Origin: Pseudonocardia sp. CNS-139 | Lineage (GTDB): Bacteria; Actinomycetota; Actinomycetes; Mycobacteriales; Pseudonocardiaceae | NCBI GenBank assembly: GCA_001942415.1 | Contig: MKJX01000033.1 | Location: forward strand, 1-64,000 | DNA: 64,000 nt | Direction of reading: 5' to 3' | Shown here: piece by piece, positions 1-64,000 of the stretch | Layout: every line of letters starts with the position of its first letter | Position numbering within the stretch: the first letter of the stretch is position 1 | Notes under the pieces: generated by a model | What the model was told of the DNA's origin: nothing | What the model saw: only the letters and a program-made list of their open reading frames with translations | Databases searched by the model: none | Program-made: the position numbers and the translations under genes

Positions 1-137
1 CATGCACACCCGCTGACCAGCACATAACTGATCGTGTCGATGATCAACCGGCGGGAGTGGACGTGCGGCCGTCCACCCAGACGCGGGTTGGTCCGGGGCA
101 GCAACGGCTCGATCAACACCCATTGCGCGTCGGTCAT
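1..137 (-). CDS. IS5-family transposase, N-terminal part (runs off window)
   Basis: The minus-strand frame starting MTDAQWVLIEPLLPR and continuing through GGRP, RRLIIDTISYVL and SGCA matches the N-terminal DUF4096 region of IS5-group transposases (W-x-x-I-x-P-L-L-P, G-R-P, R-R, Y-x-x-x-x-G-C). About 45 residues are visible. The DDE catalytic part would lie left of base 1. The ATG at 137 is the conserved start of the domain, but the open frame continues upstream with PYDSS, so the true start could be a few codons further right. The terminal inverted repeat cannot be set because the other end of the element is missing. Confidence 0.75.
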   Translation of the reverse strand, partial: MTDAQWVLIEPLLPRTNPRLGGRPHVHSRRLIIDTISYVLVSGCA

Positions 138-436
138 CGACGAGTCATACGGCCGAGCAGGCTGGGCGCAGCGACACACGCACACCCGACCGGATGATCA
201 CCGAACAAAGATCGGCTAGCACGTCAGCCACGCTGAGCGATCACCGGGTTCTTCGACGCTCTCTAGCCGCGCGGAGCGCGGGGCCCCGGCTTCCGAGCGG
301 CACGCCGCCCGCCGCGCGGGGCGGCGGGCGGTGGCGGTGACAGAGCCGTTCCAAGCAGATGGGGGGAGCGAATCCTGCTGGTCGTGCTGGTCGTGCGTGT
401 GCTGCCCGGCCTGGGGGAGCCGGCGGGGTGGAGCTG
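138..436. other. Intergenic stretch with one strong hairpin
   Basis: I see no credible gene between the transposase start and the small gene at 437-673. The right end of the insertion sequence should lie in the first 100 bases, but no inverted repeat can be assigned from one end. The only clear structure is the hairpin at 305-331. Confidence 0.5.
305..331 (-). terminator. GC-rich hairpin downstream of the 437-673 gene
   Basis: An 11-bp perfect stem, CCGCCCGCCGC (305-315) with GCGGCGGGCGG (321-331), has a 5-base loop. It lies about 105 bases past the stop of the minus-strand gene at 437-673. There is no T run, as is usual for terminators in high-GC actinomycetes, so the assignment is inference. 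Confidence 0.45.
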
Positions 437-673
437 TCAGGTGGAGCTGTGCAGCCGGACGACGCCAACCGTGACGTCCTCCAGGCCACCGCGGTCGAAG
501 TCGCGGCGCAGCTGGTCGGCCTTGACCGTGGCCGTCAGCCCGTCGAACGGACCGTGGGCGTCGACCTCCCCGGTCTGGGGGTCGACCGCGAGCACGACGT
601 ATCCGTCGCACTGCGTGAGCTTCTCCGCCGCTGCGACCAGCGTCGCCTCGTCGGAAGTCGTGTTCTCCGGCAC
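437..673 (-). CDS. Conserved small protein of unknown function
   Basis: This 78-residue acidic protein begins MPENTTSDEATLVAAAEKL and contains TQCDGYVVLAVDPQTGEVDAHGPF. I recognise no characterised family; the alternating beta-like pattern suggests a small alpha/beta fold. The start is a GTG at 673, fixed by an excellent ribosome binding site, AGGAGG seven bases upstream (681-686). The strong site and protein-like composition make it a real gene. It stands alone, followed by a hairpin at 305-331. No function can be assigned from the sequence. Confidence 0.7.
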   Translation of the reverse strand: MPENTTSDEATLVAAAEKLTQCDGYVVLAVDPQTGEVDAHGPFDGLTATVKADQLRRDFDRGGLEDVTVGVVRLHSST

Positions 674-686
674 CGGATCACCTCCT

Positions 687-1058
687 AGTCATCTAGTACA
701 GCGTCGGCGAGGGCCCCGGTGTGACAGTGTCTCTGGCATACCACCCGTTCGGGTCAGGGTGAATGCGAAAGTTGATCACTCAATGTGTCGCCGGCCGCAC
801 CGTGGGCGCCGTTAGTGGGGGGCCATATCGGTAATCGTGTTCGTATCGGCACCGGGTGTCATCACTGGGCGTGCCCGGATACAGGGCGGTCGGCGGGCGG
901 GTTCAGTGGAGTCCGACCGGCGCCCGGCGGCGGCGTGTCAGCGGCGGGTGGCACGCCCGGTCCGGTGACACGGTGCTCCTCTTGATCGCTCAAGGTGACG
1001 GAAACGAACCCCCGTCCGGCTGGACACAACCCGGTCGGGCGCTGTAATGCACCGAATG
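687..1058. other. Intergenic stretch, no gene seen
   Basis: No frame here has convincing protein content. The region should hold the promoter of the minus-strand gene at 437-673, but I could not choose a -35/-10 pair. A 12-bp palindrome ACCCGTTCGGGT lies near 745. Confidence 0.4.
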
Positions 1059-1105
1059 GCAAAGCCACCTCCCAGGCCCACCGAGTGGCCGGAAAGTGGC
1101 TTTGC
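1059..1105. terminator. AAAGCCAC-type inverted repeat behind the MFS gene
   Basis: GCAAAGCCAC (1059-1068) pairs with GTGGCTTTGC (1096-1105), a 10-bp perfect stem around a 27-base loop. It lies just past the stop of the minus-strand MFS gene at 1129. The same AAAGCCAC/GTGGCTTT core recurs at 58336-58392 and 62275-62319, so it appears to belong to a terminator family of this genome. Confidence 0.6.
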
Positions 1106-1128
1106 GGACCTTTCGGGACGCGCGCCGG

Positions 1129-2540
1129 TTACTCCGCGCGCACGGTGCGGCGCCGGAGGCCCGGCGCGGTGAGGAGAACACCGAGAACTCCGGCGGCCAG
1201 CGGCACCACGAGACCGGCCCGGTAGCCGTCGAGCAGCGCGCCGGGCGTCCCGCCGGCGGTGTTCGCGACGATCACCGCGGTCACGGCGGCCAGCCCGAGC
1301 GCCGCGCCGAACTGGAACGAGGTGGCGAGCAGCGCGCTGGCGAGCCCCTGCTCCTCCGCCCGGACGTCCTCCGTCGCCGCGATCGTCAGCGGCCCGTACG
1401 CCAGCGCGAACGCGACGCCGAGCGCGAGCAGCGCCGGGAGCAGCCGGAAGAAGTCCCACTCCGGTCCGAGCGGCAGGAGCAGCAGGTACGCGACCACCGA
1501 GAGCGCGAGCCCGACCACCAGCACCCGCGCGTTGCCGAACCGGTTGACCAGCAGCGGCGTCAGCGTCGGGGCGAGCACGGCGTCGATGCCGGCCACGGCG
1601 AGCGCGAGCCCGGTCTCGATCTCCGACCAGCCACGCAGCTCCTGCAGGTAGAGCACCACCGTGAACTGGAACGCCATGAACGCGCCGACCAGCAGCATCG
1701 CGCCGGCGTTGGCGCGCAGCAGCGGGGCCGAGCGCAGGATGCCCAGCCGCAGCAGCGGCGAGGACGAGCGCCGCTCGACCGCCACGAACACGGCGAGCAG
1801 CACCAGGCTCGCGGCCAGCGTCAGCAGCGAGAGCCAGACCTCGACCTCCGGCGCCCGCACGACCGTGACGACCAGCAGCACCATCGCGCCGGTCAGCGTG
1901 ACCGTGCCCGCGACGTCGAACCCGCCGGCCGGGCGGTCCAGCCGCTCCTCCCGCGGGATCACGGCTACCGCGGCGACGAGGATCACCGCCGCCATCACGA
2001 CCGGGGCGAAGAACACCCAGCGCCAGTCGACGGAGGTCAGCAGCCCGCCGGTGACCATGCCGAGGGAGAACCCGCCGGCGCCGGCCCCGGCGTACACGAG
2101 CACGGCCTGGTTGCGGGCCCGGCCCGCGGCGAACGTCGTCGTGATGATCGAGAGCCCGGCCGGGGCCATGAACGCGGCCGCGACGCCCGTGACGAACCGG
2201 GAGAGGATCAGCACCCAGCCCTCGGTGGCGAGCCCGCCGAGGCCGGAGAACAGCACGAAGACCACCAGCCACAGCAGGAACATGCGGCGCCGGCCGAGCA
2301 GGTCGGCCGCGCGCCGCCGAGCAGCACGAACCCGCCGTAGCCGAGCACGTACGCGCTCACCACCCACTGCAGGGCGCTGGTCGACATGCCCAGCTCGGCG
2401 CGGATCGACGGGAGCGCGACGCCCGTCATCGAGACGTCGATGCCCTCCAGGAAGACCGCGCCGCAGAGGACGAGGAGCAGTCCCCACGCGTGGCGGGTCA
2501 GGCGCTCGTCGGGGAGCGTCGGGGACGGGGATACGGACAC
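1129..2540 (-). CDS. MFS drug:H+ antiporter, DHA2 type (one frame break)
   Basis: This membrane exporter of the major facilitator superfamily is about 470 residues long. The N-terminal part reads LTRHAWGLLLVLCGAVFLEG, then ALQWVVSAYVLGYGGFVLLG. The motif GGRAADLLGRRRMFL between helices 2 and 3 is recovered only by joining two frames near 2310-2316, where one C appears to be missing. Many hydrophobic segments follow, as expected for a 14-helix EmrB/QacA-like pump. It diverges from the HxlR regulator at 2615 across 74 bases, the usual arrangement of a pump and its repressor. The substrate cannot be told. I treat the frame break as a likely sequencing deletion. Confidence 0.85.
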
Positions 2541-2567
2541 CAGTGCCTCGTTTCGGTCGATCCGTCA

Positions 2568-2586
2568 CGGTTCCTTCTTGTAACCG
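2568..2586. promoter_or_regulatory. Candidate operator between MFS pump and HxlR regulator
   Basis: CGGTT (2568-2572) and AACCG (2582-2586) form an inverted repeat with a 9-base spacer in the divergent promoter region. HxlR dimers commonly bind such repeats, but assignment to this regulator is inference. Confidence 0.3.
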
Positions 2587-2614
2587 ACCGCATCGTGCGT
2601 CACCATCGACAGCT

Positions 2615-3067
2615 GTGGAAGAAGGCACTTCGAGGTCACCGAGTCACTGCTGCGACACCGACGGGCCCTACAACGACGCCTACCAGTGGGACACGCGGGA
2701 GGACTGCGAGGTCCGCCAGATCCTCGACCGGATCGCGGACAAGTGGTCGCTGCTGGTCATCGCGCTGCTCGACCGCCGGACGCTGCGCTTCACCCAGCTG
2801 CGCCGCGAGATCGACGGCGTCAGCCAGCGCATGCTCACCGTCACGCTGCGCCAGCTCGAACGCGACGGACTCGTCCGCCGCACCGTGCACCCCGTGGTGC
2901 CGCCGCGCGTCGACTACGAGCTGACGAAGCTGGGCACCACGCTGCTGGAGACCACCCAGGCCCTCGTGGCGTGGACCGAGACGCACCAGGGCGAGGTCGC
3001 CGCGGCCCGCGCCGACTACGACCGGCGGAAGATCGCGGAGGGCGAGGCGGCGCCGGCGGGCGTCTGA
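2615..3067 (+). CDS. HxlR-family transcriptional regulator
   Basis: A protein of about 150 residues with the HxlR winged-helix signature: a conserved Cys (REDCEVRQILDRIADKWSLL), then FTQLRREIDGVSQRMLTVTL and RQLERDGLVRRTVHPVVPPR, followed by VDYELTKLG. The start is taken as the GTG at 2615 (MEEGTSRSPSHCC), which lies beside the divergent promoter region and keeps the extra N-terminal Cys pair and the DAYQWDTREDC segment. No good ribosome site precedes it, so a later start is possible. Divergence from the MFS pump suggests it controls that pump, perhaps in response to a redox-active or electrophilic compound as other HxlR proteins do. Confidence 0.85.
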   Translation: MEEGTSRSPSHCCDTDGPYNDAYQWDTREDCEVRQILDRIADKWSLLVIALLDRRTLRFTQLRREIDGVSQRMLTVTLRQLERDGLVRRTVHPVVPPRVDYELTKLGTTLLETTQALVAWTETHQGEVAAARADYDRRKIAEGEAAPAGV

Positions 3068-3085
3068 CGTTCTAACCTTCCCGCC

Positions 3086-3708
3086 ATGGACGTCCAGGTC
3101 GTCGACCACCCGCTGGCCAAGCGCGCCTGTCCGAGCTGCGGGACGCGCGCACCAGCAACGCCGCGTTCCGCGCCGCGCTGCGCGACCTGACGCTGATGCT
3201 GATCTACGAGGCCACCCGCGACGCGCCGCTGGCCGCGGCCCCGCTGCACACCCCCGTCGCGCGCACCACCGGCTACCGGCTCTCCGACCCGCCGCTGCTG
3301 GTGCCCGTCCTGCGCGCCGGGCTCGGCATGGCCGACGCCGCGCTCGGGCTGATGCCGGAGGCCCAGATGGGGTTCGTCGGGCTGGCCCGCGACGAGGAGA
3401 CGCACCGGCCGGTGCCGTACATGGAGTCGCTGCCCGAGTCGCTGCACGGCCGTCCGGTGTTCGTGCTGGACCCGATGCTCGCGACCGGCGGCTCGATGGC
3501 GCACACCATCGGGCTGCTCACCGAGCGCGGCGCCACGGACGTCACCGCGATCTGCGTGCTCGCGGCCCCCGAGGGCGTCGAGCGGCTGCGGACGAGCGGG
3601 CTGCCCGTGCGGGTCGTCACGGCGAGCGTGGACGAGCGGCTCAACGACTCCGCGTTCATCGTCCCGGGCCTCGGCGACGCGGGCGACCGGCAGTTCGGGG
3701 CCGTCTGA
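3086..3708 (+). CDS. upp: Uracil phosphoribosyltransferase (one frame break)
   Basis: Makes UMP from uracil and PRPP in pyrimidine salvage. The protein of about 207 residues begins [12 protein letters not shown] and contains [11 protein letters not shown], the [21 protein letters not shown] segment and the PRPP loop [14 protein letters not shown], and ends [19 protein letters not shown], all typical of Upp. One base appears to be missing near 3120, after LAK; an extra G there gives [18 protein letters not shown]. It lies 18 bases after the HxlR gene. Its neighbourhood (M20 amidohydrolase, purine phosphorylase, phosphohexomutase) matches the M. tuberculosis upp region. Confidence 0.92.
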
Positions 3709-3792
3709 GCTGCCGGCCCAGCTCGCGCCAAGAGGAGAAGGCGCAACGCGACCGGTCCGTCGTACCCACCTCGTACCCGCCGGTCAGGGCGG

Positions 3793-4368
3793 TCAGGCTG
3801 CGGGGTCGGGCGCGCGCCAGCCGTCGAGCACGGCGAGCAGCGCGTCCTCGAACTGCGCGCCGGCGCCGTCCGGGAGCAGGCCGCGCCGCTGCAGCGTCAC
3901 CCAGCCGTGCACCGTCGACCACAGCGTGACGGCGGCCGTGGCCGGGTCGAGGTCGGACCGCAGCGCCTTGTCGAGCACGGCGCGTTCGACGAGGTCCTGC
4001 AGCGGCCGCAGTGCCGCGTCCGCACCGGCCGGGCGCAGGTCGCCGGTGAACATCGCGTCGAACAGGTGCGGGTCGGCGAGCGCGCCGCGCCGGTAGGCCG
4101 CGCACATCCCGAGCACGTCGTCGACCGGGTCGTCACCGGGATCGACCGCCAGCCCCTCGGCGAACCGGCGGAACGCCTCGTCCACCACGGCCGTGAGCAG
4201 CGCGGGTTTGCCCCCGAAGAGTGAGTAGACCGCCGTCGTGGACGTGCCGCAGTCGCGGGCGAGCGTGCGCAGGCTCACCGCGGCGAGCCCGCCGGCCGAC
4301 AGTATCGCGCCGGCCCGTTCCAGCAGTCGGTCCCGCAGTGCGTCGTCGTGGACCTTGAGCCGGGCCAT
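3793..4368 (-). CDS. TetR-family transcriptional regulator
   Basis: A 191-residue regulator. The N-terminal helix-turn-helix spans about residues 10-55 (ILSAGGLAAVSLRTLARDCG, then TSTTAVYSLFGGKPALLTAV), and the C-terminal half resembles the WHG-type ligand domain (AVTLWSTVHGWVTLQRRG). The start is the ATG at 4368 (MARLKVHDD). It diverges from the GDSL hydrolase at 4552 across 183 bases and may act on it, or on itself. No operator could be picked by eye and the ligand is unknown. Confidence 0.88.
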   Translation of the reverse strand: MARLKVHDDALRDRLLERAGAILSAGGLAAVSLRTLARDCGTSTTAVYSLFGGKPALLTAVVDEAFRRFAEGLAVDPGDDPVDDVLGMCAAYRRGALADPHLFDAMFTGDLRPAGADAALRPLQDLVERAVLDKALRSDLDPATAAVTLWSTVHGWVTLQRRGLLPDGAGAQFEDALLAVLDGWRAPDPAA

Positions 4369-4551
4369 CGCCGGAGGTTAGCTCTCCCGCTCGGCGCCGC
4401 TCGTCCGGCCCACCTCCGTGCGATCGGCCTGGACGCGCGGCGCCCCGACGGCCATGATCACCGTGCAGGTCTCGGTTCGGTAACGTGCATGTCTCGATCA
4501 CCGACGCCCAAGACCGGCAGGTGTCCGACGAGACCGCCCGATCGGGGGAAC

Positions 4552-5295
4552 GTGAAGCTGCTCGGCTTCGTGCGTGCCGCGCTGGTGCTCGCCTGCGCGG
4601 GCGCGCTGCTGACCGCGGCGCAGGCCCGCGGGCCGGCGCCCGCGCCCACCCCGGTGCGGGCCGGTGCCACCACCGGTGCCACCCCGCGGGAGCCGGTGCG
4701 GATCATGCCGCTGGGCGCGTCCAGCACGGTCGGCACCGGCAGCGCGTCGACGGCCGGCTACCGCGGCCCGCTGCAGCAGCTGATGGCCGCCGCGGGCGTC
4801 CCCGTGGAGCTCGTCGGCTCGCAGCAGGACGGCCCGCCGACCGTGCCCGACCGCGACCACGAGGGCCACGCCGGCTGGACGATGGCCCGCATGCTCCCGT
4901 ACGTCGCGGGGTGGGTGCGCGCCGCCGACCCGGACGTCGTGCTTCTGCACGTGGGCACGAACGACCTGCTCCAGGGCGTGCCGGCGGCCGTCGCCGCGGA
5001 GCGCCTCGACGCCCTGCTCGACACCGTGCACGAGGCGTCCGACGCGCACGTCGTGGTGGCGGGGGTGTGGGCGCCGCTGCCGGGCCGCCGCGTGGAGCGC
5101 GCCGAGTTCGCCCGGCGTGCGGCCGAGGTCGTGGCCGGGCACCGGGCCGAGGGGCGCGCCGTGAGCTTCGCCGACACCGGCAACCTGCTGGACCGGGCCG
5201 AGCTGTCCGACGGCCTGCACCCCAACGCCGAGGGCTACCGCCGGATCGCGGCGATGTGGGTGACGCAGATCCGTGCCGCGCTGCGGCGCCCGTGA
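4552..5295 (+). CDS. Secreted SGNH/GDSL-type hydrolase
   Basis: A predicted exported esterase or lipase of about 247 residues. The signal peptide is VKLLGFVRAALVLACAGALL ending TAAQA. The SGNH blocks are visible: block I as MPLGASSTVGTG (the usual GDS is GAS, retaining the candidate nucleophile Ser), block III as HVGTNDLL with the key Asn, and block V as SDGLHPNAEGY with Asp and His. The GTG at 4552 is chosen because it sits directly before the signal peptide and after GGGGG; a frame-consistent ATG at 4489 would add 21 unlikely residues. A hairpin at 5313-5341 follows. The substrate is unknown; such proteins cleave acyl esters of lipids or polysaccharides. Confidence 0.85.
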   Translation: MKLLGFVRAALVLACAGALLTAAQARGPAPAPTPVRAGATTGATPREPVRIMPLGASSTVGTGSASTAGYRGPLQQLMAAAGVPVELVGSQQDGPPTVPDRDHEGHAGWTMARMLPYVAGWVRAADPDVVLLHVGTNDLLQGVPAAVAAERLDALLDTVHEASDAHVVVAGVWAPLPGRRVERAEFARRAAEVVAGHRAEGRAVSFADTGNLLDRAELSDGLHPNAEGYRRIAAMWVTQIRAALRRP

Positions 5296-5316
5296 CATCG
5301 CGGCGCCCGTGACATC
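5283..5316. repeat. 17-bp tandem duplication across a stop codon
   Basis: GCGGCGCCCGTGACATC occurs twice in direct tandem (5283-5299 and 5300-5316). The first copy carries the stop codon of the GDSL hydrolase, so the duplication leaves the protein unchanged and pushes the terminator hairpin downstream. Confidence 0.8.
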
Positions 5317-5341
5317 GCAGCCCGGGGAGCAGGCTGCGATG
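5313..5341 (+). terminator. Hairpin terminator of the GDSL hydrolase
   Basis: CATCGCAGCC (5313-5322) pairs perfectly with GGCTGCGATG (5332-5341) around a 9-base loop, 18 bases after the stop codon. The convergent amidohydrolase ends at 5395, so the hairpin may serve both strands. Confidence 0.65.
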
Positions 5342-5394
5342 CCAGGGTCGTCGGATGGCTGGGTCGTCGGGATGCCTGGGCCGTCAGGGAACCG

Positions 5395-6633
5395 TCAGGA
5401 TGTGAGCGCGGTGAGCGTGGCGTGCGTCAGGACGCGCGCGCCGAACGGGATCGCACGCTCGTCCAGCACGAAGGTGGGCTGGTGGAGGTCGTACATCCGG
5501 CCCTGACCGGACCACACGCCGAGCCGGGCCATCGCGCCCGGCACGTGCTCCAGGTACCACGCGAAGTCCTCGCCGCCGCTGGACTGCTCGGTGCCGGTGG
5601 CCGCCTCGGGACCTCCGACAGCGACGGCCGCGTCCGCCAGCATCCCCGAGCTGACGGCCTCGTTGACCACCGGCGGGACGCCCCGGATGTGCTCCAGGAC
5701 GTAGCCGACCCCGGTGGGCGCGAGCAGCGCCCCGACGAGCGTGCGGACCTTCTCCTCCAGCTGGCCCCACGTCGCGTGGTCGGCCGTGCGCAGCGTGCCG
5801 CGCAGCACGCCCTCCTGCGGGATCGCGTTGGCCGCCTCGCCGGCCTGCACGGCGCCCCACACGAGCACGGTGCCCGAACGGGGGTCCACCTGCCGGGTGA
5901 GCAGCAGCGGCAGCTGCGTGATGAGCAGGCCGATGGCCTCGACGAGGTCGGCCGTGAGGTGCGGGCGCGAGGTGTGCCCGCCGGGCGAGGTGAGCCGGAT
6001 CTCCAGCACGTCGCAGGCCGACGTCAGCGGGCCGACGCGGGTGCCGACGCGGCCGACCTCCAGCCGCGGGTCGCAGTGCAGGGCGAAGATGCGGTCGACG
6101 CCCTCCATCGCGCCGTCGGCGACCATGTCGATCGCGCCGCCGGGCTGGACCTCCTCCGCGGGCTGGAAGACCAGGCGGACGCGGCCGGGCAGCGACGGGG
6201 CGGAGGCGAACGCCAGCCCTGCGGCGAGCACCATCGCGGTGTGCGCGTCGTGGCCGCACGCGTGCATGACGCCGTCGACGGTGGACGCGTACGGCAGGCC
6301 GGTGGCCTCGCGCAGCGGGAGGGCGTCGATGTCGGCGCGCAGGGCGACGCAGCGGTCGCCGTAGCCGACGTCGCAGACCAGGCCCGTGCCGGACGGGAGA
6401 GTGCGGGGCTCCAGTCCGGCGGCCGTCAGCCGCTGCGCGATGAGCTCGGTGGTGCGGTGCTCGGCCCGGCCGAGCTCCGGTACGGCGTGGATGGAGCGGC
6501 GCAGGGCCACCACGTCGGCGCGATGCTCGGCGAGCCACGTGTCGAGCCACGCCGGGCCGCTGCCTGCGGCGATGTCGGCGACGGCGAGGTCTGTGGTCGG
6601 CACCAGGTCCGTGTGCGCCTCCAGCAGGGTCAC
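5395..6633 (-). CDS. M20-family amidohydrolase (AmiA/AmiB-like)
   Basis: A zinc-dependent N-acyl amino acid amidohydrolase or peptidase of about 412 residues. Metal-binding motifs are visible as HACGHDAHTAMVLAAG, then FQPAEEVQPGGA with the catalytic Glu pair, and the dimerisation lid region LTSPGGHTSRPH; GEDFAWYLEHVPGAM supplies the late metal ligand region. The start is the GTG at 6633 (MTLLEAHTDLVP), because AGGTGG lies upstream at good spacing; longer in-frame extensions are arginine-rich and unlikely. M. tuberculosis has two such genes (amiA1, amiB1) beside its purine phosphorylase gene, deoD, and this copy sits in the equivalent place. The substrate is not known. Confidence 0.88.
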   Translation of the reverse strand: MTLLEAHTDLVPTTDLAVADIAAGSGPAWLDTWLAEHRADVVALRRSIHAVPELGRAEHRTTELIAQRLTAAGLEPRTLPSGTGLVCDVGYGDRCVALRADIDALPLREATGLPYASTVDGVMHACGHDAHTAMVLAAGLAFASAPSLPGRVRLVFQPAEEVQPGGAIDMVADGAMEGVDRIFALHCDPRLEVGRVGTRVGPLTSACDVLEIRLTSPGGHTSRPHLTADLVEAIGLLITQLPLLLTRQVDPRSGTVLVWGAVQAGEAANAIPQEGVLRGTLRTADHATWGQLEEKVRTLVGALLAPTGVGYVLEHIRGVPPVVNEAVSSGMLADAAVAVGGPEAATGTEQSSGGEDFAWYLEHVPGAMARLGVWSGQGRMYDLHQPTFVLDERAIPFGARVLTHATLTALTS

Positions 6634-7046
6634 CGGGCACCACCTGGCCCGTCGACCTCCGGACGGTTCGCCTCGGCACGGCGCATCACCGGGCCGTGCG
6701 GCGAGACTGCTCTCACGTGCATCTCCCAATGGTGCTCACCCGGACGGCGGTAGACCAACCGGAATCGGGGGATGGGGACGAACGCTCGCCGAGGTGTTGC
6801 CGTTCTGCTGCGGGCGGGCCGGAGCCGTGACGAACGGTCGTGTTTTCCTGCGACGAACGGGTGTCGCACCCGTTCGGCGCGTGCAGCTGCACGTGCATTC
6901 GAACGCCGGGCGCTGCGGGCGGATGACCGCACGTCCCGGGCTACCCGGTCCGGCGACCCCCGATGCCGCCTGCGGGTGAAGGCCCCCCGAAGGCTAGCGA
7001 GGGGGCCGACAGCGCAGCGTGAGGGAGGGCTGGTCAGAATGGGTGC
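6634..7046. other. Divergent intergenic region with hairpins
   Basis: No gene is seen between the amidohydrolase and the kinase. It holds a perfect 10-bp hairpin (6854-6876), a 12-bp palindrome GTGCAGCTGCAC near 6885-6896, and a GGCCCCC/GGGGGCC repeat at about 6980-7006 just before the kinase. Promoters for both genes must lie here. Confidence 0.5.
6854..6876. promoter_or_regulatory. Perfect 10-bp hairpin or operator upstream of the kinase gene
   Basis: CGAACGGGTG (6854-6863) and CACCCGTTCG (6867-6876) flank a 3-base TCG loop. It could be a regulator site or an RNA hairpin in the leader of either divergent gene. The sequence does not decide. Confidence 0.4.
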
Positions 7047-8691
7047 GTGTCAGAGGATGGCCCGGACGCCGAGAACGTGCGCCGGATCGGCGGCCGTTAC
7101 ACGCTGTCCGACCTGCTCGGCGCCGGTGCCATGGGCACCGTCTGGTCGGGCTACGACGAGGTTCTGCAGCGCCGGGTGGCGGTCAAGGAGCTGAAGGTCC
7201 CCCCGGGAGTGCCGGCCCAGGAGGTCGCGGAGGCGCGCGAGCGCATCATGCGCGAGGCCCGGGCGCTCGGCGGTCTGTCGCACCCGAACATCATCACGGT
7301 CTTCGACGTCGTCGACGTCGCGGGCGAGCCCATGGTCGTCATGGAGCTGGTGCCCTCGCGCAACCTGGCGACGATCATCGGCGAGCAGGGCACGCTCACG
7401 ATCCAGCAGGTCGCCGTGGTCGGCTTCGCCACCGCGGGCGGGCTGCGCGCCGCCCACCGCAGCGGCATCACCCACCGCGACGTCAAGCCCGGCAACGTGC
7501 TCATCGCCGACGACGGCCGCGTCAAGCTCACCGACTTCGGCATCGCCCGCAACGTCGCCGACGCCCCCATGACCAGCGCCGGGCTCGTGCTCGGCTCGCC
7601 CGCGTACATCGCGCCCGAGGTCGCCGCCGGCCAGCCCGTGACGCCCGCCGCGGACCTCTGGGGCCTGGGCGCCACGCTCTTCGCCGCCGTCGAGGGCCGC
7701 CCGCCCTACGACGTCAACGGCGACCCGGTCGCCACGATCACCGAGGTCGTCGACGGCGACGTCCCGCGTCCGCGCGGCGCCGGCCCCGTCGCCGACGTGA
7801 TCATGGCGCTGATGCGCAAGGAGCCGGACGCGCGGATGCCGCTGGAGGAGGTCCGCTCCCGGCTGCGGCCCCTCATCGACGACCCGGACGACCCGCTCTA
7901 CCCGGCTCGCCGGACGCCCCGACGATCGGCGCCGGCATCCCCGTCCCTGGCGTCGCCCGCACCGAGCTGACCGGCGCCCGATCGCGTCCGGCGCCGGCCC
8001 TGCTGCCGCCCGCGCGACCGGGGCCCGCGCGCCCGTGGGCGGGTCGCCGCTCGCGACCTCGCCCGGTCCGATGCCCGGCCAGATGGGGCCCGTCGGCGGT
8101 CTGCCGGGCCCCGGGCGGCCGCGGCCCGCCGCGCGCAGCCGCCGCCCACCCGCGCCGGCCACCGTCACCGGCGGAGCGGCGGTCGGGCTGCTGCTCGCCG
8201 GCGCGGCGGTCGTGCTCGTCGGGGTGCTGCTCGGCTGGTCGGCCACCCGCGCCCTCGGCGGGCAGTCCCCGTTCACCACGCTCAACGTGACGTCCTCGAA
8301 CACCGCCGTCTCCCAGCACAGCGACGGGCTGGGCTTCTCCGTCCCGGTGCCGCGCAACTGGTCGGCGTTCCAGAACGAGCCGCTCGGCGGCCGGCCGTCC
8401 GTCAGCTTCGTCAGCCCGGACGGCAGCGAGGAGCTGACCGTGGAGCGGCTCGCGTCCGTCCAGGACGGGCAGGCCGTGCCCGGCACCGTGCTGGAACCGC
8501 CCACCCCCACCGCGGACGGCGGCATCCAGGTCAGCTACGCCGCGGACGACCGCACGTCGTGGCGCCGGATCGTGCCCGCCGGGCAGGGTGCATGGGCGCT
8601 GACGCTCACCGTGCCCGAGCGCGCGGCCGGCTCGACCTCGGCCGAGCTGTTCGACGTGCTCGCGCGCGGGTTCGCGCCCACCACCGCCTGA
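7047..8691 (+). CDS. Membrane-anchored Ser/Thr protein kinase (PknB class, frame breaks in the linker)
   Basis: An Hanks-type kinase of about 548 residues. The kinase domain (about residues 12-275) shows GAGAMGTVWSGYDE (glycine loop), RRVAVKELKV (lysine), GITHRDVKPGNVLI (catalytic loop), LTDFGIARN and GSPAYIAPEVAAG. A proline-rich linker follows, then one transmembrane segment encoded near 8165-8235 (AVGLLLAGAAVVLVGVLLGW), then an extracellular domain of about 140 residues that matches no PASTA repeat and may be a sensor. The reading frame changes twice between about 7905 and 8035, consistent with two missing bases in the linker. The start is the GTG at 7047. The substrate and ligand are unknown. 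Confidence 0.88.
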
Positions 8692-8709
8692 TCTCCTAAG
8701 CTGCGGCGC

Positions 8710-9502
8710 ATGAGCGCGCCCGACGCATCGCCCGCGGCCGCCGCGGCGGCCATCGCCGCCGCGACCGGCGTCGGCACCCACGACGTCGCCGTGGTGCTGG
8801 GCTCCGGCTGGCGGCCCGCCGCCGACGTCATCGGGACGCCCGCGCACGAGGTCGCGATGGCCGAGCTGCCCGGGTTCCGGGCGCCGGGCGCGGCCGGGCA
8901 CGGCGGGACCGTCCGCTCGGTGGCCGTCGGCGAGCGCCGGGCGCTCGTCCTGCTCGGCCGCACGCACCTGTACGAGGGCCACGGCGTCGAGCCGGTCGTG
9001 CACGGCGTCCGCACGGCGGCCGCGGCCGGCTGCCGCACCGTGCTGCTCACCAACGCCGCGGGCGGCATCCGCGAGGGCATGCACGTCGCAGCCGGTGCTG
9101 GTCTCCGACCACCTCAACCTCACCGCGCGGTCGCCGCTCGTCGGCGCCCGGTTCGTCGACCTCACCGACCTCTACTCGCCGCGGCTGCGCGCGATGGCCC
9201 GCGAGATCGACCCGGAGCTGACCGAGGGCGTCTACGCGGGCCTGCCCGGGCCGCACTACGAGACGCCCGCCGAGATCCTCATGCTGCGCACCTTCGGGGC
9301 CGACCTCGTCGGGATGTCGACGGTGCTGGAGGCCATCGCCGCGCGGGCCGACGGCGTCGAGGTGTTCGGGCTGTCGCTCGTCACGAACATCGCCGCGGGC
9401 CTGTCCGGCCAACCGCTGGACCACAGCGAGGTGCTCGCGGCCGGCGCCGCGGCGGCCCAGCGCATGGGCGAGCTGCTGCGCGACCTCGTCGCGAAGGCCT
9501 GA
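8710..9502 (+). CDS. punA: Purine nucleoside phosphorylase (one frame break)
   Basis: Splits inosine or guanosine with phosphate into base and ribose-1-phosphate. The protein of about 264 residues belongs to the trimeric PNP family: [14 protein letters not shown] (phosphate loop), [50 protein letters not shown] and [12 protein letters not shown] with the purine-binding Asn. The frame jumps at about 9087, where two bases seem to be missing after GMHV; restoring them gives [13 protein letters not shown]. The phosphohexomutase starts three bases after its stop, so the two are one operon. This matches the deoD-pmmB pair of M. tuberculosis, and ribose-1-phosphate handling links the two enzymes. 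Confidence 0.92.
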
Positions 9503-9505
9503 CCC

Positions 9506-11177
9506 GTGGCGCTGCGCCCCGACCTGCGCGACGCGGCCATGCGCTGGATCGCCGACGACCCGGACCCGGTGACCCGCCAGGAGCTGCAGCGCGTGCTGGC
9601 CGGGGCCATGGTCGGCACCGCCGGGGCCGCCGAGGAGCTGGCCGACCGCATGTCCGGGCCGCTGCGGTTCGGCACGGCCGGGCTGCGCGGGCCGGTGCGC
9701 GCCGGGCCGTCCGGGATGAACGTCGCGGTCGTGCGCCGGGCGACGGCCGGGCTCGCGGCGTGGCTGGCCCGCGACGGCGCCCGCGGCACGATGCCCGATG
9801 GCGTGCAGGGCACGGTGCCCGATGGCGTGCAGGGCACGGTGCCCGATGGCATGCGGGGCACGGTTGTCGTCGGACGGGACGCGCGGCACGGCTCCGAGGC
9901 GTTCGCCGCGGCCGCGGCCGAGGTGCTGGCCGGCGCCGGGTTCCACGCGCTGATGCTGTCCGAGCCGCAGCCGACGCCCCTGCTGGCCTACGCCGTGCGG
10001 AACGTCGGGGCCGTCGCCGGGGTGCAGATCACGGCGTCGCACAACCCGCCGGCCGACAACGGGTACAAGGTCTACCTCGCCGACGGGGCCCAGCTCGCCC
10101 CGCCGTCCGACGCCGAGATCGAGGCGCGATCGCGGCCGCGCCGGCCGCCGTCGCCGTGCCGACCGCGAACCCGGCCGGCTGGGCCGAGGTCACCGAGCCC
10201 TACCTGGACCGCGTCGCCGTCCTCCCGCGCGGGCCGGCCCGGGGCCTGAAGGTGGCGCTCACGCCGCTGCACGGCGTCGGAGGTGCGATGGCGGTGCACG
10301 CGCTGCACCGGGCCGGGTTCACCGACGTGCACGTCGTCGCGACGCAGGCGGTGCCGGACCCGGACTTCCCGACCGTCGCCTTTCCGAACCCGGAGGAGCC
10401 CGGCGCCACCGACGCGCTGCTCGCGCTCGCCGCCGACGTCGGCGCCGACCTCGCGGTCGCGCTCGACCCGGACGCCGACCGGTGCGCGCTCGCCGTCCCG
10501 ACGCCGGACGGGTGGCGGATGCTCACCGGCGACGAGACCGGCGTGCTGCTCGGCGACCACCTGCTGCGCCACGGCGGGTACACCGACCCGCTCGTCGCGA
10601 CCACCGTCGTCTCGTCGTCGATGCTGCGGTCGGTCGCGGCGGCCTACGGGGCGCGCTACGCCGAGACGCTCACCGGGTTCAAGTGGATCGTCCGCGGCGG
10701 GCCGGGGCTGGTGTTCGGGTACGAGGAGGCGCTCGGCTACTGCGTCGACCCGGACGCCGTACGCGACAAGGACGGGATCGCCGCCGCGGTGCTGGCCGCC
10801 GACCTGGCGGCCGGGCTCAAGGCGGCCGGCGGTGGCCTGCCGACCGGCTCGACGAGCTCGCGCTCGCCCACGGCGTGCACCTCACCGAGGGCGTGTCGCT
10901 GCGGTTGGAACCGGCGGCGCGCGACGCGGCCGCCGCCCGGATCCGCAGCAGTCCTCCGGCGGGCTGGACGGTGGAGCTCCCCGCCCCCGACGTGCTGGTC
11001 CTGCGCCGGCCCGGGGAGCGGCTGGTGGTCCGGCCGAGCGGCACGGAACCCAAGCTCAAGGCGTACCTGGAGGTCGTGGAGCCGGTGGGGGACGAGGGCC
11101 TCGACGCGGCCCGCAAGACAGCCACCACCCGCCTGTCCACCCTGAGAACCGAAGCCCACACCCTCCTCACCCCCTAA
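9506..11177 (+). CDS. pmmB: Phosphohexomutase (phosphoglucomutase/phosphomannomutase, PmmB-like; two frame breaks)
   Basis: An alpha-D-phosphohexomutase of about 557 residues that interconverts sugar 1- and 6-phosphates and may also act on pentose phosphates, as some family members do. Domain signatures run in order: [11 protein letters not shown] at the N-terminus, [16 protein letters not shown] with the phosphorylated Ser, [13 protein letters not shown] (Mg loop), [14 protein letters not shown] (sugar loop) and [16 protein letters not shown] (phosphate loop). Two frame shifts, near 10127 and 10845, each fit one missing base. A tandem 8-residue repeat (9785-9856) is inserted before [10 protein letters not shown]. 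The start is GTG 9506, three bases after the phosphorylase stop. The DUF559 element begins six bases past the stop. Confidence 0.9.
9785..9856 (+). repeat. 24-bp tandem repeat inside the phosphohexomutase
   Basis: Three 24-bp units encode [16 protein letters not shown] and GTVPDGMR, and a fourth partial unit runs into the conserved strand (GTVVVGRD). Units start at 9785, 9809 and 9833 and differ at only a few bases. The repeat keeps the frame and lengthens a surface loop before the domain I strand. Confidence 0.9.
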
Positions 11178-11182
11178 CCACC

Positions 11183-11237
11183 CCCGCGAGTCGCCGAAAA
11201 AGTGCGCGCGAGTCGCTGGATTAGTGCGCGCGAGTTG
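11183..11237 (+). repeat. Left arm of the DUF559 inverted repeat (22-bp units)
   Basis: It contains two full 22-bp units that start CGCGAGTCGC and end GTGCG, with an A-rich (GAAAAA) or ATTA centre, then a third partial unit CGCGAGTTG. These AT-containing centres stand out in the GC-rich background. Confidence 0.85.
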
Positions 11238-11328
11238 TGACGACGGGAGTTGTCCACATCGTGGGTGGGCTGTCCCCAGTTCCGCGGTTCCCCCGGACGA
11301 CCTATCCGGCCCGCCGCATCCTGGCCGC

Positions 11329-12282
11329 ATGGAAGCGATCACCGGCCTCCTGCACGGGGCCATCTCGCGCAAGTCCGCCATCGCGACTCTCGGCGTGCAG
11401 GAGGTGCGGCGGCGCTACGAGTCGGGGGAGTGGATCGTGCCGTGGGCGGGTGCGTTCGTGGAGGCCCCCCGGGCGACCGATCCCCATGCGCTCGCGACCG
11501 CCGCGCTCGTGGTGGCCCGGCCGGGATCCGCGCTGGCCGGGCCTTCGGCCGCGTTCCTCCACGGCTGCCGCGGCGTTGACCCGCTTCCCGTGCACGTGGT
11601 CGTCCCGTACGGCCGGCCCGTGCGGTCCCGGCCGGGTCTCGTCGTGCACAACGCCCGTCCGTTCGACGCCGACCTCGACGAGCGCGACGGGCTGCCCGTG
11701 CTCTGCCTCGGCCGGGTGGTCGCCGACGTGCTGTGCCGCGGTCGTCCCACCGACGCGCTCGCGCTCGCCGACGAGGCGCTGGCGCTGCAGGAGCCCAGCC
11801 GCCGCGACGGCTTCAGGGCGGACGTCGCCGACCGGATAGCGCGGCGCAGCGACCCGCGCGGCACCCGGCGCGGCCTGGCTCTGCTCACGGTTGCGACGGG
11901 CCTGGCCGCCTCACCCGCGGAGAGTTGGTTCCTCTACCGCATCGTGGACGCCGGGTTCCCGGCCCCGGAGGTCAACTGGTCGCTGCGCGACCCTGACGGG
12001 CGCGAGGTCCACCGGCTCGACTACGCGTGGCCGGACCTGCGCATCGCGGTCGAGTACAACGGCTACGCGTTCCACGTCGGACGGGAGGAACGGGATCACG
12101 CACGTGCGGAGGACCTCCGGCGGCGCGGATGGATCGTGATCACTGTGGAGGCCGACGACCTCGCCCGCCCGGACCGGTTCGAGAGAGCGCTCGCCGAGGC
12201 GTTCCTCTGCCGCGGCGTCGACCTCCGGAAGCGGACGTCGCGCGTGCTCCAGGGGCGCCGGCATCGGGAGCGTCCGGCGTAG
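11329..12282 (+). CDS. DUF559 (Vsr-like endonuclease fold) protein with AbiEi-like N-terminus
   Basis: A protein of about 317 residues. The C-terminal 110 residues carry the DUF559 pattern, related to very-short-patch-repair and other PD-(D/E)xK nucleases: ESWFLYRIVDAGFPAPEVNW, HRLDYAWPDLRIAVEYNGYA, then HARAEDLRRRGWIVITVEAD; the acidic D and E-Y-N-G are the likely catalytic set. The N-terminal 150 residues resemble the winged-helix and linker region of type IV AbiEi antitoxin-like proteins (VRRRYESGEWIVPWAGAFVE, then LAGPSAAFLHG). The ATG at 11329 fits this domain start; a longer GTG/ATG extension runs into the left repeat. Such proteins are widespread in actinobacteria and uncharacterised as far as I know. 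The flanking inverted repeats suggest it may recognise them. Confidence 0.75.
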   Translation: MEAITGLLHGAISRKSAIATLGVQEVRRRYESGEWIVPWAGAFVEAPRATDPHALATAALVVARPGSALAGPSAAFLHGCRGVDPLPVHVVVPYGRPVRSRPGLVVHNARPFDADLDERDGLPVLCLGRVVADVLCRGRPTDALALADEALALQEPSRRDGFRADVADRIARRSDPRGTRRGLALLTVATGLAASPAESWFLYRIVDAGFPAPEVNWSLRDPDGREVHRLDYAWPDLRIAVEYNGYAFHVGREERDHARAEDLRRRGWIVITVEADDLARPDRFERALAEAFLCRGVDLRKRTSRVLQGRRHRERPA

Positions 12283-12286
12283 TGCG

Positions 12287-12341
12287 CAACTCGCGCACAC
12301 TTTTCCAGCGACTCGCGCGCAGTTTTTCGGCGACTCGCGGG
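12287..12341 (-). repeat. Right arm of the DUF559 inverted repeat
   Basis: Reverse complement of the left arm with four mismatches. It begins five bases after the gene stop codon (TAG 12280-12282) and ends nine bases before the stop of the next, convergent gene. Confidence 0.85.
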
Positions 12342-12349
12342 TGGGTGGG

Positions 12350-12805
12350 TCAGAGGGACTTGCGGCTGGGGCGGGTGCGGAGGGCGGAGGTGTAGTCGTC
12401 GGGGGCGCCGGCCTGCTCCGCCGCGTCGGCGATCACGCCGAGGTACCGGGCGCTGGGCAACCCGCCCTCGTACGCGTCCAGGACGTAGACCCACGCCAGC
12501 ACGTCGCCGTCGAGGGTGTGCACCCGCAGCCGCAGCTTCTTGTGCAGCCCCAGCTCGCCGCCCTCCCAGCGGTCGAGCTGCGGCGCGTCCAGCACGGAGA
12601 CGTCGTAGAGCACGACGAACACCTGCGACTGGGGGTCCTCGACCACGGTGGAGAGCGCGCCCTCCCACCCGTAGTCCTCGCCGCCGAACGTCAGACGCCA
12701 GCCCATGAGCCACCCCGTGCCGATCATCGGCGAGTGCGGGGCCCGCTCCTTCATCTGGCCGGGATCCATGTTCGACCCGTAGGCGGCGTACAGCGGCACC
12801 GCCAC
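12350..12805 (-). CDS. Gamma-glutamylcyclotransferase-like protein
   Basis: A 151-residue protein of the GGCT/AIG2 fold, whose characterised members release 5-oxoproline from gamma-glutamyl amines. The nucleotide-like loop YAAYGSNMDPGQM and the following GWRLTFGGEDYGWEGALSTV region with an acidic residue match the family. The start is taken as GTG 12805 (MAVPLYAAYGSN), because the fold begins at once; longer frames are low-complexity. A gene of this kind (Rv3304) also lies beside lpdA in M. tuberculosis. The substrate is not established. It diverges from lpdA across 66 bases. Confidence 0.82.
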   Translation of the reverse strand: MAVPLYAAYGSNMDPGQMKERAPHSPMIGTGWLMGWRLTFGGEDYGWEGALSTVVEDPQSQVFVVLYDVSVLDAPQLDRWEGGELGLHKKLRLRVHTLDGDVLAWVYVLDAYEGGLPSARYLGVIADAAEQAGAPDDYTSALRTRPSRKSL

Positions 12806-12871
12806 AGAGTAGAGCGGTCTCCGGCGCGTACCGTGCTGGGGGAACCGGACGAAGCGCGGAGGAGCACCCAC

Positions 12872-14273
12872 TTGACCCGGATCGTGATCATGGGCGGGGG
12901 CCCCGCGGGGTACGAGGCGGCGCTGGTCGCGGCCCAGCACGGCAGTGACGTCACCGTGGTCGAGCGCGACGGGATGGGCGGTGCGTGTGTGCTGGACGAC
13001 TGCGTTCCGTCGAAGACGTTCATCTCCTCGGCCGGGGTCCGGGTCGAGATGCACCGGGCGCTGACCTGGGTGTGACGGCCGACCAGAAGGCGATCGGCGT
13101 CGATCTGCCCACGGTGCACGCCCGGGTGAAGGGGCTGGCGCTGGCTCAGTCGGCGGATGTCCGGGCGCGGGTGGAGCGGGAGGGGGTGCGGATCGTGCGG
13201 GGCACGGCCGCGTTCACCGATGAGCCCTCGGCGCGCGCGCGCACCTGGTGGAGGTCCGCCTGCAGGACGGCTCCCGGGAGGAGCTGCCGGCCGATGTCGT
13301 GCTGGTCGCGACCGGCGCCACGCCGCGGGTGCTGCCCGACGCCGTCCCGGACGGGGAGCGCATCCTGACCTGGCGGCAGCTGTATGACCTGCAGGAGCTG
13401 CCCGAGCATCTGGTCGTGGTGGGTTCGGGGGTGACGGGCGCGGAGTTCGTCTCGGCGTACGTCGAGATGGGCGCGCAGGTCACGCTCGTGTCCAGCCGTG
13501 ACCGCGTGCTGCCCGGTGAGGACGCGGACGCGGCCGCGGTGTTGCAGGACGTGTTCGCCGAGCGCGGTGTGCGGATCCTGTCGCAGGCCCGCGCGGACTC
13601 GGTGGAGCGTGATGGTGACGGGGTGCTCGTCACGCTGGCCGACGGCCGCACGGTGAGCGGGTCGCACGCGTTGATGACGGTCGGCTCGGTGCCCAACACC
13701 ACCGGTATCGGGCTGGAGAAGATCGGTGTCGAGACCGGTCGCGGCGGGTTCATCCCGGTCGACCGGGTCTCGCGGACGTCGGTGCCGGGTGTCTACGCGG
13801 CGGGTGACTGCACGGGTGTGCTGATGCTGGCGTCGGTGGCGGCGATGCAGGGCCGGATCGCGATGTGGCACGCGTTGGGCGAGGGTGTGGCGCCGATCAA
13901 GCTGAAGACGGTGGCGGCGGCGGTGTTCACCCGGCCGGAGATCGCGACGGTCGGGATCAGCCAGCGCGCGATCGACGCGGGTGAGGTGCCGGCCCGCACG
14001 ATCATGCTGCCGCTCTCGACGAACCCGCGGGCGAAGATGCAGGGGCTGCGCCGCGGGTTCGTGAAGCTGTTCTGCCGCCCGGCCACGGGTGTGGTGGTCG
14101 GCGGGGTGGTGGTGGCGCCGGTGGCCAGTGAGCTGATCCTGCCGATCGCGCTCGCCGTGCAGAACGGGCTGACGGTGGCCGATCTGGCGCACACGTTCTC
14201 GGTCTACCCGTCGCTGTCGGGGTCGATCACCGAGGCGGGTCGCCAGCTGATGCGCCACGGAGATCTCGACTGA
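12872..14273 (+). CDS. lpdA: NAD(P)H:quinone dehydrogenase of the LpdA type (two frame breaks)
   Basis: A flavoprotein of about 467 residues in the pyridine-nucleotide disulfide reductase family. It shows the FAD loop IVIMGGGPAGYEAALVAAQ, GGACVLDDCVPSKTFI with a C-x4-C pair, NAD loop VVVGSGVTGAEFVSAYVEMG, and GVYAAGDCTGVLMLASVAA. The C-terminal His-Glu dyad of true lipoamide dehydrogenases is absent: the usual H-P-T-x-x-E is replaced by VYPSLSGSITEAG. That fits M. tuberculosis LpdA (Rv3303c), a quinone reductase and not a lipoamide dehydrogenase. Start TTG 12872 is set by GGAGGAG at 12858-12864. Frame changes near 13066 and 13238 each fit one missing base. Confidence 0.9.
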
Positions 14274-14535
14274 CCTGCCCCACCAGCCCGGCCACCGAGG
14301 CGAGGTTGACCGTCCAGCCGACGCCGAAGACGTGCGGCACCAGCAGCGCCGGGTTGTCCGGCGCCCACATGCGCGACAGCACCTTGTCGACGGTCGGTGC
14401 ACGGAAGTCGTAGGGCACGCCGGCCACCTGCCCGTGCCACGTCCGTTCGGCGGGCGGTTTGCGCAGTTCGGAGGCCACGGCCGCACCGGCGAGCGCCGCC
14501 GCGGCCACGGACAGGAGACGGCCGATCCGGGTCAT
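14227..14535 (-). CDS. DUF5808-type membrane-associated small protein
   Basis: A 102-residue protein with an N-terminal hydrophobic helix (MTRIGRLLSVAAAALAGAAV) and the domain APTVDKVLSRMWAPDNPALL, then PHVFGVGWTVNLASVAGLVG, characteristic of the actinobacterial DUF5808 family. The tail overlaps the 3-prime end of lpdA by 47 bases on the opposite strand. The ATG at 14535 is preferred over one 15 codons upstream because it begins the hydrophobic segment. Function unknown. Confidence 0.75.
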   Translation of the reverse strand: MTRIGRLLSVAAAALAGAAVASELRKPPAERTWHGQVAGVPYDFRAPTVDKVLSRMWAPDNPALLVPHVFGVGWTVNLASVAGLVGQVSRDLRGASAGDPPR

Positions 14536-14621
14536 GGCCGCGACGGTACGCGCCGATCCCGGGGTGCGGCTCCGGGTCATCCCCGATGGTCGCGGCGGCC
14601 CGCGGCCGGAGCATCGGAGCC

Positions 14622-14981
14622 ATGACCACTCTGCCTGCCACCACCCGCATTCCCGTCGGGCCGGTGCTGCTCGCCGGGCTCGGCGCGCAGCTCGTGGACG
14701 ACGCCCTGTTCTTCGTGGTGCCGCCGTTCGCGGTGGCCGCGCCGTTCGCCGGGCTCGTCGCGATCCTGCTGACGGCCGCCGCGGCCCGCTACGTCTCGCG
14801 CGACCGCACCGGCGCCGCCATCGCCCGCACCGGCCTCGCGGTCGGCGGCACGTCCGCCGCCATCGGCCTGCTCGTCGGCGGCCTCGGCTTCGTGCCGGTG
14901 CTGCTCGCCGTGCTGACGGTGGTGGCCGGCGTCGCCGGTGCCGTCGTCGGGCGCGGTGTGCCCGCCGGGCGCACCGAGTAG
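14622..14981 (+). CDS. Small four-helix membrane protein, unknown function
   Basis: A 119-residue hydrophobic protein starting MTTLPATTRIPVGPVLLAGL with about four membrane segments (FFVVPPFAVAAPFAGLVAIL; GLAVGGTSAAIGLLVGGLGF; VLLAVLTVVAGVAGAVVG). GGAG lies just before the ATG. It diverges from the DUF5808 gene and converges on EspG, ending four bases before it. I recognise no family. Confidence 0.65.
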   Translation: MTTLPATTRIPVGPVLLAGLGAQLVDDALFFVVPPFAVAAPFAGLVAILLTAAAARYVSRDRTGAAIARTGLAVGGTSAAIGLLVGGLGFVPVLLAVLTVVAGVAGAVVGRGVPAGRTE

Positions 14982-14985
14982 CCGC

Positions 14986-15807
14986 TCAGCCGAGCGCGGC
15001 CGCGCCGAGCAGCCCGTCCATCCGCTGCCGCAGGCCGGCGTCGTCGACGGAGGCGAGGGTGCTCCACGCGACGCCGTCCGCGTCGGTGGCGCGGGTGTGC
15101 AGGAGCCGTCCGTGACGGCCGTCGAGCACGCCGAACCCGCCGCCGGAGCGGTGCAGAACGCCCCAGCGGTCCGCGGCGAGCGCCACGACCCGGGCGGTGC
15201 CGCGCCCGCCCGTCAGCATGCGGTCGAGCAGCCCGGCCTCGCCGGGCGGCAGGCCGCGTCCGGTGAGCACGGCCCGGCGGTGCGCGGGCGGGGCGGCCAG
15301 TGCCGCGGCCAGCGCGTCGGCCGGCACCGTGCACGTCCGCCCGATGGCGGGCCGAGCCGGCGGGAACGCCGTGAGCAGCCCGGACGGCAGCGACGTGCAG
15401 GGCGTGAGCGCCACCGTCGCGTCCTGCCGGACGGCGACCGCGCCGGCCCCCGGCCGCCCGGCGGCGACGGCCCGGACCCGGTGGCCCCACACGGCCCGCA
15501 GCTCCAGCTGACGGAGCGGCCGGGCGAGCAGGTGCAGCAGCCGCGTGAGCTCGGGGTCGGGCCCGGCCGGCCCGGCGAGCCCGCGCTCCCGCAGCGCCTG
15601 CCAGCCGGCCGCGGCCACCGAGCGGCGCGCCAGCTCGGTGCGGCTCGGCGACTCCAGCCGCAGGACCACCGGCGTCGGCCCGAGCCCGAGCCGCTCCCAC
15701 AGGACGTCGAACTCGACGGCGGTGAGCACGCGCCGGGGGACGTCCGGCGGCGGCTCAACGCGTCGGTGATCGAGATGATGATCGAGATCGAAGGCCCGTT
15801 CGGCCAC
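14986..15807 (-). CDS. EspG-family ESX secretion-associated protein
   Basis: About 273 residues. The segment LTAVEFDVLWERLGLGPTPV, VLRLESPSRTELARRSVAAA and the C-terminal DRMLTGGRGTARVVALAADR match the EspG fold, which in mycobacteria is the cytosolic chaperone of ESX-secreted PE/PPE-type substrates. Non-mycobacterial actinomycetes carry EspG genes whose clients are not defined. The start is GTG 15807, fixed by GGGGAGGA six bases upstream; it gives an unusual DLDHHLDHRR leader. No other ESX gene is in the window, so its role here is open. It diverges from the FHA-ABC gene with only about 20 bases between starts. Confidence 0.8.
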   Translation of the reverse strand: MAERAFDLDHHLDHRRVEPPPDVPRRVLTAVEFDVLWERLGLGPTPVVLRLESPSRTELARRSVAAAGWQALRERGLAGPAGPDPELTRLLHLLARPLRQLELRAVWGHRVRAVAAGRPGAGAVAVRQDATVALTPCTSLPSGLLTAFPPARPAIGRTCTVPADALAAALAAPPAHRRAVLTGRGLPPGEAGLLDRMLTGGRGTARVVALAADRWGVLHRSGGGFGVLDGRHGRLLHTRATDADGVAWSTLASVDDAGLRQRMDGLLGAAALG

Positions 15808-15826
15808 GGCGTTCCTCCCCGGCGCG

Positions 15827-17811
15827 GTGCGGGGCCACGCTAGGTCGCACCCCGTCGGGACGGCGGCGGTCGTGATCGGCCGCGACCCGGGTGCGGACGT
15901 CGTGCTCACCGACCCGCTCGTCTCCCGCCACCACGCCGAGCTGCGCCAGGCCGGGACGCAGTGGCGGATCGTCGACCTGGGCAGCTGGAACGGCACGTTC
16001 GTGAACGGGCGCCGGGTCACCGAGGCCCCGATCGGCGCGGGCGACATCGTCGGCATCGGCCACGCGCTGCTGCACCTGGAGGGCGGCACGCTCGTCGAGT
16101 ACACCGACGAGGGCGACATCTCGTTCGAGGCCGACGACCTGGTCGTCACGCGGTCGGGACGGCGGCTGCTCGACGGCGTCGGGTTCGCGCTGCCCCGGCG
16201 CAGCCTGCTGGCCGTCGTGGGGCCGAGCGGGGCGGGCAAGTCCACGCTGCTCGGCGCGCTGACCGGGCAGCGCCCGGCCGACTCCGGCGAGGTCCGCTAC
16301 GCCGGCCGTGACCTGTACGCGTCCTACGACGAGCTGCGCCAGCGCATCGGCCTCGTCCCGCAGGACGACATCCTGCACCCGCAGCTCACCGTGCGCCGCG
16401 CCCTGCGCTACGCCGCCGAGCTGCGCTTCCCCGCCGACACCCCGGCGGCCGAGCGCAACGCGCGCGTCGAGGAGGTGATCGGCGAGCTGGGCCTCACCGG
16501 CCAGGCCAAGCAGCGGATCAGCACGCTGTCCGGCGGGCAGCGCAAGCGCACCAGCGTCGCGCTGGAGCTGCTCACCCGCCCGTCGCTGCTCTTCCTCGAC
16601 GAGCCGACGTCCGGGCTCGACCCGGGCATGGACAAGTCCGTGATGCAGACGCTGCGCGACCTCGCCGACGACGGGCGCACGGTGGTGGTCGTCACGCACT
16701 CCCCCGCGCAGCTGGACCTGTGCGACCGGCTGCTCGTGCTCGCGTCCGGCGGCAAGCTCGCCTACTTCGGCCCGCCCGGCGAGGCGCTGGCGTACTTCGG
16801 CCAGCGCGACTTCGCCGACATGTTCCTGCTGCTCGACCGCTCCCGCGACGTCGACTGGACGGCCCGGTTCCGGGCGTCCCCGGAGTACGCCAGGTACGGC
16901 ACCCCGCCCGCCGCGGCCCGCCCGCGCCCGCGGCCCGCGCGGTGCCGGAGGCGCAGCCGCGCCAGCAGCCGGCGCTGCGCCAGTTCGCCGTGCTCGCCCG
17001 CCGCTACCTCGCGGTGATCGCGGCCGACCGCACGTTCGCGCTCTCCCTCGTCGCGCTGCCGCTGGTCTTCGCCCTGATCGCGCAGCTGCTCCCGAGCGAC
17101 TACGGGCTCTCGTGGCTGCGCTGGGTCGCCAGCGGCTTCGACGCCAACGGCGACAACGCGCGGCTGATGCTCGTGCTCGTGCTGGGGTGCGCGTTCATCG
17201 GGTCGATCGGGGCGGTCCGCGAGCTGGTCAAGGAACGGTCGATCGTCCAGCGGGAGCAGGCCATCGGGCTCTCCCTCGGCGCCTACCTGTCGTCGAAGCT
17301 CGTGGTGCTGGGCCTGATCACGAGCGTGCAGGCGGTGATCCTCGCCGTGGCCGGGCTCTGGGGGAAGGAACCGCCGGACGCGCCGCTGGTGTTCGACGAC
17401 GGCGTCGTCGAGATCACCGTCGCGCTGGTCGCGGTCGCGCTGGCGGCGATGGTGCAGGGCCTGCTGATCTCCGCGCTCATCGCCAACGCCGACCGCGGCA
17501 TGCCGATCCTCGCCGTGATCCTGCTGCTGCAGGTGCCCCTGTGCGGGATGGTCATGCCGCTGCACGGGCAGCCGCCGCTGGAGCAGGTCGCCTGGCTGGT
17601 GCCGTCGCGGTGGGGCTTCGCGATGACCGTCGCGACCACCGCCTACCGCCAGACCCCCGGCAACCCCGACCCCGACCTCGACCCGCTCTGGACGGCCGAG
17701 GCCGGCCAGTGGGCGTTCGACCTCGCCGTGCTCCTGCTGCTGACCGTCGCCGTGACCGCGGTGATCTGGCTGGTCCTGCGCCGCGGGGCCCACCCCCGGA
17801 AGGGCCGGTGA
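15827..17811 (+). CDS. FHA-domain ABC transporter, ATPase fused to permease (one frame break)
   Basis: About 661 residues. An N-terminal FHA domain (VVIGRDPGADVVLTDPLVSR, HHAELR, LGSWNGTFVNGRRV) binds phosphothreonine. An ABC ATPase follows, with Walker A VVGPSGAGKSTLLGAL, signature STLSGGQRKRTSVALE and Walker B LLFLDEPTSGLDPGM, then an ABC-2 permease with about six helices (FALSLVALPLVFALIAQLL through VAVTAVIWLVLRR). The frame changes near 16930, consistent with one missing base in the GC-rich linker. The FHA lacks its usual first strand and the start lies 20 bases from the divergent espG start, so the true N-terminus may be longer or damaged. FHA-ABC proteins are typical targets of Ser/Thr kinases. 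It is coupled by GTGA overlap to the RHS gene, perhaps exporting a related factor. Confidence 0.85.
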
Positions 17812-20800
17812 CCGTGTCCCGCCGTCTCGCCGTCCGGCTCGTGGCGCTCGCCGCCGCGCTGGTCACCCTGCCGGTCGCGGCCTGCACGTCCGTCGTGACC
17901 CCGCCGCCCGCCGCGGCCGCCGCGGCCTGCGACGACCTCGGGCTGCTGCCGTGCCCGCGCCTGGTCGCGTACGCCGCGCTGCCGATCGCCGGCTCCGCGT
18001 TCCGGCTGACGTACGCGAGCGACCGCGCCCCGGGCCGCACCGCGGACCCCGCCCCGCCCGCCGCGCCGGTCGGCCTCGGCGGCTGGACGCTCGACGTGCT
18101 CGACTCCCTCGACCCGGCGACCCGCACGCTGGTCAGCGGCACCGGGCGGCCGCGGGCCGTCACACCGGTGCCGCTGGGCGACGGCCGGTTCGCCGTCGCC
18201 GCCGTGGACGGCGCCACCGTGGACGTCTTCGACGCGGACGGGCGGGTCCTCGCCGTGTACGACGGCGTGACCGGCGCCTCGCGCCTGACGTTCACGTGGG
18301 ATGCGCACGGGCTGGCGTCGTGACCCCGCGGTCGGGCCCCGCGCTCACCGTGGTGCGCGACGCCGACGGCCGGCCCGTGCGGCTGGACAGCTCGGCGGGA
18401 CCGAGCACCGCGCTGGCCGTCGAGCAGGGGGCGCTCGCCACCGTCGGCTACCCGGACGGCGGCGCCGCGCGGCTCACCAGCGACCCCGGCGGCCTGCTCA
18501 CCGGCTGGACCGACGCCGCGGGCGTCACCACGACCTTCGCCTACGACGCACCGGCCTGCTCACCTCGCGCACCGACGGCACCGGCGGGACCACCACCTAC
18601 GCGCGGTCGGTGGCCGGCTCCGCGGTGACCGTCACCGCGACGGACGCGACCGGCGCCGTCACCCGGGACGTGGTCGAGACCGGCGGCGTGCGCACGCACG
18701 TCGACGCCGCGGGCGACACCACGCGGCTCACCGCGACCGCGCCCGGCGGGTGCTCGACCTGCCGGACGGGCGGACCGTCACGATCGACCTCGCCCCGGAC
18801 CCGCGCTGGGGCATGGACGCGCCGGTCACGGCCGCGGTGACGGCCGGCGGCGCCACGCTGCACGAGGAGCGCAGCGGCGGCGACCCGGCGCGCCCGGACG
18901 CCGGGCAGGCCACGACGACCACGATCACCGTCGACGGTGCCCGGTGGGAGCTGGGCTACGACCCCGGGCGGCGCGTCGCCACCCGGACCGACCCGGCCGG
19001 GCGCACCACCGAGACGGCGTTCGACGACGCCGGCCGGCTCGTCGCCCGCACCGGCCCGGATCGCCCGGCCGAGGCGTACGAGTACGACGAACGCGGGCGG
19101 CTCACCGCGGCCCACCTGGGCACCGGCCCCGAGCGCCGGACCTGGACGTACGCCGTGGAGCCGGAGCGCACGACCGTGACCGACCCGCTCGGGGGCACCG
19201 CGGTGCGCACCTTCGCCCCGGACGGCACGCTCGCCGGCAGCGCCGGGCCGGGCGAGCAGGGCGTCACCTTCGACGTCGACGCGGCCGGGCGGCTCACCGG
19301 GTACGCGGCGCCCGGCCAGTCCGAGAACCGGCTGACCCGCGGGCCCGGCGGGCAGGTCGCCGCGATCGCCGCGCCCGGTGGCGAGGGCGGCCCGCGCTTC
19401 GCGACCTTCGCCTACGACCCGGCCGGCCGGCTCACCGGCGTGACCTGGCCGGACGGCGCGCAGACGATCACCCGCGACCCCGCGGGCCGGGCCGTCGCCG
19501 TCGACTCCGGCGCGGGCCCGTGGCAGCTCGCGTACGCGGGCGGGCACCTCGCCGACGCGACCGGGCCGGGCGCGCGCACCACCGTCACGTACGAGGCCGG
19601 GCGGCCGGTCGCCGAGCGCACGCAGGGCCCGTTCGACGTCACCGTGGCGCGGACGTACGACCCGCAGGGCCGGGTCGCGGACGAGACCGTCGGCGCCACC
19701 CCGCCCGTCGCGTACGGCTACGACCCGTCCGGGCTGCTCGTGACCGCGGGCGCGCTGGCCGTGGAACGCGACCCCGCGACCGGCCGTCCCGTCCGGGAGA
19801 CGCTCGGCTCCCTCGTCCGGACCTGGGAGTACGACGGCTTCGGCGCGCCGCTGCGCGAGACCGTGACCAGGGACAACGCCCCCGTGGCCGAGCTGGCCTG
19901 GGAGCGCGACCGGCTCGGCCGGGTCGTCACCGAGACCGTGACGGCCGGCGGCACCACGAGCCGCACCGGCTACGCGTACGACGCCGCGGGCCGGCTCGCC
20001 GAGGTCACCCGCGACGGGCAGGTCACGCGCTACGGCTACGACCAGGCCGGCAACCGGACGTCCGTGACCGCACCGGACGCGACCACCACCCGCGCGGTGT
20101 ACGACGGGCGCAACTCGCTGCTGGAGTCGGGCGGCACCCGGTTCGCGTACGACGGCGCCGGCCGGCTCGCGTCCGCCACCGACGCGACCGGCACCACGGC
20201 CTACCGCTACGACCGCTCCGGCGTGCTGCTCGCCGTCGAACGTCCGCAGGCCCCGCCCGTGACGTACGTGAACGACGTGTTCGGGCGGCGCGTCGCGCGG
20301 GCCGTCGACGGGGCCGTGACCGGCGGGCTCGTCTACGGCGACGGGCTGCGCCCGGCCGCGGAGGTGGACCCGGCCGGCGGCGTGACCGCGCGCTACGTCT
20401 ACGGCGAGGGCTCGGCCCCGCTCTACGTGACGAAGGACGGCACCGACTTCCTGGAGGTCGTGGACGCCACCGGCAGCCCGGTGCTCGCCGTGTCGGCGGC
20501 CGACGGGAGCGTGCACGGCGCCGTCACCCGGGACGCCTGGGGCGCGCCGGCCGGCGCCGACCCCGGGTTCCAGGCGGTCGGGTTCGCGGGCGGGATCACC
20601 GACCCCGACACCGGGCTCGTCCGTTTCGGCGCCCGCGACTACCTGCCCGCCGCCGGCCGTTGGACGGCCCCCGACCCGCTCGGCGTCCACGGCGGGAACG
20701 CGAACCTCTACACGTACGTCAGCGCCGACCCGGTGAACCGCACCGACCGGGCCGGACCTGCGAGAACTTCAGCATCGGGATCAGCGCGGGCATCGCGCTC

Positions 20801-22694
20801 GGGCCGGTGGGCTACCGGGTCGCTGGGGCATCGCCGCCACCCGCAACCAGCTCGGCGGCTACACCAGCGGTGGCCTCGCCTGGGGCGCGGGCGAACACCT
20901 CACCCTCGACGCCACGTGCGCACGGCGGTGGAGCCCGGACGGCTCCGACGCCACGCTGGACATGTTCAGCGGCAAGAGCAACGTCGCCGACTTCGGGCTG
21001 GGCGTCGGCGCGCTGCACGCCGAGACGGACGAGACCGGGGCCGGCCTCGGCGTCAGCCTCGGCGAGGGGGCCGGGGTCGAGTTCGGGGAGGAGGAGACCT
21101 CCGTCTACTGCTGGGCCGGCTGCCCGCAGGACTACGACGACGCCACCCTCGACGAGATGCTCCGCGAGGCCGAGGCGCTCACCGACTGCGGCGGGGCGAC
21201 CGGCTGCGACACCGGCCCACCCGACCCGCAGCCGGGGTCCGGCTCGTTCGGCCCGCACCCGGGCGCCGGCTCCGCAGGCAGCTACGGCGACCCACACCTC
21301 GTCACCGTCGACGGGCTGCGCTACGACATGCACGGCGTGGGCGAGTACGTCGCGCTCGCCGCCGACACCGGGGACATGGAGATCCAGATCCGCCAGCAGC
21401 CCGTGCCGGGCTCGCGGACGCTCTCGATCAACACCGGCGTCGCGGTGCGGGCCGGCGGCGACCGGGTCGCCGTCACCCCGGCCGGGACCAGCGGGATCGA
21501 GGTCCGCGTCGCGGGCGGCCCGCCCGTCGCCCCGGGCACGACCACGCTGCCCGGCGGCGCCACCCTGCGCGTCGCCGAGCGCCAGGCCGCCCTCTGGTGG
21601 CCCGACGGGAGCGCCGTCGGCGTGTCGCGCAACCCGCTCGCGCTCGACCTCGGCGTCGACCTCGCCGACGCCCGCCAGGGGCACGTGCGCGGCCTGCTCG
21701 GCCCGTTCGGCCCGCGCGACGGGCGGGTCGAGGCGCGCGACGGCACCCCCGTCGCGTTCGCCGACCTGGCCGACCGCGACGGCCTCTACCGGCGCTTCGC
21801 CGACACCTGGCGGATCACGCAGGAGGAGTCGCTCTTCGACTACGCCCCCGGCCAGAGCACGGCGACGATCACCGACCCGACCTACCCCGACCCGGCGCCG
21901 CCGCTGCCCGAGCCGGCCCGCGCGGCCGCCGAGGAGCTGTGCCGCCACCTGGGCGTCGCCGAGGAGATGCGGCCCGCGTGCATCGTCGACGTCGCGGCCA
22001 CCGGGGACGCCGGGTTCGCCGACGCGGCCGTCGCCGGCAGCCGGACGTCCCCCGGCACCCCGCCGCCGGTCGGCGGTGGCACCCGCCTCACGGACGGGCG
22101 GACGGTGACCGGGCACGTCGACCCGGGCGCGCCGCCGTCCGCTACGACCTCGACCTCGGCGGCGCCGACGCGGTGGTCGTCGCCGACTGGAAGGGCCCGG
22201 CCGGCGGCTGCGACCAGACGTTCAGCGTCAACCTCGTGGACGTCTCCGGCAGCAACTTCCCCTGCGACGGCGGCGCCGTGACGTTCCGCGGGCTCGACCC
22301 CGCCCGGCCGTACCAGCTGGAGATCGCGCCGGTGAAGCCGGACGCGGGCGACTACGCGTTCACGGTCGTGACGATCAAGGTGCGCACCACCGACATCGCA
22401 CTCGGCACCGAGCGCCACACCGGCCGCCTCGACGCCCGCGGGCGGGTGGACCGGTACGTCTTCGCCGCCGACGGCGCCACCGCCGTCCGGCTGGCGGACC
22501 TGCCGGCGCAGTGCGAACCGGGCCTGGTCGCGGAGGTCTTCGACGCGACGACCAACGCCTTCGCCGGCGCCCGCCCGGTGTGCGGCACGGCCGACCCCAT
22601 CCCCCTCCCCGACCCCGCCGTCCGCTACGTCCTGCAGATCCGCTCGGACGCGCTGGGAACGGCGGACTACACGTTCACCGCGAACCGGGGCTGA
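17808..22694 (+). CDS. Giant RHS-repeat lipoprotein with von Willebrand D domain (six frame breaks)
   Basis: About 1,630 residues when six frame changes (near 18315, 18555, 18750, 20757, 20835, 22138; each fits one missing base) are joined. It starts at GTG 17808, overlapping the transporter stop. A lipoprotein signal ends VTLPVAAC (Cys26). RHS/YD repeats then fill about residues 180-960 (YDPGRRVATRTDPAGRTTE, YDERGRLTAAHLG, YGYDQAGNRTSVT and others), closing with the RHS core end FGARDYLPAAGRWTAPDPLG and NANLYTYVSADPVN. After a divergent stretch (CENFSIGISAGIALGPVGYR) comes a vWD-like domain near residue 1160 (SYGDPHLVTVDGLRYDMHGV) and a C-terminal beta domain. RHS shells encapsulate or present a C-terminal segment; the vWD module suggests adhesion at the cell surface. 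Confidence 0.82.
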
Positions 22695-22948
22695 GCCGAG
22701 GCCGCTTCGCGGCCCGGCTGCCGGGCAAGCCGACTCCCGCGCCGGGCACGGTTCTCCCCTCCTCGCCCGGCGCCGATCTCGGCAGGGTCAGCGCAGCACG
22801 GCACGGGCCCGCCGGTGGCGTCCGGTCGCTGCCCCACGGCATGCGGACGCGCCAGGAACGTGATGCTCGACTCATCTGAGGTCCGGGAAGGCCGCGTCGG
22901 CCGAATGCCGGTGTGTTCCCGGCTCCCCCCGGCGTCTGTGAGGTGTAC

Positions 22949-23679
22949 GTGCCCGAGAGCGTCCTGCCTCGACTCGACGCGGTGGGCCGGCGGGTCCGCG
23001 GTGCCCCGGGGGTGGTGCTGCTGCTCCACGGGGGCCGTTCGGTGAGCCGGGACAGCGGTGGCCGCAGGCGGCTGACGTACGTGCGGATGCTGCCGTTCGG
23101 GTGGCCACCGGCGCCGCGGGCGCGGCGGTCTACCTGCTGCGTTACCGCTACCGGGGTTGGAACGCCCCGGCGCGGGACCCGGTGCCCGACGCGGCGTGGG
23201 CGCTCGGCGAGATCGCGGTGCGCCACCCCGGGGCGCGGGTGGTGCTGGTCGGCCACTCGATGGGCGGGCGGGCCGCGTTGGCGGCGGCCGGGTCGCCGAA
23301 CGTGACCGCGGTGTGCGGCCTCGCGCCGTGGCTGGAGCGCGGCGACCCGGTGGAGCAGCTCGCCGGGCGCGCGGTGCTGATCGCGCACGGCGACCGGGAG
23401 CGCTTCACCGACCCCCGGGAGTCCTACGCCTACGCGGTCCGCGCGAGGCGGGTGACCGCCCGGACGGCCCGGTTCGAGTTGCCGGGGGCGGGTCACTACA
23501 TGCTCGCCCGAGCCGGCGACTGGCAGCGGCTCGTGCGCCGGTTCGTGCTCGGCGAGCTGGGGATCGAACCGGAGGACCCGGTGATTGCGAACGCCATGCG
23601 GGAGCCCGTCCCCGCGGGCCTGCGGGCCGCCGTTCCCGCTTCGCATCAGCCGTGGAGGTCCACGTGGAGGTCCCGATGA
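22949..23679 (+). CDS. Alpha/beta hydrolase (one frame break)
   Basis: A serine hydrolase of about 243 residues with GVVLLLHGGRSVSRD (oxyanion loop), VVLVGHSMGGRAALAAAG (nucleophile elbow G-H-S-M-G-G), VLIAHGDRERFTDP (acid region) and ELPGAGHYMLARAGDW (catalytic His). The frame shifts near 23095 with one base apparently missing after RMLPFG. The start is uncertain: GTG 22949 with GAGG upstream is chosen, GTG 22943 is equally possible. It heads the lipid-modification cluster and ends 14 bases before the FAD oxidase, so it is probably co-transcribed. A role as a lipid esterase or thioesterase is inference. Confidence 0.8.
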
Positions 23680-23692
23680 GCCGGAGGCTCCG

Positions 23693-24954
23693 GTGAGCCG
23701 TCCGACCGCGGTGGTGATCGGCTCCGGCGTGGCCGGGCTGACCGCCGCGTACCTGCTGCAGCGCCGCTACGACGTCACCCTGTTCGAGGCCGACGGGCGC
23801 CTCGGCGGCCACGCCCACACCCACGAGGTGGTCAGCTCCGACGGCGCCGTCGCGTTCGTCGACTCGGGGTTCATCGTGCACAACGACCGGACCTACCCGA
23901 ACCTGCTGCGGCTGTTCGGCGAGCTGGGCGTGCCGACGCAGGAGTCGGAGATGTCGATGAGCGTGCGGTGCGACGGCTGCGGGCTGGAGTACGCCGGGGC
24001 GCGCGGCCCGGGCGGGCTCTTCCCGCAGGCGTCCAACCTCGCCCGGCCCACCTACCTGCGGTTGCTCGGGGAGGTGCTGCGGTTCCACCGGCACGCCCGC
24101 CGCGTGGTCGCCGACGAGCGCGCCGGCGACGCACCGCTGGGCGCGTTCCTGGCGATCGGGGGCTACTCGCCCTACTTCACGGAGCACTTCCTGCTGCCCG
24201 TGGTGAGCGCGGTGTGGTCCGCGGGCGAACGCGTCTCCCTCGACTACCCGGCCCGCTATCTGTTCACGTTCCTGGGCCACCACGGGCTGCTGTCGGTCGG
24301 CGGGTCACCGCGGTGGCGGACGGTCGTGGGCGGCTCCAGGGCCTACGTCGAGCGCGTGGCGAAGAACCTCGCCGCGGTGCGCGTCGGCACGCCGGTGCGG
24401 GCCCTGGAACGCACGGCGGCGGGTGTGCGCGTCCGCGACGACGCGGGCGCCGTGCACGAGGCCGACCACGCGGTCGTCGCGACGCACCCGGACCAGGCGC
24501 TCGCCCTGCTCGCCGCGCCGACCACCGCCGAACGCGAGGTGCTGGGTGCTTTCACGTACTCGCGCAACGAGACGTGGCTGCACTCCGACACGTCGGTGCT
24601 GCCGCGCCGGGCGGCGGCGCGGGCGTCGTGGAACTACCTGAAACCGGCGTGCTCCGTGGCGGACGCGCCCGTGCTGGTCAGCTACGACATGAACCGGCTG
24701 CAGCGGCTCTGCGAGCCCGACGACTACATCGTGACGCTCGGTGGCGCTGCGCAGGTCGACCCGGAGCGGGTGATCGCGCGGATGAGCTACGAGCACCCCG
24801 TCTACACGCCGCGTCGGTGGCGGCGCAGCGCCGGCTCCCCGAGCTGGACGACGCCAGGATCGCCTTCGCGGGCGCCTACCACGGCTGGGGCTTCCACGAG
24901 GACGGCTGTGCCTCCGGGGCGCGGGCCGCCGCGGCGCTGGGCGCCGCGTGGTGA
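23693..24954 (+). CDS. FAD-dependent amine-oxidase-type oxidoreductase (Rv0449c-like; one frame break)
   Basis: About 420 residues with N-terminal FAD loop TAVVIGSGVAGLTAAYLLQR, then LFEADGRLGGHAHTHEV, VDSGFIVHNDRTYPNLLRLF and the C-terminal IAFAGAYHGWGFHEDGCASG. This is the NAD/FAD-binding family that stands beside DUF1365 and cyclopropane-synthase genes in many bacteria. M. tuberculosis Rv0449c lies in the sigK locus in the same order. The related actinobacterial oxidase-methyltransferase pairs make 10-methyl fatty acids such as tuberculostearic acid. The start is GTG 23693 with GGAGG at good spacing; one missing base near 24815 shifts the last 45 residues. Confidence 0.87.
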
Positions 24955-24958
24955 GCGC

Positions 24959-25727
24959 GTGGTGACGCCCGCCCTCTACGACGCCGAGGTGCGCCACGTC
25001 CGCGTGCAGCGCCTGCGTCGCGCGTTCCGGCATCGGCTCCACCTGTGGCTGGTGGACCTCGACGACCTGCCCCGGCTTCCGCGGTGGCTGCGGCCGTTCG
25101 TCCGGTTCGACGCCCGCGACCACCTCGGTGACCCGGCCCGCCCGATCCGGGAGAACGTCGACGCCTGGCTCGCGACGCACGGGATCGACCTGCACGGCGG
25201 GCGGGTCCTGATGCTCGCCCACGCCCGCGTGCTCGGGTACGTGTTCAACCCGATCACGGTCTACTGGTGCCACCGCCCCGCCGGCGACCTGGCCTGCGTG
25301 GTCGCGAGGTGCACAACACCTACCGGCAGCGGCACTGCTACCTGCTGCGCACCGACCCGGACGGCGCGCGACGGTCCCCAAGGACTTCTACGTCTCGCCG
25401 TTCCTGTCCGTGGACGGGCACTACGACATGCGGCTGCCCGTGCCCGGGCCGGAGCTCGCGCTGGCCGTGTCGCTGCGCCAGGACGGCGGCACCGCCCTCA
25501 CGGCCACGCTCACCGGCACCCGCCGGCCCGTCACCACTGCCGCGCTCGCCGCCACGGTGCTGCGTCACCCCCTCGCACCGCAGCGGGTGTCGGCCCTGAT
25601 CCGACGGCACGGGATCGCGCTGTGGCTGCGCCGACTGCCCGTCGTCCGGCGCCCGTCCCCGCCTCGCACGACCACAGCCCCCAGGAAGGAGTCCGGTGAC
25701 CGCCCAACCGCTGGCAGTGAACCGTGA
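24959..25727 (+). CDS. DUF1365 protein (two frame breaks)
   Basis: About 255 residues starting VVTPALYDAEVRHVRVQRLR. It carries the family hallmarks FRHRLHLWLVDLDDLPRLP, VLMLAHARVLGYVFNPITVY, EVHNTYRQRHCYLL and KDFYVSPFLSVDGHYDMRLP. DUF1365 genes accompany the FAD oxidase and cyclopropane-type methyltransferase in lipid-modifying operons; the biochemical role is not established as far as I know. The frame changes near 25303 and 25368, each fitting one missing base. The end of the frame runs 32 bases into the next gene, so the true stop may lie slightly earlier. Confidence 0.85.
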
Positions 25728-26948
25728 GGTGCCCCGGCCCGTCGACGGTGGGTGGCCCGGCCTCGCCGTCCCGCCGCACGCCCCGTTGAAGGCGCGGGTG
25801 GCCGAGACCCTGTTCCGGCGGGCGGCGGCGCCGCTGCCTGTGCGGGTGGTGTTCCCCGGCGGCGAGCGCATCGGGGCGGGCGGGCCGGCCTCCCCGGTGA
25901 TGCGGATCGTGCGGCCGGCGGCGTTCTTCCACCGGCTCGGGGCCGGCTCGAAGATCGGGTTCGGCGAGGCGTACATGGCGGGCGACTGGACGTCCACAGC
26001 GCCCGCGGACCTGCTCACGCCGTTCGCGGCGCAGCTGTCGACGCTGGTCCCGCCGGCGCTGCAACGGGTCTTCCGGCGCGCCGTCGAGGCCCGGAGGCCG
26101 GAGACCGAGGCCAACACGGTCGACGGGTCGCGGCGCAACGTCCACCGCCACTACGACCTGTCCAACGACCTGTTCGCGGCATTCCTCGACGAGACGATGA
26201 GCTACTCGGCGGCCTGGTTCGCCGACGGCAGCGACGACCTCGCCGACGCCCAGCGCCGCAAGATCGACGCGATCCTCGACATGGCCGCGGTCGCCCCCGG
26301 GATGCACGTGCTGGAGATCGGCACCGGATGGGGCGGGCTGGCGGTGCGGGCCGCGCAGCGCGGCGCCCGGGTCACCACGCTGACGATCTCCGCGGAGCAG
26401 GCCCGGCTGGCGCAGGAGCGGATCGCCGCCGCGGGCGTGGCCGACCGCGTCCAGGTGCTGCTGCGCGACTACCGCGAGGCGCGGGGCAGCTACGACGCCG
26501 TGCTCAGCGTCGAGATGGTCGAGGCCGTCGGGGTGCGGTACTGGCCCACGTACTTCGCCGCGCTGGACCGGCTGCTGCGCCCGGGCGGCCGGGTCGGGCT
26601 GCAGGCCATCACCATGCCGCACGCGCGGATGCTCGCCACGCAGCACGACTACAGCTGGATCTCGAAGTACATCTTCCCCGGCGGGTGATCCCGTCGGTCG
26701 AGGCGATCGAGCAGAACCTGCGCGACCACACCGGGCTGCGGGTGCTGGAACGGCGCAGCCTCGGCCCGGACTACGCCCGCACACTGGCGCACTGGCGGCG
26801 CACGTTCCTCGACCGCTGGCCGGACGTGGCCGCGCTCGGCTTCGACGAGACGTTCCGCCGGATGTGGGAGTTCTACCTCGCCTACTGCGAGGCCGGGTTC
26901 CGTGTCGGCTACCTCGACGTCTTCCAGTTCTGCCTGACCCGCCGCTGA
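25696..26948 (+). CDS. Cyclopropane-fatty-acid-synthase-type methyltransferase, copy 1 (one frame break)
   Basis: A SAM-dependent methyltransferase of about 417 residues that modifies double bonds of phospholipid acyl chains. Visible motifs are GFGEAYMAGDWTS, VHRHYDLSNDLFAAFLDETM (lipid/active region), MHVLEIGTGWGGLAVRAAQ (SAM motif I), LTISAEQARLAQERIA, and the C-terminal FDETFRRMWEFYLAYCEAGF with FQFCLTRR. The frame breaks near 26686 in SKYIFPGG; one missing G restores GVIPSVEAIEQNL. The start is GTG 25696 with AGGAAGGAG upstream. M. tuberculosis has one such gene (ufaA1) at this spot; here two lie in tandem. Confidence 0.9.
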
Positions 26949-26962
26949 CCGGAGGAGCTTCC

Positions 26963-28268
26963 GTGTCCCATCCCGTGGCCCCGCAGCTCGCCGGGCTCGT
27001 CGAACGTGTGGTCGGTGCGCCGCTGCCGGTGTGCCTGCGTGCCTGGGACGGCAGCGAGGCCGGTCCCCGGGCCGACGCGGCGGCGCCGGTGGTGGTGCTG
27101 CGGCACCGCCGCGCCCTGCGCCACCTGCTCTGGAGCCCCGGTGAGCTGGGCCTGGCCCGGGCGTCGTCAGCGGGGACCTGGACGTCGAGGGCGACCTCGC
27201 CGAGGGCCTGTCCCGGTTCTGGAGGATCGCGCGGGCGGCCGAGCGACGGCGCCCCGGCCTGCGCGAGACCGCCGGGCTCGCGGCGCGTCTCCGGGTGGTC
27301 GGTCCGCGACCGCGGCCCCGGCGGCGGAGGCGCGGCTCACCGGCGGGCTGCACACCCGCCGCCGCGACCGGGCCGCGATCGCCCACCACTACGACCTGTC
27401 CAACGACTTCTACAGGTTCCTCCTGGACCCGCGGATGGCCTATTCGTGCGGCTACTGGACCCAGGAACCCTCCGGCACCTACGGCCTGGCCGACGCCCAG
27501 CGCGACAAGCTCGACCTGATCTGCCGCAAGCTCGCGCTGCAGCCCGGGATGCGGCTCCTCGACGTCGGCTGCGGCTGGGGCGCACTGGTGATCCACGCCG
27601 CCGAGCACCACGGCGTGACCGCGGTCGGCGTCACGCTGTCCGCGCGGCAACGCAACTACGCGCGCGCCCGGGTCGAGGCGCTGGGCCTGGCCGACCGGGT
27701 GGAGATCCGGCTGCAGGACTACCGGGAGGTCGCCGACCCGCCGTTCGACGCCGTCGCGTCCGTCGAGATGGGTGAGCACGTCGGCGAGGCCGGCTACCCG
27801 GCGTTCGCCGCACGGCTGCACGACCTGCTGCGGCCACAGGGCCGGCTGCTGCTGCAGCAGATGTCGCGCGGTGCGTCCGGGGGCGACAACACGCCGGGCG
27901 GCGGGGCGTTCATCGAGCGCTACGTGGCGCCGGACATGCACATGCGCCCGCTCGGTGCCACCCTCGGCCTGCTGGAGGCGGCCGGGCTGGAGGCCGTGGA
28001 CGTCCAGTCGCTGCGGGAGCACTACGTGCGCACCATCGAGCCGTGGCTCGCCACCCTGCGCGAGCGCGCGCCCGAGGCGGTCGCGCTGGTCGGCGGGCAG
28101 CAGCACCGGGTCTGGCTGCTCTACCTCGCCGGGGCCGCGCTCGCGTTCGCGCAGAACCGGATGGGCGTGCACCAGATCCTCATGGTGCGCCCCGGGCCCG
28201 ACGGCCGCTCCGGCCTCCCGCTCGCTCGCGAGGCCGTGCTCGGCGCCGGTGTCGAGGCGGTGGCATGA
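26963..28268 (+). CDS. Cyclopropane-fatty-acid-synthase-type methyltransferase, copy 2 (two frame breaks)
   Basis: About 435 residues. The N-terminal part contains SGDLDVEGDLAEGLSRFW; the catalytic part contains IAHHYDLSNDFYRFLLDPRM, AYSCGYWTQEPSGTYGLADA, RLLDVGCGWGALVIHAAEHH (SAM motif I), FDAVASVEMGEHVG and SRGASGGDNTPGGGAFIERY. Frame changes near 27150 and 27310 each fit one missing base. The start is GTG 26963, five bases after GGAGGAG. It differs substantially from copy 1, so it is not a recent duplicate; the two may act on different positions or reactions (cyclopropanation versus methylene or methyl addition). It overlaps the DUF1295 start by ATGA. Confidence 0.9.
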
Positions 28269-29100
28269 CGGGATACCCGTGGGGCGCGGCGCTGCTGAAC
28301 CTCGAAGTCACCGCGGGCGTGGTCGTGGCGCTGTTCGCGGCCGCGCTCGGTGTCGCCGTGTGGGTGCGCGGCGGGCGCCACGACGGCATCGACGTGCTGT
28401 GGGGCGGCGGGTTCGCCGTCGTCGCGCTCGTCACGCTCGTGCTGTCGGCCGGGCAGGGCGACGCGTGGCGGCGCTGGCTCGTCACGGCGCTCACCTGCGT
28501 CTGGGGGCTGCGGCTGGCCTGGCACATCGCCCACCGCAACCGCGGTGCGGACGAGGACCCCCGCTACGCCGCGGTCCTCGCCGAGGCGCCCGGCCACCCC
28601 GTCGCGCACATGGTGCGGAAGGTCTACCTGCCGCAGGCGCTCGTGCTGTGGTTCGTCTCGCTCGCGGTGCAGCTCGGGCAGTACGGCTTCGCGGACGGCC
28701 CGTGGACGGTGGTCGTGGCGGCGGTGGGGACCGCGCTGTGGGTCGTCGGGTTCGCCTTCGAGACCGTCGGCGACGCCCAGCTCGCCGCGTTCCGGGCCGA
28801 TCCGGCCAACCGCGGCCGCGTCCTCGACAGCGGTCTGTGGCGCTACACCCGTCATCCCAACTACTTCGGTGACGCCGCCGTGTGGTGGGGCCTCGCCGTG
28901 CTCGGGCTCGACCGGCCGGCCGGGCTCGTCGGGTGGCCGCCGCCGCGCTGATGACGTGGCTGCTGGTCAAGGGCACCGGGAAGGAGCTGCTGGAGTCCAC
29001 CATCGGCGACCGGCGCCCCGGCTACGCCGAGTACGTGCGCCGCACCAGCGGCTTCCTCCCCCTCCCACCCCGCACCGGACACCCCGGAGGTTCGGCATGA
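28265..29100 (+). CDS. DUF1295 membrane oxidoreductase/ICMT-like protein (one frame break)
   Basis: A membrane protein of about 278 residues with six to seven hydrophobic segments (VTAGVVVALFAAALGVAVWV, FAVVALVTLVLSAG, VVVAAVGTALWVVGFAF). The C-terminal SGLWRYTRHPNYFGDAAVWW and KELLESTIGDRRPGYAEYVR are the shared motif of steroid 5-alpha-reductase-like DUF1295 and isoprenylcysteine methyltransferase families. The frame shifts near 28935 with one base missing. The start ATG 28265 overlaps the upstream stop. In M. tuberculosis Rv0446c of this family lies next to ufaA1. A role in acyl-chain reduction in this pathway is inference. Confidence 0.86.
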
Positions 29101-29564
29101 CGACGATGCGGCCCGGCGACCCCGTCGAGGACTTCGAGCTGCTCGACCAGACCGGCACCCCGCGCCGGCTCAGCACCCTGCTGGCCGCCGGCCCGGTGGT
29201 GCTGTTCTTCTACCCGATCGCCTCCAGCGGCGGCTGCACCCGCGAGGCGTGCCACTTCCGCGACCTCACCGCGGAGTTCACCGCCGCCGGGGCCCAGCCG
29301 GTCGGGATCAGCAGCGACGACGTGGCCGCGCAGCAGGCGTTCGCCACCGCCCACGGCCTCGGCTACCCGCTGCTGTCCGACCCCGGCAACACGGTCGCCA
29401 AGCGGTTCGGCGCCTACCGTCGGTTCCTGCCCGGCGGCCTGCACACCCGCAGGCGCACGTTCGTGATCGGCACCGACGCCACGCTGCTGGACACCGTCGC
29501 CGGCGAGACGGACTTCGACAAGCACGCCGACGAAGCCCTGGCCATCCTGCGCCGGCCGCCGTGA
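29097..29564 (+). CDS. bcp: Peroxiredoxin of the BCP/PrxQ type
   Basis: A thiol peroxidase of 155 residues. The active segment GGCTREACHFRDLTAEF contains the peroxidatic and resolving Cys five residues apart, as in BCP/PrxQ; VVLFFYPIASSG precedes it, and GISSDDVAAQQAFATAHGL, YPLLSDPGNTVAKRFGAYR follow. The start ATG 29097 overlaps the DUF1295 stop (ATGA), and its stop overlaps the sigma-factor start (GTGA), so it is translationally coupled on both sides. It may protect unsaturated or newly modified lipids from peroxidation, which is inference. Confidence 0.92.
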   Translation: MTTMRPGDPVEDFELLDQTGTPRRLSTLLAAGPVVLFFYPIASSGGCTREACHFRDLTAEFTAAGAQPVGISSDDVAAQQAFATAHGLGYPLLSDPGNTVAKRFGAYRRFLPGGLHTRRRTFVIGTDATLLDTVAGETDFDKHADEALAILRRPP

Positions 29565-30229
29565 CCGACACCGACGCACGGACCCGGCGCGTGGTCGATC
29601 CGCCGACCCCGGGCTCGCGCCCCACGGACGACGAGCTGGTGCGAGACGTCGTCGGGGGCGACGCCACCGCGCTCGGCGCGCTCTACGACCGCTACGGGCG
29701 CCGGGCCTTCTCGCTGGCCCGCCGGATCTGCGCCGACGAGGGCCTGGCCGAGGACGTCGTGCAGGACGTGTTCCTCGCGTTCTGGCGCGAGCCCGGGCGC
29801 TACGACGCCGGCCGCGGCCGGTTCAGCACCTGGATCCTCATGCTCGTGCACCACCGGTCGGTCGACGCGGTCCGCCGCGAGGCCGCCGTGCTCCGCCGCA
29901 CCGTGCCCGCCGCCGAGGACGAGCAGGAGTGGTCCGCGCCGCCGGGACCGGGCGCCGACCAGGCCGCGCTGCGTGCCGTGGAGGCCGCGCACGTACGCGA
30001 CGCGCTGGGCGGCCTGCCCGCCGACCAGCGACAGGCCCTCGCACTCGCCTACTTCGGCGGCTACTCACAGCGCGAGGTCGCCGTGCTGACCGGGGTGCCG
30101 CTGGGCACCGTGAAGTCACGCATGTTCAGCGGGATGCAGCGGCTGCGCCGGGTCCTCGGCCCGCTGCTGTACGACGCCGCTGACATCACCGCCGACGGCA
30201 CCGCCGACGCCCCCGGGGGTGCCCGGTGA
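29561..30229 (+). CDS. sigK: ECF RNA polymerase sigma factor, SigK type
   Basis: About 222 residues. Region 2 includes LAEDVVQDVFLAFWREPGRY and FSTWILMLVHHRSVDAVRRE; region 4 includes GGYSQREVAVLTGVPLGTVK and SRMFSGMQRLRRVLG. The gene is followed at once (GTGA overlap) by a zinc-type anti-sigma factor, as in sigK-rskA of mycobacteria. The upstream FAD oxidase, DUF1365, methyltransferase and DUF1295 genes and the downstream fasciclin lipoprotein are all members of the mycobacterial SigK locus or regulon, which supports the name. The N-terminus is extended compared with short ECF factors (MTDTDARTRRVVDPPTPG). Confidence 0.88.
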   Translation: MTDTDARTRRVVDPPTPGSRPTDDELVRDVVGGDATALGALYDRYGRRAFSLARRICADEGLAEDVVQDVFLAFWREPGRYDAGRGRFSTWILMLVHHRSVDAVRREAAVLRRTVPAAEDEQEWSAPPGPGADQAALRAVEAAHVRDALGGLPADQRQALALAYFGGYSQREVAVLTGVPLGTVKSRMFSGMQRLRRVLGPLLYDAADITADGTADAPGGAR

Positions 30230-31004
30230 GCCGGTCGGCCGGGGACCCGCCCTGCCCGAGGGACGAGCAGGCCGTCGCGTTCGCCCTGCACGCGCTCGAA
30301 CCCGACGAGGAGCTGACGATGCGCACCCACATCGAGGGCTGCCGCTCCTGCCGGGCGACGGTGCGGGAGACAGAGCCGGTCCTGGGCGCGCTGGCCGGGT
30401 CGACCGAGCAGGTCGACCCGCCCCCGCGGCTGCGCCACAACATCCTCGCCGTCGCGGCCGACACCCCGCAGGCGCCGCCCGCGCCCGACCCGCACCCCGT
30501 CCCCGAACCGGAACCGTGGGCGGGAACGACGCCGCGCCGACGGCGGCTCCTCGTGGCCGCCGCGGCCGCGCTGGTGATCGGGCTCGGCGGGCTCACCGCC
30601 CACACCGCGCGCCTGCAGCAGGAACGTGACGCGCTCGCCGAGCAGGCCCGGGCCCTCGCGGGCGCGGTCACCCGGCTCGACCAGCCCGGCACGGTCCGCG
30701 CCACCCTGAGCACCGGAGCCGGGCAGCCGTCGCCGCCGTGCTCGCGGGCCCGGCCGGGCGCACCGTGCTGACCCACGGGCTCGACCCCAACGACGCCGCC
30801 GCCACGGTCTACGTCATGTGGGGCCTCGGCGCGGGCGCACCGCAGCCGCTCGGCGTCTTCGACGTGACCGCGCCCGGCCCGTCGGTCCACGAGATGCCCG
30901 GCGGTGACCAGCCCTTCACCGCCTACGCGGTCTCACTCGAACCCGGCCGGTCGATGCCGGCGTCCCCGACCGACGTGGTCGCGAGCGGCCCGGTACGGGC
31001 CTAG
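30226..31004 (+). CDS. rskA: Anti-sigma factor, RskA type (one frame break)
   Basis: About 260 residues. The cytosolic N-terminus carries the zinc-type anti-sigma motif H-x3-C-x2-C (RTHIEGCRSCRATV), a membrane helix RLLVAAAAALVIGLGGL lies near residue 110, then a coiled segment RLQQERDALAEQARALAGAV and the extracytoplasmic RskA C-terminal domain (GRTVLTHGLDPNDAAATVYV, MWGLGAGAPQPLGVFDV). The frame breaks near 30730, consistent with one missing base. RskA is cleaved by regulated proteolysis in mycobacteria to free SigK. The stop codon TAG (31002-31004) is also the first three bases of a small inverted-repeat element. Confidence 0.88.
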
Positions 31005-31082
31005 TGCCCCGTCCAGAAAGGTTCACCACGAAACTCGACGGCCCAGCCGCTTTCCGCACCAACCTCCCTGGACGGGGCACTA
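31002..31082. mobile_element. 81-bp MITE-like element with 22-bp terminal inverted repeats
   Basis: The ends TAGTGCCCCGTCCAG (31002-31016) and CTGGACGGGGCACTA (31068-31082) are perfect inverted repeats of 15 bp. They continue with two mismatches to AGGTT/AACCT, giving 22-bp arms. The 37-base interior is unrelated and codes for nothing. Both ends carry TA, as expected for Tc1/IS630-type insertion at a TA dinucleotide. It lies between the anti-sigma factor and the molybdoenzyme and supplies the anti-sigma stop codon. No transposase with these ends is in the window. Confidence 0.6.
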
Positions 31083-31100
31083 GAACCGAACCGGCCGGGG

Positions 31101-32664
31101 GTGCGCCGACGAACACCGGGTGTGGTTCCCGCTCTCCCCGTCCCCCGGCCCACCGCGGCCCTGGTCGGGGCGCTCGCCGTCGGGTCGGCCCTCGCGGCCG
31201 GACAGCTCGTGGCCGCGCTCGTCGCGCCGGCGGCGTCCCCGTTCCTGGCCGTCGGCGACACCGTCATCCGGTTCTCGCCGCAGTTCCTCACCGAGTTCGC
31301 CAAGGCGACCTTCGGCACCGCCGACAAGCCGGTGCTGCTGGGCGGCATGGCGGTGGTGATCGCGACGGTCGCGGCGGTCTCCGGGCTCGTCTCCCGCACC
31401 CGGCCGGGGCCGGGCACGGCCGTGATCGCCGCGCTGGGCCTCGTGGGGATCGCGCCGTCGCGGCCGCCCCGGGCTCCGCGGCCGCCGACCTGGCCGCGCC
31501 GGTCGCGGCGCTGCTGGTGGGGGTGGCGGTGTTCCGGCTGCTGCACCGGCTCGCCGTGCCCGCCCCGGAGCACGAGCGCCGGTCCGGGGTGTCGCGGCGG
31601 ACGGTGCTCATCGCGTCGTCGGCCGCGGTGGCGGTGGCCGCGCTCGCGGCCGGCGGCGCCGGCCTGCTCACCGGCGGCGGCGTGGCCGAGTCCCGCCGCC
31701 GGGTCACCGAGCGGCTGGCCCGCGCCCGGCTCGCCGCGCGGGCACCCGCGGTCCCGGCGGGGGCGGCGTTCCCGGACCTGGGCACGCCGGGGTTCCTCAC
31801 GCCCAACCCGGACTTCTACCGCATCGACGTGGCCCTGCAGGTGCCCGCGGTCCGGGCCGAGGACTGGTCGCTGCGAGTGCACGGCATGGTCGAGGAGGAG
31901 CGCACCCTCACCTTCGACGACCTGCTCGCCCGCCCGCTCGTCGAACGCACCATCACGATGACGTGCGTCTCCAACCCGGTGGGCGGCGACCTCGTCTCCA
32001 CCGCGAACTTCGTCGGCGTCGAACTGGCCGACCTGCTGCGCGAGGCGGGCGTACGCCCGGGCGCCGACCAGATCTACTCCACCAGCGTCGACGGCTGGTA
32101 CACCGGCACCCCCACCGACGTCGTGCTCGAACCCGGCCGCGGCGCGCTGCTCGCCGTCGGCATGAACGGGGAGCGCTGCCACCCGAACACGGGTTCCCGG
32201 TACGCATGGTGGTACCCGGGCTCTACGGGTACGTGTCGGCGACGAAATGGCTCACCGATCTGGAGCTGACCACCTTCGGGACGAAACCCGGATACTGGCT
32301 GGAACGCGGCTGGGCGCAGAAGGCCCCGATCAAGACGCAATCCCGTATCGACATGCCCCGCGGGTTCTCCCGGGTGCCGGCGGGCCGGGTCACCGTCGCC
32401 GGCATCTCCTGGTCACAGCCCACCGGGATCGCCCGGGTCGAGGTGCGGATGGACGGTGGCCCCTGGCGGGACGCCGAACTGTCCACCGAGGTCAACCCCA
32501 GCACCTGGCGCATGTGGCGAACCGAGTTCGACCTCCCGCGGGGAAGCCACACCGTGCAGTGCCGGGCCACCGACCGCAACGGCGTCACCCAGACCGAGAC
32601 ACGGGCCGAACCCATTCCCGACGGCGCTTCCGGATGGCCGGCCACCATCTTCTCCGTCACCTGA
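31101..32664 (+). CDS. Membrane-anchored molybdopterin oxidoreductase, sulfite-oxidase fold (two frame breaks)
   Basis: About 520 residues. The N-terminal third has several hydrophobic helices (GALAVGSALAAGQLVAALVA, LGGMAVVIATVAAVSGLV, VLIASSAAVAVAALAAGG). The catalytic domain follows: LTPNPDFYRIDVALQVPAV, then TITMTCVSNPVGGDLVSTAN, whose Cys is the expected molybdenum ligand, MVVPGLYGYVSATKWLTDLE and the C-terminal Mo-Co dimerisation domain. Frame changes near 31475 and 32195 each fit one missing base. The start GTG 31101 is close to the MITE-like element, which must therefore be in its leader. The electron donor or acceptor and the substrate are unknown. Confidence 0.85.
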
Positions 32665-32764
32665 TCGATACCTCGGAAATCGCCGCGCGAACCGAACCAC
32701 GAGGCCCCCGGATTCGAATGCCGCACGTGCCCGGAAACGCCGGGCGAACCCGAGGAGGAACCAC

Positions 32765-33442
32765 GTGCGCAGGACTCGACACCTCGCCGCGATCGGTGCG
32801 ATGGCCGCCCTGACCGTGACCCTGGCGGCCTGCGGTGGCTCCCAGGAACCGGCCGCGTCCGCACCGGCCCCGATGAGCCGGGCCCCGATGTCGTCGACCC
32901 CGACGGCCGCGGGTGACGGCGTCACCACCAACGCCGACGTCTTCGGCCCGGCCTGCTCGCAGCTGCCGCAGGGCGACGCTCCCGGCTCGCTGAACAACAT
33001 GGGCCCGCAGCCGGTGGCCAGCGCGGCGAGCACCAACCCGCTGCTCACGACGCTCGTCACCGCTGTGGGTGCGGTCCCCGGCCTGGCCGACACGCTCAAC
33101 GGCCAGCAGGCGATCACCGTGTTCGCGCCCTACAACGGCGCCTTCGACGAGGTGCGCAACGCTGTCGGCGAGCAGGCGTTCAACGGCCTGCTCGGCAACC
33201 CTCAGCAGCTCGGCGGCCTGCTGTCCTACCACGTCGTTCCCGAGCGCTACGACGCCGCGGGCCTCGTCGAGGCGGGCACGGTCACCGAGCTCGCCGGCGG
33301 GAACGTCACGATCAGCGGCACCGCCGACGCCCCGACCGTCACCGACGGCCAGGGCAACACCGCCACCGTGCTGTGCGGCAACATCCCGACATCGAACGCC
33401 ACCGTGTTCGTCATCGACCGGGTGCTGATGCCCGCCGGCTGA
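32765..33442 (+). CDS. Fasciclin-domain lipoprotein, MPT70/MPT83-like
   Basis: 225 residues: lipoprotein signal RHLAAIGAMAALTVTLAACG (lipobox LAAC, Cys23), a Ser/Ala/Pro linker, then one FAS1 domain with TTLVTAVGAVPGLADTLNGQ, ITVFAPYNGAFDEV, LLSYHVVPERYDAAGLVEAG, VTELAGGNVTISGT and TSNATVFVIDRVLMPAG. Start GTG 32765 follows GGAGGA at good spacing. In mycobacteria the FAS1 proteins MPT70 and MPT83 are the main SigK targets, and here the gene ends the sigK cluster. It is probably an adhesion or envelope lipoprotein. A Cys pair (FGPACSQL and VLCGNIP) may form a disulfide. Confidence 0.9.
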   Translation: MRRTRHLAAIGAMAALTVTLAACGGSQEPAASAPAPMSRAPMSSTPTAAGDGVTTNADVFGPACSQLPQGDAPGSLNNMGPQPVASAASTNPLLTTLVTAVGAVPGLADTLNGQQAITVFAPYNGAFDEVRNAVGEQAFNGLLGNPQQLGGLLSYHVVPERYDAAGLVEAGTVTELAGGNVTISGTADAPTVTDGQGNTATVLCGNIPTSNATVFVIDRVLMPAG

Positions 33443-33476
33443 GCCCGCCACGAACCGGGCGGCGGAGTTCGCCACA

Positions 33477-33506
33477 GCTGGGCCGGCGCATTCCGGCCGG
33501 CCCAGC
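33477..33506 (+). terminator. Hairpin terminator of the SigK cluster
   Basis: GCTGGGCCGG (33477-33486) pairs perfectly with CCGGCCCAGC (33497-33506) around a 10-base loop, 34 bases after the fasciclin stop and before the convergent regulator gene. Confidence 0.65.
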
Positions 33507-33549
33507 AAGGTGGCGAGGCGCCCGAACAGCACGGTTCACACGAGTACCT

Positions 33550-34881
33550 CTAGGCGGACTGCGCCGTTCGCGCGATCCGCGACCGCAGCTCTGCCGCCTC
33601 CGGGATATCAGCTCGCCCACCCAGGGCACGGGCGATATCGCCGAGATCATCCTGAGCGCGTCGGGAGCTGAGGGACGACTCCGCGGCCAGCGCCTGCTCT
33701 GCCAGCTCGATTCCCTGCCGTGCGTCACCCGCCTGCAGTTCGAGGATCGCCAGCTTCGCGAGTGCGAACGCCCGAGCGCGGACCTGTCCCGGGAGATAGG
33801 TGTCGATCGAATGCCTGAGCCGTTCACGGGCGGCGTCGGCATGATGGCCCGCAACCGCGCCATCCAGAAGCGCGTGGCCTGAGTCGCCGGCGAGATCGGC
33901 ACTGTTGAAGTAGGCGATCCACGGCGGATCGTCGTCCGGCGATCGATCGCTGAAATGGTCCTCCGCGCGCAGCACAGCTCCGTAGGCGTCCTCGGCGCGT
34001 CCCACCTTCGCCAGGCATCGTGCACGGACCGTTTCGAGCATCGCCCGCACGGTCGGTGTCTGACGATCCTGTCGAACCTGCGCCAGTTCGACGAAGCTCA
34101 GGCCGTCATCGGGTCGGCCGACGTAGACGGCCTGCCGCGCCATGTCGGACAGGACGTTCGCTCGCAGACTCCAGTCGTCGGCCTCCTCGGCGCACGAGAT
34201 GGCCAGCTCGAAGTACCGCCGTGCCGCGTCGTGATCGCCGGCATCGAAGCTCCCCCAGCCCGCGACATCGGCGAGAAATCCGACCGACCGGTACAGGTCG
34301 TCCCGCACCGCACCGGTGCTCGTCGCGCCGAGCAAACCCGTCGCCCACTGAACCTGTCCGGAAATCGCGTCCTTGCAGTCTCCGCCTCCGCGCCGGTCCT
34401 GCCAGTCGCCGAAGACCTGGATCGAATGGTCGACCTGTTCGACGTCAGCCCGTCCGACTCGTGCCGGGGAGTCACCGCTCGCCGCCCGCCGGATCGCCTC
34501 CGACAAGGGGTCGCCGACCGCCGCACCTGCCGCGATCGCCGCCACAGCCCGAAGAAATGCCTGCCGCCTCACGTCGTCACTCCCTCGGGCAACTGCCGAT
34601 GCCTCACCTGCGCTGACGCTAGCTCGCCGAGCACGGGTCGGATAGAAGCCAAGATCACGGTCGGCACCGACGCCGAGAACCGTCCGGAGGGCCTGTCGGT
34701 AGTGCTTGGCCGGCCACCGGTGGACACCTCGCTCCAGCTTCGAGATGTAGTCGGCCTCCATGGCACCGGGCCTGCCGGTCGCGCGCTCGACCTCGGTGTT
34801 TGCCAGCTCGGCGAGCGTGCCCTGTGTCATCCCCGCAGACGTGCGGGCCGCGACGAGTAGGTCATTCTGCCTGCTCCCCAC
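33550..34881 (-). CDS. XRE-family regulator with helical-repeat (TPR-like) domain
   Basis: 443 residues. The N-terminal helix-turn-helix is NDLLVAARTSAGMTQGTLAE and the insert MEADYISKLERGVHRWPAKH; the remaining 350 residues are alpha-helical repeats of the TPR type (DAARRYFELAISCAEEADDW, DARQGIELAEQALAAESSLS). Such regulators are common in streptomycetes and relatives and sense unknown signals. The start is GTG 34881. It diverges from the small-protein/methyltransferase operon at 35165 across 283 bases, which contain a 3x12-bp repeat at 34965-35000. It probably regulates that operon. Less extreme GC at third positions than neighbours hints at transfer. Confidence 0.85.
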   Translation of the reverse strand: MGSRQNDLLVAARTSAGMTQGTLAELANTEVERATGRPGAMEADYISKLERGVHRWPAKHYRQALRTVLGVGADRDLGFYPTRARRASVSAGEASAVARGSDDVRRQAFLRAVAAIAAGAAVGDPLSEAIRRAASGDSPARVGRADVEQVDHSIQVFGDWQDRRGGGDCKDAISGQVQWATGLLGATSTGAVRDDLYRSVGFLADVAGWGSFDAGDHDAARRYFELAISCAEEADDWSLRANVLSDMARQAVYVGRPDDGLSFVELAQVRQDRQTPTVRAMLETVRARCLAKVGRAEDAYGAVLRAEDHFSDRSPDDDPPWIAYFNSADLAGDSGHALLDGAVAGHHADAARERLRHSIDTYLPGQVRARAFALAKLAILELQAGDARQGIELAEQALAAESSLSSRRAQDDLGDIARALGGRADIPEAAELRSRIARTAQSA

Positions 34882-34964
34882 CGAGTACCTCTCCGTGTTC
34901 GACCCCGTCCGAAGAGTAGTCCCGGGCTGGGCGAACTCGCGAGGCTGCGATCGCCGCTCCGGCC

Positions 34965-35000
34965 AACTCTCCGGCTAACTCTCCGTCCAACCCTCCGGGT
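34965..35000. repeat. Three 12-bp direct repeats in a divergent promoter region
   Basis: AACTCTCCGGCT, AACTCTCCGTCC and AACCCTCCGGGT follow each other without gaps (starts 34965, 34977, 34989). Regular 12-bp spacing places equivalent bases slightly over one helical turn apart, as in arrays of activator or repressor sites. Confidence 0.6.
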
Positions 35001-35164
35001 CCGCCTCCGTGCGCGAGGCCGCGTTCCCGCCGCCCGTCCGGGGGCCGCTCCTCCGTTCCCGATCTTGCGTACCCGGGCCAGTCTGCTGTGTGGCGCCGCC
35101 GCTCACACCAGGCAGCACGCCACAGGAATGCCAACACCAGAGAAAGCAGAATGGGGTAGCCGCC

Positions 35165-35509
35165 GTGACGCGGGACCAGCAGGCGAGCCTTACCGACAAG
35201 AGCGAGACTCGCCGACCCCGGGACATGAAACCATCAGAGCGCCTGGCAGCGATCGCCGCGTGCCCAGGCCCGCACGCCGGCCGGAAATGCGGGCCGTGCC
35301 CGGTGCCGGCAGACCCGGACGTCACTGCACCAGTAGCGCGTTGTCGACTCTCACCGGTCTCGGTCGCACTCATGAATCTCGAACGGACCATCCAAGCGGC
35401 CGGGGAACTTCGCAGCGGAAGAAGCCGAGTCACGGGCATCGAACCACCATCCGAGGCATACACCGGTCCCCGCCTGATCGATCTCCTGATCGACCCGGTG
35501 AGCGTATGA
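35165..35509 (+). CDS. Small Cys-containing protein of unknown function
   Basis: A possible 114-residue protein, MTRDQQASLTDKSETRRPRD, then MKPSERLAAIAACPGPHAGR and KCGPCPVPADPD. The C-A-A-C-P and K-C-G-P-C region might bind a metal. The stop overlaps the methyltransferase start (ATGA at 35506), which argues that the frame is translated. The start is uncertain: GTG 35165 with GGGG eight bases upstream, or ATG 35225. No family recognised. Confidence 0.45.
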   Translation: MTRDQQASLTDKSETRRPRDMKPSERLAAIAACPGPHAGRKCGPCPVPADPDVTAPVARCRLSPVSVALMNLERTIQAAGELRSGRSRVTGIEPPSEAYTGPRLIDLLIDPVSV

Positions 35510-36306
35510 GCAGGTCCGAGGTGTCGGCAGACGTGGACGTCTCGGTCCCGTCGGTGGCGCGGATGTACGACTACATTCTCGGCGGCCGCGACAACTACGC
35601 GGTGGATCGTGCGGCGATCGAAGGTCTCATGATGGAGAACCCGGGTGCCCAGGTACTCGCCGTGGACAACCGCGCATTCATGCGGCGCGCTGTCCGGTTC
35701 CTCGTCGAGGATGCGGGAATCCGGCAGTTCATCGACATCGGCTCAGGTCTGCCGACCCAGCAGAACGTGCATCAGATCGCGCACGCCGTCGACCCGAGCG
35801 CACATGTTGTCTACGTCGACAACGACCCGATCGTCCTGGCGCACGGACGGGCACTGCTCGCGGACAACGCGACGACGACGGTGATCCGGGCCGACGCCGC
35901 CGACCCGGCTGCGATCTTCGACCACCCGGAGACCGAGAAGTACATCGACCTGCGCAGTCCCTACGCGGTGATCATGATCGGGCTGCTGCACTGGATTCCG
36001 GACGAGCACGACCCGGCCGGGGCGGTCGCCTACATTCGCCACCTGATGCCCCGGGGGAGCTACCTTGCGGCCACCAACCTGCTGGCCGACGACGATGCGC
36101 GCGCACAGCGCGTCGAGCAGAGCCTCACGTCACGTGTCGGTGCGGGGTTCTTCCGTCCGTGGGAGCAGCACAGGAAGTACTTCGAGGGCCTTCAGCTGGT
36201 GGAGCCCGGGCTCGTGTACGCCAACGACTGGCGACCGGACGGGCACCCCAGTTCCGATGACAGCTACGCCACCCTGCTGACCGGTGCCGTCGGGAGGAAG
36301 CCGTGA
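35506..36306 (+). CDS. SAV2177-family SAM-dependent methyltransferase (DUF574)
   Basis: 266 residues. The family signature is clear: VPSVARMYDYILGGRDNYAV near the N-terminus, FIDIGSGLPTQQNVHQIAHA (SAM loop), VVYVDNDPIVLAHGRALLAD (acidic ribose-binding region), and VIMIGLLHWIPDEHDPAGAV. These methyltransferases are abundant in mycelial actinomycetes, often next to XRE/DUF397 regulators, with unknown substrates. The start ATG 35506 overlaps the previous stop, and its own stop overlaps the next start (GTGA at 36303), so the three genes form a tightly coupled operon. Confidence 0.9.
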   Translation: MSRSEVSADVDVSVPSVARMYDYILGGRDNYAVDRAAIEGLMMENPGAQVLAVDNRAFMRRAVRFLVEDAGIRQFIDIGSGLPTQQNVHQIAHAVDPSAHVVYVDNDPIVLAHGRALLADNATTTVIRADAADPAAIFDHPETEKYIDLRSPYAVIMIGLLHWIPDEHDPAGAVAYIRHLMPRGSYLAATNLLADDDARAQRVEQSLTSRVGAGFFRPWEQHRKYFEGLQLVEPGLVYANDWRPDGHPSSDDSYATLLTGAVGRKP

Positions 36307-36494
36307 ACCCGGGCGAAGCAGCGGCGAGATCGGGGCGCCGGCCGGGACGGCGCACGCTTCGGGATCAGCGCTCGTACGTCGGGCTCTCGATGGGCGACGT
36401 CATCGCCTACTGGCGGGCCCGGTACGGACGCAGGCTCCCGTTTCCCGCTCGGCGGCGCCGGAAGCCCGGCCGGTTCGGGATTCCGCACGAGTGA
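36303..36494 (+). CDS. Very basic 63-residue protein, unknown
   Basis: MNPGEAAARSGRRPGRRTLR, followed by YVGLSMGDVIAYWRARYGRR and a C-terminal FPARRRRKPGRFGIPHE. About a quarter of residues are Arg. The GTG start at 36303 overlaps the methyltransferase stop, the main reason to accept it as a gene. The charge suggests nucleic-acid or membrane-surface binding, or a substrate of the neighbouring methyltransferase; all of this is inference. Confidence 0.5.
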   Translation: MNPGEAAARSGRRPGRRTLRDQRSYVGLSMGDVIAYWRARYGRRLPFPARRRRKPGRFGIPHE

Positions 36495-36536
36495 GCCACC
36501 GACCCGCACCCCGAATGCGGCGCGGCCGGCGAGACC

Positions 36537-37600
36537 ATGACCCGACCAGATCGACCCCACGATTCCGAGCGGAGCCCGACAACCGTGACAGCACCCGGCG
36601 CAGCGACGACCACCCGAGCGGACACGGGCGGGGTGCGGAGCGCACTCGTGGCGGAGGTCGCGGAGCGGTTCGCGGACACACCGCTGCGGATCGGGACCCG
36701 GACCACCCCGTTGGCGCGGGCGCAGACCGCGCGGGTGATCGACGAGATCAGCACCGTCGTCCCGGGCCTGCGGGTCGAGACCGTGGGGATCAGCACCTCG
36801 GCGGACCTGTGGACGGGTGACCTGTCGCAGATCGGAGGCAAGGGCCTCTTCACGAAGGAGATCGACCGGGCGCTGATCTCCGGCGGGATCGACATCGCGG
36901 TGCACTCGATGAAGGACGTGCCCGGCGACGTGCCGCTCCCGCCCGGCACCGAGTTCGGTGCCTACCTCGCCCGCGGCGACGTCCACGACGTCGTCATCAG
37001 CCGCGACGGCCGGCCGCTGGCCGAGCTTCCGGCCGGGGCCAGGGTCGGCACCTCGGCGGTGCGCCGCCGCGCCCAGCTCGCGCTGGCCCGGCCCGACCTG
37101 CTGATCGAACGGCTCCGCGGCGGCGTGGACTCGCGGATCAAGAAGCTCGACGCGGCGGGTACGACGCTCTCCTCCTCGCCCGGACCGGTCTGCAGCGTCT
37201 CGGACTGGACCACCGCATCACCGAGGTGCTGCCCACCACGTGGGCCGACGGCGAGACGGTGGCGATGGTGCCCGCGGTCGGCGCGGCCGTGATCGGTGTG
37301 CAGGCCCGCTCCGCCGACGGCCCGGTGATGCGGCTGCTGGACGAGATCGACGACCCGACCACGGCAACCCACATCACGGCCGAGCGCACGATGCTGCACA
37401 TGCTGCGCGGGCACTGCAACAGCCCGATCGCGGGCCACGCCCACACCACCGCCGACGGGCAGCTCTCGCTGTTCGGGATGGTGTTCAACCGCGACGGCTC
37501 GCAGTGGGTCCGCTCCCACGGGTGGGCGCGACTCGACGACCCGGGCTCGCTCGGCGCCTGGGTGGCCGGTGACCTGCTCCGCCAGGCGCCCGGCGGCTGA
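36537..37600 (+). CDS. hemC: Porphobilinogen deaminase-like protein (hydroxymethylbilane synthase; one frame break)
   Basis: About 354 residues, joining four porphobilinogens into hydroxymethylbilane in haem/corrin synthesis. Motifs present: PLRIGTRTTPLARAQTARVI, GGKGLFTKEIDRAL, DIAVHSMKDVPGDVPLPPG with the catalytic Asp, VGTSAVRRRAQLALARPDL, and GHCNSPIAGHAHT with the Cys that carries the dipyrromethane cofactor. The usual R-G-N-V-x-T-R appears as RGGVDSRIKKL, an Asn to Gly change. The frame shifts near 37160 with one missing base. The 45-residue N-terminal extension is unusual. No other haem gene is nearby, so it may be a second, specialised copy. Confidence 0.85.
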
Positions 37601-38010
37601 TCACGGCGACGAGACGGTGACCGGCGTGCCGGTCGCACGCCGAGTCCTGCCTGAGGCCGCCCGTGAGACCGGAAATCAGCGCTGTCGGCAGTCATCTGCA
37701 GTACCGCCGCGACCCGGGTCGCGAACGTGTCGGGCCGGTGGCCGGCTCCCGTGACGGCGCCGCCCGGAAAGGGAGCGGGCGTGGCGGCGCGGGAACGCCT
37801 GCACCCCGTCGACGGTGCCCGCGGCGAGGAACGCGTCGATGTAGATCGGCATCCCGTAGACAGCGACGCCGCTCGCTGGACGAACGCCCCCGAGGTTGAC
37901 GTAGCCGCCGTCGGGAAGCAGCCGCGTGACCACCTCCACCCGGACGACGGGTTCTCAGGCCGAACTTATCAGATATGATGCACGATGGATCATTGCTTGT
38001 CGTTCACTAA
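37601..38010. other. Intergenic stretch, possible gene remnant and AT-rich promoter
   Basis: On the minus strand, 37780-37939 encodes a protein-like piece, RLLPDGGYVNLGGVRPASGV then YGMPIYIDAFLAAGTVDGV, that ends in low-complexity sequence; it could be a remnant of a lost gene, which I do not recognise. The segment 37960-38010 is strikingly AT-rich for this genome and contains ATGAT-N9-ATCAT, a likely promoter/operator for the transporter at 38062. Confidence 0.35.
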
Positions 38011-38061
38011 ATGAAATTTCGCCGCCGGGCCGCCCCGGCGCACCGGCAGATCGGGATTCGC

Positions 38062-39413
38062 TTGACCGAGCAGGACCGTCGCGAGAGCACTACCCCCCCC
38101 GACCACCCCCGCGGGCGCTGCCCGCCCCACCTCCAGCCGCCGCATCCTCCCCGTCGCCGTCACGTTGACGTGGCTGGGACCGTTCTCGATCGACGCCTAC
38201 AGCCCGGCCTTCCCGACCATCCAGCAGGACTTCGCGCGTCCGCCGGTGCCGTGCAGGCCACGCTCGCCACCACGCTGATCGGCCTGGCGCTCGGCCAGCT
38301 GCTCGTCGGCCCGGTCAGCGACCGGTTCGGGCGCCGCCGCCCGCTGGTCGTCGGGCTCGTCCTCTACGCGATCGCCTCGGTGCTGTGCGCCTCCGCCTGG
38401 TCGATCGAGGTGCTCATCGCCGCCCGTCTCCTGCAGGGCTTCGGCGCCGCGACGGGGATCGCGATGGCCCGGGCGATCGCCCGCGACGTCAACTCCGGCA
38501 CCCAGCTCGCCCGCTTCTACTCCCTGCTGACCGCCGCGACCGCGATCGCGCCCGCCATCGCCCCCATCGCCGGCGCGGGATGCTGGAGGCCGGCCTGTCC
38601 TGGCGGTGGATCTTCGGCGTGACGTTCGCGCTCGGCATCGTCGGCATCGCGCTGACGCTGTTCGCGCTGCCCGAGACGCACCCGCGGTGGATCGGCGGCC
38701 GCGCCTACGACAACCCGGCCGACGCCGAGACCGCCGGCGCCGAGGGCCCGGCCCGGCAGCCGAACCTGTGGCAGGTGCTCTGCCGCCGGCACGTCCTGAC
38801 CAGCGCGCTCGTGCTCGGCTTCGCCGGCGCCGCGATGATCGCGCACCTCGCCGGGCTGTCGTTCTTCCTGCAGAACGAGCGCGGGCTCGGCCCCGCCGGC
38901 TACAGCGCGGTCTTCGCGGCGGACGCGGCCGGGATGATCATCGCGAACAACGTCAACCGCATGCTGCTGCGCCGCTGGTCGGCCCAGACCCTGCTGTCGG
39001 TGTCGGTGCCGACGATGCTCGGCCTCGCGGTGGTCTTCGCGATCCTGCTGCGTGCCGAGGCCCCGCTCGCCGCCGTGCTCCCGTCACTGTTCATGCTGAT
39101 CAGCTGCTGGGGCTTCGTGATGCCCAACGCGATCGCCGTCGGCATGTCGGTCGAGCGCTCGGCCGGCGGCCGGGCCTCGGCGATCCTCGGCGTCTCGCAG
39201 TTCGGGTTCTCCGTGATCAGCGCCCCGGCGGTCGGCTCCGTGCCGGTGCTCCTCGGGGTGCCGCCGATGGCGTCGGTGATCGTCGTCTGCCTGGCGTTGG
39301 CGGTGCTCGTCCAGCTGGCGGCCCGGTTCCGCCTCCCCCAGGCCGATCCGGCCGGGACGGACATGGACGCCGACGCCGAACCGAAGCCCGCCTGCCCCGC
39401 CGCCCCGGCGTAG
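38062..39413 (+). CDS. Bcr/CflA-type MFS drug exporter (three frame breaks)
   Basis: About 450 residues, a 12-helix transporter of the DHA1 Bcr/CflA group. Motifs: VTLTWLGPFSIDAYSPAFPT (helix 1), ATTLIGLALGQLLVGPVSDR, FGRRRPLVVGLVLYAIASVL (motif A region), ARLLQGFGAATGIAMARAIA, and GLSWRWIFGVTFALGIVGIA. The frame changes near 38090 (a run of eight C, one apparently extra), 38238 and 38577 (one missing each). The start may be TTG 38062 or ATG 38011; neither has a clear ribosome site. The CRISPR array begins 38 bases after its stop. The substrate is unknown. Confidence 0.85.
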
Positions 39414-39450
39414 GAGTCCTGCGGCCGGAAGCCGCCCGACTCGCCGGACC

Positions 39451-39722
39451 TGCGGACACCCACGTACGCGAGGAGCATGCCGGCTTCCCATTCTCGGCGC
39501 CCTGCTCGGCGGGACCGCCCCGCGTACACCGGGGAGCACCTGCGCGAACTGCTCCCGCGGATCGTTCTCGGGAGACCACCCCCGCGTACGCGGGGAGCAC
39601 CTCGCCCCGGTAGATCAGGTCGGCGGTCGGGCCGGACCACCCCCGCGTACGCGGGGAGCACGGGGCGACGATCCCCACGTCCCTCAGGAACTGGGGACCA
39701 CCCCCGCGTACGCGGGGAGCAC
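39451..39722 (-). CRISPR. Small type I-E CRISPR array, five repeats, no cas genes
   Basis: Five 28-bp repeats start at 39451, 39512, 39573, 39634 and 39695, exactly 61 bases apart, with four 33-base spacers. The three right-hand repeats are essentially identical (core CCCGCGTACGCGGGGAG); the two left-hand ones are degenerate. The repeat is the reverse complement of the actinobacterial I-E consensus starting GTGCTCCCCGCG, so transcription should be leftward. The decayed repeats are then at the distal end, as expected. Only 67 bases separate the first repeat from the stop of the sensor kinase gene, so the leader is short or shared. No cas gene lies within the window. Confidence 0.93.
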
Positions 39723-39789
39723 ACTTCCTGACCAGGGCCGTTCACCGCGGACCACGTCGTTCTCATTCAACTTGCCACCCGTCCGATGA

Positions 39790-40881
39790 TCAACCCGCGG
39801 CGGGCAGTCGCACCGTCACGCGGAGCCCGCCGCCCTTCCGAGGAACGAGGGTGAGGGTGCCGTCGTGCGCCCGGGTGATGCTCTGGACGATCGCCAACCC
39901 GAGCCCGAGCCCCGCGTGATCGGTGCGGACGCGTTCGGTGCCGCGCTGGAACGGCTCGGCGAGCGTCGACACCACCTCCGGCGTGACCTGCTCGCCGGTG
40001 TTCTCAACCGTCAGTTCCACGGCCGCCGGGTGGGCGCTGGTGCTGACCCACACGGTGCCGCGTTCGGGCAGGTTGTGGACCACCGCGTTGTGCACCAGGT
40101 TCGTCGCCAGCTGCAACAGCAGCGCGGGCGAGCCCAGTGCCGGAGCCACGTCACCGGCGGTCTCGATGGTGACGCCGTGCTTCTCCGCGAGCGGGAGCAG
40201 CGTCTCGGCGGCCTCTTCCGCCACCAGTGACAGGTCGACGCGTTCCCGGGCGAAGGACCGCTGGTCGGTGCGGCTGAGCAGCAGCAGCGCCTCGGTGAGG
40301 TCGATCGCGCGGGCGTTGACGGTGCGCAGCCGGTCCACCAGCTCGCCGCTGTCGCGGTCCGGGTCGGTGCGGGCCACGTCGAGCAGGGTCTGCGTGATCG
40401 CCAACGGCGTGCGCAGCTCGTGCGAGGCGTTGGCCGCGAACCGCCGCTGCTCGGCGACGTGCGCCTCCAGCCGCGCGAGCATGCCGTCGAAGGCGTCGGC
40501 CAGCTCGCGGAACTCGTCCTCCCGCCCCTCCAGCCCGATGCGGTGCGACAGCGACCCGCCCGCGGCCCTGCGGGTGGCGTCGGTGATGCGGGTCAGCGGG
40601 GCGAGCATCCGCCCCGCCAGGAACCACCCTCCCACCAGGCCGAACACCAGCAGGAGCGCCGACAGGATGGCCGCCGCCGGGACGAAGACGATCGGCCCAC
40701 GGCCCTGGAGCAGGAAGACGTTGGAGAAGAGGTTGTTGAGGGGTCCGATCGACGGCGGACCCGCGTCGGGCAGGAGGAACACCCACGTGGCGCCGAGCAG
40801 CAACGCGCCGGCGAGCATCACGAACCCCGCATAGCTGAGCGTGAGCTTGAGGCGGACACTCAGACCGGGCTGCCTATCCAC
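39790..40881 (-). CDS. Two-component sensor histidine kinase
   Basis: 363 residues. Two membrane helices (LTLSYAGFVMLAGALLLGAT; AAAILSALLLVFGLVGGWFL) bracket a short 50-residue external loop. A HAMP segment follows (ITDATRRAAGGSLSHRIGLE), then the phospho-acceptor helix RRFAANASHELRTPLAITQT with its His, N-box NLVHNAVVHN and the G-boxes GLGLGLAIVQSITRAHDGTL. The start is GTG 40881, overlapping the end of the response-regulator gene by 8 bases, so they form one operon. The short sensor loop suggests detection of a membrane or envelope signal. The CRISPR array lies directly downstream on the same strand. Confidence 0.92.
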   Translation of the reverse strand: MDRQPGLSVRLKLTLSYAGFVMLAGALLLGATWVFLLPDAGPPSIGPLNNLFSNVFLLQGRGPIVFVPAAAILSALLLVFGLVGGWFLAGRMLAPLTRITDATRRAAGGSLSHRIGLEGREDEFRELADAFDGMLARLEAHVAEQRRFAANASHELRTPLAITQTLLDVARTDPDRDSGELVDRLRTVNARAIDLTEALLLLSRTDQRSFARERVDLSLVAEEAAETLLPLAEKHGVTIETAGDVAPALGSPALLLQLATNLVHNAVVHNLPERGTVWVSTSAHPAAVELTVENTGEQVTPEVVSTLAEPFQRGTERVRTDHAGLGLGLAIVQSITRAHDGTLTLVPRKGGGLRVTVRLPAAG

Positions 40882-41547
40882 GCTCTCCTCCCGCCTCGAT
40901 GCGGTAGCCGACGCCGGCCACGGTGGCGATGACCCACGGCTCGCCGAGGCGTTTGCGCAAGGCCGAGACGGTGATGCGCACGGCGTTGGTGAACGGGTCG
41001 GCGTTCTCGTCCCACGCGCGTTCCAGAAGCTCCTCGCGCTGACGACCCCGCCTTCGGCCGCGACGAGGACCTCGAGCACGGCGAACTGCTTGCGGGTGAG
41101 CGCGACGTAGCGGCCGTCCCGGTGGACCTCGCGGCGGAACGGGTCCAGCCGCAGGCCGGCGATCTCCCGCACGGGCGGTCGGCTGTGCGCGCGCCTGCGG
41201 TCGAGCGCCCTGAGCCGGAGCACGAGCTCCTGCAGCTCGAACGGCTTGGTGAGGTAGTCGTCGGCGCCGAGCCCGAACCCGCTGGCCTTGTCGTCGAGCC
41301 GGTCGGCGGCGGTGAGCATGAGGATCGGCATGCCGCTGCCGGACGCGACGATGCTCTCGGCGATCTCGTCGCCGGAGGGTCCGGGAATGTCGCGGTCGAG
41401 GACGGCGATGTCGTAGGTGTTGACGCCGAGCAGCTCCAGCGCGGTGTCGCCGTCGCCGGCGATGTCGGCCGCGATCGCCTCCAGGCGCAGGCCGTCGCGG
41501 ATGGCCTCCGCCATGTAGGGCTCGTCCTCGACGATCAGCACGCGCAT
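40874..41547 (-). CDS. OmpR-family response regulator (one frame break)
   Basis: About 225 residues: receiver domain MRVLIVEDEPYMAEAIRDGL, DIAVLDRDIPGPSGDEIAES (phospho-acceptor Asp), PILMLTAADRLDDKASGFGL, GADDYLTKPFELQELVLRLR; then a winged helix (YVALTRKQFAVLEVLVAAEG, AVRITVSALRKRLGEPWVIA, TVAGVGYRIEAGGERG). The frame breaks near 41040 in the DNA-binding domain, consistent with one missing base. The start is ATG 41547. It is the partner of the kinase that follows; the target genes are unknown. Confidence 0.92.
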
Positions 41548-41595
41548 ACGGTTGCGATGCTATCGACCGGGCACTATCGCCGGGATATCGGAAAC

Positions 41596-42398
41596 TCAGC
41601 AGGAGCCGACGTCGCCGCTGCCGCGGGTCGCGTCGAACGAGATGTGGACGTGGTCGAAGTGGTTCGCGGTGTCGCCGCCGCGGTCCTCCATCGCCGACCA
41701 GCCGTCGCCGTGGTTGATCTGCTGCTCCCAGATGACGTACTTGACGCCGAGCGCGTCCATGTTCTCCAGCGCGCACGCAGCGAGGGCGTCGCCGGTGGCG
41801 CGGCCGACCATGAAGTCGAGGGCCAGCCCGAGCGGGTGGTCCGAGGCGCCGGCCCGACCGGCCACGCCGTGCATGTCCGGCTCGCCGAAGCGGCAGCCGA
41901 GGATCTCCGCCGCGTCGCGGACGTGCGACTTCACCGGCCCCAGGCCCGAGGTGTCGAGTCCGCAGTCGCCGCCGGTCAGCGCCGCGGCTCGGCGCGCTGC
42001 CGGGTCTCGGTGGCCGCGCGCTCCTCGGCCGCGGCCCGCTCGGCGGTCAGCCGCGCGATCGTGTCCTCGGCGATCTGCACGGCCTTGAGCAGGTCGCTCG
42101 CGTCGATGACGTCCGGGTCGGGGTCGACCGGCTCGACGGCCGCGCGCAGCACGAGGTCACCGGCCGCGGCCTGCGCCACCGGGGTGACCGGCACGTCGCC
42201 GGACCCCTGCAGCACCGGGGACGCGGCCCCGACCAGGGAGAACGCCCCGCCGGTGACGGCGAGGGCGGCCGCACCGCGCCGGAGCGAGGTGTTGACCGGG
42301 GACCGGTGCGCACCAGATCCCACGTACCGGCGGCCGGGGACCGCCGGAAGTGGGTTCTGGTGCGCGCCTCGGCCCCGTGGGGAGCGATGCCGAGCCAC
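41596..42398 (-). CDS. Secreted protein with M15-like C-terminal domain, paralogue 1 (one frame break)
   Basis: About 267 residues. It starts MARHRSPRGRGAHQNPLPAV, has a hydrophobic segment (AAALAVTGGAFSLVGAASPV), a helical linker (VIDASDLLKAVQIAEDTIAR), and a C-terminal domain with ASDHPLGLALDFMVG, KYVIWEQQINHGDGWSAMED, and FDHVHISFDATRG. The H-x6-D and D-H-x-H spacing recalls zinc ligands of M15 D-Ala-D-Ala peptidases, although the typical catalytic Glu is not obvious. The frame breaks near 41965 with one missing base. A close paralogue lies at 57550-58326. A role in peptidoglycan processing is inference. Confidence 0.82.
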
Positions 42399-42694
42399 TT
42401 CCTACCTTCCGGATCGAACGGCCCGGTAGGACGTCCGGCTCGGGGGCGCCGGCGGATTGGGGAGATCCGTGTCCTGTTCGTGACCTTGCCGTCATAGATC
42501 CGAGAGCGAAGGTAGGCAACCAACGGGCGGTTCGGGCGTCACCGGCTGTCCGGATCGGCCGAGAGAGCGGCGACGAGCGACGAACGGCCGGACAGCTCCC
42601 CCGTTCGGGTCAGCCCGGCTGCACCGCTGCGACCAGCGGCGATGCCGTACGACCCGCGGCTTGACACCCGGATCAGCGCCGGATCAGCGCCGGA
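42399..42694. other. Intergenic stretch upstream of the secreted M15-like gene
   Basis: Long leader of the secreted protein, with no gene seen. I looked for a ydaO-type c-di-AMP riboswitch, frequent before actinobacterial cell-wall hydrolases, and did not find its conserved blocks. A near-tandem GGATCAGCGCC repeat lies at 42670-42695 beside the carbonic anhydrase stop. Confidence 0.4.
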
Positions 42695-43444
42695 TCAGCA
42701 CTGCTCGCGGTAGTACACCGTCCGCCCGTTGAGCGGCTGCGTCTCCCGCGCGTCGCCCTCGGGGAAGAGATCGCCGATGCCCTCGGCGCCGGCCCGCGCG
42801 ATCCGCACCGGCTCCTTCAGCACGAGCCAGGAGACGCCCTCGGTGTACGGGTCGGTGGTGAGCGAGCCCGCGTAGCGGAACGTGGAGAGGTCGTCGGGCA
42901 GCGCGCCGGCCAGGTCGCCGGACACCTCGATCTCGCCACCGCACTCCTGCGGCAGCTCGTCGAGCACGGCGTCCTGCAGCCGGTCGCCGTCGCCGCCGCG
43001 GGCGAGGAACAGCCCGAGCACGAGCGTCTGCGCGTCCGGGCCGCGGTGGACGAAGTGCTGCTCCACGGGGAACCGCCGGCCGTCGAGGACGTGCTCGGAC
43101 GGGGTGTGGAAGTGGAACTGGAGCAGCTCGTAACGCACGCCGTCCAGCTCGACGGCGGCGGCGCCGGCCGGCACCTCGGCCTCGACGACCTCCTCCGGCC
43201 CGCGGACGCCGCAGCCGCCCGGGGTGTCCTGGTCCTTGCTGACGTAGTGGACGGCGAGGTCGACGTGGTCGGGGTAGTCGATCACCAGCTCGGGGAGGCC
43301 GGGCCTGGCGACCGCCTTGCGGGAGCGGATGTGGATCGGGCTCTGGCGCGGGGTCGTGGCGAGGGCGGTGGCCCCGGTCGGCAGGAGCGTGGCGGCTGCG
43401 ATGACGGCCGGGACGCCGATGAGGAACCTTCGTCGCGAATGCAC
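42695..43444 (-). CDS. Alpha-type carbonic anhydrase with Tat-like signal
   Basis: 249 residues. The N-terminus HSRRRFLIGVPAVIAAATLL is a probable Tat signal. The mature enzyme shows RQSPIHIRSRKAVARPGLPE, the zinc-binding strand YELLQFHFHTPSEHVLDGRR with two His, and FPVEQHFVHRGPDAQTLVLG with the third, plus the C-terminal PLNGRTVYYREQC region, as in alpha carbonic anhydrases. It hydrates CO2 outside the membrane. The start is the ATG at 43444. It stands alone; the upstream region contains CATACTGTATGC near 43458, a possible -10 area. Confidence 0.9.
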   Translation of the reverse strand: MHSRRRFLIGVPAVIAAATLLPTGATALATTPRQSPIHIRSRKAVARPGLPELVIDYPDHVDLAVHYVSKDQDTPGGCGVRGPEEVVEAEVPAGAAAVELDGVRYELLQFHFHTPSEHVLDGRRFPVEQHFVHRGPDAQTLVLGLFLARGGDGDRLQDAVLDELPQECGGEIEVSGDLAGALPDDLSTFRYAGSLTTDPYTEGVSWLVLKEPVRIARAGAEGIGDLFPEGDARETQPLNGRTVYYREQC

Positions 43445-43588
43445 TAGTCGTCCCTTTCCATACTGTATGCACGATACCCTGACGGGTGACGGTACATCGC
43501 TCGATGGAGGGGTGGGTAGTCCGAGTTACGCAGAGATGTCAGCCGGATGCCGCCATCGTGGTAGCCCGACCGGCGGAGGGATGTTTAC

Positions 43589-43603
43589 GGAGCGCGAGGC
43601 TCC
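43589..43603. terminator. Short hairpin downstream of the AraC-type regulator
   Basis: GGAGC (589-593) pairs with GCTCC (599-603) around a 5-base loop, 10 bases beyond the regulator stop at 43613. The stem is short, so the call is weak. Confidence 0.35.
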
Positions 43604-43612
43604 GAGTAGCGC

Positions 43613-44605
43613 TCAGACGAACGTGGCCGCCAGCCGGTCGGCCTCGTCGCGCGCGAGCCGCCCGGAGCTGACGGCCCCCGGTGAGACCCCGACGACCCGT
43701 TTGAACGCGCGGCTGAAGGCGGCCTCGGACTGGTAGCCGAGGCGGCCGGCGACCTCGGCCACCGTGGCCCCGTCGTCGCCGAGCCAGGTGCGCGCCACCT
43801 GCATCCGCCAGCGCGTCACGTACCGCATCGCCGGCTCGTCGACGAGCTCGGTGAACCGCGCGGCGAACGCCGAACGGGACATCGCCAGCTCGCTCGCGAG
43901 CGACGCGACCGTCCAGTCCCGGGCCGGGTCCCGGTGGATCAGCGAGATCGCGCGCCCGATCTGCCGGTCGCGCAGCGCCCCGAGCCAGCCGCGCTGGGCG
44001 GCCGGGTCGTGCTCGATCCACGCCCGCAGAGTCTGGATGACGAGAATGTCGGACAGCCGTGTGATCACGGCCTCCCCGCCCGGCCGCACCTCCGCCGCCT
44101 CGGCCGCCACCAGCCGCAACGTGCTCTGCATCCACTCGGAGTGCGGCCCGCTCGTCGGTTCCACGTGGATCACCCGCGGCAGCAGCGGGACGATGTGGTG
44201 CGTGGCCGGGTGGTCCAGCCGCACCGCCCCGCAGACGACCGTGGTGGCCGCCCCGCCCCCGCCGTGGCGCAGGATCGCGTACTTGTTGCGGAACTCGTGC
44301 TCGATGCTCCGCACGTCCGGCGCCAGCGTGCCGGCCTCGCTGTGCAGCGTGTGGCCCTGCCCGTGCGGGACGAGCGCGAGGTCGCCCGGCTGCAGCACGC
44401 GCGTCCCCCCGTCGACGACGAGCAGGAGCCGCCCGGCCGTGACGATGTGGAACCAGAGGCAGTCCGGCCAGTCCGGCATCGTCAGCCCCCACGGCGCCGT
44501 CAGCTCGGACCGGCAGTAGAAGCTCCCCGTCACGCGCAGGAAGTGCAGCGCCTCGCCGAGCGGGTCGGCGGCGTCCAGCGGGTTCTCGAACGGGGTCTCG
44601 GCCAC
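43613..44605 (-). CDS. AraC-family regulator with cupin sensor domain
   Basis: 330 residues. The N-terminal cupin (PWGLTMPDWPDCLWFHIVTA, GRLLLVVDGGTRVLQPGDLA, LVPHGQGHTLHS) resembles the CuxR/cupin_6 AraC-binding type; the C-terminus has two helix-turn-helix units (WTVASLASELAMSRSAFAAR and GATVAEVAGRLGYQSEAAFS, then RAFKRVVGVSPGAV). The start is GTG 44605. It diverges from the NmrA-like gene at 44753 across 147 bases and probably controls that operon, a common arrangement for short-chain reductase regulators. The inducer is unknown. Confidence 0.9.
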   Translation of the reverse strand: MAETPFENPLDAADPLGEALHFLRVTGSFYCRSELTAPWGLTMPDWPDCLWFHIVTAGRLLLVVDGGTRVLQPGDLALVPHGQGHTLHSEAGTLAPDVRSIEHEFRNKYAILRHGGGGAATTVVCGAVRLDHPATHHIVPLLPRVIHVEPTSGPHSEWMQSTLRLVAAEAAEVRPGGEAVITRLSDILVIQTLRAWIEHDPAAQRGWLGALRDRQIGRAISLIHRDPARDWTVASLASELAMSRSAFAARFTELVDEPAMRYVTRWRMQVARTWLGDDGATVAEVAGRLGYQSEAAFSRAFKRVVGVSPGAVSSGRLARDEADRLAATFV

Positions 44606-44752
44606 GTCCCGAGTGTGCGGCCTCCCGGACCGTCCGTCCACGGTCTCTGGACGAACGAGCAAGAAACAGCGACTGGTGAGCATGGAGAGTCCGTTCCCGC
44701 GCCGACAGAGTGGACGTCGAGCAGAGGGATCGACAACCCCGGGAGGGACGAC

Positions 44753-45643
44753 ATGATCACGGTGATGGGCGCGACCGGCCACGTCGGACGGCAGATCACG
44801 CTGCGGCTGCTGGCCGCGGGCGAGCACGTCCGGGCGATCGGCCGCAACCCCGCGGCGCTGGCCGAGCTGGCCGAGGCGGGCGCGGAGATCCACGTCGGCG
44901 ACGCGGCCGATTCCGCGTTCCTGACCGCGGCCTTCCGCGGCGCGGACGCGGTGCACACGCTGCTGCCCTACAACCCGGCCACCCCGGACTTCCGCGCCGC
45001 CCAGGCCCGGCTGGGCGAGGCGATCGTCACCGCTGTGCGCGACTCGGGCGTGCGCAAGGTGGTGGCGCTGAGCAGCCTCGGCGCCGACCTGCCGAGCGGC
45101 ACCGGGTTCATCGCCGCGAGCCTGCACGCGCAGGAGGAGCGGCTGCGCACGCTGACCGGCGTCGACCTGCTGCTCCTGCGTCCGACGCTCTTCCTGGAGA
45201 GCATCGTGGCCGGGCTGCCGTTCGTCGACGCGATGGGCGTGTACGCCGACGCCGTCGACCCGGACGCGCCGGTGCCGATGATCGCGACGCGGGACGTCGC
45301 CGCGGCCGCCGCCGACGCGCTGCGCGCCCGCGACTGGACCGGCGTGGAGGCGCGCGAGCTGCTGGGCCCCTGCGACCTCACCTACCCCGAGGCCACCCGG
45401 ATCCTCGGCGCCGCGATCGGCAAGCCGGACCTGCAGTACGTGCGGCTGCCCGACGCCGACATGGCCGGCGCGCTCGTCGAGGCCGGCTTCTCGCCGGACA
45501 CGGCCGCGCTGCACGTCGAGATGGGCCGGGCCCTCTCCGATGGGATCATCGTCCCGCGCGGGGGGCGCACCTCCGCGAACACGACGCCCACCCGCTTCGA
45601 GGACGTCGTGGCCGAGCTGCTCCCCGCCACGGAGGCGTCGTGA
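44753..45643 (+). CDS. NmrA-like NAD(P)-binding protein (atypical SDR)
   Basis: 296 residues. The Rossmann loop MITVMGATGHVGRQITLRLL at the very start is the G-x-x-G-x-x-G of atypical short-chain reductases. Typical further segments are VHVGDAAD-like IHVGDAADSAFLTAAFRGAD, VVALSSLGADLPSGTGFIAA, LLLLRPTLFLESIVAGLPF. The catalytic Y-x-x-x-K of classical SDRs is absent, as in NmrA/HSCARG-type sensors or quinone reductases. ATG 44753 follows GGGAGGGACG. It is coupled by GTGA to the DUF1772 gene. Confidence 0.9.
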   Translation: MITVMGATGHVGRQITLRLLAAGEHVRAIGRNPAALAELAEAGAEIHVGDAADSAFLTAAFRGADAVHTLLPYNPATPDFRAAQARLGEAIVTAVRDSGVRKVVALSSLGADLPSGTGFIAASLHAQEERLRTLTGVDLLLLRPTLFLESIVAGLPFVDAMGVYADAVDPDAPVPMIATRDVAAAAADALRARDWTGVEARELLGPCDLTYPEATRILGAAIGKPDLQYVRLPDADMAGALVEAGFSPDTAALHVEMGRALSDGIIVPRGGRTSANTTPTRFEDVVAELLPATEAS

Positions 45644-46116
45644 CCACGAGTGTGCTTCCCGTACTGACGGTCCTCACGATCGTCGGCACGGGCGTGATGG
45701 CCGGCCTGTTCTTCGCGTTCTCGACCTCGGTGATGCCGGGTCTGGCCCGGGTGCCCGGACCCGAGGGGGCGCGGGCGATGCAGGAGTCCAACAAGACGAT
45801 CCTCAACCCGCTCTTCCTGCTGGTCTTCCTCGGGACGGGGGTGCTGGGTGTGGTGGTCGCGATCCTCGCGCTGGTGGGCGGGGCGAGCGGCGCGGTCTGG
45901 CTGGTGATCGGCGGGCTGCTCTACCCGATCGGCGGGGTCGTCGTGACGATGGTGGTCAACGTCCCGATGAACAACCGGCTCGTCGCCGCCGACGCCGACT
46001 CCGCCGAGGGCCAGGCGATCTGGACCGACTACCTCGCCCGCTGGACGCCCTGGAACCACCTCCGGGCCGTGACCTCGGCGCTCTCGACCGCGGCGCTGGC
46101 CATCGGGCTCATCTGA
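45640..46116 (+). CDS. DUF1772 four-helix membrane protein
   Basis: 158 residues with four hydrophobic segments (VLTIVGTGVMAGLFFAFSTS; LFLLVFLGTGVLGVVVAILA; WLVIGGLLYPIGGVVVTMVV; AVTSALSTAALAIGLI). The segments VPGPEGARAMQESNKTILNP and NVPMNNRLVAADADS, with WTPWNHLRAVTS, are diagnostic of DUF1772 (anthrone oxygenase-like). It overlaps the NmrA-like gene (GTGA), so they share translation. Members assist polyketide oxidation in some pathways, but no such pathway is visible here. Confidence 0.88.
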   Translation: MTTSVLPVLTVLTIVGTGVMAGLFFAFSTSVMPGLARVPGPEGARAMQESNKTILNPLFLLVFLGTGVLGVVVAILALVGGASGAVWLVIGGLLYPIGGVVVTMVVNVPMNNRLVAADADSAEGQAIWTDYLARWTPWNHLRAVTSALSTAALAIGLI

Positions 46117-46170
46117 CGCGGTACGAGACGGCGACGGGCGCGGCACCTGCGGGTGTCGCGCCCGTCGGCG

Positions 46171-46953
46171 TCAGTGGTGCGCGCCCAGCCGGCCGAGGGT
46201 CTGCACGGGGGTCGCGCCGGGGCGGGTCCACTGCGGCACGGGTCGGCTGGTCTCGCCCCAGGTGGAGTCGCCGTCCGCGTCCGTACGCCATGACCAGCAC
46301 GCGTGGCGCCCCTCGGGCCAGCCCTCGGGGTTGTCCTCCCAGGTCTCGCCGCGGCCGTAGGGCGTCATGTCGAGCAGGCCGAGGGACGCGTTGACGCGCT
46401 CGTTGCCGCGGCCCGTCGTGGAGTAGGTGAGGAACACGCGGTCGCCGGCACGCAGGTACGAGGTGATCGACCCCATGCTGTCACCGACCGGCGCGGCGGC
46501 GTCGCGCACCGAGTACCAGGGCTGGGTGTAGCCCATGAACGCGACGTAGGCGGCCACCTCGGCCCACCGGCCGGTGGTCAGCACGGCGTACGAGACGCCG
46601 CGCGCGTTGAGGTAGGCGGCGTCGTCCAGGTGCCAGGCGGTGGTGGTGCAGCCCTCGCACTGCCCCTGGTGCGGCGCGCCGTCGTACCACATGTGCTTGT
46701 AGACGACGAGCTCGTCGCGGCCCTGGAACAGGTCCAGGAACGGGACCGGGCCGTCGGCCCCGACGACCTCGACCGTGCCGTCGAGCTCCACCATCGGCAG
46801 CCGGCGCCGCGCCGCGGCCAGCGCGTCGCCCTGGCGCGTGTGGGCCTTCTCGCGCACCAGCAGCTCGTCACGGGCGGCCTGCCAGGTGGCCAGGTCGACG
46901 ACGGGCGGTCGGCCGGGCAGCGCGGTGGCCGGGTCGCTCGGGGTGGTCGTCAT
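46171..46953 (-). CDS. DUF899 thioredoxin-like protein
   Basis: 260 residues of the DUF899 family with a thioredoxin-like fold. Signature parts are WQAARDELLVREKAHTRQGD, RRRLPMVELDG, LVVYKHMWYDGAPHQGQCEG, CTTTAWHLDDAAYLNARGVS and YLRAGDRVFLTYSTTGRGNE. The C-E-G-C pair could act as a redox motif. The start is the ATG at 46953. A TetR regulator lies 84 bases upstream on the same strand, so the two may be one operon. Function unknown. Confidence 0.88.
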   Translation of the reverse strand: MTTTPSDPATALPGRPPVVDLATWQAARDELLVREKAHTRQGDALAAARRRLPMVELDGTVEVVGADGPVPFLDLFQGRDELVVYKHMWYDGAPHQGQCEGCTTTAWHLDDAAYLNARGVSYAVLTTGRWAEVAAYVAFMGYTQPWYSVRDAAAPVGDSMGSITSYLRAGDRVFLTYSTTGRGNERVNASLGLLDMTPYGRGETWEDNPEGWPEGRHACWSWRTDADGDSTWGETSRPVPQWTRPGATPVQTLGRLGAHH

Positions 46954-47037
46954 GGTGTCCTCCGTGGTGTCTCGGGCCGGACGGTCGTCCGTTCCCAGGA
47001 CAGACCGGCGGCCCGGCCGGAACTCATCGCAGCGCGG

Positions 47038-47658
47038 TCAGCCCTCGCCCAGCATCCGGACGGCCTGCCGGCACAGCCAGTCCTCGGCCTCGTCGTAGCT
47101 CCACCCGCAGTCGACGACGAGCGTGCGCCACGCCGCGAGCCCGAAGCAGAACCACAGCCGGTCGGCCGCACGCCCGACGGTCAGCCCCGGCGCCAGCTGC
47201 CCGCCGTCGGCGAGGTGCCGGGCGACCGCGTGCAGCGTCGCGCGGTAGGACGTGGTGCCCCGCTGCCAGACGTCCGCGGCGACGTCGTGGCTGGACATCG
47301 ACGAGAACAGGATGTCCAGCGTCTCGCGGTTGGCCTCGTTGCCCGTGCGGGTGCCGCGGGCCAGCACCCGCATCGCCTCACCCAGGTCCCGGGTCGCGCG
47401 GACCTCCGCGAGGTTCTCCGCCGCGCCCGAGCCCTCGACGTCGACGGCGATCAGCTCGTTGAGGATGTCCGCCTTCGTGCCGGCGCTCGCGTAGACCGTC
47501 TTGACCGCGGTGCCGGCCCGCTTCGCGATGTCCGCGACGGTGACGCGCGCGTAGCCGTGCGCGGAGAACAGCTCCCGCGCGGCCGTGAGGATGTCGCGCC
47601 GGGTGTCGGCGGCCTCGCCGGCCCGGCGGGGGGATCGGTACGGACGCGTCGTCGCCAC
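47038..47658 (-). CDS. TetR-family transcriptional regulator
   Basis: 206 residues. The DNA-binding part is TRRDILTAARELFSAHGYAR, VTVADIAKRAGTAVKTVYAS, AGTKADILNELIAVD; the C-terminal ligand domain includes LWFCFGLAAWRTLVVDCGWS. The start is taken as the ATG at 47658. It precedes DUF899 on the same strand and diverges from the hemerythrin gene at 47726 with 67 bases between, so it could regulate either. No inverted repeat operator was obvious. Confidence 0.88.
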   Translation of the reverse strand: MATTRPYRSPRRAGEAADTRRDILTAARELFSAHGYARVTVADIAKRAGTAVKTVYASAGTKADILNELIAVDVEGSGAAENLAEVRATRDLGEAMRVLARGTRTGNEANRETLDILFSSMSSHDVAADVWQRGTTSYRATLHAVARHLADGGQLAPGLTVGRAADRLWFCFGLAAWRTLVVDCGWSYDEAEDWLCRQAVRMLGEG

Positions 47659-47725
47659 GGCACGAGCTTACGGGTGAGGCGTAGGGTATTGATTGCAGAC
47701 AGCCTCACCTGAATAGAGGGGAACC

Positions 47726-48398
47726 ATGACCGACACCTCGCCCGACCGCGCCGAGGGCCTTCGGATGTTCGACGAGATGCTCGCGGTCCACACCGTCCTG
47801 CGCCGCGGCTCCGACCTGGTCGCCGCCGCGCTGGGGGCCCTGGCCGCCGGCCGCCCGGTGGACGTCCGCACGCTCGTGGCCGTCGCGCACTGGCACAGCG
47901 CGTTCCTGCACCACCACCACGAGAGCGAGGACGAGCGCTTCTGGCCGCTGCTGCGCCGGCTCTTCCCGGACGCGGCCGACGACCTCGCGCGGCTCACCGC
48001 CGAGCACGCGGAGCTGGACGCCGAGCTCAAGCGCCTCGCCGACGGGATCGCCGCGATCCGCCGCGCCGACGCCACACGGGCCCGGGAGATCGCCGCCGAC
48101 ACCGCGCACGCGGCCGCCGTCCGGTCCCGCGACGCGCTCGCCGCGCACCTCGACGACGAGGAGCCGGTGATGCGCACGCTCTTCCCGCGGACGCCGGCCG
48201 CCGACATCCGCACGCTGCGCGCCGCGATCGTGGCCGCCGCACCGAAGTCCGACCCGGACCTCGTGATCGGGCTGCTCACCGACCCCGGCCCGCGCCCGGC
48301 TACGCGCACATGACGGCGAACTTCCCGCCGCCCGTGCGCTGGCTCACACCGCTGCTGCTGCGCCGGTACCGCGCCGCCGCCGGCGGCTCGGGGTGTGA
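47726..48398 (+). CDS. Hemerythrin-domain protein (two frame breaks near its end)
   Basis: About 225 residues. Iron-ligand helices are visible: RMFDEMLAVHTVLRRGSDLV, VAHWHSAFLHHHHESEDERF, LTAEHAELDAELKRLADGIA and LAAHLDDEEPVMRTLFPR, matching the H/E pattern of bacterial hemerythrin-like proteins that bind O2 or NO or sense iron and oxygen. After residue 190 the frame breaks near 48300; restoring one base gives RPGYAHMTANFPPPVRWLTP, LLLRRYRAAAGG, and a second missing base near 48390 restores a stop at 48398. ATG 47726 follows AGGGGAACC. It lies near a truncated haemoglobin. Confidence 0.85.
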
Positions 48399-48501
48399 CG
48401 CGGCCGCCCGCGCTCTGCGCCGTCCGCACGTGGCGAACCCTCCGCAGGCGGTGATAATCGAGTGCGGATGGACTGACACCAACATCAGTGGAGATGGCGA
48501 C

Positions 48502-48759
48502 ATGTGGCTCGTGAGCGGCGTCGACGAGGAGCACCGGTTCCGGGAGTGGACCGAGGCGTCCGGCTTCTACCGGCTGATGGTCGGCGACTGGATCCGCGCC
48601 CACGGCGACGCCGACGGCGTCCAGCGCTCGCTCGACGAGCTGCAGATGGGCCAGTCCCACGAGGCGGTGTTCGTCGACCCGGAGACCGGCGGCAAGATCG
48701 AGTTCCGGATGGGCTGGGAGACCGCGCAAGTGGGACTGGACCACTTCACGGCCTGCTGA
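48502..48759 (+). CDS. Small acidic protein, unknown
   Basis: 85 residues, MWLVSGVDEEHRFREWTEAS through DWIRAHGDADGVQRSLDELQ to FRMGWETAQVGLDHFTAC. GGAGA precedes the ATG 48502 at seven bases. The sequence is protein-like but matches no family I know. It ends 14 bases inside the convergent globin gene. A -10-like GATAAT lies at about 48452. Confidence 0.6.
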   Translation: MWLVSGVDEEHRFREWTEASGFYRLMVGDWIRAHGDADGVQRSLDELQMGQSHEAVFVDPETGGKIEFRMGWETAQVGLDHFTAC

Positions 48760-49122
48760 CGTCCAGCTGGGCGGCGGGTGCGATCTCGTCCTTCAGCGGC
48801 GCGAGCGCCCCGCCGATCTCCGCGATCACCGACGCGGGCACGCCCAGGTCGACGAGGGTGTCGACCAGGTGCCCGACCACCCGGTCGAAGTGCTCGGGCC
48901 GCACGTGCAGGGCGGCGTGCGCCTCCCGCATCGACGCCCGCGGTAGGCCGCGGGTCCGCCCACCGCTGCGGCGATGAACGCCCGCTGGTGCCCCTTGAGG
49001 CGCTGGATCTCGACGCCGGCGAAGTAGCCCGCCAGCTCGTCGTCGGCCAGCACCCGCTGGTAGAACCGGTCGACGGCGGCCGCCACCGCGTCCGCGCCGC
49101 CGATCGTGTCGTAGATGCTCAT
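48746..49122 (-). CDS. glbN: Group I truncated haemoglobin (one frame break)
   Basis: About 125 residues. The globin features are YDTIGGADAVAAAVDRFYQR with the B10 Tyr, YFAGVEIQRLKGHQRAFIAA (E helix), MREAHAALHVRPEHFDRVVG with the proximal F8 His, and LVDLGVPASVIAEIGGALAP. The frame breaks near 48940 with one base apparently missing between AAYRG and the F helix. Group I globins such as M. tuberculosis GlbN oxidise NO to nitrate. The start is the ATG at 49122. Its closeness to a hemerythrin gene suggests a small O2/NO-handling locus. Confidence 0.88.
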
Positions 49123-49218
49123 GATCTCCCCGGGGCCTCACACCGAATGGTGCGTACAAGTGAACGGGCGGGGATTGCGGGCAAATCACCCAGCGATGAA
49201 CAGCTGTTGGCCGAGTGC

Positions 49219-51103
49219 TCACTGCCCCTCACGGTCCTTGTGGCTCTGCCGATCGGTCCAGGCCCGGTTGCTCAGCAGCCGCAGGCCGTTGAGCGCGACG
49301 AGCACGGTCGAGCCCTCGTGGCCGGCCACGCCCAGCGGCAGCGGGAGGTGGCCGGCGAGGTCCCAGGTGACCAGCACCGCGATGGCCGTGCCGGCGATCA
49401 CGAGGTTCTGCGTGACGAGCCGGCGGGCCCGGCGCGAGAGCGCCAGCACGGCCGGCACCGCACGCAGCTCGTCGCGTACGAGCACGGCGTCGGCGGTGCG
49501 GAGCGCGAGGTCGGAGCCGACGCCGCCCATCGCGACGCCCACCTCGGCGGTGGCGAGCGAGGGCGCGTCGTTCACGCCGTCGCCGACGACGAGCACGCGC
49601 TCCCCCGCGGCCTGCAGTTCCGCGACGGCGGCGGCCTTCTCGTCCGGCAGCAGCCCGGCCCGCACGTCCACGATCCCGACGGCGTCGGCGACACGGCGGG
49701 CGGCGGCCGCGTTGTCGCCGGTCAGGAGCACGGGCGGGCGGGCGGTGAGCGCGGCGAGCCGGGCCACGGCGGCCGCGGCGTCCGGGCGGACCGTGTCGGC
49801 GAGGGCCAGCTGCCCGGCCGGGGCGCCGTCGACGGTGACCTCGACGACCGTGTCGCCGTCGGTGTCGTGGCCATGCCCGTCGGGCCGGCCGACGGCGACC
49901 GCGCGCCCGTCGACCACGGCCCGCACCCCGCGTCCGGGCGCGGCCCGGAAGTCCGAGGCGACCGGCACCGGGACGCCCGCCGCCACGGCGTGCTCGACGA
50001 CCGCGCGGGCCAGCGGGTGCTCGCTCGGCCGCTCCGCCGCCGCGGCGAGCGCGAGCAGGACCTCCGCGGTGAACGGCGCCTCGGGGCGCACCGCCACCAC
50101 CCGCGGGCGGCCCTCGGTGAGCGTGCCGGTCTTGTCGAGCACCACCCGGGTGGCCGTGCCGAGCCGCTCCATCACCACCGACGACGTGACCAGCACCCCG
50201 CGCCGGCTCGCCGTCGCGATCGCGGCGAGCAGCGGCGGCATCGTCGCCAGCACGAGCGCGCACGGCGACGCGACGATCATGAACGTCATCGCGCGCAGCA
50301 GCGCGTCCGCGACCGTGGCGCCGAAGGCCGGCGGTACGGCGAAGACCAGCAGCGTCGCCGCGACCACCGCCACCGCGTAGCGCTGCTCGACGCGCTCGAC
50401 GAACAGCTGCGTCGGCGCCTTCGTCGCGGTCGCCCGCTCGACCATCGCGGCGATGCGCGCGACGACGCTCTCGGCGGCCGGGCGCGCGACCCGCACGGTG
50501 AGCGCGCCCGTCCCGTTGACGGTGCCGGCGAACACCTCGCGCCCGGCCCGACCGGCACGGGAAGCGGCTCGCCGGTGACGCTCGCCTGGTCGACGTCGCT
50601 GTGGCCGTCGGTCACGTGGCCGTCGGCGCGACCCGCTCGCCGGGCCGGACCAGCACGCGGTCGCCGACGGCGAGGTCGGCCGCCGCGACGGTGTGCTCGG
50701 CGCCGTCCGGGCCGAGCCGCACGGCCCGGTCGGGCGCGAGGTCGAGCAGGCCGCGCACGGAGTCGGCGGTGCGCCGGGTCGCGTACGCCTCCAGCGCCCC
50801 GGACGTCGCGAAGATGACGATCAGGAGCGCCCCGTCGAACACCTGCCCGATGGCGGCCGCCCCGAGCGCGGCCACGACCATCAGCAGGTCGACGTCGAGC
50901 GAGCGTTCACGCAGCGCGCGCAGCCCGGCGAGCGCGGGCTCCCAGCCGCCGGCCGCGTAGCAGAGCGCGTAGGCGGCCCCGGTGAGCCACGGCGGCGCGC
51001 CTGCCGGGCCGAGCAGGGCGGCCACCGCGAACGCCGCGGTCGCGAGCGCGGCCCACCGGACCTCGGGCAACGCCCGGACGGGCGTGGGCGGGGCGAGCGT
51101 CAC
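49219..51103 (-). CDS. P1B-4-type heavy-metal ATPase (two frame breaks)
   Basis: About 629 residues. It lacks an N-terminal metal-binding domain. The membrane motif is FMIVASPCALVLATMPPLLA, i.e. SPC in place of CPC, which marks the P1B-4 (CtpD/CoaT) group, linked to Co, Fe, Ni or Zn export. Catalytic parts are VVLDKTGTLTEGRPRVVAV (phosphorylated Asp), ERPSEHPLARAVVEHAVAA (HP locus), LLTGDNAAAARRVADAVGI and VLVVGDGVNDAPSLATAEVG. The actuator motif DQASVTGEPLPVPVGPG lies in a middle frame: shifts near 50625 and 50545 each fit one missing base. GTG 51103 is the start; the divergent ArsR gene probably represses it. Confidence 0.9.
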
Positions 51104-51111
51104 CGTTGCAG

Positions 51112-51137
51112 CGTACCTGCGCAGATACGAAGGTACG
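51112..51137. promoter_or_regulatory. Candidate ArsR/SmtB operator
   Basis: CGTACCT (51112-51118) and AGGTACG (51131-51137) are perfect inverted repeats separated by 12 bases, in the 73-base divergent gap between the metal ATPase and the ArsR-type gene. The size and place suit an ArsR/SmtB dimer site. Confidence 0.6.
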
Positions 51138-51176
51138 CAGACAGCCAGGTAAGCGGGTCTCCGCTAGCCTTGGCCC

Positions 51177-51530
51177 GTGCACGAATCCGTGCCCGGCTTC
51201 CGGATGCCCGACGACGCGCAGGTCCGACGCGCCGCCGAGGCGTTCCGGCTGCTGTCGGACCCCACTCGCGTGCGCATCCTGGCCGCGCTCCTGCAGGGCG
51301 AGACGTCCGTCGCGTGCCTGGCCGACCTGTGCGGCGTCACGCCCACGTCGGTCAGCCAGCACCTCGCCAAGCTGCGGCTGGCCGGGCTCGTGCAGGGCCG
51401 CCGCGAGGGCACGTTCGTCTACTACGTCGTGGCCGACGACCGGCTGCGCCGGCTGCTGGCCGACGCGCTGGACCGGCCCGACACGGCCGAACCCGGACGC
51501 GAGCCGGTCGAGGCCGCCGGCACCGACTGA
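51177..51530 (+). CDS. ArsR/SmtB-family metal-responsive repressor
   Basis: 117 residues, winged helix with RAAEAFRLLSDPTRVRILAA, LLQGETSVACLADLCGVTPT, SVSQHLAKLRLAGLVQGRRE and GTFVYYVVADDRLRRLL. Two Cys (VACLADLC) stand in the alpha-3N region as in the E-L-C-V-C-D-L metal sites of ArsR/CmtR-type sensors. The start at 51177 is a GTG at the end of TTGGCCC. Its divergent partner is a P1B-4 ATPase, so it should sense the same metal (Co, Ni, Fe or Zn). NmtR and KmtR of mycobacteria are similar in context. Confidence 0.9.
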   Translation: MHESVPGFRMPDDAQVRRAAEAFRLLSDPTRVRILAALLQGETSVACLADLCGVTPTSVSQHLAKLRLAGLVQGRREGTFVYYVVADDRLRRLLADALDRPDTAEPGREPVEAAGTD

Positions 51531-51551
51531 CGGCCTCGACCGGATCCGCCC

Positions 51552-52711
51552 TCAGCTCTGCGTGCTGTAGGAGTGCGCCCCGGTGCCGGCCAGCTTCCCG
51601 CCGTCGACGATCAGGTACTCGTCGCGGATCGGCGTGCCGGCGAAGTAGGACTCCAGGATCTCCCGGGTCCCGGCCGCGTACCGGGCCTGCGCCGACAGCG
51701 AGGAGCCCGAGATGTGCGGCGTCATGCCGTGGTGCGGCATGGTGCGCCACGGGTGGTCGGCCGGCGCCGGCTGCGGGTACCACACGTCGCCCGCGTAGCC
51801 GGCGAGCTGGCCGCTCTGCAGCGCCCGCACGATCGCGTCGCGGTCCACGATCAGACCGCGCGCCGTGTTCACGATGTACGCGCCGCGCTTCATGGTGGCG
51901 AGCAGGTTCTCGTCGAACAGGTTGCGCGTCTCCGGGTGCAGCGGCGCGTTGATCGTGACGACGTCCAGGTGCGGCACCATGTCCTGGGTCGACTCGTGGA
52001 ACGTCAGGCCCAGCTCCTCCTCCACCTCGGCCGGCAGCCGGTGCCGGTCGGTGTAGTGCAGGTGCACGTCGAACGGCTTGAGCCGGCGCAGCACCGCCAG
52101 GCCGATGCGGCCCGCGGCCACCGTGCCGATGTGCATGCCCTCGACGTCGTACGAGCGCGCGACGCGTCGGCGATGTTCCAGCCGCCGTCGAGCACGATCT
52201 GGTGGGCCGGGATGTAGTTGCGCACCAGCGACACGATCATCATCACCACGTGCTCGGCGACGCTGATGCTGTTGCAGAAGGTCACCTCGGCGACCGTGAC
52301 GCCGTTCGCGATCGCGGCGTCCAGGTCGACGTGGTCCGAGCCGATGCCGGCGGTGACCGCCATCTTGAGGTTCGGCGCCTTCGCGATCCGCTCGGCCGTC
52401 AGGTACGCGGGCCAGAACGGCTGCGAGATCACGATCTCGGCGTCCGCGAGGTGACGGTCGAACTCGGAGTCGGCGCCCTCCTTGTCGGAGGTCACGACCA
52501 GCTCGTGGCCCTGGCTCTCGAGGAACTTCCGCAGCCCCAGCTCACCGGAGACGCTGCCGAGCAGGTGGCCCGGCGTGAAGTCCACGGCCGACGGGGTCGG
52601 CAGCGTCTGCCCGTCCGGGTAACGCTCCAGCTTGGGCAGGTCGTCCCGGGCGTAGGCCGGCGGGTAGCCGGTCACCGGGTCGTCGTACAGGACGCACAGC
52701 ACCTTCGCCAT
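51552..52711 (-). CDS. fdh: NAD-dependent formate dehydrogenase, metal-free type (one frame break)
   Basis: About 386 residues; oxidises formate to CO2 with NAD+. It starts [20 protein letters not shown] as in the Pseudomonas sp. 101 enzyme. Other features: [40 protein letters not shown] with the substrate Asn, [40 protein letters not shown] with the catalytic Arg, [16 protein letters not shown] with Gln, and [20 protein letters not shown] with the catalytic His. The frame breaks near 52165 with one missing base. A GAGGAG ribosome site lies upstream of the ATG. Formate oxidation supplies NADH, perhaps during C1 or oxalate use. It diverges from a LysR regulator. Confidence 0.93.
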
Positions 52712-52728
52712 CGTCAACAACTCCTCGA

Positions 52729-52751
52729 TATTCGGGCGGAATTCCCGAATA
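52729..52751. promoter_or_regulatory. Perfect inverted repeat upstream of fdh
   Basis: TATTCGGG (52729-52736) and CCCGAATA (52744-52751) are perfect 8-bp arms with a 7-base spacer, just upstream of the fdh ribosome site. A regulator bound here would overlap the fdh promoter; the divergent LysR protein is one candidate, although the spacing differs from the usual T-N11-A. Confidence 0.55.
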
Positions 52752-52797
52752 CACCGTGGCCCGTCCCGGAACGCCGCAACCGGAGGAGACGACGATT

Positions 52798-52821
52798 CTG
52801 CGTATGCCGTGATCCACGCAG
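52798..52821. promoter_or_regulatory. Candidate LysR site between fdh and its regulator
   Basis: CTGCGT (52798-52803) and ACGCAG (52816-52821) form a 6-bp inverted repeat with T-N12-A spacing, close to the LysR consensus architecture and at a distance from fdh that would suit a recognition site. Confidence 0.4.
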
Positions 52822-52893
52822 TTGATCGCATTGTTTCATCCGATGGAAGACGTCATCGACGCCGGCTATCACCGCTGGCTAGGCTGGTGGGCG

Positions 52894-53883
52894 ATGAGCG
52901 GCGACGTGCTGATCCGGCAGCTGGAGTACCTCGTCGCCCTGGCCCGGGAACGGCACTTCGGGCGGGCCGCGCAGGCCTGTCACGTCAGCCAGCCCGCGCT
53001 CTCCGCGGCGATCCGCAAGCTGGAGCACGAACTCGACGTCACGATCGTCCAGCGCGGGCAGCGGTTCAACGGATTCACCGCGGAAGGACGCCGCGTCGTG
53101 GGCTGGGCGCACCGCATCCTGGCCGAGCGCGACGGGCTGCGCGCCGACCTCGACCGCATGCGCGAGGGCCTGAGTGCGACGCTGCGGATCGGCGCCGTGC
53201 CGACCGCCATCCCGGCCACGCCGTTGATCACCGCACGGTTCTGCAGCGTGCACCCGATGGCCCGGGTGCAGATCGAGGCGCTGTCGTCGCGGGAGATCGC
53301 GCGCCGGCTCGCCGACTTCGAGCTCGACGTCGGCGTCACCTACCTGGACGATGAGTCGGCGCCGTCGATGCGCACGGCGGAGCTGTACCACGAGCGCTAC
53401 CTGCTGATGCTGCCCGCCGGCGACCCGCTGGCCGCGCTCTCCGTCGTCGACTGGGCGGCCGCGGCCCGGCTGCCGCTCTGCGCGCTCACCACGGACATGC
53501 GCAACCGCCGCATCCTGGACACGATCATGGCGGCGGCCGGCGCGCAGCTGACGCCCGTGGTCGAGACGGACAACGTCGGAGCCCTGTACGCGCACGTCGC
53601 GAGCCGGGAGCTGGCGAGCATCGTGTCGCACGCCTGGCTGCACGCGTTCGGCGTGCCGGACGGGATGGTGGTGCGGCCGCTCGCCGAGCCGCACCCCCGC
53701 CCGTCCGTCGGGCTGGTGGCGCTGCACCAGGACCCGCCGTCGATCGTCGCCGACGCGCTGTGGGAGGCGATGGACGGTGTCGACATCGCCACCGACCTCG
53801 CCGACTCGCTGACCCTGCTGGAACAGGGCCCAGCGGGTCAGCCGACCCGGACCACCCGCAGCTCGACCACGTCGTGCACGTAG
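52894..53883 (+). CDS. LysR-family regulator, divergent from fdh
   Basis: About 329 residues. The N-terminal winged helix is IRQLEYLVALARERHFGRAA, QACHVSQPALSAAIRKLEHE, LDVTIVQRGQRFNGFTAEGR; the effector domain follows (LRIGAVPTAIPATPLITARF, LDVGVTYLDDESAPSMRTAE). The start is taken as ATG 52894 after GGTGGG; an in-frame ATG at 52822 would add 24 residues. The last 20 residues (GQPTRTTRSSTTSCT) look unlike a LysR end and overlap the convergent gene by 46 bases, so a frame error near 53830 is possible. It probably controls fdh. Confidence 0.87.
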   Translation: MSGDVLIRQLEYLVALARERHFGRAAQACHVSQPALSAAIRKLEHELDVTIVQRGQRFNGFTAEGRRVVGWAHRILAERDGLRADLDRMREGLSATLRIGAVPTAIPATPLITARFCSVHPMARVQIEALSSREIARRLADFELDVGVTYLDDESAPSMRTAELYHERYLLMLPAGDPLAALSVVDWAAAARLPLCALTTDMRNRRILDTIMAAAGAQLTPVVETDNVGALYAHVASRELASIVSHAWLHAFGVPDGMVVRPLAEPHPRPSVGLVALHQDPPSIVADALWEAMDGVDIATDLADSLTLLEQGPAGQPTRTTRSSTTSCT

Positions 53884-54398
53884 CGGCCGCCGCGGACGTC
53901 GCCGGGCACCACGAGCTGCGGGCGCTCCAGCGGCTGCCCGTCCTCGGCCGTGGCGAGCAGGATCCCGCGGTTGCCGAACTGCGGTGACACCTCGCCGTAC
54001 GCGACCAGCGCCGCGTACCCGTCCGCGCCGACGGCCAGCACGCCGAACGCGAGCAGGTCGTTGTGCCGGTCGGTCGTCGCGAGGGCGTCGGGCGGGAGGA
54101 GGTCGGCGAGCAGCACCCCGGTCTCGGTGTGGCTCTGCGGCCCCTGCCCGCTCTGGTACTGCACCGCGACCGTCTGCTGCGGGAGCGCCGCCAGCTCCGC
54201 GACCTGCAGGTCGCGGGGCTCGCACACGTCACCGGCCAGCCGGACGACACCGGCCGGGGCGGCCTGGGCGGCGGTGGTGACGGCCGCCGCCGGCGCGGCG
54301 GCGGGGGCCGGCGGCGGAGCCACGTCCGTCGCCGTCCCACCGCATCCCGCCAGCAGCGCCGCGCCGAGCAGGAGCCCGGCGACCGCGCGCGTCCTCAC
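53838..54398 (-). CDS. Lipoprotein with molybdopterin-binding-like (SUOX/YedY-type) domain
   Basis: 186 residues: lipoprotein signal AVAGLLLGAALLAGC (Cys19), an Ala/Pro linker, then VVRLAGDVCEPRDLQVAELA, ALPQQTVAVQYQSGQGPQSH, ETGVLLADLLPPDAL, and a C-terminal LATAEDGQPLERPQLVVPGD, VRGGRYVHDVVELRVVRVG. This pattern resembles the oxidoreductase molybdopterin-binding fold, but it is much shorter than an enzyme and the expected Mo-ligand Cys position is not kept (the region reads TVAVQYQSG). It may bind pterin or molybdate without catalysis. The GTG 54398 overlaps the modA stop, so the two are co-translated. Confidence 0.75.
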   Translation of the reverse strand: MRTRAVAGLLLGAALLAGCGGTATDVAPPPAPAAAPAAAVTTAAQAAPAGVVRLAGDVCEPRDLQVAELAALPQQTVAVQYQSGQGPQSHTETGVLLADLLPPDALATTDRHNDLLAFGVLAVGADGYAALVAYGEVSPQFGNRGILLATAEDGQPLERPQLVVPGDVRGGRYVHDVVELRVVRVG

Positions 54399-55182
54399 GG
54401 GGTGCCGAACCCGGCTTCCTGGAGGGTCTGCGTGCCGAAGTCGCTGGTCACGAGTCGACGAAGGACTGCGCCAGCTCCGGCTGCGGCGCGCTGGTGATCG
54501 CCGCGATCGGGTAGTTGTTCACCGCCTGGCTCGACTCCGGGAAGCTGACGCCCTGCACGGCGTCGCCCGCCGACTTCACGTCGGTGACGTAGACGAGCCC
54601 GGCGTCCGCGTTGCCGGTCTCCACCCGCGAGAGCACCGACCGCACGTCCGGCTCCTCGCTGACCGGCGCCAGCGTCACACCGGTGGACTGCTCGATGCGC
54701 TCGGTCGCCGAGCCGCACGGCACCTGCGGGGCGCACACGACCACGTCCACGCCGGGCCGCGCGAGGTCGGCGAAGCTCGCGATGTTCTCCGGGTTGCCCG
54801 GCGCGGTCGCGATCTGCAGGACGTTGGTGGCGAAGAGCGTCGGCCGGCCCTGCACGAGCCCGGCGTCGTTGACGGTCTTCATCGTCGAGTCGTTCGCCGC
54901 GGCGAAGACGTCCGCGGGCGCGCCGTTGACGATCTGCTGGGCCAGGTCGGAGGAGCCGGCCAGGTTGAGCCGCACGTCGACACCCGGGTTGTCCGCCTCG
55001 AACCGCTGCTCGAACGCACCGAACGTCTCGGTCAGCGACGCCGCCGCGAACACGGTGAGCGTGCGGGCCTCGGGCGCCGCCGAACCGGACGGCGCCGCAG
55101 GCGTGGCCGGCGTCCCGCCGCCACAGGCGGTGACGGTCGCCGCGAGCGCGACGGCGAGCACAGCCGACAACCGGAGCTTCAC
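54395..55182 (-). CDS. modA: Molybdate-binding lipoprotein ModA (one frame break)
   Basis: About 262 residues; captures molybdate or tungstate outside the membrane for an ABC importer. Signal LSAVLAVALAATVTACGG with lipobox Cys20; then LTVFAAASLTETFGAFEQRF, VRLNLAGSSDLAQQIVNGAP, ADVFAAANDSTMKTVNDAGL (oxyanion-binding Ser residues), DAGLVYVTDVKSAGDAVQGV, and ASSAPQPELAQ-like ITSAPQPELAQSFVDS. The frame breaks near 54452; one missing base restores the C-terminal end FGTQTLQEAGFGTP. GTG 55182 follows GGGGAGG. The permease and ATPase (modB, modC) that normally follow are not here. Confidence 0.9.
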
Positions 55183-55265
55183 ATCAGCCTCCCCAGAAGC
55201 GTCGTCCCACCCGGACGACGGACCGCCGGAGCCTAGCCCAGCAAATCGCCGCATCTGCGGAGAAG

Positions 55266-55869
55266 TTGCGGAATCGCGACCGCATTCCGGGGGCGGGGGC
55301 GAGCGGCGTCGTCCGCGACCAGGCCGCTGCCGCGATCAAGGGCAGCGTGCAGAACGTCGGGCACATCGAGGTCGGGCGCTCGCTGCCCAGCGCCGACCAG
55401 ATCGAGAGCTGGGACGCGCTGGTCGTGCCGGGGCTCTTCCAGACACCTGCGACCGCGGAGGCGCTGCTCCGAGCTGGACAGGCGGAGCGGGAGCACGACG
55501 ACGTCCAGAAGTTGGTCGAGCTTCGGATGGCCCGGCAGCACGAGATCCTCGACCGGTCGGAGCCACCGGCGATCTGGCGGGTGATCGCCGAGCCTGCCCT
55601 ACGCCTGCAGGTCGGAGGCCGCGACGTCCTGCGTGGACAGCTGGAGCACCTGATCTCGCTCACCGAACATCGCCGCGGCCCGCACCTGGCACAAGTCGAG
55701 CTTCAGCGGCGGCGAGAACGGCGGCTGCGTGGAGGTCGGCTCGGCCGCCGGGGTCGTGGGGGTCCGCGACACCAAGCTCGGCGCCGCCGGCCCCGTCCTC
55801 GTGTTCACCGCCGCCGAGTTCGCGGCGTTCCTGTCCGCCGTGAAGCGCGGCGCGTTCCCCGCCGTCTGA
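55266..55869 (+). pseudogene. Decayed Scr1-type XRE/DUF5753 regulator fused to a DUF397 remnant
   Basis: The first part keeps pieces of an XRE regulator (QAAAAIKGSVQNVGHIEVGR, SLPSADQIE) followed at once by the DUF5753 domain (WDALVVPGLFQTPATAEALL, RPGAE-like AIWRVIAEPALRLQVGGRDV, LRGQLEHLISLTE). The first helix of the helix-turn-helix and some 80 residues between the two parts are missing. It then runs into a DUF397 protein in another frame (ARTWHKSSFSGGENGGCVEV, GVRDTKLGAAGPVLVFTAAE, FAAFLSAVKRGAFPAV, stop 55869) that lacks its start codon. Scr1/DUF397 pairs act like regulator-antagonist couples in streptomycetes. Two internal deletions best explain this remnant. Confidence 0.75.
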
Positions 55870-55905
55870 CCGGTCCGCGCCGGCCCGGCGGGTACTTTGA
55901 CGGCC

Positions 55906-56100
55906 GTGGCTGCCGACGTGGACACCGAACCGGACCTGGACGCCCTCGCCGCGCCGCACCCGTGCAGCCGGTGCGGCGAGCCTGCGATGCTGAGCGTGGT
56001 CGGGTTCTGCGCGGCGTGCGTCGCCGACATGGGCCTGCGCCACCCCGACGAGTACGCGTCGTTCAAGTCCGCCGTGTCGGCGACGTACGGGCGGAAGTAG
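55906..56100 (+). CDS. Small zinc-ribbon protein
   Basis: About 64 residues, VAADVDTEPDLDALAAPHPC, with a C-x2-C...C-x2-C set (CSRCGEPAMLSVVGFCAAC) followed by VADMGLRHPDEYASFKSAVS. The pattern fits a single zinc ribbon. The start is GTG 55906 or TTG 55897. Found just after the DUF397 remnant. No function assigned. Confidence 0.65.
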   Translation: MAADVDTEPDLDALAAPHPCSRCGEPAMLSVVGFCAACVADMGLRHPDEYASFKSAVSATYGRK

Positions 56101-56106
56101 CGGCGC

Positions 56107-56523
56107 TCAGCCCTGCGCCGGGTCCGGGACGGCGAGTGTGAACGAGTGGTGCTCGTGCGTCACGGTCCACCGCCCGCCGTCGCGGCGCAGCCCGATCGTC
56201 AGCCGCAGCCGCCGGTCCGGCTCGGTGGCGAGCTCGTCGGGCGTGCCGCAGCGCAGCAGCGCGTGCGCGCAGCCGACGTCGGCCCCCGCCGTGACGTCGA
56301 GGTCGACGATCTCGAACGACGCCCCGCCGGCCTGCCACTCGAAGAACGGCGGCCAGGTCCGCGCGTAGGCGTCGATGCCGCGCACGCCGTCCTCGGGCGG
56401 TGGGACGTCGAACATCACGATGTCCGCGGCGTGGTCGGCGAGCACGGTGGGCAGGTCGCCGGCGTGCACGGCCGCGGCCCAGCGCTCGATCAGGGTCCGG
56501 ATCTGCTTCTCGTCATCGGTCAT
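56107..56523 (-). CDS. SnoaL/NTF2-like protein
   Basis: 138 residues of the SnoaL-like/ketosteroid isomerase-like fold: TDDEKQIRTLIERWAAAVHA, GDLPTVLADHAADIVMFDVP, PPEDGVRGIDAYARTWPPFF, RRDGGRWTVTHEHHSFTLAV. This family often acts as a small-molecule binding or isomerising protein. The start is ATG 56523; a longer frame adds ten unlikely residues. The methyltransferase gene ends 38 bases upstream on the same strand, so they may form an operon. Confidence 0.85.
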   Translation of the reverse strand: MTDDEKQIRTLIERWAAAVHAGDLPTVLADHAADIVMFDVPPPEDGVRGIDAYARTWPPFFEWQAGGASFEIVDLDVTAGADVGCAHALLRCGTPDELATEPDRRLRLTIGLRRDGGRWTVTHEHHSFTLAVPDPAQG

Positions 56524-56560
56524 GCGGGTTCTGACCGGATTTCCCGGCACGACTCATCGC

Positions 56561-57380
56561 TCAGAAGCGGTAGCGCAGGATCCGTCCCACGTCGCGGAAC
56601 CCGGGCAGGTGCGCCATCACCCGCATCGCCACCCGGCCGGAGCGCGGCAGCGCGGCGTTGCCCGGCAGCCGGACGCTCGGCAGGTCGTCGACCAGCACGA
56701 GCCCGTCGGGCCGGCGTTCGAGGCGCGCGGGTCGTCGATGCCCCAGTGCAGGGTGGCGCCCGACCGGCGCACGGCCGGCACGAGCTTCTGGATCCGGATG
56801 CCGAACGACCCGTAGCAGTCGAAGAGCAGCTGCCCGCTCGGGAACCGGCCGGTGATGCGCTCGACGAGCGCCCTCCCGTCGGCCTCGTGCAGGTACATCG
56901 AGAGGCCCTCGAAGACGGCGACGGTCGGGCGGTCGGCGGGCACGTCCGCGAGCCAGCCCTCGTCCGTGACGGACGCCGCGACCGTGCGGTAGTCGGCCGC
57001 GGCGGGCGGGGGCAGCAGGCGTTCGCGCAGCGCGACCACCACGGGCTGGTCCAGGTCGACCCAGCGCACGGTGGGCGGCGGCGCCATCCGGTGCACGCGG
57101 GTGTCGAGCCCGCAGGCCAGGTGCAGCACCGTCGACTCGGGGTGGGCGGCGAGGAACTCCCTGGTCCAGTCGTCGAGCTGGCGGGCGCGGATCGCGACGC
57201 GGCCGAGGACATGGCCGTCATCCCCGTCCTGCGGAAGTCGTAGTCGATGCGGTCGGCGGCGCGGGCCGCCTCGACGTCGCCCAGGATCGGGCGGGGCGAG
57301 CGGCTGTCGACAGCGCGGCCCCACAGCGTGGCCAGCATCGTCTCCGACGCGCCGGTGAGCGTGACCTTCTCGGTGTCCAC
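56561..57380 (-). CDS. Class I methyltransferase, PPM1/TcmP-like (two frame breaks)
   Basis: About 273 residues of the leucine carboxyl methyltransferase-related family (O-methyltransferases such as TcmP). It starts MDTEKVTLTGASETMLATLW, then RQLDDWTREFLAAHPESTVL, HLACGLDTRVHRM (SAM loop), VRWVDLDQPVVVALRERLLP (acidic D-L-D), TVAVFEGLSMYLHEADGRAL and FDCYGSFGIRIQKLVPAVRR. Frame changes near 57215 and 56715 each fit one missing base, restoring a C-terminus ending FRDVGRILRYRF. The start is GTG 57380. Co-occurrence with a SnoaL-like gene hints at polyketide-like substrate chemistry but no cluster is visible. Confidence 0.83.
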
Positions 57381-57549
57381 AGCGGCAGCATTCCAGGGTC
57401 CGGAGCCGCCCGCGGCGCGCCCGCCTTCTCACCAAGGGTGACCGGTTGCAAACGCGCCGTGACCGGTCCGCTAGGGTCCGTCCCGGATCGTCCGACCCGG
57501 CTCCCCGCCGGCCCCGAGTCGGCACGGGTCGCGGTCCGGAAGGTTCGTC

Positions 57550-58326
57550 GTGTCTCGGCACCGCTCCCCCGGCAGCCGGTACGCACCTCCGCGTCCCGGC
57601 GCACGCAGAACCGGCCCGGCGCAGCACCGTGCCGTCGCCGAGTCCGTCGTGCGCAACGGGATGAGCGCAGCGGCGACCGCGGGCGGGGTGCTCGCGGTCG
57701 TGGTGCCGGCCGTCGCCGTCGCGACCCCGGCGCCCACGACCGGCGGCGACGCGGCCGAGGTCCGGCTGGCGTCCGACGCGGACCGCGACGCGCAGGTCCG
57801 CATGATCGCGAGCATCGTGCCGGTGGACAGCGCGCCCGACCCGGAACCCCCGGAGGTCGACGTGGGCGACCTGCTCAAGGCCGCCGGGCTCGCCGACGTC
57901 GCCCGGCAGGCCGAGGAGCTGCGCGCCGCCCGCGAGGCCGCCGCGCACTGCGACGCCGACCTCGACGGGCTCGGGCGCGTCAAGCCGTGGGTACGGGCCG
58001 CGGCACGGTTCCTGAGCTGTCTCTACGACGAGCCGACGCTGATCGGGGTGAGCCGGCGCAGCCGCCACTCCGACCACCCCAGCGGGCACGCCGTCGACCT
58101 CATGGTCCGCGGCGAACGCGGCGACCGGATCGCCGAGTGCGCGCTGGCCAACCGCGAGGAGCTGGGCATCAGCTACGTGATCTGGGAGCAGCGCGTCAAC
58201 CACGGCGACGGCTGGGAGCGGATGGAGGACCGGGGCGGCGACACCGAGAACCACGTGGACCACGTGCACATCTCGTTCGAGCGCAGCAGCCCCGACGGCG
58301 TCCCCGACGCATCCCGCTGCAAGTAG
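57550..58326 (+). CDS. Secreted protein with M15-like C-terminal domain, paralogue 2
   Basis: 258 residues, uninterrupted. Like the copy at 41596-42398 it starts MSRHRSPGSRYAPPRPGAR, has a membrane/signal segment (AATAGGVLAVVVPAVAVATP), a helical linker (VDVGDLLKAAGLADVARQAE), and a C-terminal domain with RRSRHSDHPSGHAVDLMVRG, SYVIWEQRVNHGDGWERMED and VDHVHISFERSS. The H-x6-D and D-H-V-H pattern is of M15 zinc-peptidase type. The start is GTG 57550 after GGAAGG. A TTGCAA and a TAGGGT lie upstream at 57446 and 57472 as a possible promoter. It is likely active on peptidoglycan. Confidence 0.85.
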   Translation: MSRHRSPGSRYAPPRPGARRTGPAQHRAVAESVVRNGMSAAATAGGVLAVVVPAVAVATPAPTTGGDAAEVRLASDADRDAQVRMIASIVPVDSAPDPEPPEVDVGDLLKAAGLADVARQAEELRAAREAAAHCDADLDGLGRVKPWVRAAARFLSCLYDEPTLIGVSRRSRHSDHPSGHAVDLMVRGERGDRIAECALANREELGISYVIWEQRVNHGDGWERMEDRGGDTENHVDHVHISFERSSPDGVPDASRCK

Positions 58327-58335
58327 CCCCTCCCC

Positions 58336-58392
58336 GTTGCAGCAAAGCCACCCCCATGCAGCGAGACGGCATGAGGGTGGCTTTGCTGCAAC
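58336..58392. terminator. Long AAAGCCAC-type hairpin between convergent genes
   Basis: GTTGCAGCAAAGCCACCC (58336-58353) pairs perfectly over 18 bp with GGGTGGCTTTGCTGCAAC (58375-58392); the interior adds CATGC/GCATG. It lies between the stops of the secreted protein (58326) and PhoX (58408), so it can end transcription from both sides. Confidence 0.85.
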
Positions 58393-58407
58393 CGGGGTCG
58401 GGCGGGC

Positions 58408-60529
58408 CTACTCGCCGATCCGGCCGGGGCGGCCGTTCCGGCCGACCTTCCAGATGTTCACCACGGACGGCCGGGGCTGGGTGCCGGGGCCGTCGGGGAA
58501 CGTCGAGAGCGGGTTCTCCGGGCCGGCGTCGTCGAGGTCCCCGGGGTGCTGCGGCGAGATCAGCACGAAGTCCGACGTCACCACCGGCCCGCAGCACTCC
58601 GCACCCGCCGGCACGCTGGCGAAGAGCGTGGTGCGCCCGCGGGTCTCGCCCTCCAGCGACACCCCGTAGAGGCCGTCGTTGATGTCGAGCGCGAGGCCGG
58701 AGTCGGTGGAGATCCACAGGTTGCCGTGGTCGTCGAACGCGAGGTTGTCCGGCGACGTGATCGGGCTGACCTGGCTCTTGTCGTACCCGCCGAACCAGGT
58801 GCTCGGGTCGGCCGGGTTGCCGCAGATCAGCAGGATCGACCAGCCGAAACGGGTGGCGGTCGGGTCGTCGTCGGCCTCGACCAGCTCCAGGACGTGGCCG
58901 TGCGCGTTGTTGTGGCGCGGGTTGGCCTCGTCGGCGGGCGCGGTGCGGTTGGCGCCGGCCTTGCCGCGGTCGGTGTTGTTCGTCAGCGCGATGTAGACGC
59001 GGCCGCTGTGCGGGTTGGCCTCGACGTCCTCGGGGCGGTCCATCTTCGTGGCGCCGACGCGGTCGGCGGCCTCGCGCGTGAAGACGTAGACCTCCTCGGC
59101 GGTCATCCCGTCGACGAACGACCGGTCGCCGGCCGCCAGCGGGATCCACTCGCCGCCGCCGTCGAACTCGCCGTCGGCGGGCAGGCGGCCAGTGCCGTCG
59201 ATCTCGGCGGCCGGGCTGTTGCCGTCGAACCGGGCGACGTAGAGCGTGCCCTCGGTGAGCAGCGTGCGGTTGTGCTCGCGGGCGCGGCGGCTGCCGCCCT
59301 TCATCCGCTTGTTGTCGGAGACGAACTTGTAGACGTAGTCGAACCGCTCGTCGTCGCCCATGTACGCGACGGCGCGGCCGTCGTCGGTGAGGCGGATCGT
59401 CGCGCCCTCGTGCTTGAACCGGCCGAGCGCCGTGTGCTTGACGGGCGTGGCGTCCGGGTCGTACGGGTCGACCTCGACGATCCAGCCGAAGCGGTTGACC
59501 TCGTTGGGCTCCTGCGCCACGTCGAAGCGGGCGTCGAAGCGCTCCCACTTCCGGTCCGAGGACTCCTCGGTGATCGTGTAGCGGGCCAGCCGCGCCGCGG
59601 CCGTCGGCTCCGTGACGGTGCCGGCGTTGGCGAAGTACTGGTTGAAGTTCTCCTCGCCGGACAGGAACCGTGCCCCACGGCGTGACGCCGCCCGCGCAGT
59701 TGTTGAACGTGCCCAGCACGCGGGTGCCGGTCGGGTCGGCGGACGTGCGCAGCAGCTCGGACCCGGCGGCCGGTCCGACCAGCTCGAACTCGGACGTGCC
59801 GGTGTAGCGGCGGTTGTGGAACTCGTCCATCACCGGGGTCATCCGGCCGGTCTCGCGGTCGCGCTCGACGACGACCACCGAGAGCCCGTGCGCGGCCAGG
59901 CCGATGCGGAACTGCTCCTCGGTGGGGCTGTCCTCGTCGTAGCCGCGGAACATGAGCGGCTCGACGGTGTACTCGTGGTTGTTGAACATGATGTGGCGCT
60001 CGCCGGGCCCGCGCAGCGGCACGAGGCCGCAGAAGTCGTTGTTGTAGCCGAACTGGCCGGCCTGCGCGTCCGCGGTCTGGTTCTCGTAGTCGAACTGCGG
60101 CGCGCCGGGCACGACCGGGTCGCCCCAGCGGATCACGACGTTGCTGTCGTAGCCGGGCGGCACGGTGATCGCGTCGGTGGTGTTCGCCGGGACGGGCTCG
60201 TAGTTCAGGCCGCGCGGCAGGCGGGCGTTCCCGCTCGTGGCGGGCGCGGTGGCCGGGGACGCGGCGGCGGTGCCGGCGAACGCGGTGCCGGCGCCGGCGG
60301 CGAGGCTCAGCACGGCGCCGGCGCGCAGCATCCCGCGGCGGCTGAAGACCTGGCCCAGCACGTCGCCGAAGTACTGGTTGTCCGACCTGTTCGGCTCCTC
60401 GTGCGCGCAGGCGTTGGCGCAGCGGTAGCGGCAGGTGAGCCCCTGCCGTCCGCCGTGGCCCTTCGTCAGCAGCGGCAGCGGGACAGGGCCCGAAGCGGGG
60501 GCGGCGTCATCCGGACAGGACTGGCTCAC
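58408..60529 (-). CDS. phoX: PhoX-family alkaline phosphatase (one frame break)
   Basis: About 707 residues; a Tat-exported Ca/Fe phosphatase that releases phosphate from organic esters. The Tat motif SRRGMLRAGAVLSLAAGAGT follows a 65-residue leader, typical of PhoX. Family parts are LPRGLNYEPVPANTTDAITV, IMFNNHEYTVEPLMF, RRYTGTSEFELVGPAAG, TFNNCAGGVTPWGT, GWIVEVDPYDPDATPVKHTA, MDRPEDVEANPHSGRVYIAL and SPDNLAFDDHGNLWISTDSG. One extra base near 59668 shifts the frame in the stretch after TPWGT (an inserted G, unlike the deletions elsewhere). A candidate PHO box lies at 60601-60622. Confidence 0.92.
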
Positions 60530-60600
60530 GGGGCTTTCCTCCTGGTGGGAGCTCGGGAAACGCGATCACCCTAAGGAGTGACGGGGTGGGATCAGTGGCT

Positions 60601-60622
60601 CCGAGATGGATCAGAGGTGAAC
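60601..60622 (-). promoter_or_regulatory. Candidate PHO box upstream of phoX
   Basis: On the minus strand GTTCACCTCTG is followed directly by ATCCATCTCGG, two 11-base units matching the direct-repeat PHO box of actinomycetes (unit core TTCACC). It lies about 72 bases before the phoX start, with a -10-like TAGGGT near 60572. PhoP binding is inference. Confidence 0.55.
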
Positions 60623-60749
60623 GAGAGATCCCGGAACAACCGACAAACCGCCCCGCGCGGGGTCCCGGAGGGCTGACGGGTGCAACTCCCGCGGCATCGC
60701 TAGCGTTGACCCTTCGCGAGCTTCTGCATCGATGGAGAGGGTGCGAACC

Positions 60750-61775
60750 ATGCGCGTCGGCGTGCTCACCGGGGGCGGCGACTGCCCCGGGCTCAACGCG
60801 GTGATCCGGGCGCTCGTCCGCAAGGGCGTCCCGGAGTACGGCTACTCGTTCCTCGGTTTCCGGGACGGCTGGCGCGGCCCGCTCGAAGCGCTCACGAAGC
60901 CGCTGGACATCCCCGCCGTGCGCGGCCTGCTGCCGCGCGGCGGCACCATCCTCGGCTCCTCGCGCACCAACCCGTTCGCCGAGACCGGCGGCGTCGAGAA
61001 GATCAAGCGCAACCTGCAGAACCTCGGCGTCGACGCGCTGGTCGTGATCGGCGGCGAGGACACCCTCGGCGTCGCGGCGAAGCTGCACGAGATGGGCGTC
61101 AACGTCGTCGGGGTGCCCAAGACCATCGACAACGACCTCTCCGGCACCGACTACACGTTCGGCTTCGACACCGCGGTCAACATCGCGACCGAGGCCATCG
61201 ACCGGCTGCACACCACCGCCGAGTCGCACCACCGGGCGCTGATCGTCGAGGTCATGGGCCGGCACGCGGGCTGGATCGCGCTGCACTCCGGGATGGCCGG
61301 CGGCGCCAACGCGATCCTCATCCCCGAGGTGCGGTTCGACATCGAGCAGGTGTGCGAATGGGTCGAGTCGCGGTTCCGGCTCGACTACGCGCCGATCATC
61401 GTCGTCGCCGAGGGCGCCAAGCCCAAGGAGGGCGACGAGGTGCTGCAGAGCGGCGAGACCGACGCGTTCGGGCACGTCCGGCTGGGCGGCATCGGCGACT
61501 GGCTGGCCCGCGAGATCGAGACGCGCACCGGCAAGGAGGCGCGCACCACCGTGCTGGGGCACGTCCAGCGCGGCGGCACGCCCACCGCGCGCGACCGCTG
61601 GCTCGCCACCCGGTTCGGCCTGCACGCCATCGACGCCGTGCACGAGGGCAGGTGGGGGCAGATGACGGCGCTGCGCGGCACCGAGATCGTCACGGTGCCG
61701 CTCTCGGAGGCGACGAAGGAGCTCAAGCTCGTCGACCCGGCGCTGTACGCGGAGGCCGAGGTCTTCTTCGGCTGA
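60750..61775 (+). CDS. pfp: 6-phosphofructokinase, PPi-dependent type by active-site residues
   Basis: 341 residues; phosphorylates fructose 6-phosphate to the 1,6-bisphosphate. Motifs are MRVGVLTGGGDCPGLNAVIR, RGGTILGSSRTNPFAETGG, ALVVIGGEDTLGVAAKLHEM, GVPKTIDNDLSGTDYTFGFD with the catalytic Asp, VEVMGRHAGWIALHSGMAGG and TTVLGHVQRGGTPTARDRWL. In the E. coli numbering Gly104 is Asp (GGEDT) and Gly124 is Lys (PKTIDND), the combination seen in PPi-dependent enzymes such as that of Amycolatopsis methanolica; ATP enzymes of streptomycetes have Gly104. Start ATG 60750 is favoured by GGAGAGGG and the family N-terminus. Confidence 0.9.
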   Translation: MRVGVLTGGGDCPGLNAVIRALVRKGVPEYGYSFLGFRDGWRGPLEALTKPLDIPAVRGLLPRGGTILGSSRTNPFAETGGVEKIKRNLQNLGVDALVVIGGEDTLGVAAKLHEMGVNVVGVPKTIDNDLSGTDYTFGFDTAVNIATEAIDRLHTTAESHHRALIVEVMGRHAGWIALHSGMAGGANAILIPEVRFDIEQVCEWVESRFRLDYAPIIVVAEGAKPKEGDEVLQSGETDAFGHVRLGGIGDWLAREIETRTGKEARTTVLGHVQRGGTPTARDRWLATRFGLHAIDAVHEGRWGQMTALRGTEIVTVPLSEATKELKLVDPALYAEAEVFFG

Positions 61776-61864
61776 CGCAGCCCGCTGGGCCGTTTGCCGG
61801 ACGCTTCATCCGCCTGCAACAACACCGCAACGGCAGCGTCCGGCGCGGTGTTCACCATCTGTCC

Positions 61865-62257
61865 ATGCGGCGATCGCTCACGCAGCTGGCCTGCCACGGA
61901 CAGTGCCGGCCCGACCCGGCGCGGCACGAGCACCACAACCGGCTGCTGCAGGTGGAGACCGACCCGGACGCGCTCCTCGACCTCTTCGAGACGGCCGTGA
62001 CCTGGGCGGAGCTCGAGTACCCGGAGGAGTCGACGATCGCGCCGCACGAGTGGCTCGACTTCGCCGAGCGGCACCGCTGGCACGACCCCGAACGGGTCCT
62101 GCGGATCTTCGGCCTGGCGACGGACATCGCGCTGCGCGCGGCGCCCGCCCCGGTGGCGGAGCCGCTGGGCATGGCGGCGGGCTCGGGCATCTGCCCGACG
62201 CTGGACCCGGTGGAGCCGCCGCGTCCCCGCCCCCGCCTCCGCCTGGCCCGCCCCTGA
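61865..62257 (+). CDS. Conserved actinobacterial protein of unknown function
   Basis: 130 residues: MRRSLTQLACHGQCRPDPAR, LLQVETDPDALLDLFETAVT, WAELEYPEESTIAPHEWLDF, then ERVLRIFGLATDIALRAAPA and a proline/arginine tail. The start is ATG 61865 (in frame with the body of the protein). It lies 89 bases after the phosphofructokinase and ends just before a long hairpin. I recognise no domain; two Cys (CHGQC) sit near the N-terminus. Confidence 0.6.
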   Translation: MRRSLTQLACHGQCRPDPARHEHHNRLLQVETDPDALLDLFETAVTWAELEYPEESTIAPHEWLDFAERHRWHDPERVLRIFGLATDIALRAAPAPVAEPLGMAAGSGICPTLDPVEPPRPRPRLRLARP

Positions 62258-62274
62258 CTCCGCTGCCTCTGCCT

Positions 62275-62319
62275 GGAAAGCCACGTTCAGGACCGCCACC
62301 GCCCTGAACGTGGCTTTCC
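62275..62319. terminator. AAAGCCAC-type hairpin between convergent genes
   Basis: GGAAAGCCACGTTCAGG (62275-62291) pairs perfectly over 17 bp with CCTGAACGTGGCTTTCC (62303-62319). It fills the 68-base gap between the stops at 62257 and 62326 and shares its core with hairpins at 1059-1105 and 58336-58392. Confidence 0.85.
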
Positions 62320-62325
62320 TGGTGT

Positions 62326-63341
62326 TCAGGAGCGCGGGAGGCCGGTCACCTTCGCCGTCGCCAGGTCCATCGCCACCGCGCGGTTCCCGCCGCGGCGCAG
62401 GGCCAGCTCGCCCGTGCCGTCCAGGGTGCCGACGACGGCCGCGGCCAGGTCGCGTCGGTGAACGCGGCCACGCAGGCGGCCTCGCGGCCGGGCGGGACGC
62501 AGAGCAGGAACGCGAAGCTCGGGAAGCAGTTCAGCCAGCGGGTCAGGGGCAGCCCGGCCGGGGTGGGGACGGCGTCCAGGTCGACCGTGACGCCCAGCCC
62601 GCGGTGCTCCAGCAGCATGGCCAGCGACCCGACGAGCCCGGCCATGCTGACGTCCTTCGCCGCGACGCACAGCCCGTGGCGGGCCAGCGCGGCGAGCAGC
62701 CGGACGTCACCGGCGCAGCGCTCGGCGCGGCTGCGGAACGCGGGGAAGAACGGGAAGTCCGCGCGCATCTCGCCGTCCAGCGCCGCGGCGACCACGAGCG
62801 ACTGGCCGGGCGCCGCGTTCGTCACCGACAGCGGGGCCGGCGCGTGCCCCACCCCGAACGCCGAGACGGCGGGCGGGCCGTCGTGCACGGTCAGGTGGCC
62901 GCCGACGATCGGCACGCGGTAGAGCAGCGCGGCCTCCCGCATCCCGGCGAGCACCTGCCGGGCGACCGGCTCCGACGCCGCGACCGTGTCGACGATGCCG
63001 AGCGGCTCGGCGCCCATCGCGGCGAGGTCGTTCACGTTGGTGAGCACGGCGGCGAACCCGGCGCCGTGCGGGTCGGCCGCCACGAACGGCGGGAAGATCG
63101 CCTCGCCGCACGCGACCACCCGGGTGCCCGCGGCGTCCACCACCGCGCCGTCGTCACCGGGGCCGGCCAGCCAGTCGGTGCCGGCGGCCTCGGCCCCGAG
63201 CACCTCCCCGACCAGCCCGATCTCCGCCTTCGCGCGCAGCCCGGGGTTGGCGAGCACCGAGTCGACGATCGCGGCGAGCGGCTCGGCCACGGGCGGGGCG
63301 GCCGGTGCTGCGCTGAACGGTGACCTCGCAAGCTCGGTCAC
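62326..63341 (-). CDS. AIR-synthase-related protein, Sll0787 type (one frame break)
   Basis: About 339 residues of the PurM/AIR synthase-like superfamily: EIGLVGEVLGAEAAGTDWLA, GPGDDGAVVDAAGTRVVACG (nucleotide-binding Asp), TNVNDLAAMGAEPLGIVDTV, VPIVGGHLTVHDGPPAVSAF, AAKDVSMAGLVGSLAMLLEH. Members resembling Sll0787/MSMEG_0570-region proteins lie in the Nit1C clusters tied to nitrile or cyanide use. The frame shifts near 62448 with one missing base. Its GTG 63341 lies inside a 40-bp repeat so that its first residues are VTELARSPFSAAP. It follows the XRE-cupin gene in the same direction. Confidence 0.75.
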
Positions 63342-63419
63342 GCCCCCTCCTCGCTGACGCTCGTCGGTGCCGCGCCCGGCGGTGCTGCGCTGAACGGTGA
63401 CCTCGCAAGCTCGGTCACG
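63303..63419. repeat. Two 40-bp direct repeats with an internal palindrome
   Basis: An identical 40-bp sequence occurs at 63303-63342 and 63380-63419 (77 bases apart). Each contains GTGACC-N10-GGTCAC. The left copy supplies the start codon and first 13 residues of the AIR-synthase-like gene; the right copy contains the stop codon of the XRE-cupin gene and an identical GTG start of a 26-codon frame. It looks like a short palindromic element placed at, or duplicated across, a gene boundary. Confidence 0.85.
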
Positions 63420-64000
63420 TATGCACCGTGAACCAGACGGCGCGGGCCGGGAACGGGCCCGTGTTGTGCCACTCGTGCGGCCGGTCGGTCGGGTAGTGCA
63501 GGGCGTCGCCCGCGTGCACGCGGTAGCGCTCGCCGGCCACCTCGACGTCCAGCGAACCGTCCAGCACGAGCAGCACCTCCTCGCCGGGCCGCAGTGGACG
63601 GGTGTCCCCGCTGCCGCCGCCGGGCTCGACCACGGCCAGCACGCCGGCCGCGCGCAGCGGTCCGGCCGGGTGCGCGACCGCGCCGGCCGTGACGCCGTCC
63701 GCGGCGGGCGCCCACTCCGGCGGCGGGCCCGGCCGCTCCCCCGCACGGACGAGCGTCGCGACGCGGGGCGGCGGGCCGCCGTCGTCGACGAAGTGGCCGA
63801 TAGGCCGCCCGAGCGCGGCGGCGAGCTTGAGCAGGGTGGTGACGGTCGGGACCATGTCGCCGCGCTCCACCTTGTGGATCGCCGCCGCCGACACCTCGGC
63901 CCGGGCCGCGAGCTGCTGCAACGAGAGGCCCAACTGCTGGCGGGCCTCCCGGACCTTCGGGCCGATGGCACCGACGATCGGCTCCCACGCCCCGCGTTCC
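63415..64000 (-). CDS. XRE-family regulator with C-terminal cupin (5-prime end beyond window)
   Basis: At least 195 residues are visible. The helix-turn-helix is VREARQQLGLSLQQLAARAE, VSAAAIHKVERGDMVPTVTT, LLKLAAALGRPIGHFVDD; the cupin domain is PLRPGEEVLLVLDGSLDVEV, AGERYRVHAGDALHYPTDRP, HEWHNTGPFPARAVWFTVHT. The frame continues without a start codon past 63970 (WEPIVGAIGPKV), so the N-terminus lies beyond base 64000. XRE-cupin proteins often regulate adjacent amino-acid, nitrogen or nitrile metabolism genes; here the neighbour is the AIR-synthase-like gene. Confidence 0.87.
   Translation of the reverse strand, partial: ERGAWEPIVGAIGPKVREARQQLGLSLQQLAARAEVSAAAIHKVERGDMVPTVTTLLKLAAALGRPIGHFVDDGGPPPRVATLVRAGERPGPPPEWAPAADGVTAGAVAHPAGPLRAAGVLAVVEPGGGSGDTRPLRPGEEVLLVLDGSLDVEVAGERYRVHAGDALHYPTDRPHEWHNTGPFPARAVWFTVHT

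Follow-up and report, generated by a model that had tools for sequence, protein, structure and literature searches.

In REPtrons, as described, inverted repeats border a single enzyme gene and recur elsewhere in the genome, mostly in extragenic DNA and often near 3' ends; in the accessible text of the sources, the enzyme and the repeat co-evolve (PMC8266576, PMC3733652). TIRtrons are represented there by a RAYT-like gene between other terminal inverted repeats, possibly of a repeat family (PMC3733652, accessible part). REP-like repeats are common, and the dedicated enzymes named in the accessible text of this literature are HuH tyrosine transposases only. Binding to inverted repeats of 23 bp is described for AbiEi, the antitoxin of the type IV system AbiE, and for a relative from mycobacteria in the accessible part of PMC7319586. 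The family name EDxHD, applied to the homing endonuclease I-Bth0305I, follows PMC6083498, and for VsrA, a DUF559 protein of Caulobacter, the accessible text of PMC12907096 describes an action that damages DNA when methylation is missing.

The locus analysed here lies in a stretch of 64,000 nucleotides from Pseudonocardia sp. CNS-139, hereafter the window, and its features are given in Table 1. Similar to REPtrons, it contains an enzyme gene, in this case of a nuclease, flanked by inverted copies of a genome-dispersed repeat; it differs in the AbiEi-like part and the Vsr/EDxHD-type nuclease, predicted in place of the HuH tyrosine transposase, in polar tandem arrays of 21/22-bp units in place of single GTAG-tagged hairpins, and in the occurrence of the nuclease–array system, found here in Pseudonocardiaceae. 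It appears to work like a REPtron but is not one, since the defining transposase is absent. TIRtrons are similar in that inverted repeats, which may be members of a repeat family, enclose a gene, but their tyrosine transposase is unrelated to the nuclease protein. The AbiEi antitoxin is resembled in the N-terminal and middle parts, which match AbiEi models, whereas the C-terminal nuclease and the repeats, which border the gene at either end and occur throughout the genome, set the two apart; the neighbours of the gene in the window are pmmB and GGCT, with no AbiEii nucleotidyltransferase seen beside it there. I-Bth0305I and Vsr share the predicted fold of the C-terminal domain and the E-D-x-H-D residue set; however, the gene is not intron-encoded, no methyltransferase was seen adjoining it in the window, and its protein has an additional AbiEi-like part and is tied to repeats. 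VsrA has in common a DUF559 domain of the Vsr-like superfamily, but is linked to cytosine methylation, and no repeats are reported with it in the accessible text (PMC12907096). No description of the nuclease–array association was found in the literature searched, the scope of which excluded most subscription papers and preprints.

Table 1. Features of the nuclease locus, in window positions.
Feature	Position	Strand	Remarks
Left neighbour, pmmB, C-terminal part	10482..11177	+	stop codon, ending at 11177, towards left arm
Left arm	11183..11237	+	two full units (11185-11206, 11207-11228), start of a third at 11229
Left arm polarity			CCC head outward; GAGTT tail gene-ward
DnaA-box-like site TTGTCCACA	11250..11258	+	sole exact TTRTCCACA in the 64-kb window, both strands
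Degenerate partner of DnaA-box-like site, CTGTCCCCA	11270-11278
Nuclease gene	11329..12282	+	AbiEi-like / Vsr-like nuclease protein (predicted), 317 aa
AbiEi-like N-terminal and middle part (putative)	11329..11898	+	about residues 1-190; PADLOC AbiEi E 2.3e-10
Vsr/EDxHD-type nuclease domain (predicted)	11911..12213	+	about residues 195-295
Right arm	12287..12341	-	left arm inverted, 51/55 bases
Right neighbour, gamma-glutamylcyclotransferase-like (GGCT) gene	12350..12820	-	stop codon, beginning at 12350 on +, towards right arm

The inverted arms of 22-bp units and the fit of the element between two convergent stop codons without a transposase, both described in the earlier note, were confirmed: each arm of 55 nt consists of two full units and the start of a third, the arms are 93% complementary and separated by 1049 nt, and the stops lie 5 and 8 bases from them. 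The match score of the arms (ungapped local match, +1/-2) is 43, compared with 11 in the best of 20 shuffles, and together with offset controls this rules out a chance repeat. The nuclease gene is intact between the arms; besides the ATG start, a GTG start at 11224 would give a protein of 352 aa. No transposase gene was found between the arms, and visual inspection of the window arms and of the dispersed element of locus L106 revealed no target-site duplication, so that the window element lacks these hallmarks of insertion sequences and MITEs. The window has no Rfam match, and a known RNA element was therefore dropped as the identity of the arms. No partner toxin or defence gene was seen adjoining the nuclease gene in the window. 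The genes pmmB (9506-11177) and an lpdA-like gene (12873-14273) appear to be split across reading frames, possibly as a result of assembly errors in the draft genome, which is 78.5% complete.

The name DUF559, given to the protein in the earlier note, holds for the family rather than for this member: the window protein scores below the Pfam cut-off (E 0.0027, 18.0 bits; cut-off 20.6), whereas 64/66 aligned homologues match DUF559 at E <= 0.01. The Pfam matches are DUF559 and MTES_1575, with no HuH tyrosine transposase. The suggested AbiEi-like N-terminus was borne out by the PADLOC AbiEi models, which match all 66 homologues at E <= 0.01 as sequence profiles only, and the 23-bp inverted repeats bound by AbiEi fit the unit of 21-22 bp. 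Residues E198, D231, E242, H249 and D256 are invariant in the 66 sequences, and E198, D231, H249 and D256 are, by our own assignment, the putative E-D-x-H-D set. In the AlphaFold2 model built on the 66 sequences (pLDDT 93.7), the best solved fold is the catalytic domain of I-Bth0305I (E 0.0076, probability 1.00; TM 0.68-0.72 depending on target length), with no fold match below E 0.001. Profiles and model suggest that a putative AbiEi-like DNA-binding part is joined to a predicted Vsr/EDxHD-type nuclease.

Upstream of the gene, the motif TTRTCCACA, which we take to be a putative DnaA box, was found within 260 bp in 58/78 genes and in 2/2198 background windows; in 37 genes it is doubled, at a distance of 17-20 bp and in most cases 19-20 bp. 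These paired sites are located between the left arm and the start codon and are absent from the Saccharothrix/Lentzea/Umezawaea group.

The earlier note had called for a search of related genomes for repeat-flanked homologues and for a comparison of loci with and without the element, and had named three observations that would speak against an element: homologues rarely flanked by repeats, a locus never empty in relatives, and the same arms widespread with no gene between them. The own-family search gave matches in 153/200 genomes. Flanking inverted repeats well above shuffles were found in 27 of the 29 best other loci, 17/27 further loci of the window's genus score at least 18 (the misses include five loci cut by contig ends, hence not fairly tested, and one gene fragment), and 65/80 named Pseudonocardiaceae loci lie between inverted repeats scoring at least 18; the three sets overlap in organisms. 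Flanked homologues are thus the rule. The 80 named loci, the best 80 of 103 found with an alignment query (an earlier single-protein scan of named genome contigs, unlike this query, found none), span Pseudonocardia, Amycolatopsis, Saccharothrix, Kibdelosporangium, Prauserella, Saccharomonospora, Actinophytocola and others. Offset-region controls, available for 75 of the 80 loci, reach a maximum of 14, none attaining 18. Nearly all flanking repeats of the Pseudonocardiaceae loci are arrays of 21/22-bp units, while that of L119 is a different palindrome, and copies located away from GGCT are flanked too, e.g., L076, L080, L085 and L114. Units were extracted in 73/81 loci, in 70 from both arms; the tandem spacing is 22 bp in 148 cases and 21 bp in 102, and the consensus is CGWGTY-N5-YTC, the core GWGTY of which is partly a product of construction, because the extraction seed demands it, although an unseeded comparison also shows it.

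The units are not confined to the gene. The 10-base unit core CGCGAGTCGC has 231 + 231 = 462 matches in the 7.1-Mb draft genome, compared with 35 + 40 = 75 for the reversed pattern, while the nuclease gene family is single-copy there, the next match having E 0.006. In 307 kb of regions chosen around core matches, 22 arrays were found; these are short, polar, often palindromic and often located near 3' ends of genes. Many consist of reverse units, GGG, a short loop, CCC and forward units, forming a palindrome. CC precedes the first unit of a run in 33/37 cases and later units in 0/65, and at homologue genes it precedes outermost units in 67/127 cases versus 64/319 for inner ones (p 4e-11). At the nuclease gene, unit heads face outward, and a dispersed palindrome resembles what a head-to-head fusion of the element's outer ends would give; on this polarity rests the hypothesis of a circular intermediate. 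Twelve of the 22 sampled elements lie at most 80 bp from a facing stop codon, compared with 8.7% of random positions; this distance test was used instead of GC3 gene calling, which performed poorly (10/22 elements apparently overlapping ORFs). Arms are therefore widespread without a gene between them, just as the third adverse observation was worded, but the other two were not borne out, and copies that are both widespread and correlated with the gene are to be expected of a REP-like family.

Such tracking was observed across genomes. By three tandem patterns, with thresholds (70, 140, 100) chosen after the counts were known, 58/200 genomes are array-rich: 51 of these have a close homologue of the gene and 7 do not, while 28 genomes with and 114 without it are not rich (79 versus 121 genomes; odds ratio 30, p 1e-19, uncorrected for kinship). 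Among the 13 genera holding both gene states, genus g39 included, gene-bearing genomes have more arrays per Mb than gene-less ones in 12/13 by medians (sign test 0.003) and in 13/13 by means; in genus g19 the per-Mb median is reversed, and five of its six gene-bearing genomes have no excess. Genome G019 of this genus has 1194 GAGTC tandem pairs compared with 35 in the control, by far the most of the 200 genomes. In the window's genus, the count surpasses 1.5 times the control in 13/26 genomes with the gene and in 0/14 without it. Sister species that lack the gene have fewer dispersed, unlinked arrays.

Among the seven array-rich genomes without a close gene (G004, G093, G111, G009, G099, G131 and G181), G004 retains arms, G093 and G111 contain gene fragments and G009 a partial match; no gene trace was found in G099, G131 and G181. 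Predictions made beforehand for the GAGTT type succeeded in part: G125 is clearly and G086 weakly rich, G016, G055 and G032 are not, and the gene-less G108 is low in GAGTT pairs, as predicted. All 12 genomes with at least 100 GAGTT pairs carry the gene, the control being equally high in G032.

Inverted arms are absent from homologues reduced to the AbiEi-like part (0/20, best score 11), and none of the 29 genomes in which the best match does not extend into the nuclease domain is array-rich; ORF ends were checked for 20 of these 29. In this comparison, L190 shows 22-bp periodicity on a single flank.

The unit sequence differs among species. Its distance correlates with protein distance given GGCT (partial Mantel 0.327, 0/2000 permutations) and not with GGCT distance given the protein (-0.13) in 50 loci, all with GGCT adjoining the nuclease gene; the unit thus seems to track the nuclease protein beyond the equally linked GGCT. 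Because of the linkage between arms and gene, this result by itself does not distinguish co-evolution from inheritance of gene and arms together, although GGCT is linked as well. In an unlinked test, the flank type, GAGTC or GTGTC, predicts the genome-wide array type (p 4e-5) in the 23 of 29 genomes labelled, by eye and not blind; G192, G022, G014, G032, G029 and G164, with other or mixed flank types, were left out. In G164 (L037), the gene flanks are of the GAGAT type, yet GTGTC-type arrays are rich genome-wide. Six same-genome copy pairs share 7-14 of 20 unit bases, the median of all pairs being 11; some paralogue pairs share as much of the unit as unrelated loci do, which counts against the partnership proposed below. 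The culturable Pseudonocardia hydrocarbonoxydans, for instance, has two paralogues (L013, in G122, and L080) with two unit types.

GGCT adjoins the nuclease gene in 61/80 loci, and in 8 of these 61 the gene is flipped between the arms. Parsimony on the protein tree gives at least 4 flips and at least 9 changes of place, the latter of which may partly reflect old paralogy. A short GGCT gap is frequent among 21 genomes without the gene, at least 8 of them showing 12-93 bp to a neighbour that is presumably amidohydrolase-like. G004 keeps two inverted arms at this gap, the gene being absent; G015 has only a box pair and G064 array remnants. The proposed comparison of loci with and without the element thus yielded short empty gaps, arms alone and remnants, and the locus is empty in some relatives. 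Both empty and occupied GGCT gaps exist, with no precise junction or target rule seen, and no exact insertion junction or target-site duplication was found at the loci compared. The minimal mobile unit proposed in the earlier note is upheld only in part, as 61/80 copies remain next to GGCT and a precise insertion junction was not found.

In L042, L043 and L061, the gene downstream of lpdA is located on the other side of the nuclease gene, which points to an inversion with end points in the arrays. L106 contains a dispersed palindrome behind a gene that we take to be lpdA-like; the palindrome is missing at the matching place in L070, L071, L077, L078, L083, L084, L086 and L097. That L106 (array), L071/L097 (empty) and L042/L043/L061 (gene) represent one lpdA site in three states was rejected, because the nuclease gene in L042, L043 and L061 still adjoins GGCT and it is the neighbour order that changed. 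Relatives of the nuclease gene were found in none of 72,556 plasmids, 50,697 phages or the viral contigs searched, and on this basis a phage or plasmid origin was rejected.

Layout, dispersal and the gene–array association are given by the comparison itself, and their probable explanation, in our judgement, is a REPtron-like enzyme-and-repeat partnership built on an unrelated enzyme; we infer that the nuclease protein recognizes, cuts and spreads the arrays. The AbiEi-like part would recognize the species-specific unit CGWGTY-N5-YTC through contacts one helical turn apart, the units being two turns apart, and several protein molecules could line one face of the array. The nuclease would nick or cut at or beside arrays, and repair or strand transfer would then copy, lengthen and invert array DNA; the arrays would spread while the nuclease gene stays mostly single-copy, and new array copies may be products of repair or may derive from joined ends or a circular form. 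The DnaA-box-like pair may tie expression of the gene to replication. The idea of the earlier note, a nuclease that may recognize its own terminal repeats in a RAYT-like logic, finds agreement in the flanking arrays, the protein-tracking unit, the gene–array association, the empty gaps and gene-less remnants and the AbiEi-like N-terminus, with mobility only partly borne out. A wider proposal is offered tentatively, with slightly less than even confidence: an undescribed class of enzyme and repeat in Actinomycetota, in which an AbiEi-guided Vsr-like nuclease, expressed in time with replication by way of DnaA boxes, would make, spread and maintain its own polar tandem-unit arrays along the chromosome and use them to reshuffle genes.

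Some of the observed pattern would also be expected from a regulator whose operators are dispersed. In this alternative, which we regard as unlikely, an autoregulated DNA-binding protein would have the arms as operators and the genome-wide arrays as binding sites useful to the host, for insulating 3' ends, for termination or for nucleoid architecture; the nuclease domain would have a side role and the arrays would decay neutrally after loss of the protein. It predicts the same gene–array association and agrees with the location of the dispersed elements near facing stops and with the autoregulation of AbiEi through 23-bp inverted repeats (PMC7319586, accessible part); however, the inverted arrays stand on both sides of the gene, downstream too, AbiEi-only homologues have no arms, the active-site residues are invariant, and arrays take part in flips and a rearrangement. 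Passive repeats, in which some unrelated activity would have spread terminators or REP-like hairpins and the gene would merely reside in a repeat-rich gap, are already disfavoured and very unlikely. In their favour, arrays are widespread without a gene between, most copies share the one gap beside GGCT, and 28 of the 79 genomes that have a close homologue do not count as array-rich in the three patterns; against them, the unit tracks the protein and not GGCT, the association holds within genera, nuclease-less homologues have no arms, and the non-GGCT copies named above are flanked as well. Scarcely credible is the self-marked defence gene of the earlier note, in which arrays would label self DNA and the nuclease would attack incoming DNA. 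The AbiEi-like part and its PADLOC matches speak for it, but these matches reflect a domain rather than a whole system, no partner toxin or defence gene was seen next to the nuclease gene in the window, and the plasmids, phages and viral contigs gave no match; no result supports this reading.

A repeat family appears to belong to a DUF559 enzyme unrelated to the HuH transposases, and the findings suggest an enzyme-and-repeat partnership of a novel type that shapes bacterial chromosomes. A natural test set is formed by protein/unit pairs specific to dozens of species, by sister species that have or lack the gene, by same-genome paralogues with different units and by nuclease-less homologues without arms; with it, the role of DUF559 and the question of how dispersed repeats arise in GC-rich bacteria become directly testable. 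Under the wider proposal, DUF559-type proteins of the AbiEi-plus-nuclease build would gain a role, and, if the activity is real, they would be programmable-looking sequence-specific nucleases with targets readable from the flanks. Other DUF559-type genes of the phylum located between unrelated inverted or palindromic repeats would represent further branches.

Remote relatives were found in 48/396 genomes of other families of the phylum. Unrelated flanking inverted repeats are present in 9 of the 29 loci fetched, a set of 29 in which L246, L248 and L250 had badly set coordinates, and in 0/87 control pairs, as well as in 8/19 remote own-family paralogues; that all DUF559 genes carry such arrays was rejected, as remote relatives show other repeats or none. 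DUF559-type genes between unrelated inverted or palindromic repeats were seen in L222, L223, L224, L226, L227, L230, L232, L233 (arms of 77 bp), L237, L239, L245 and L247, belonging to other genera and families. One such repeat has tens of copies at most: GAGCGTGCGNGTT occurs in 21 dispersed copies, compared with 0 in the control, in G622 of the order Mycobacteriales, where several copies form opposed pairs and one lies about 100 bp from a DUF559-type gene.
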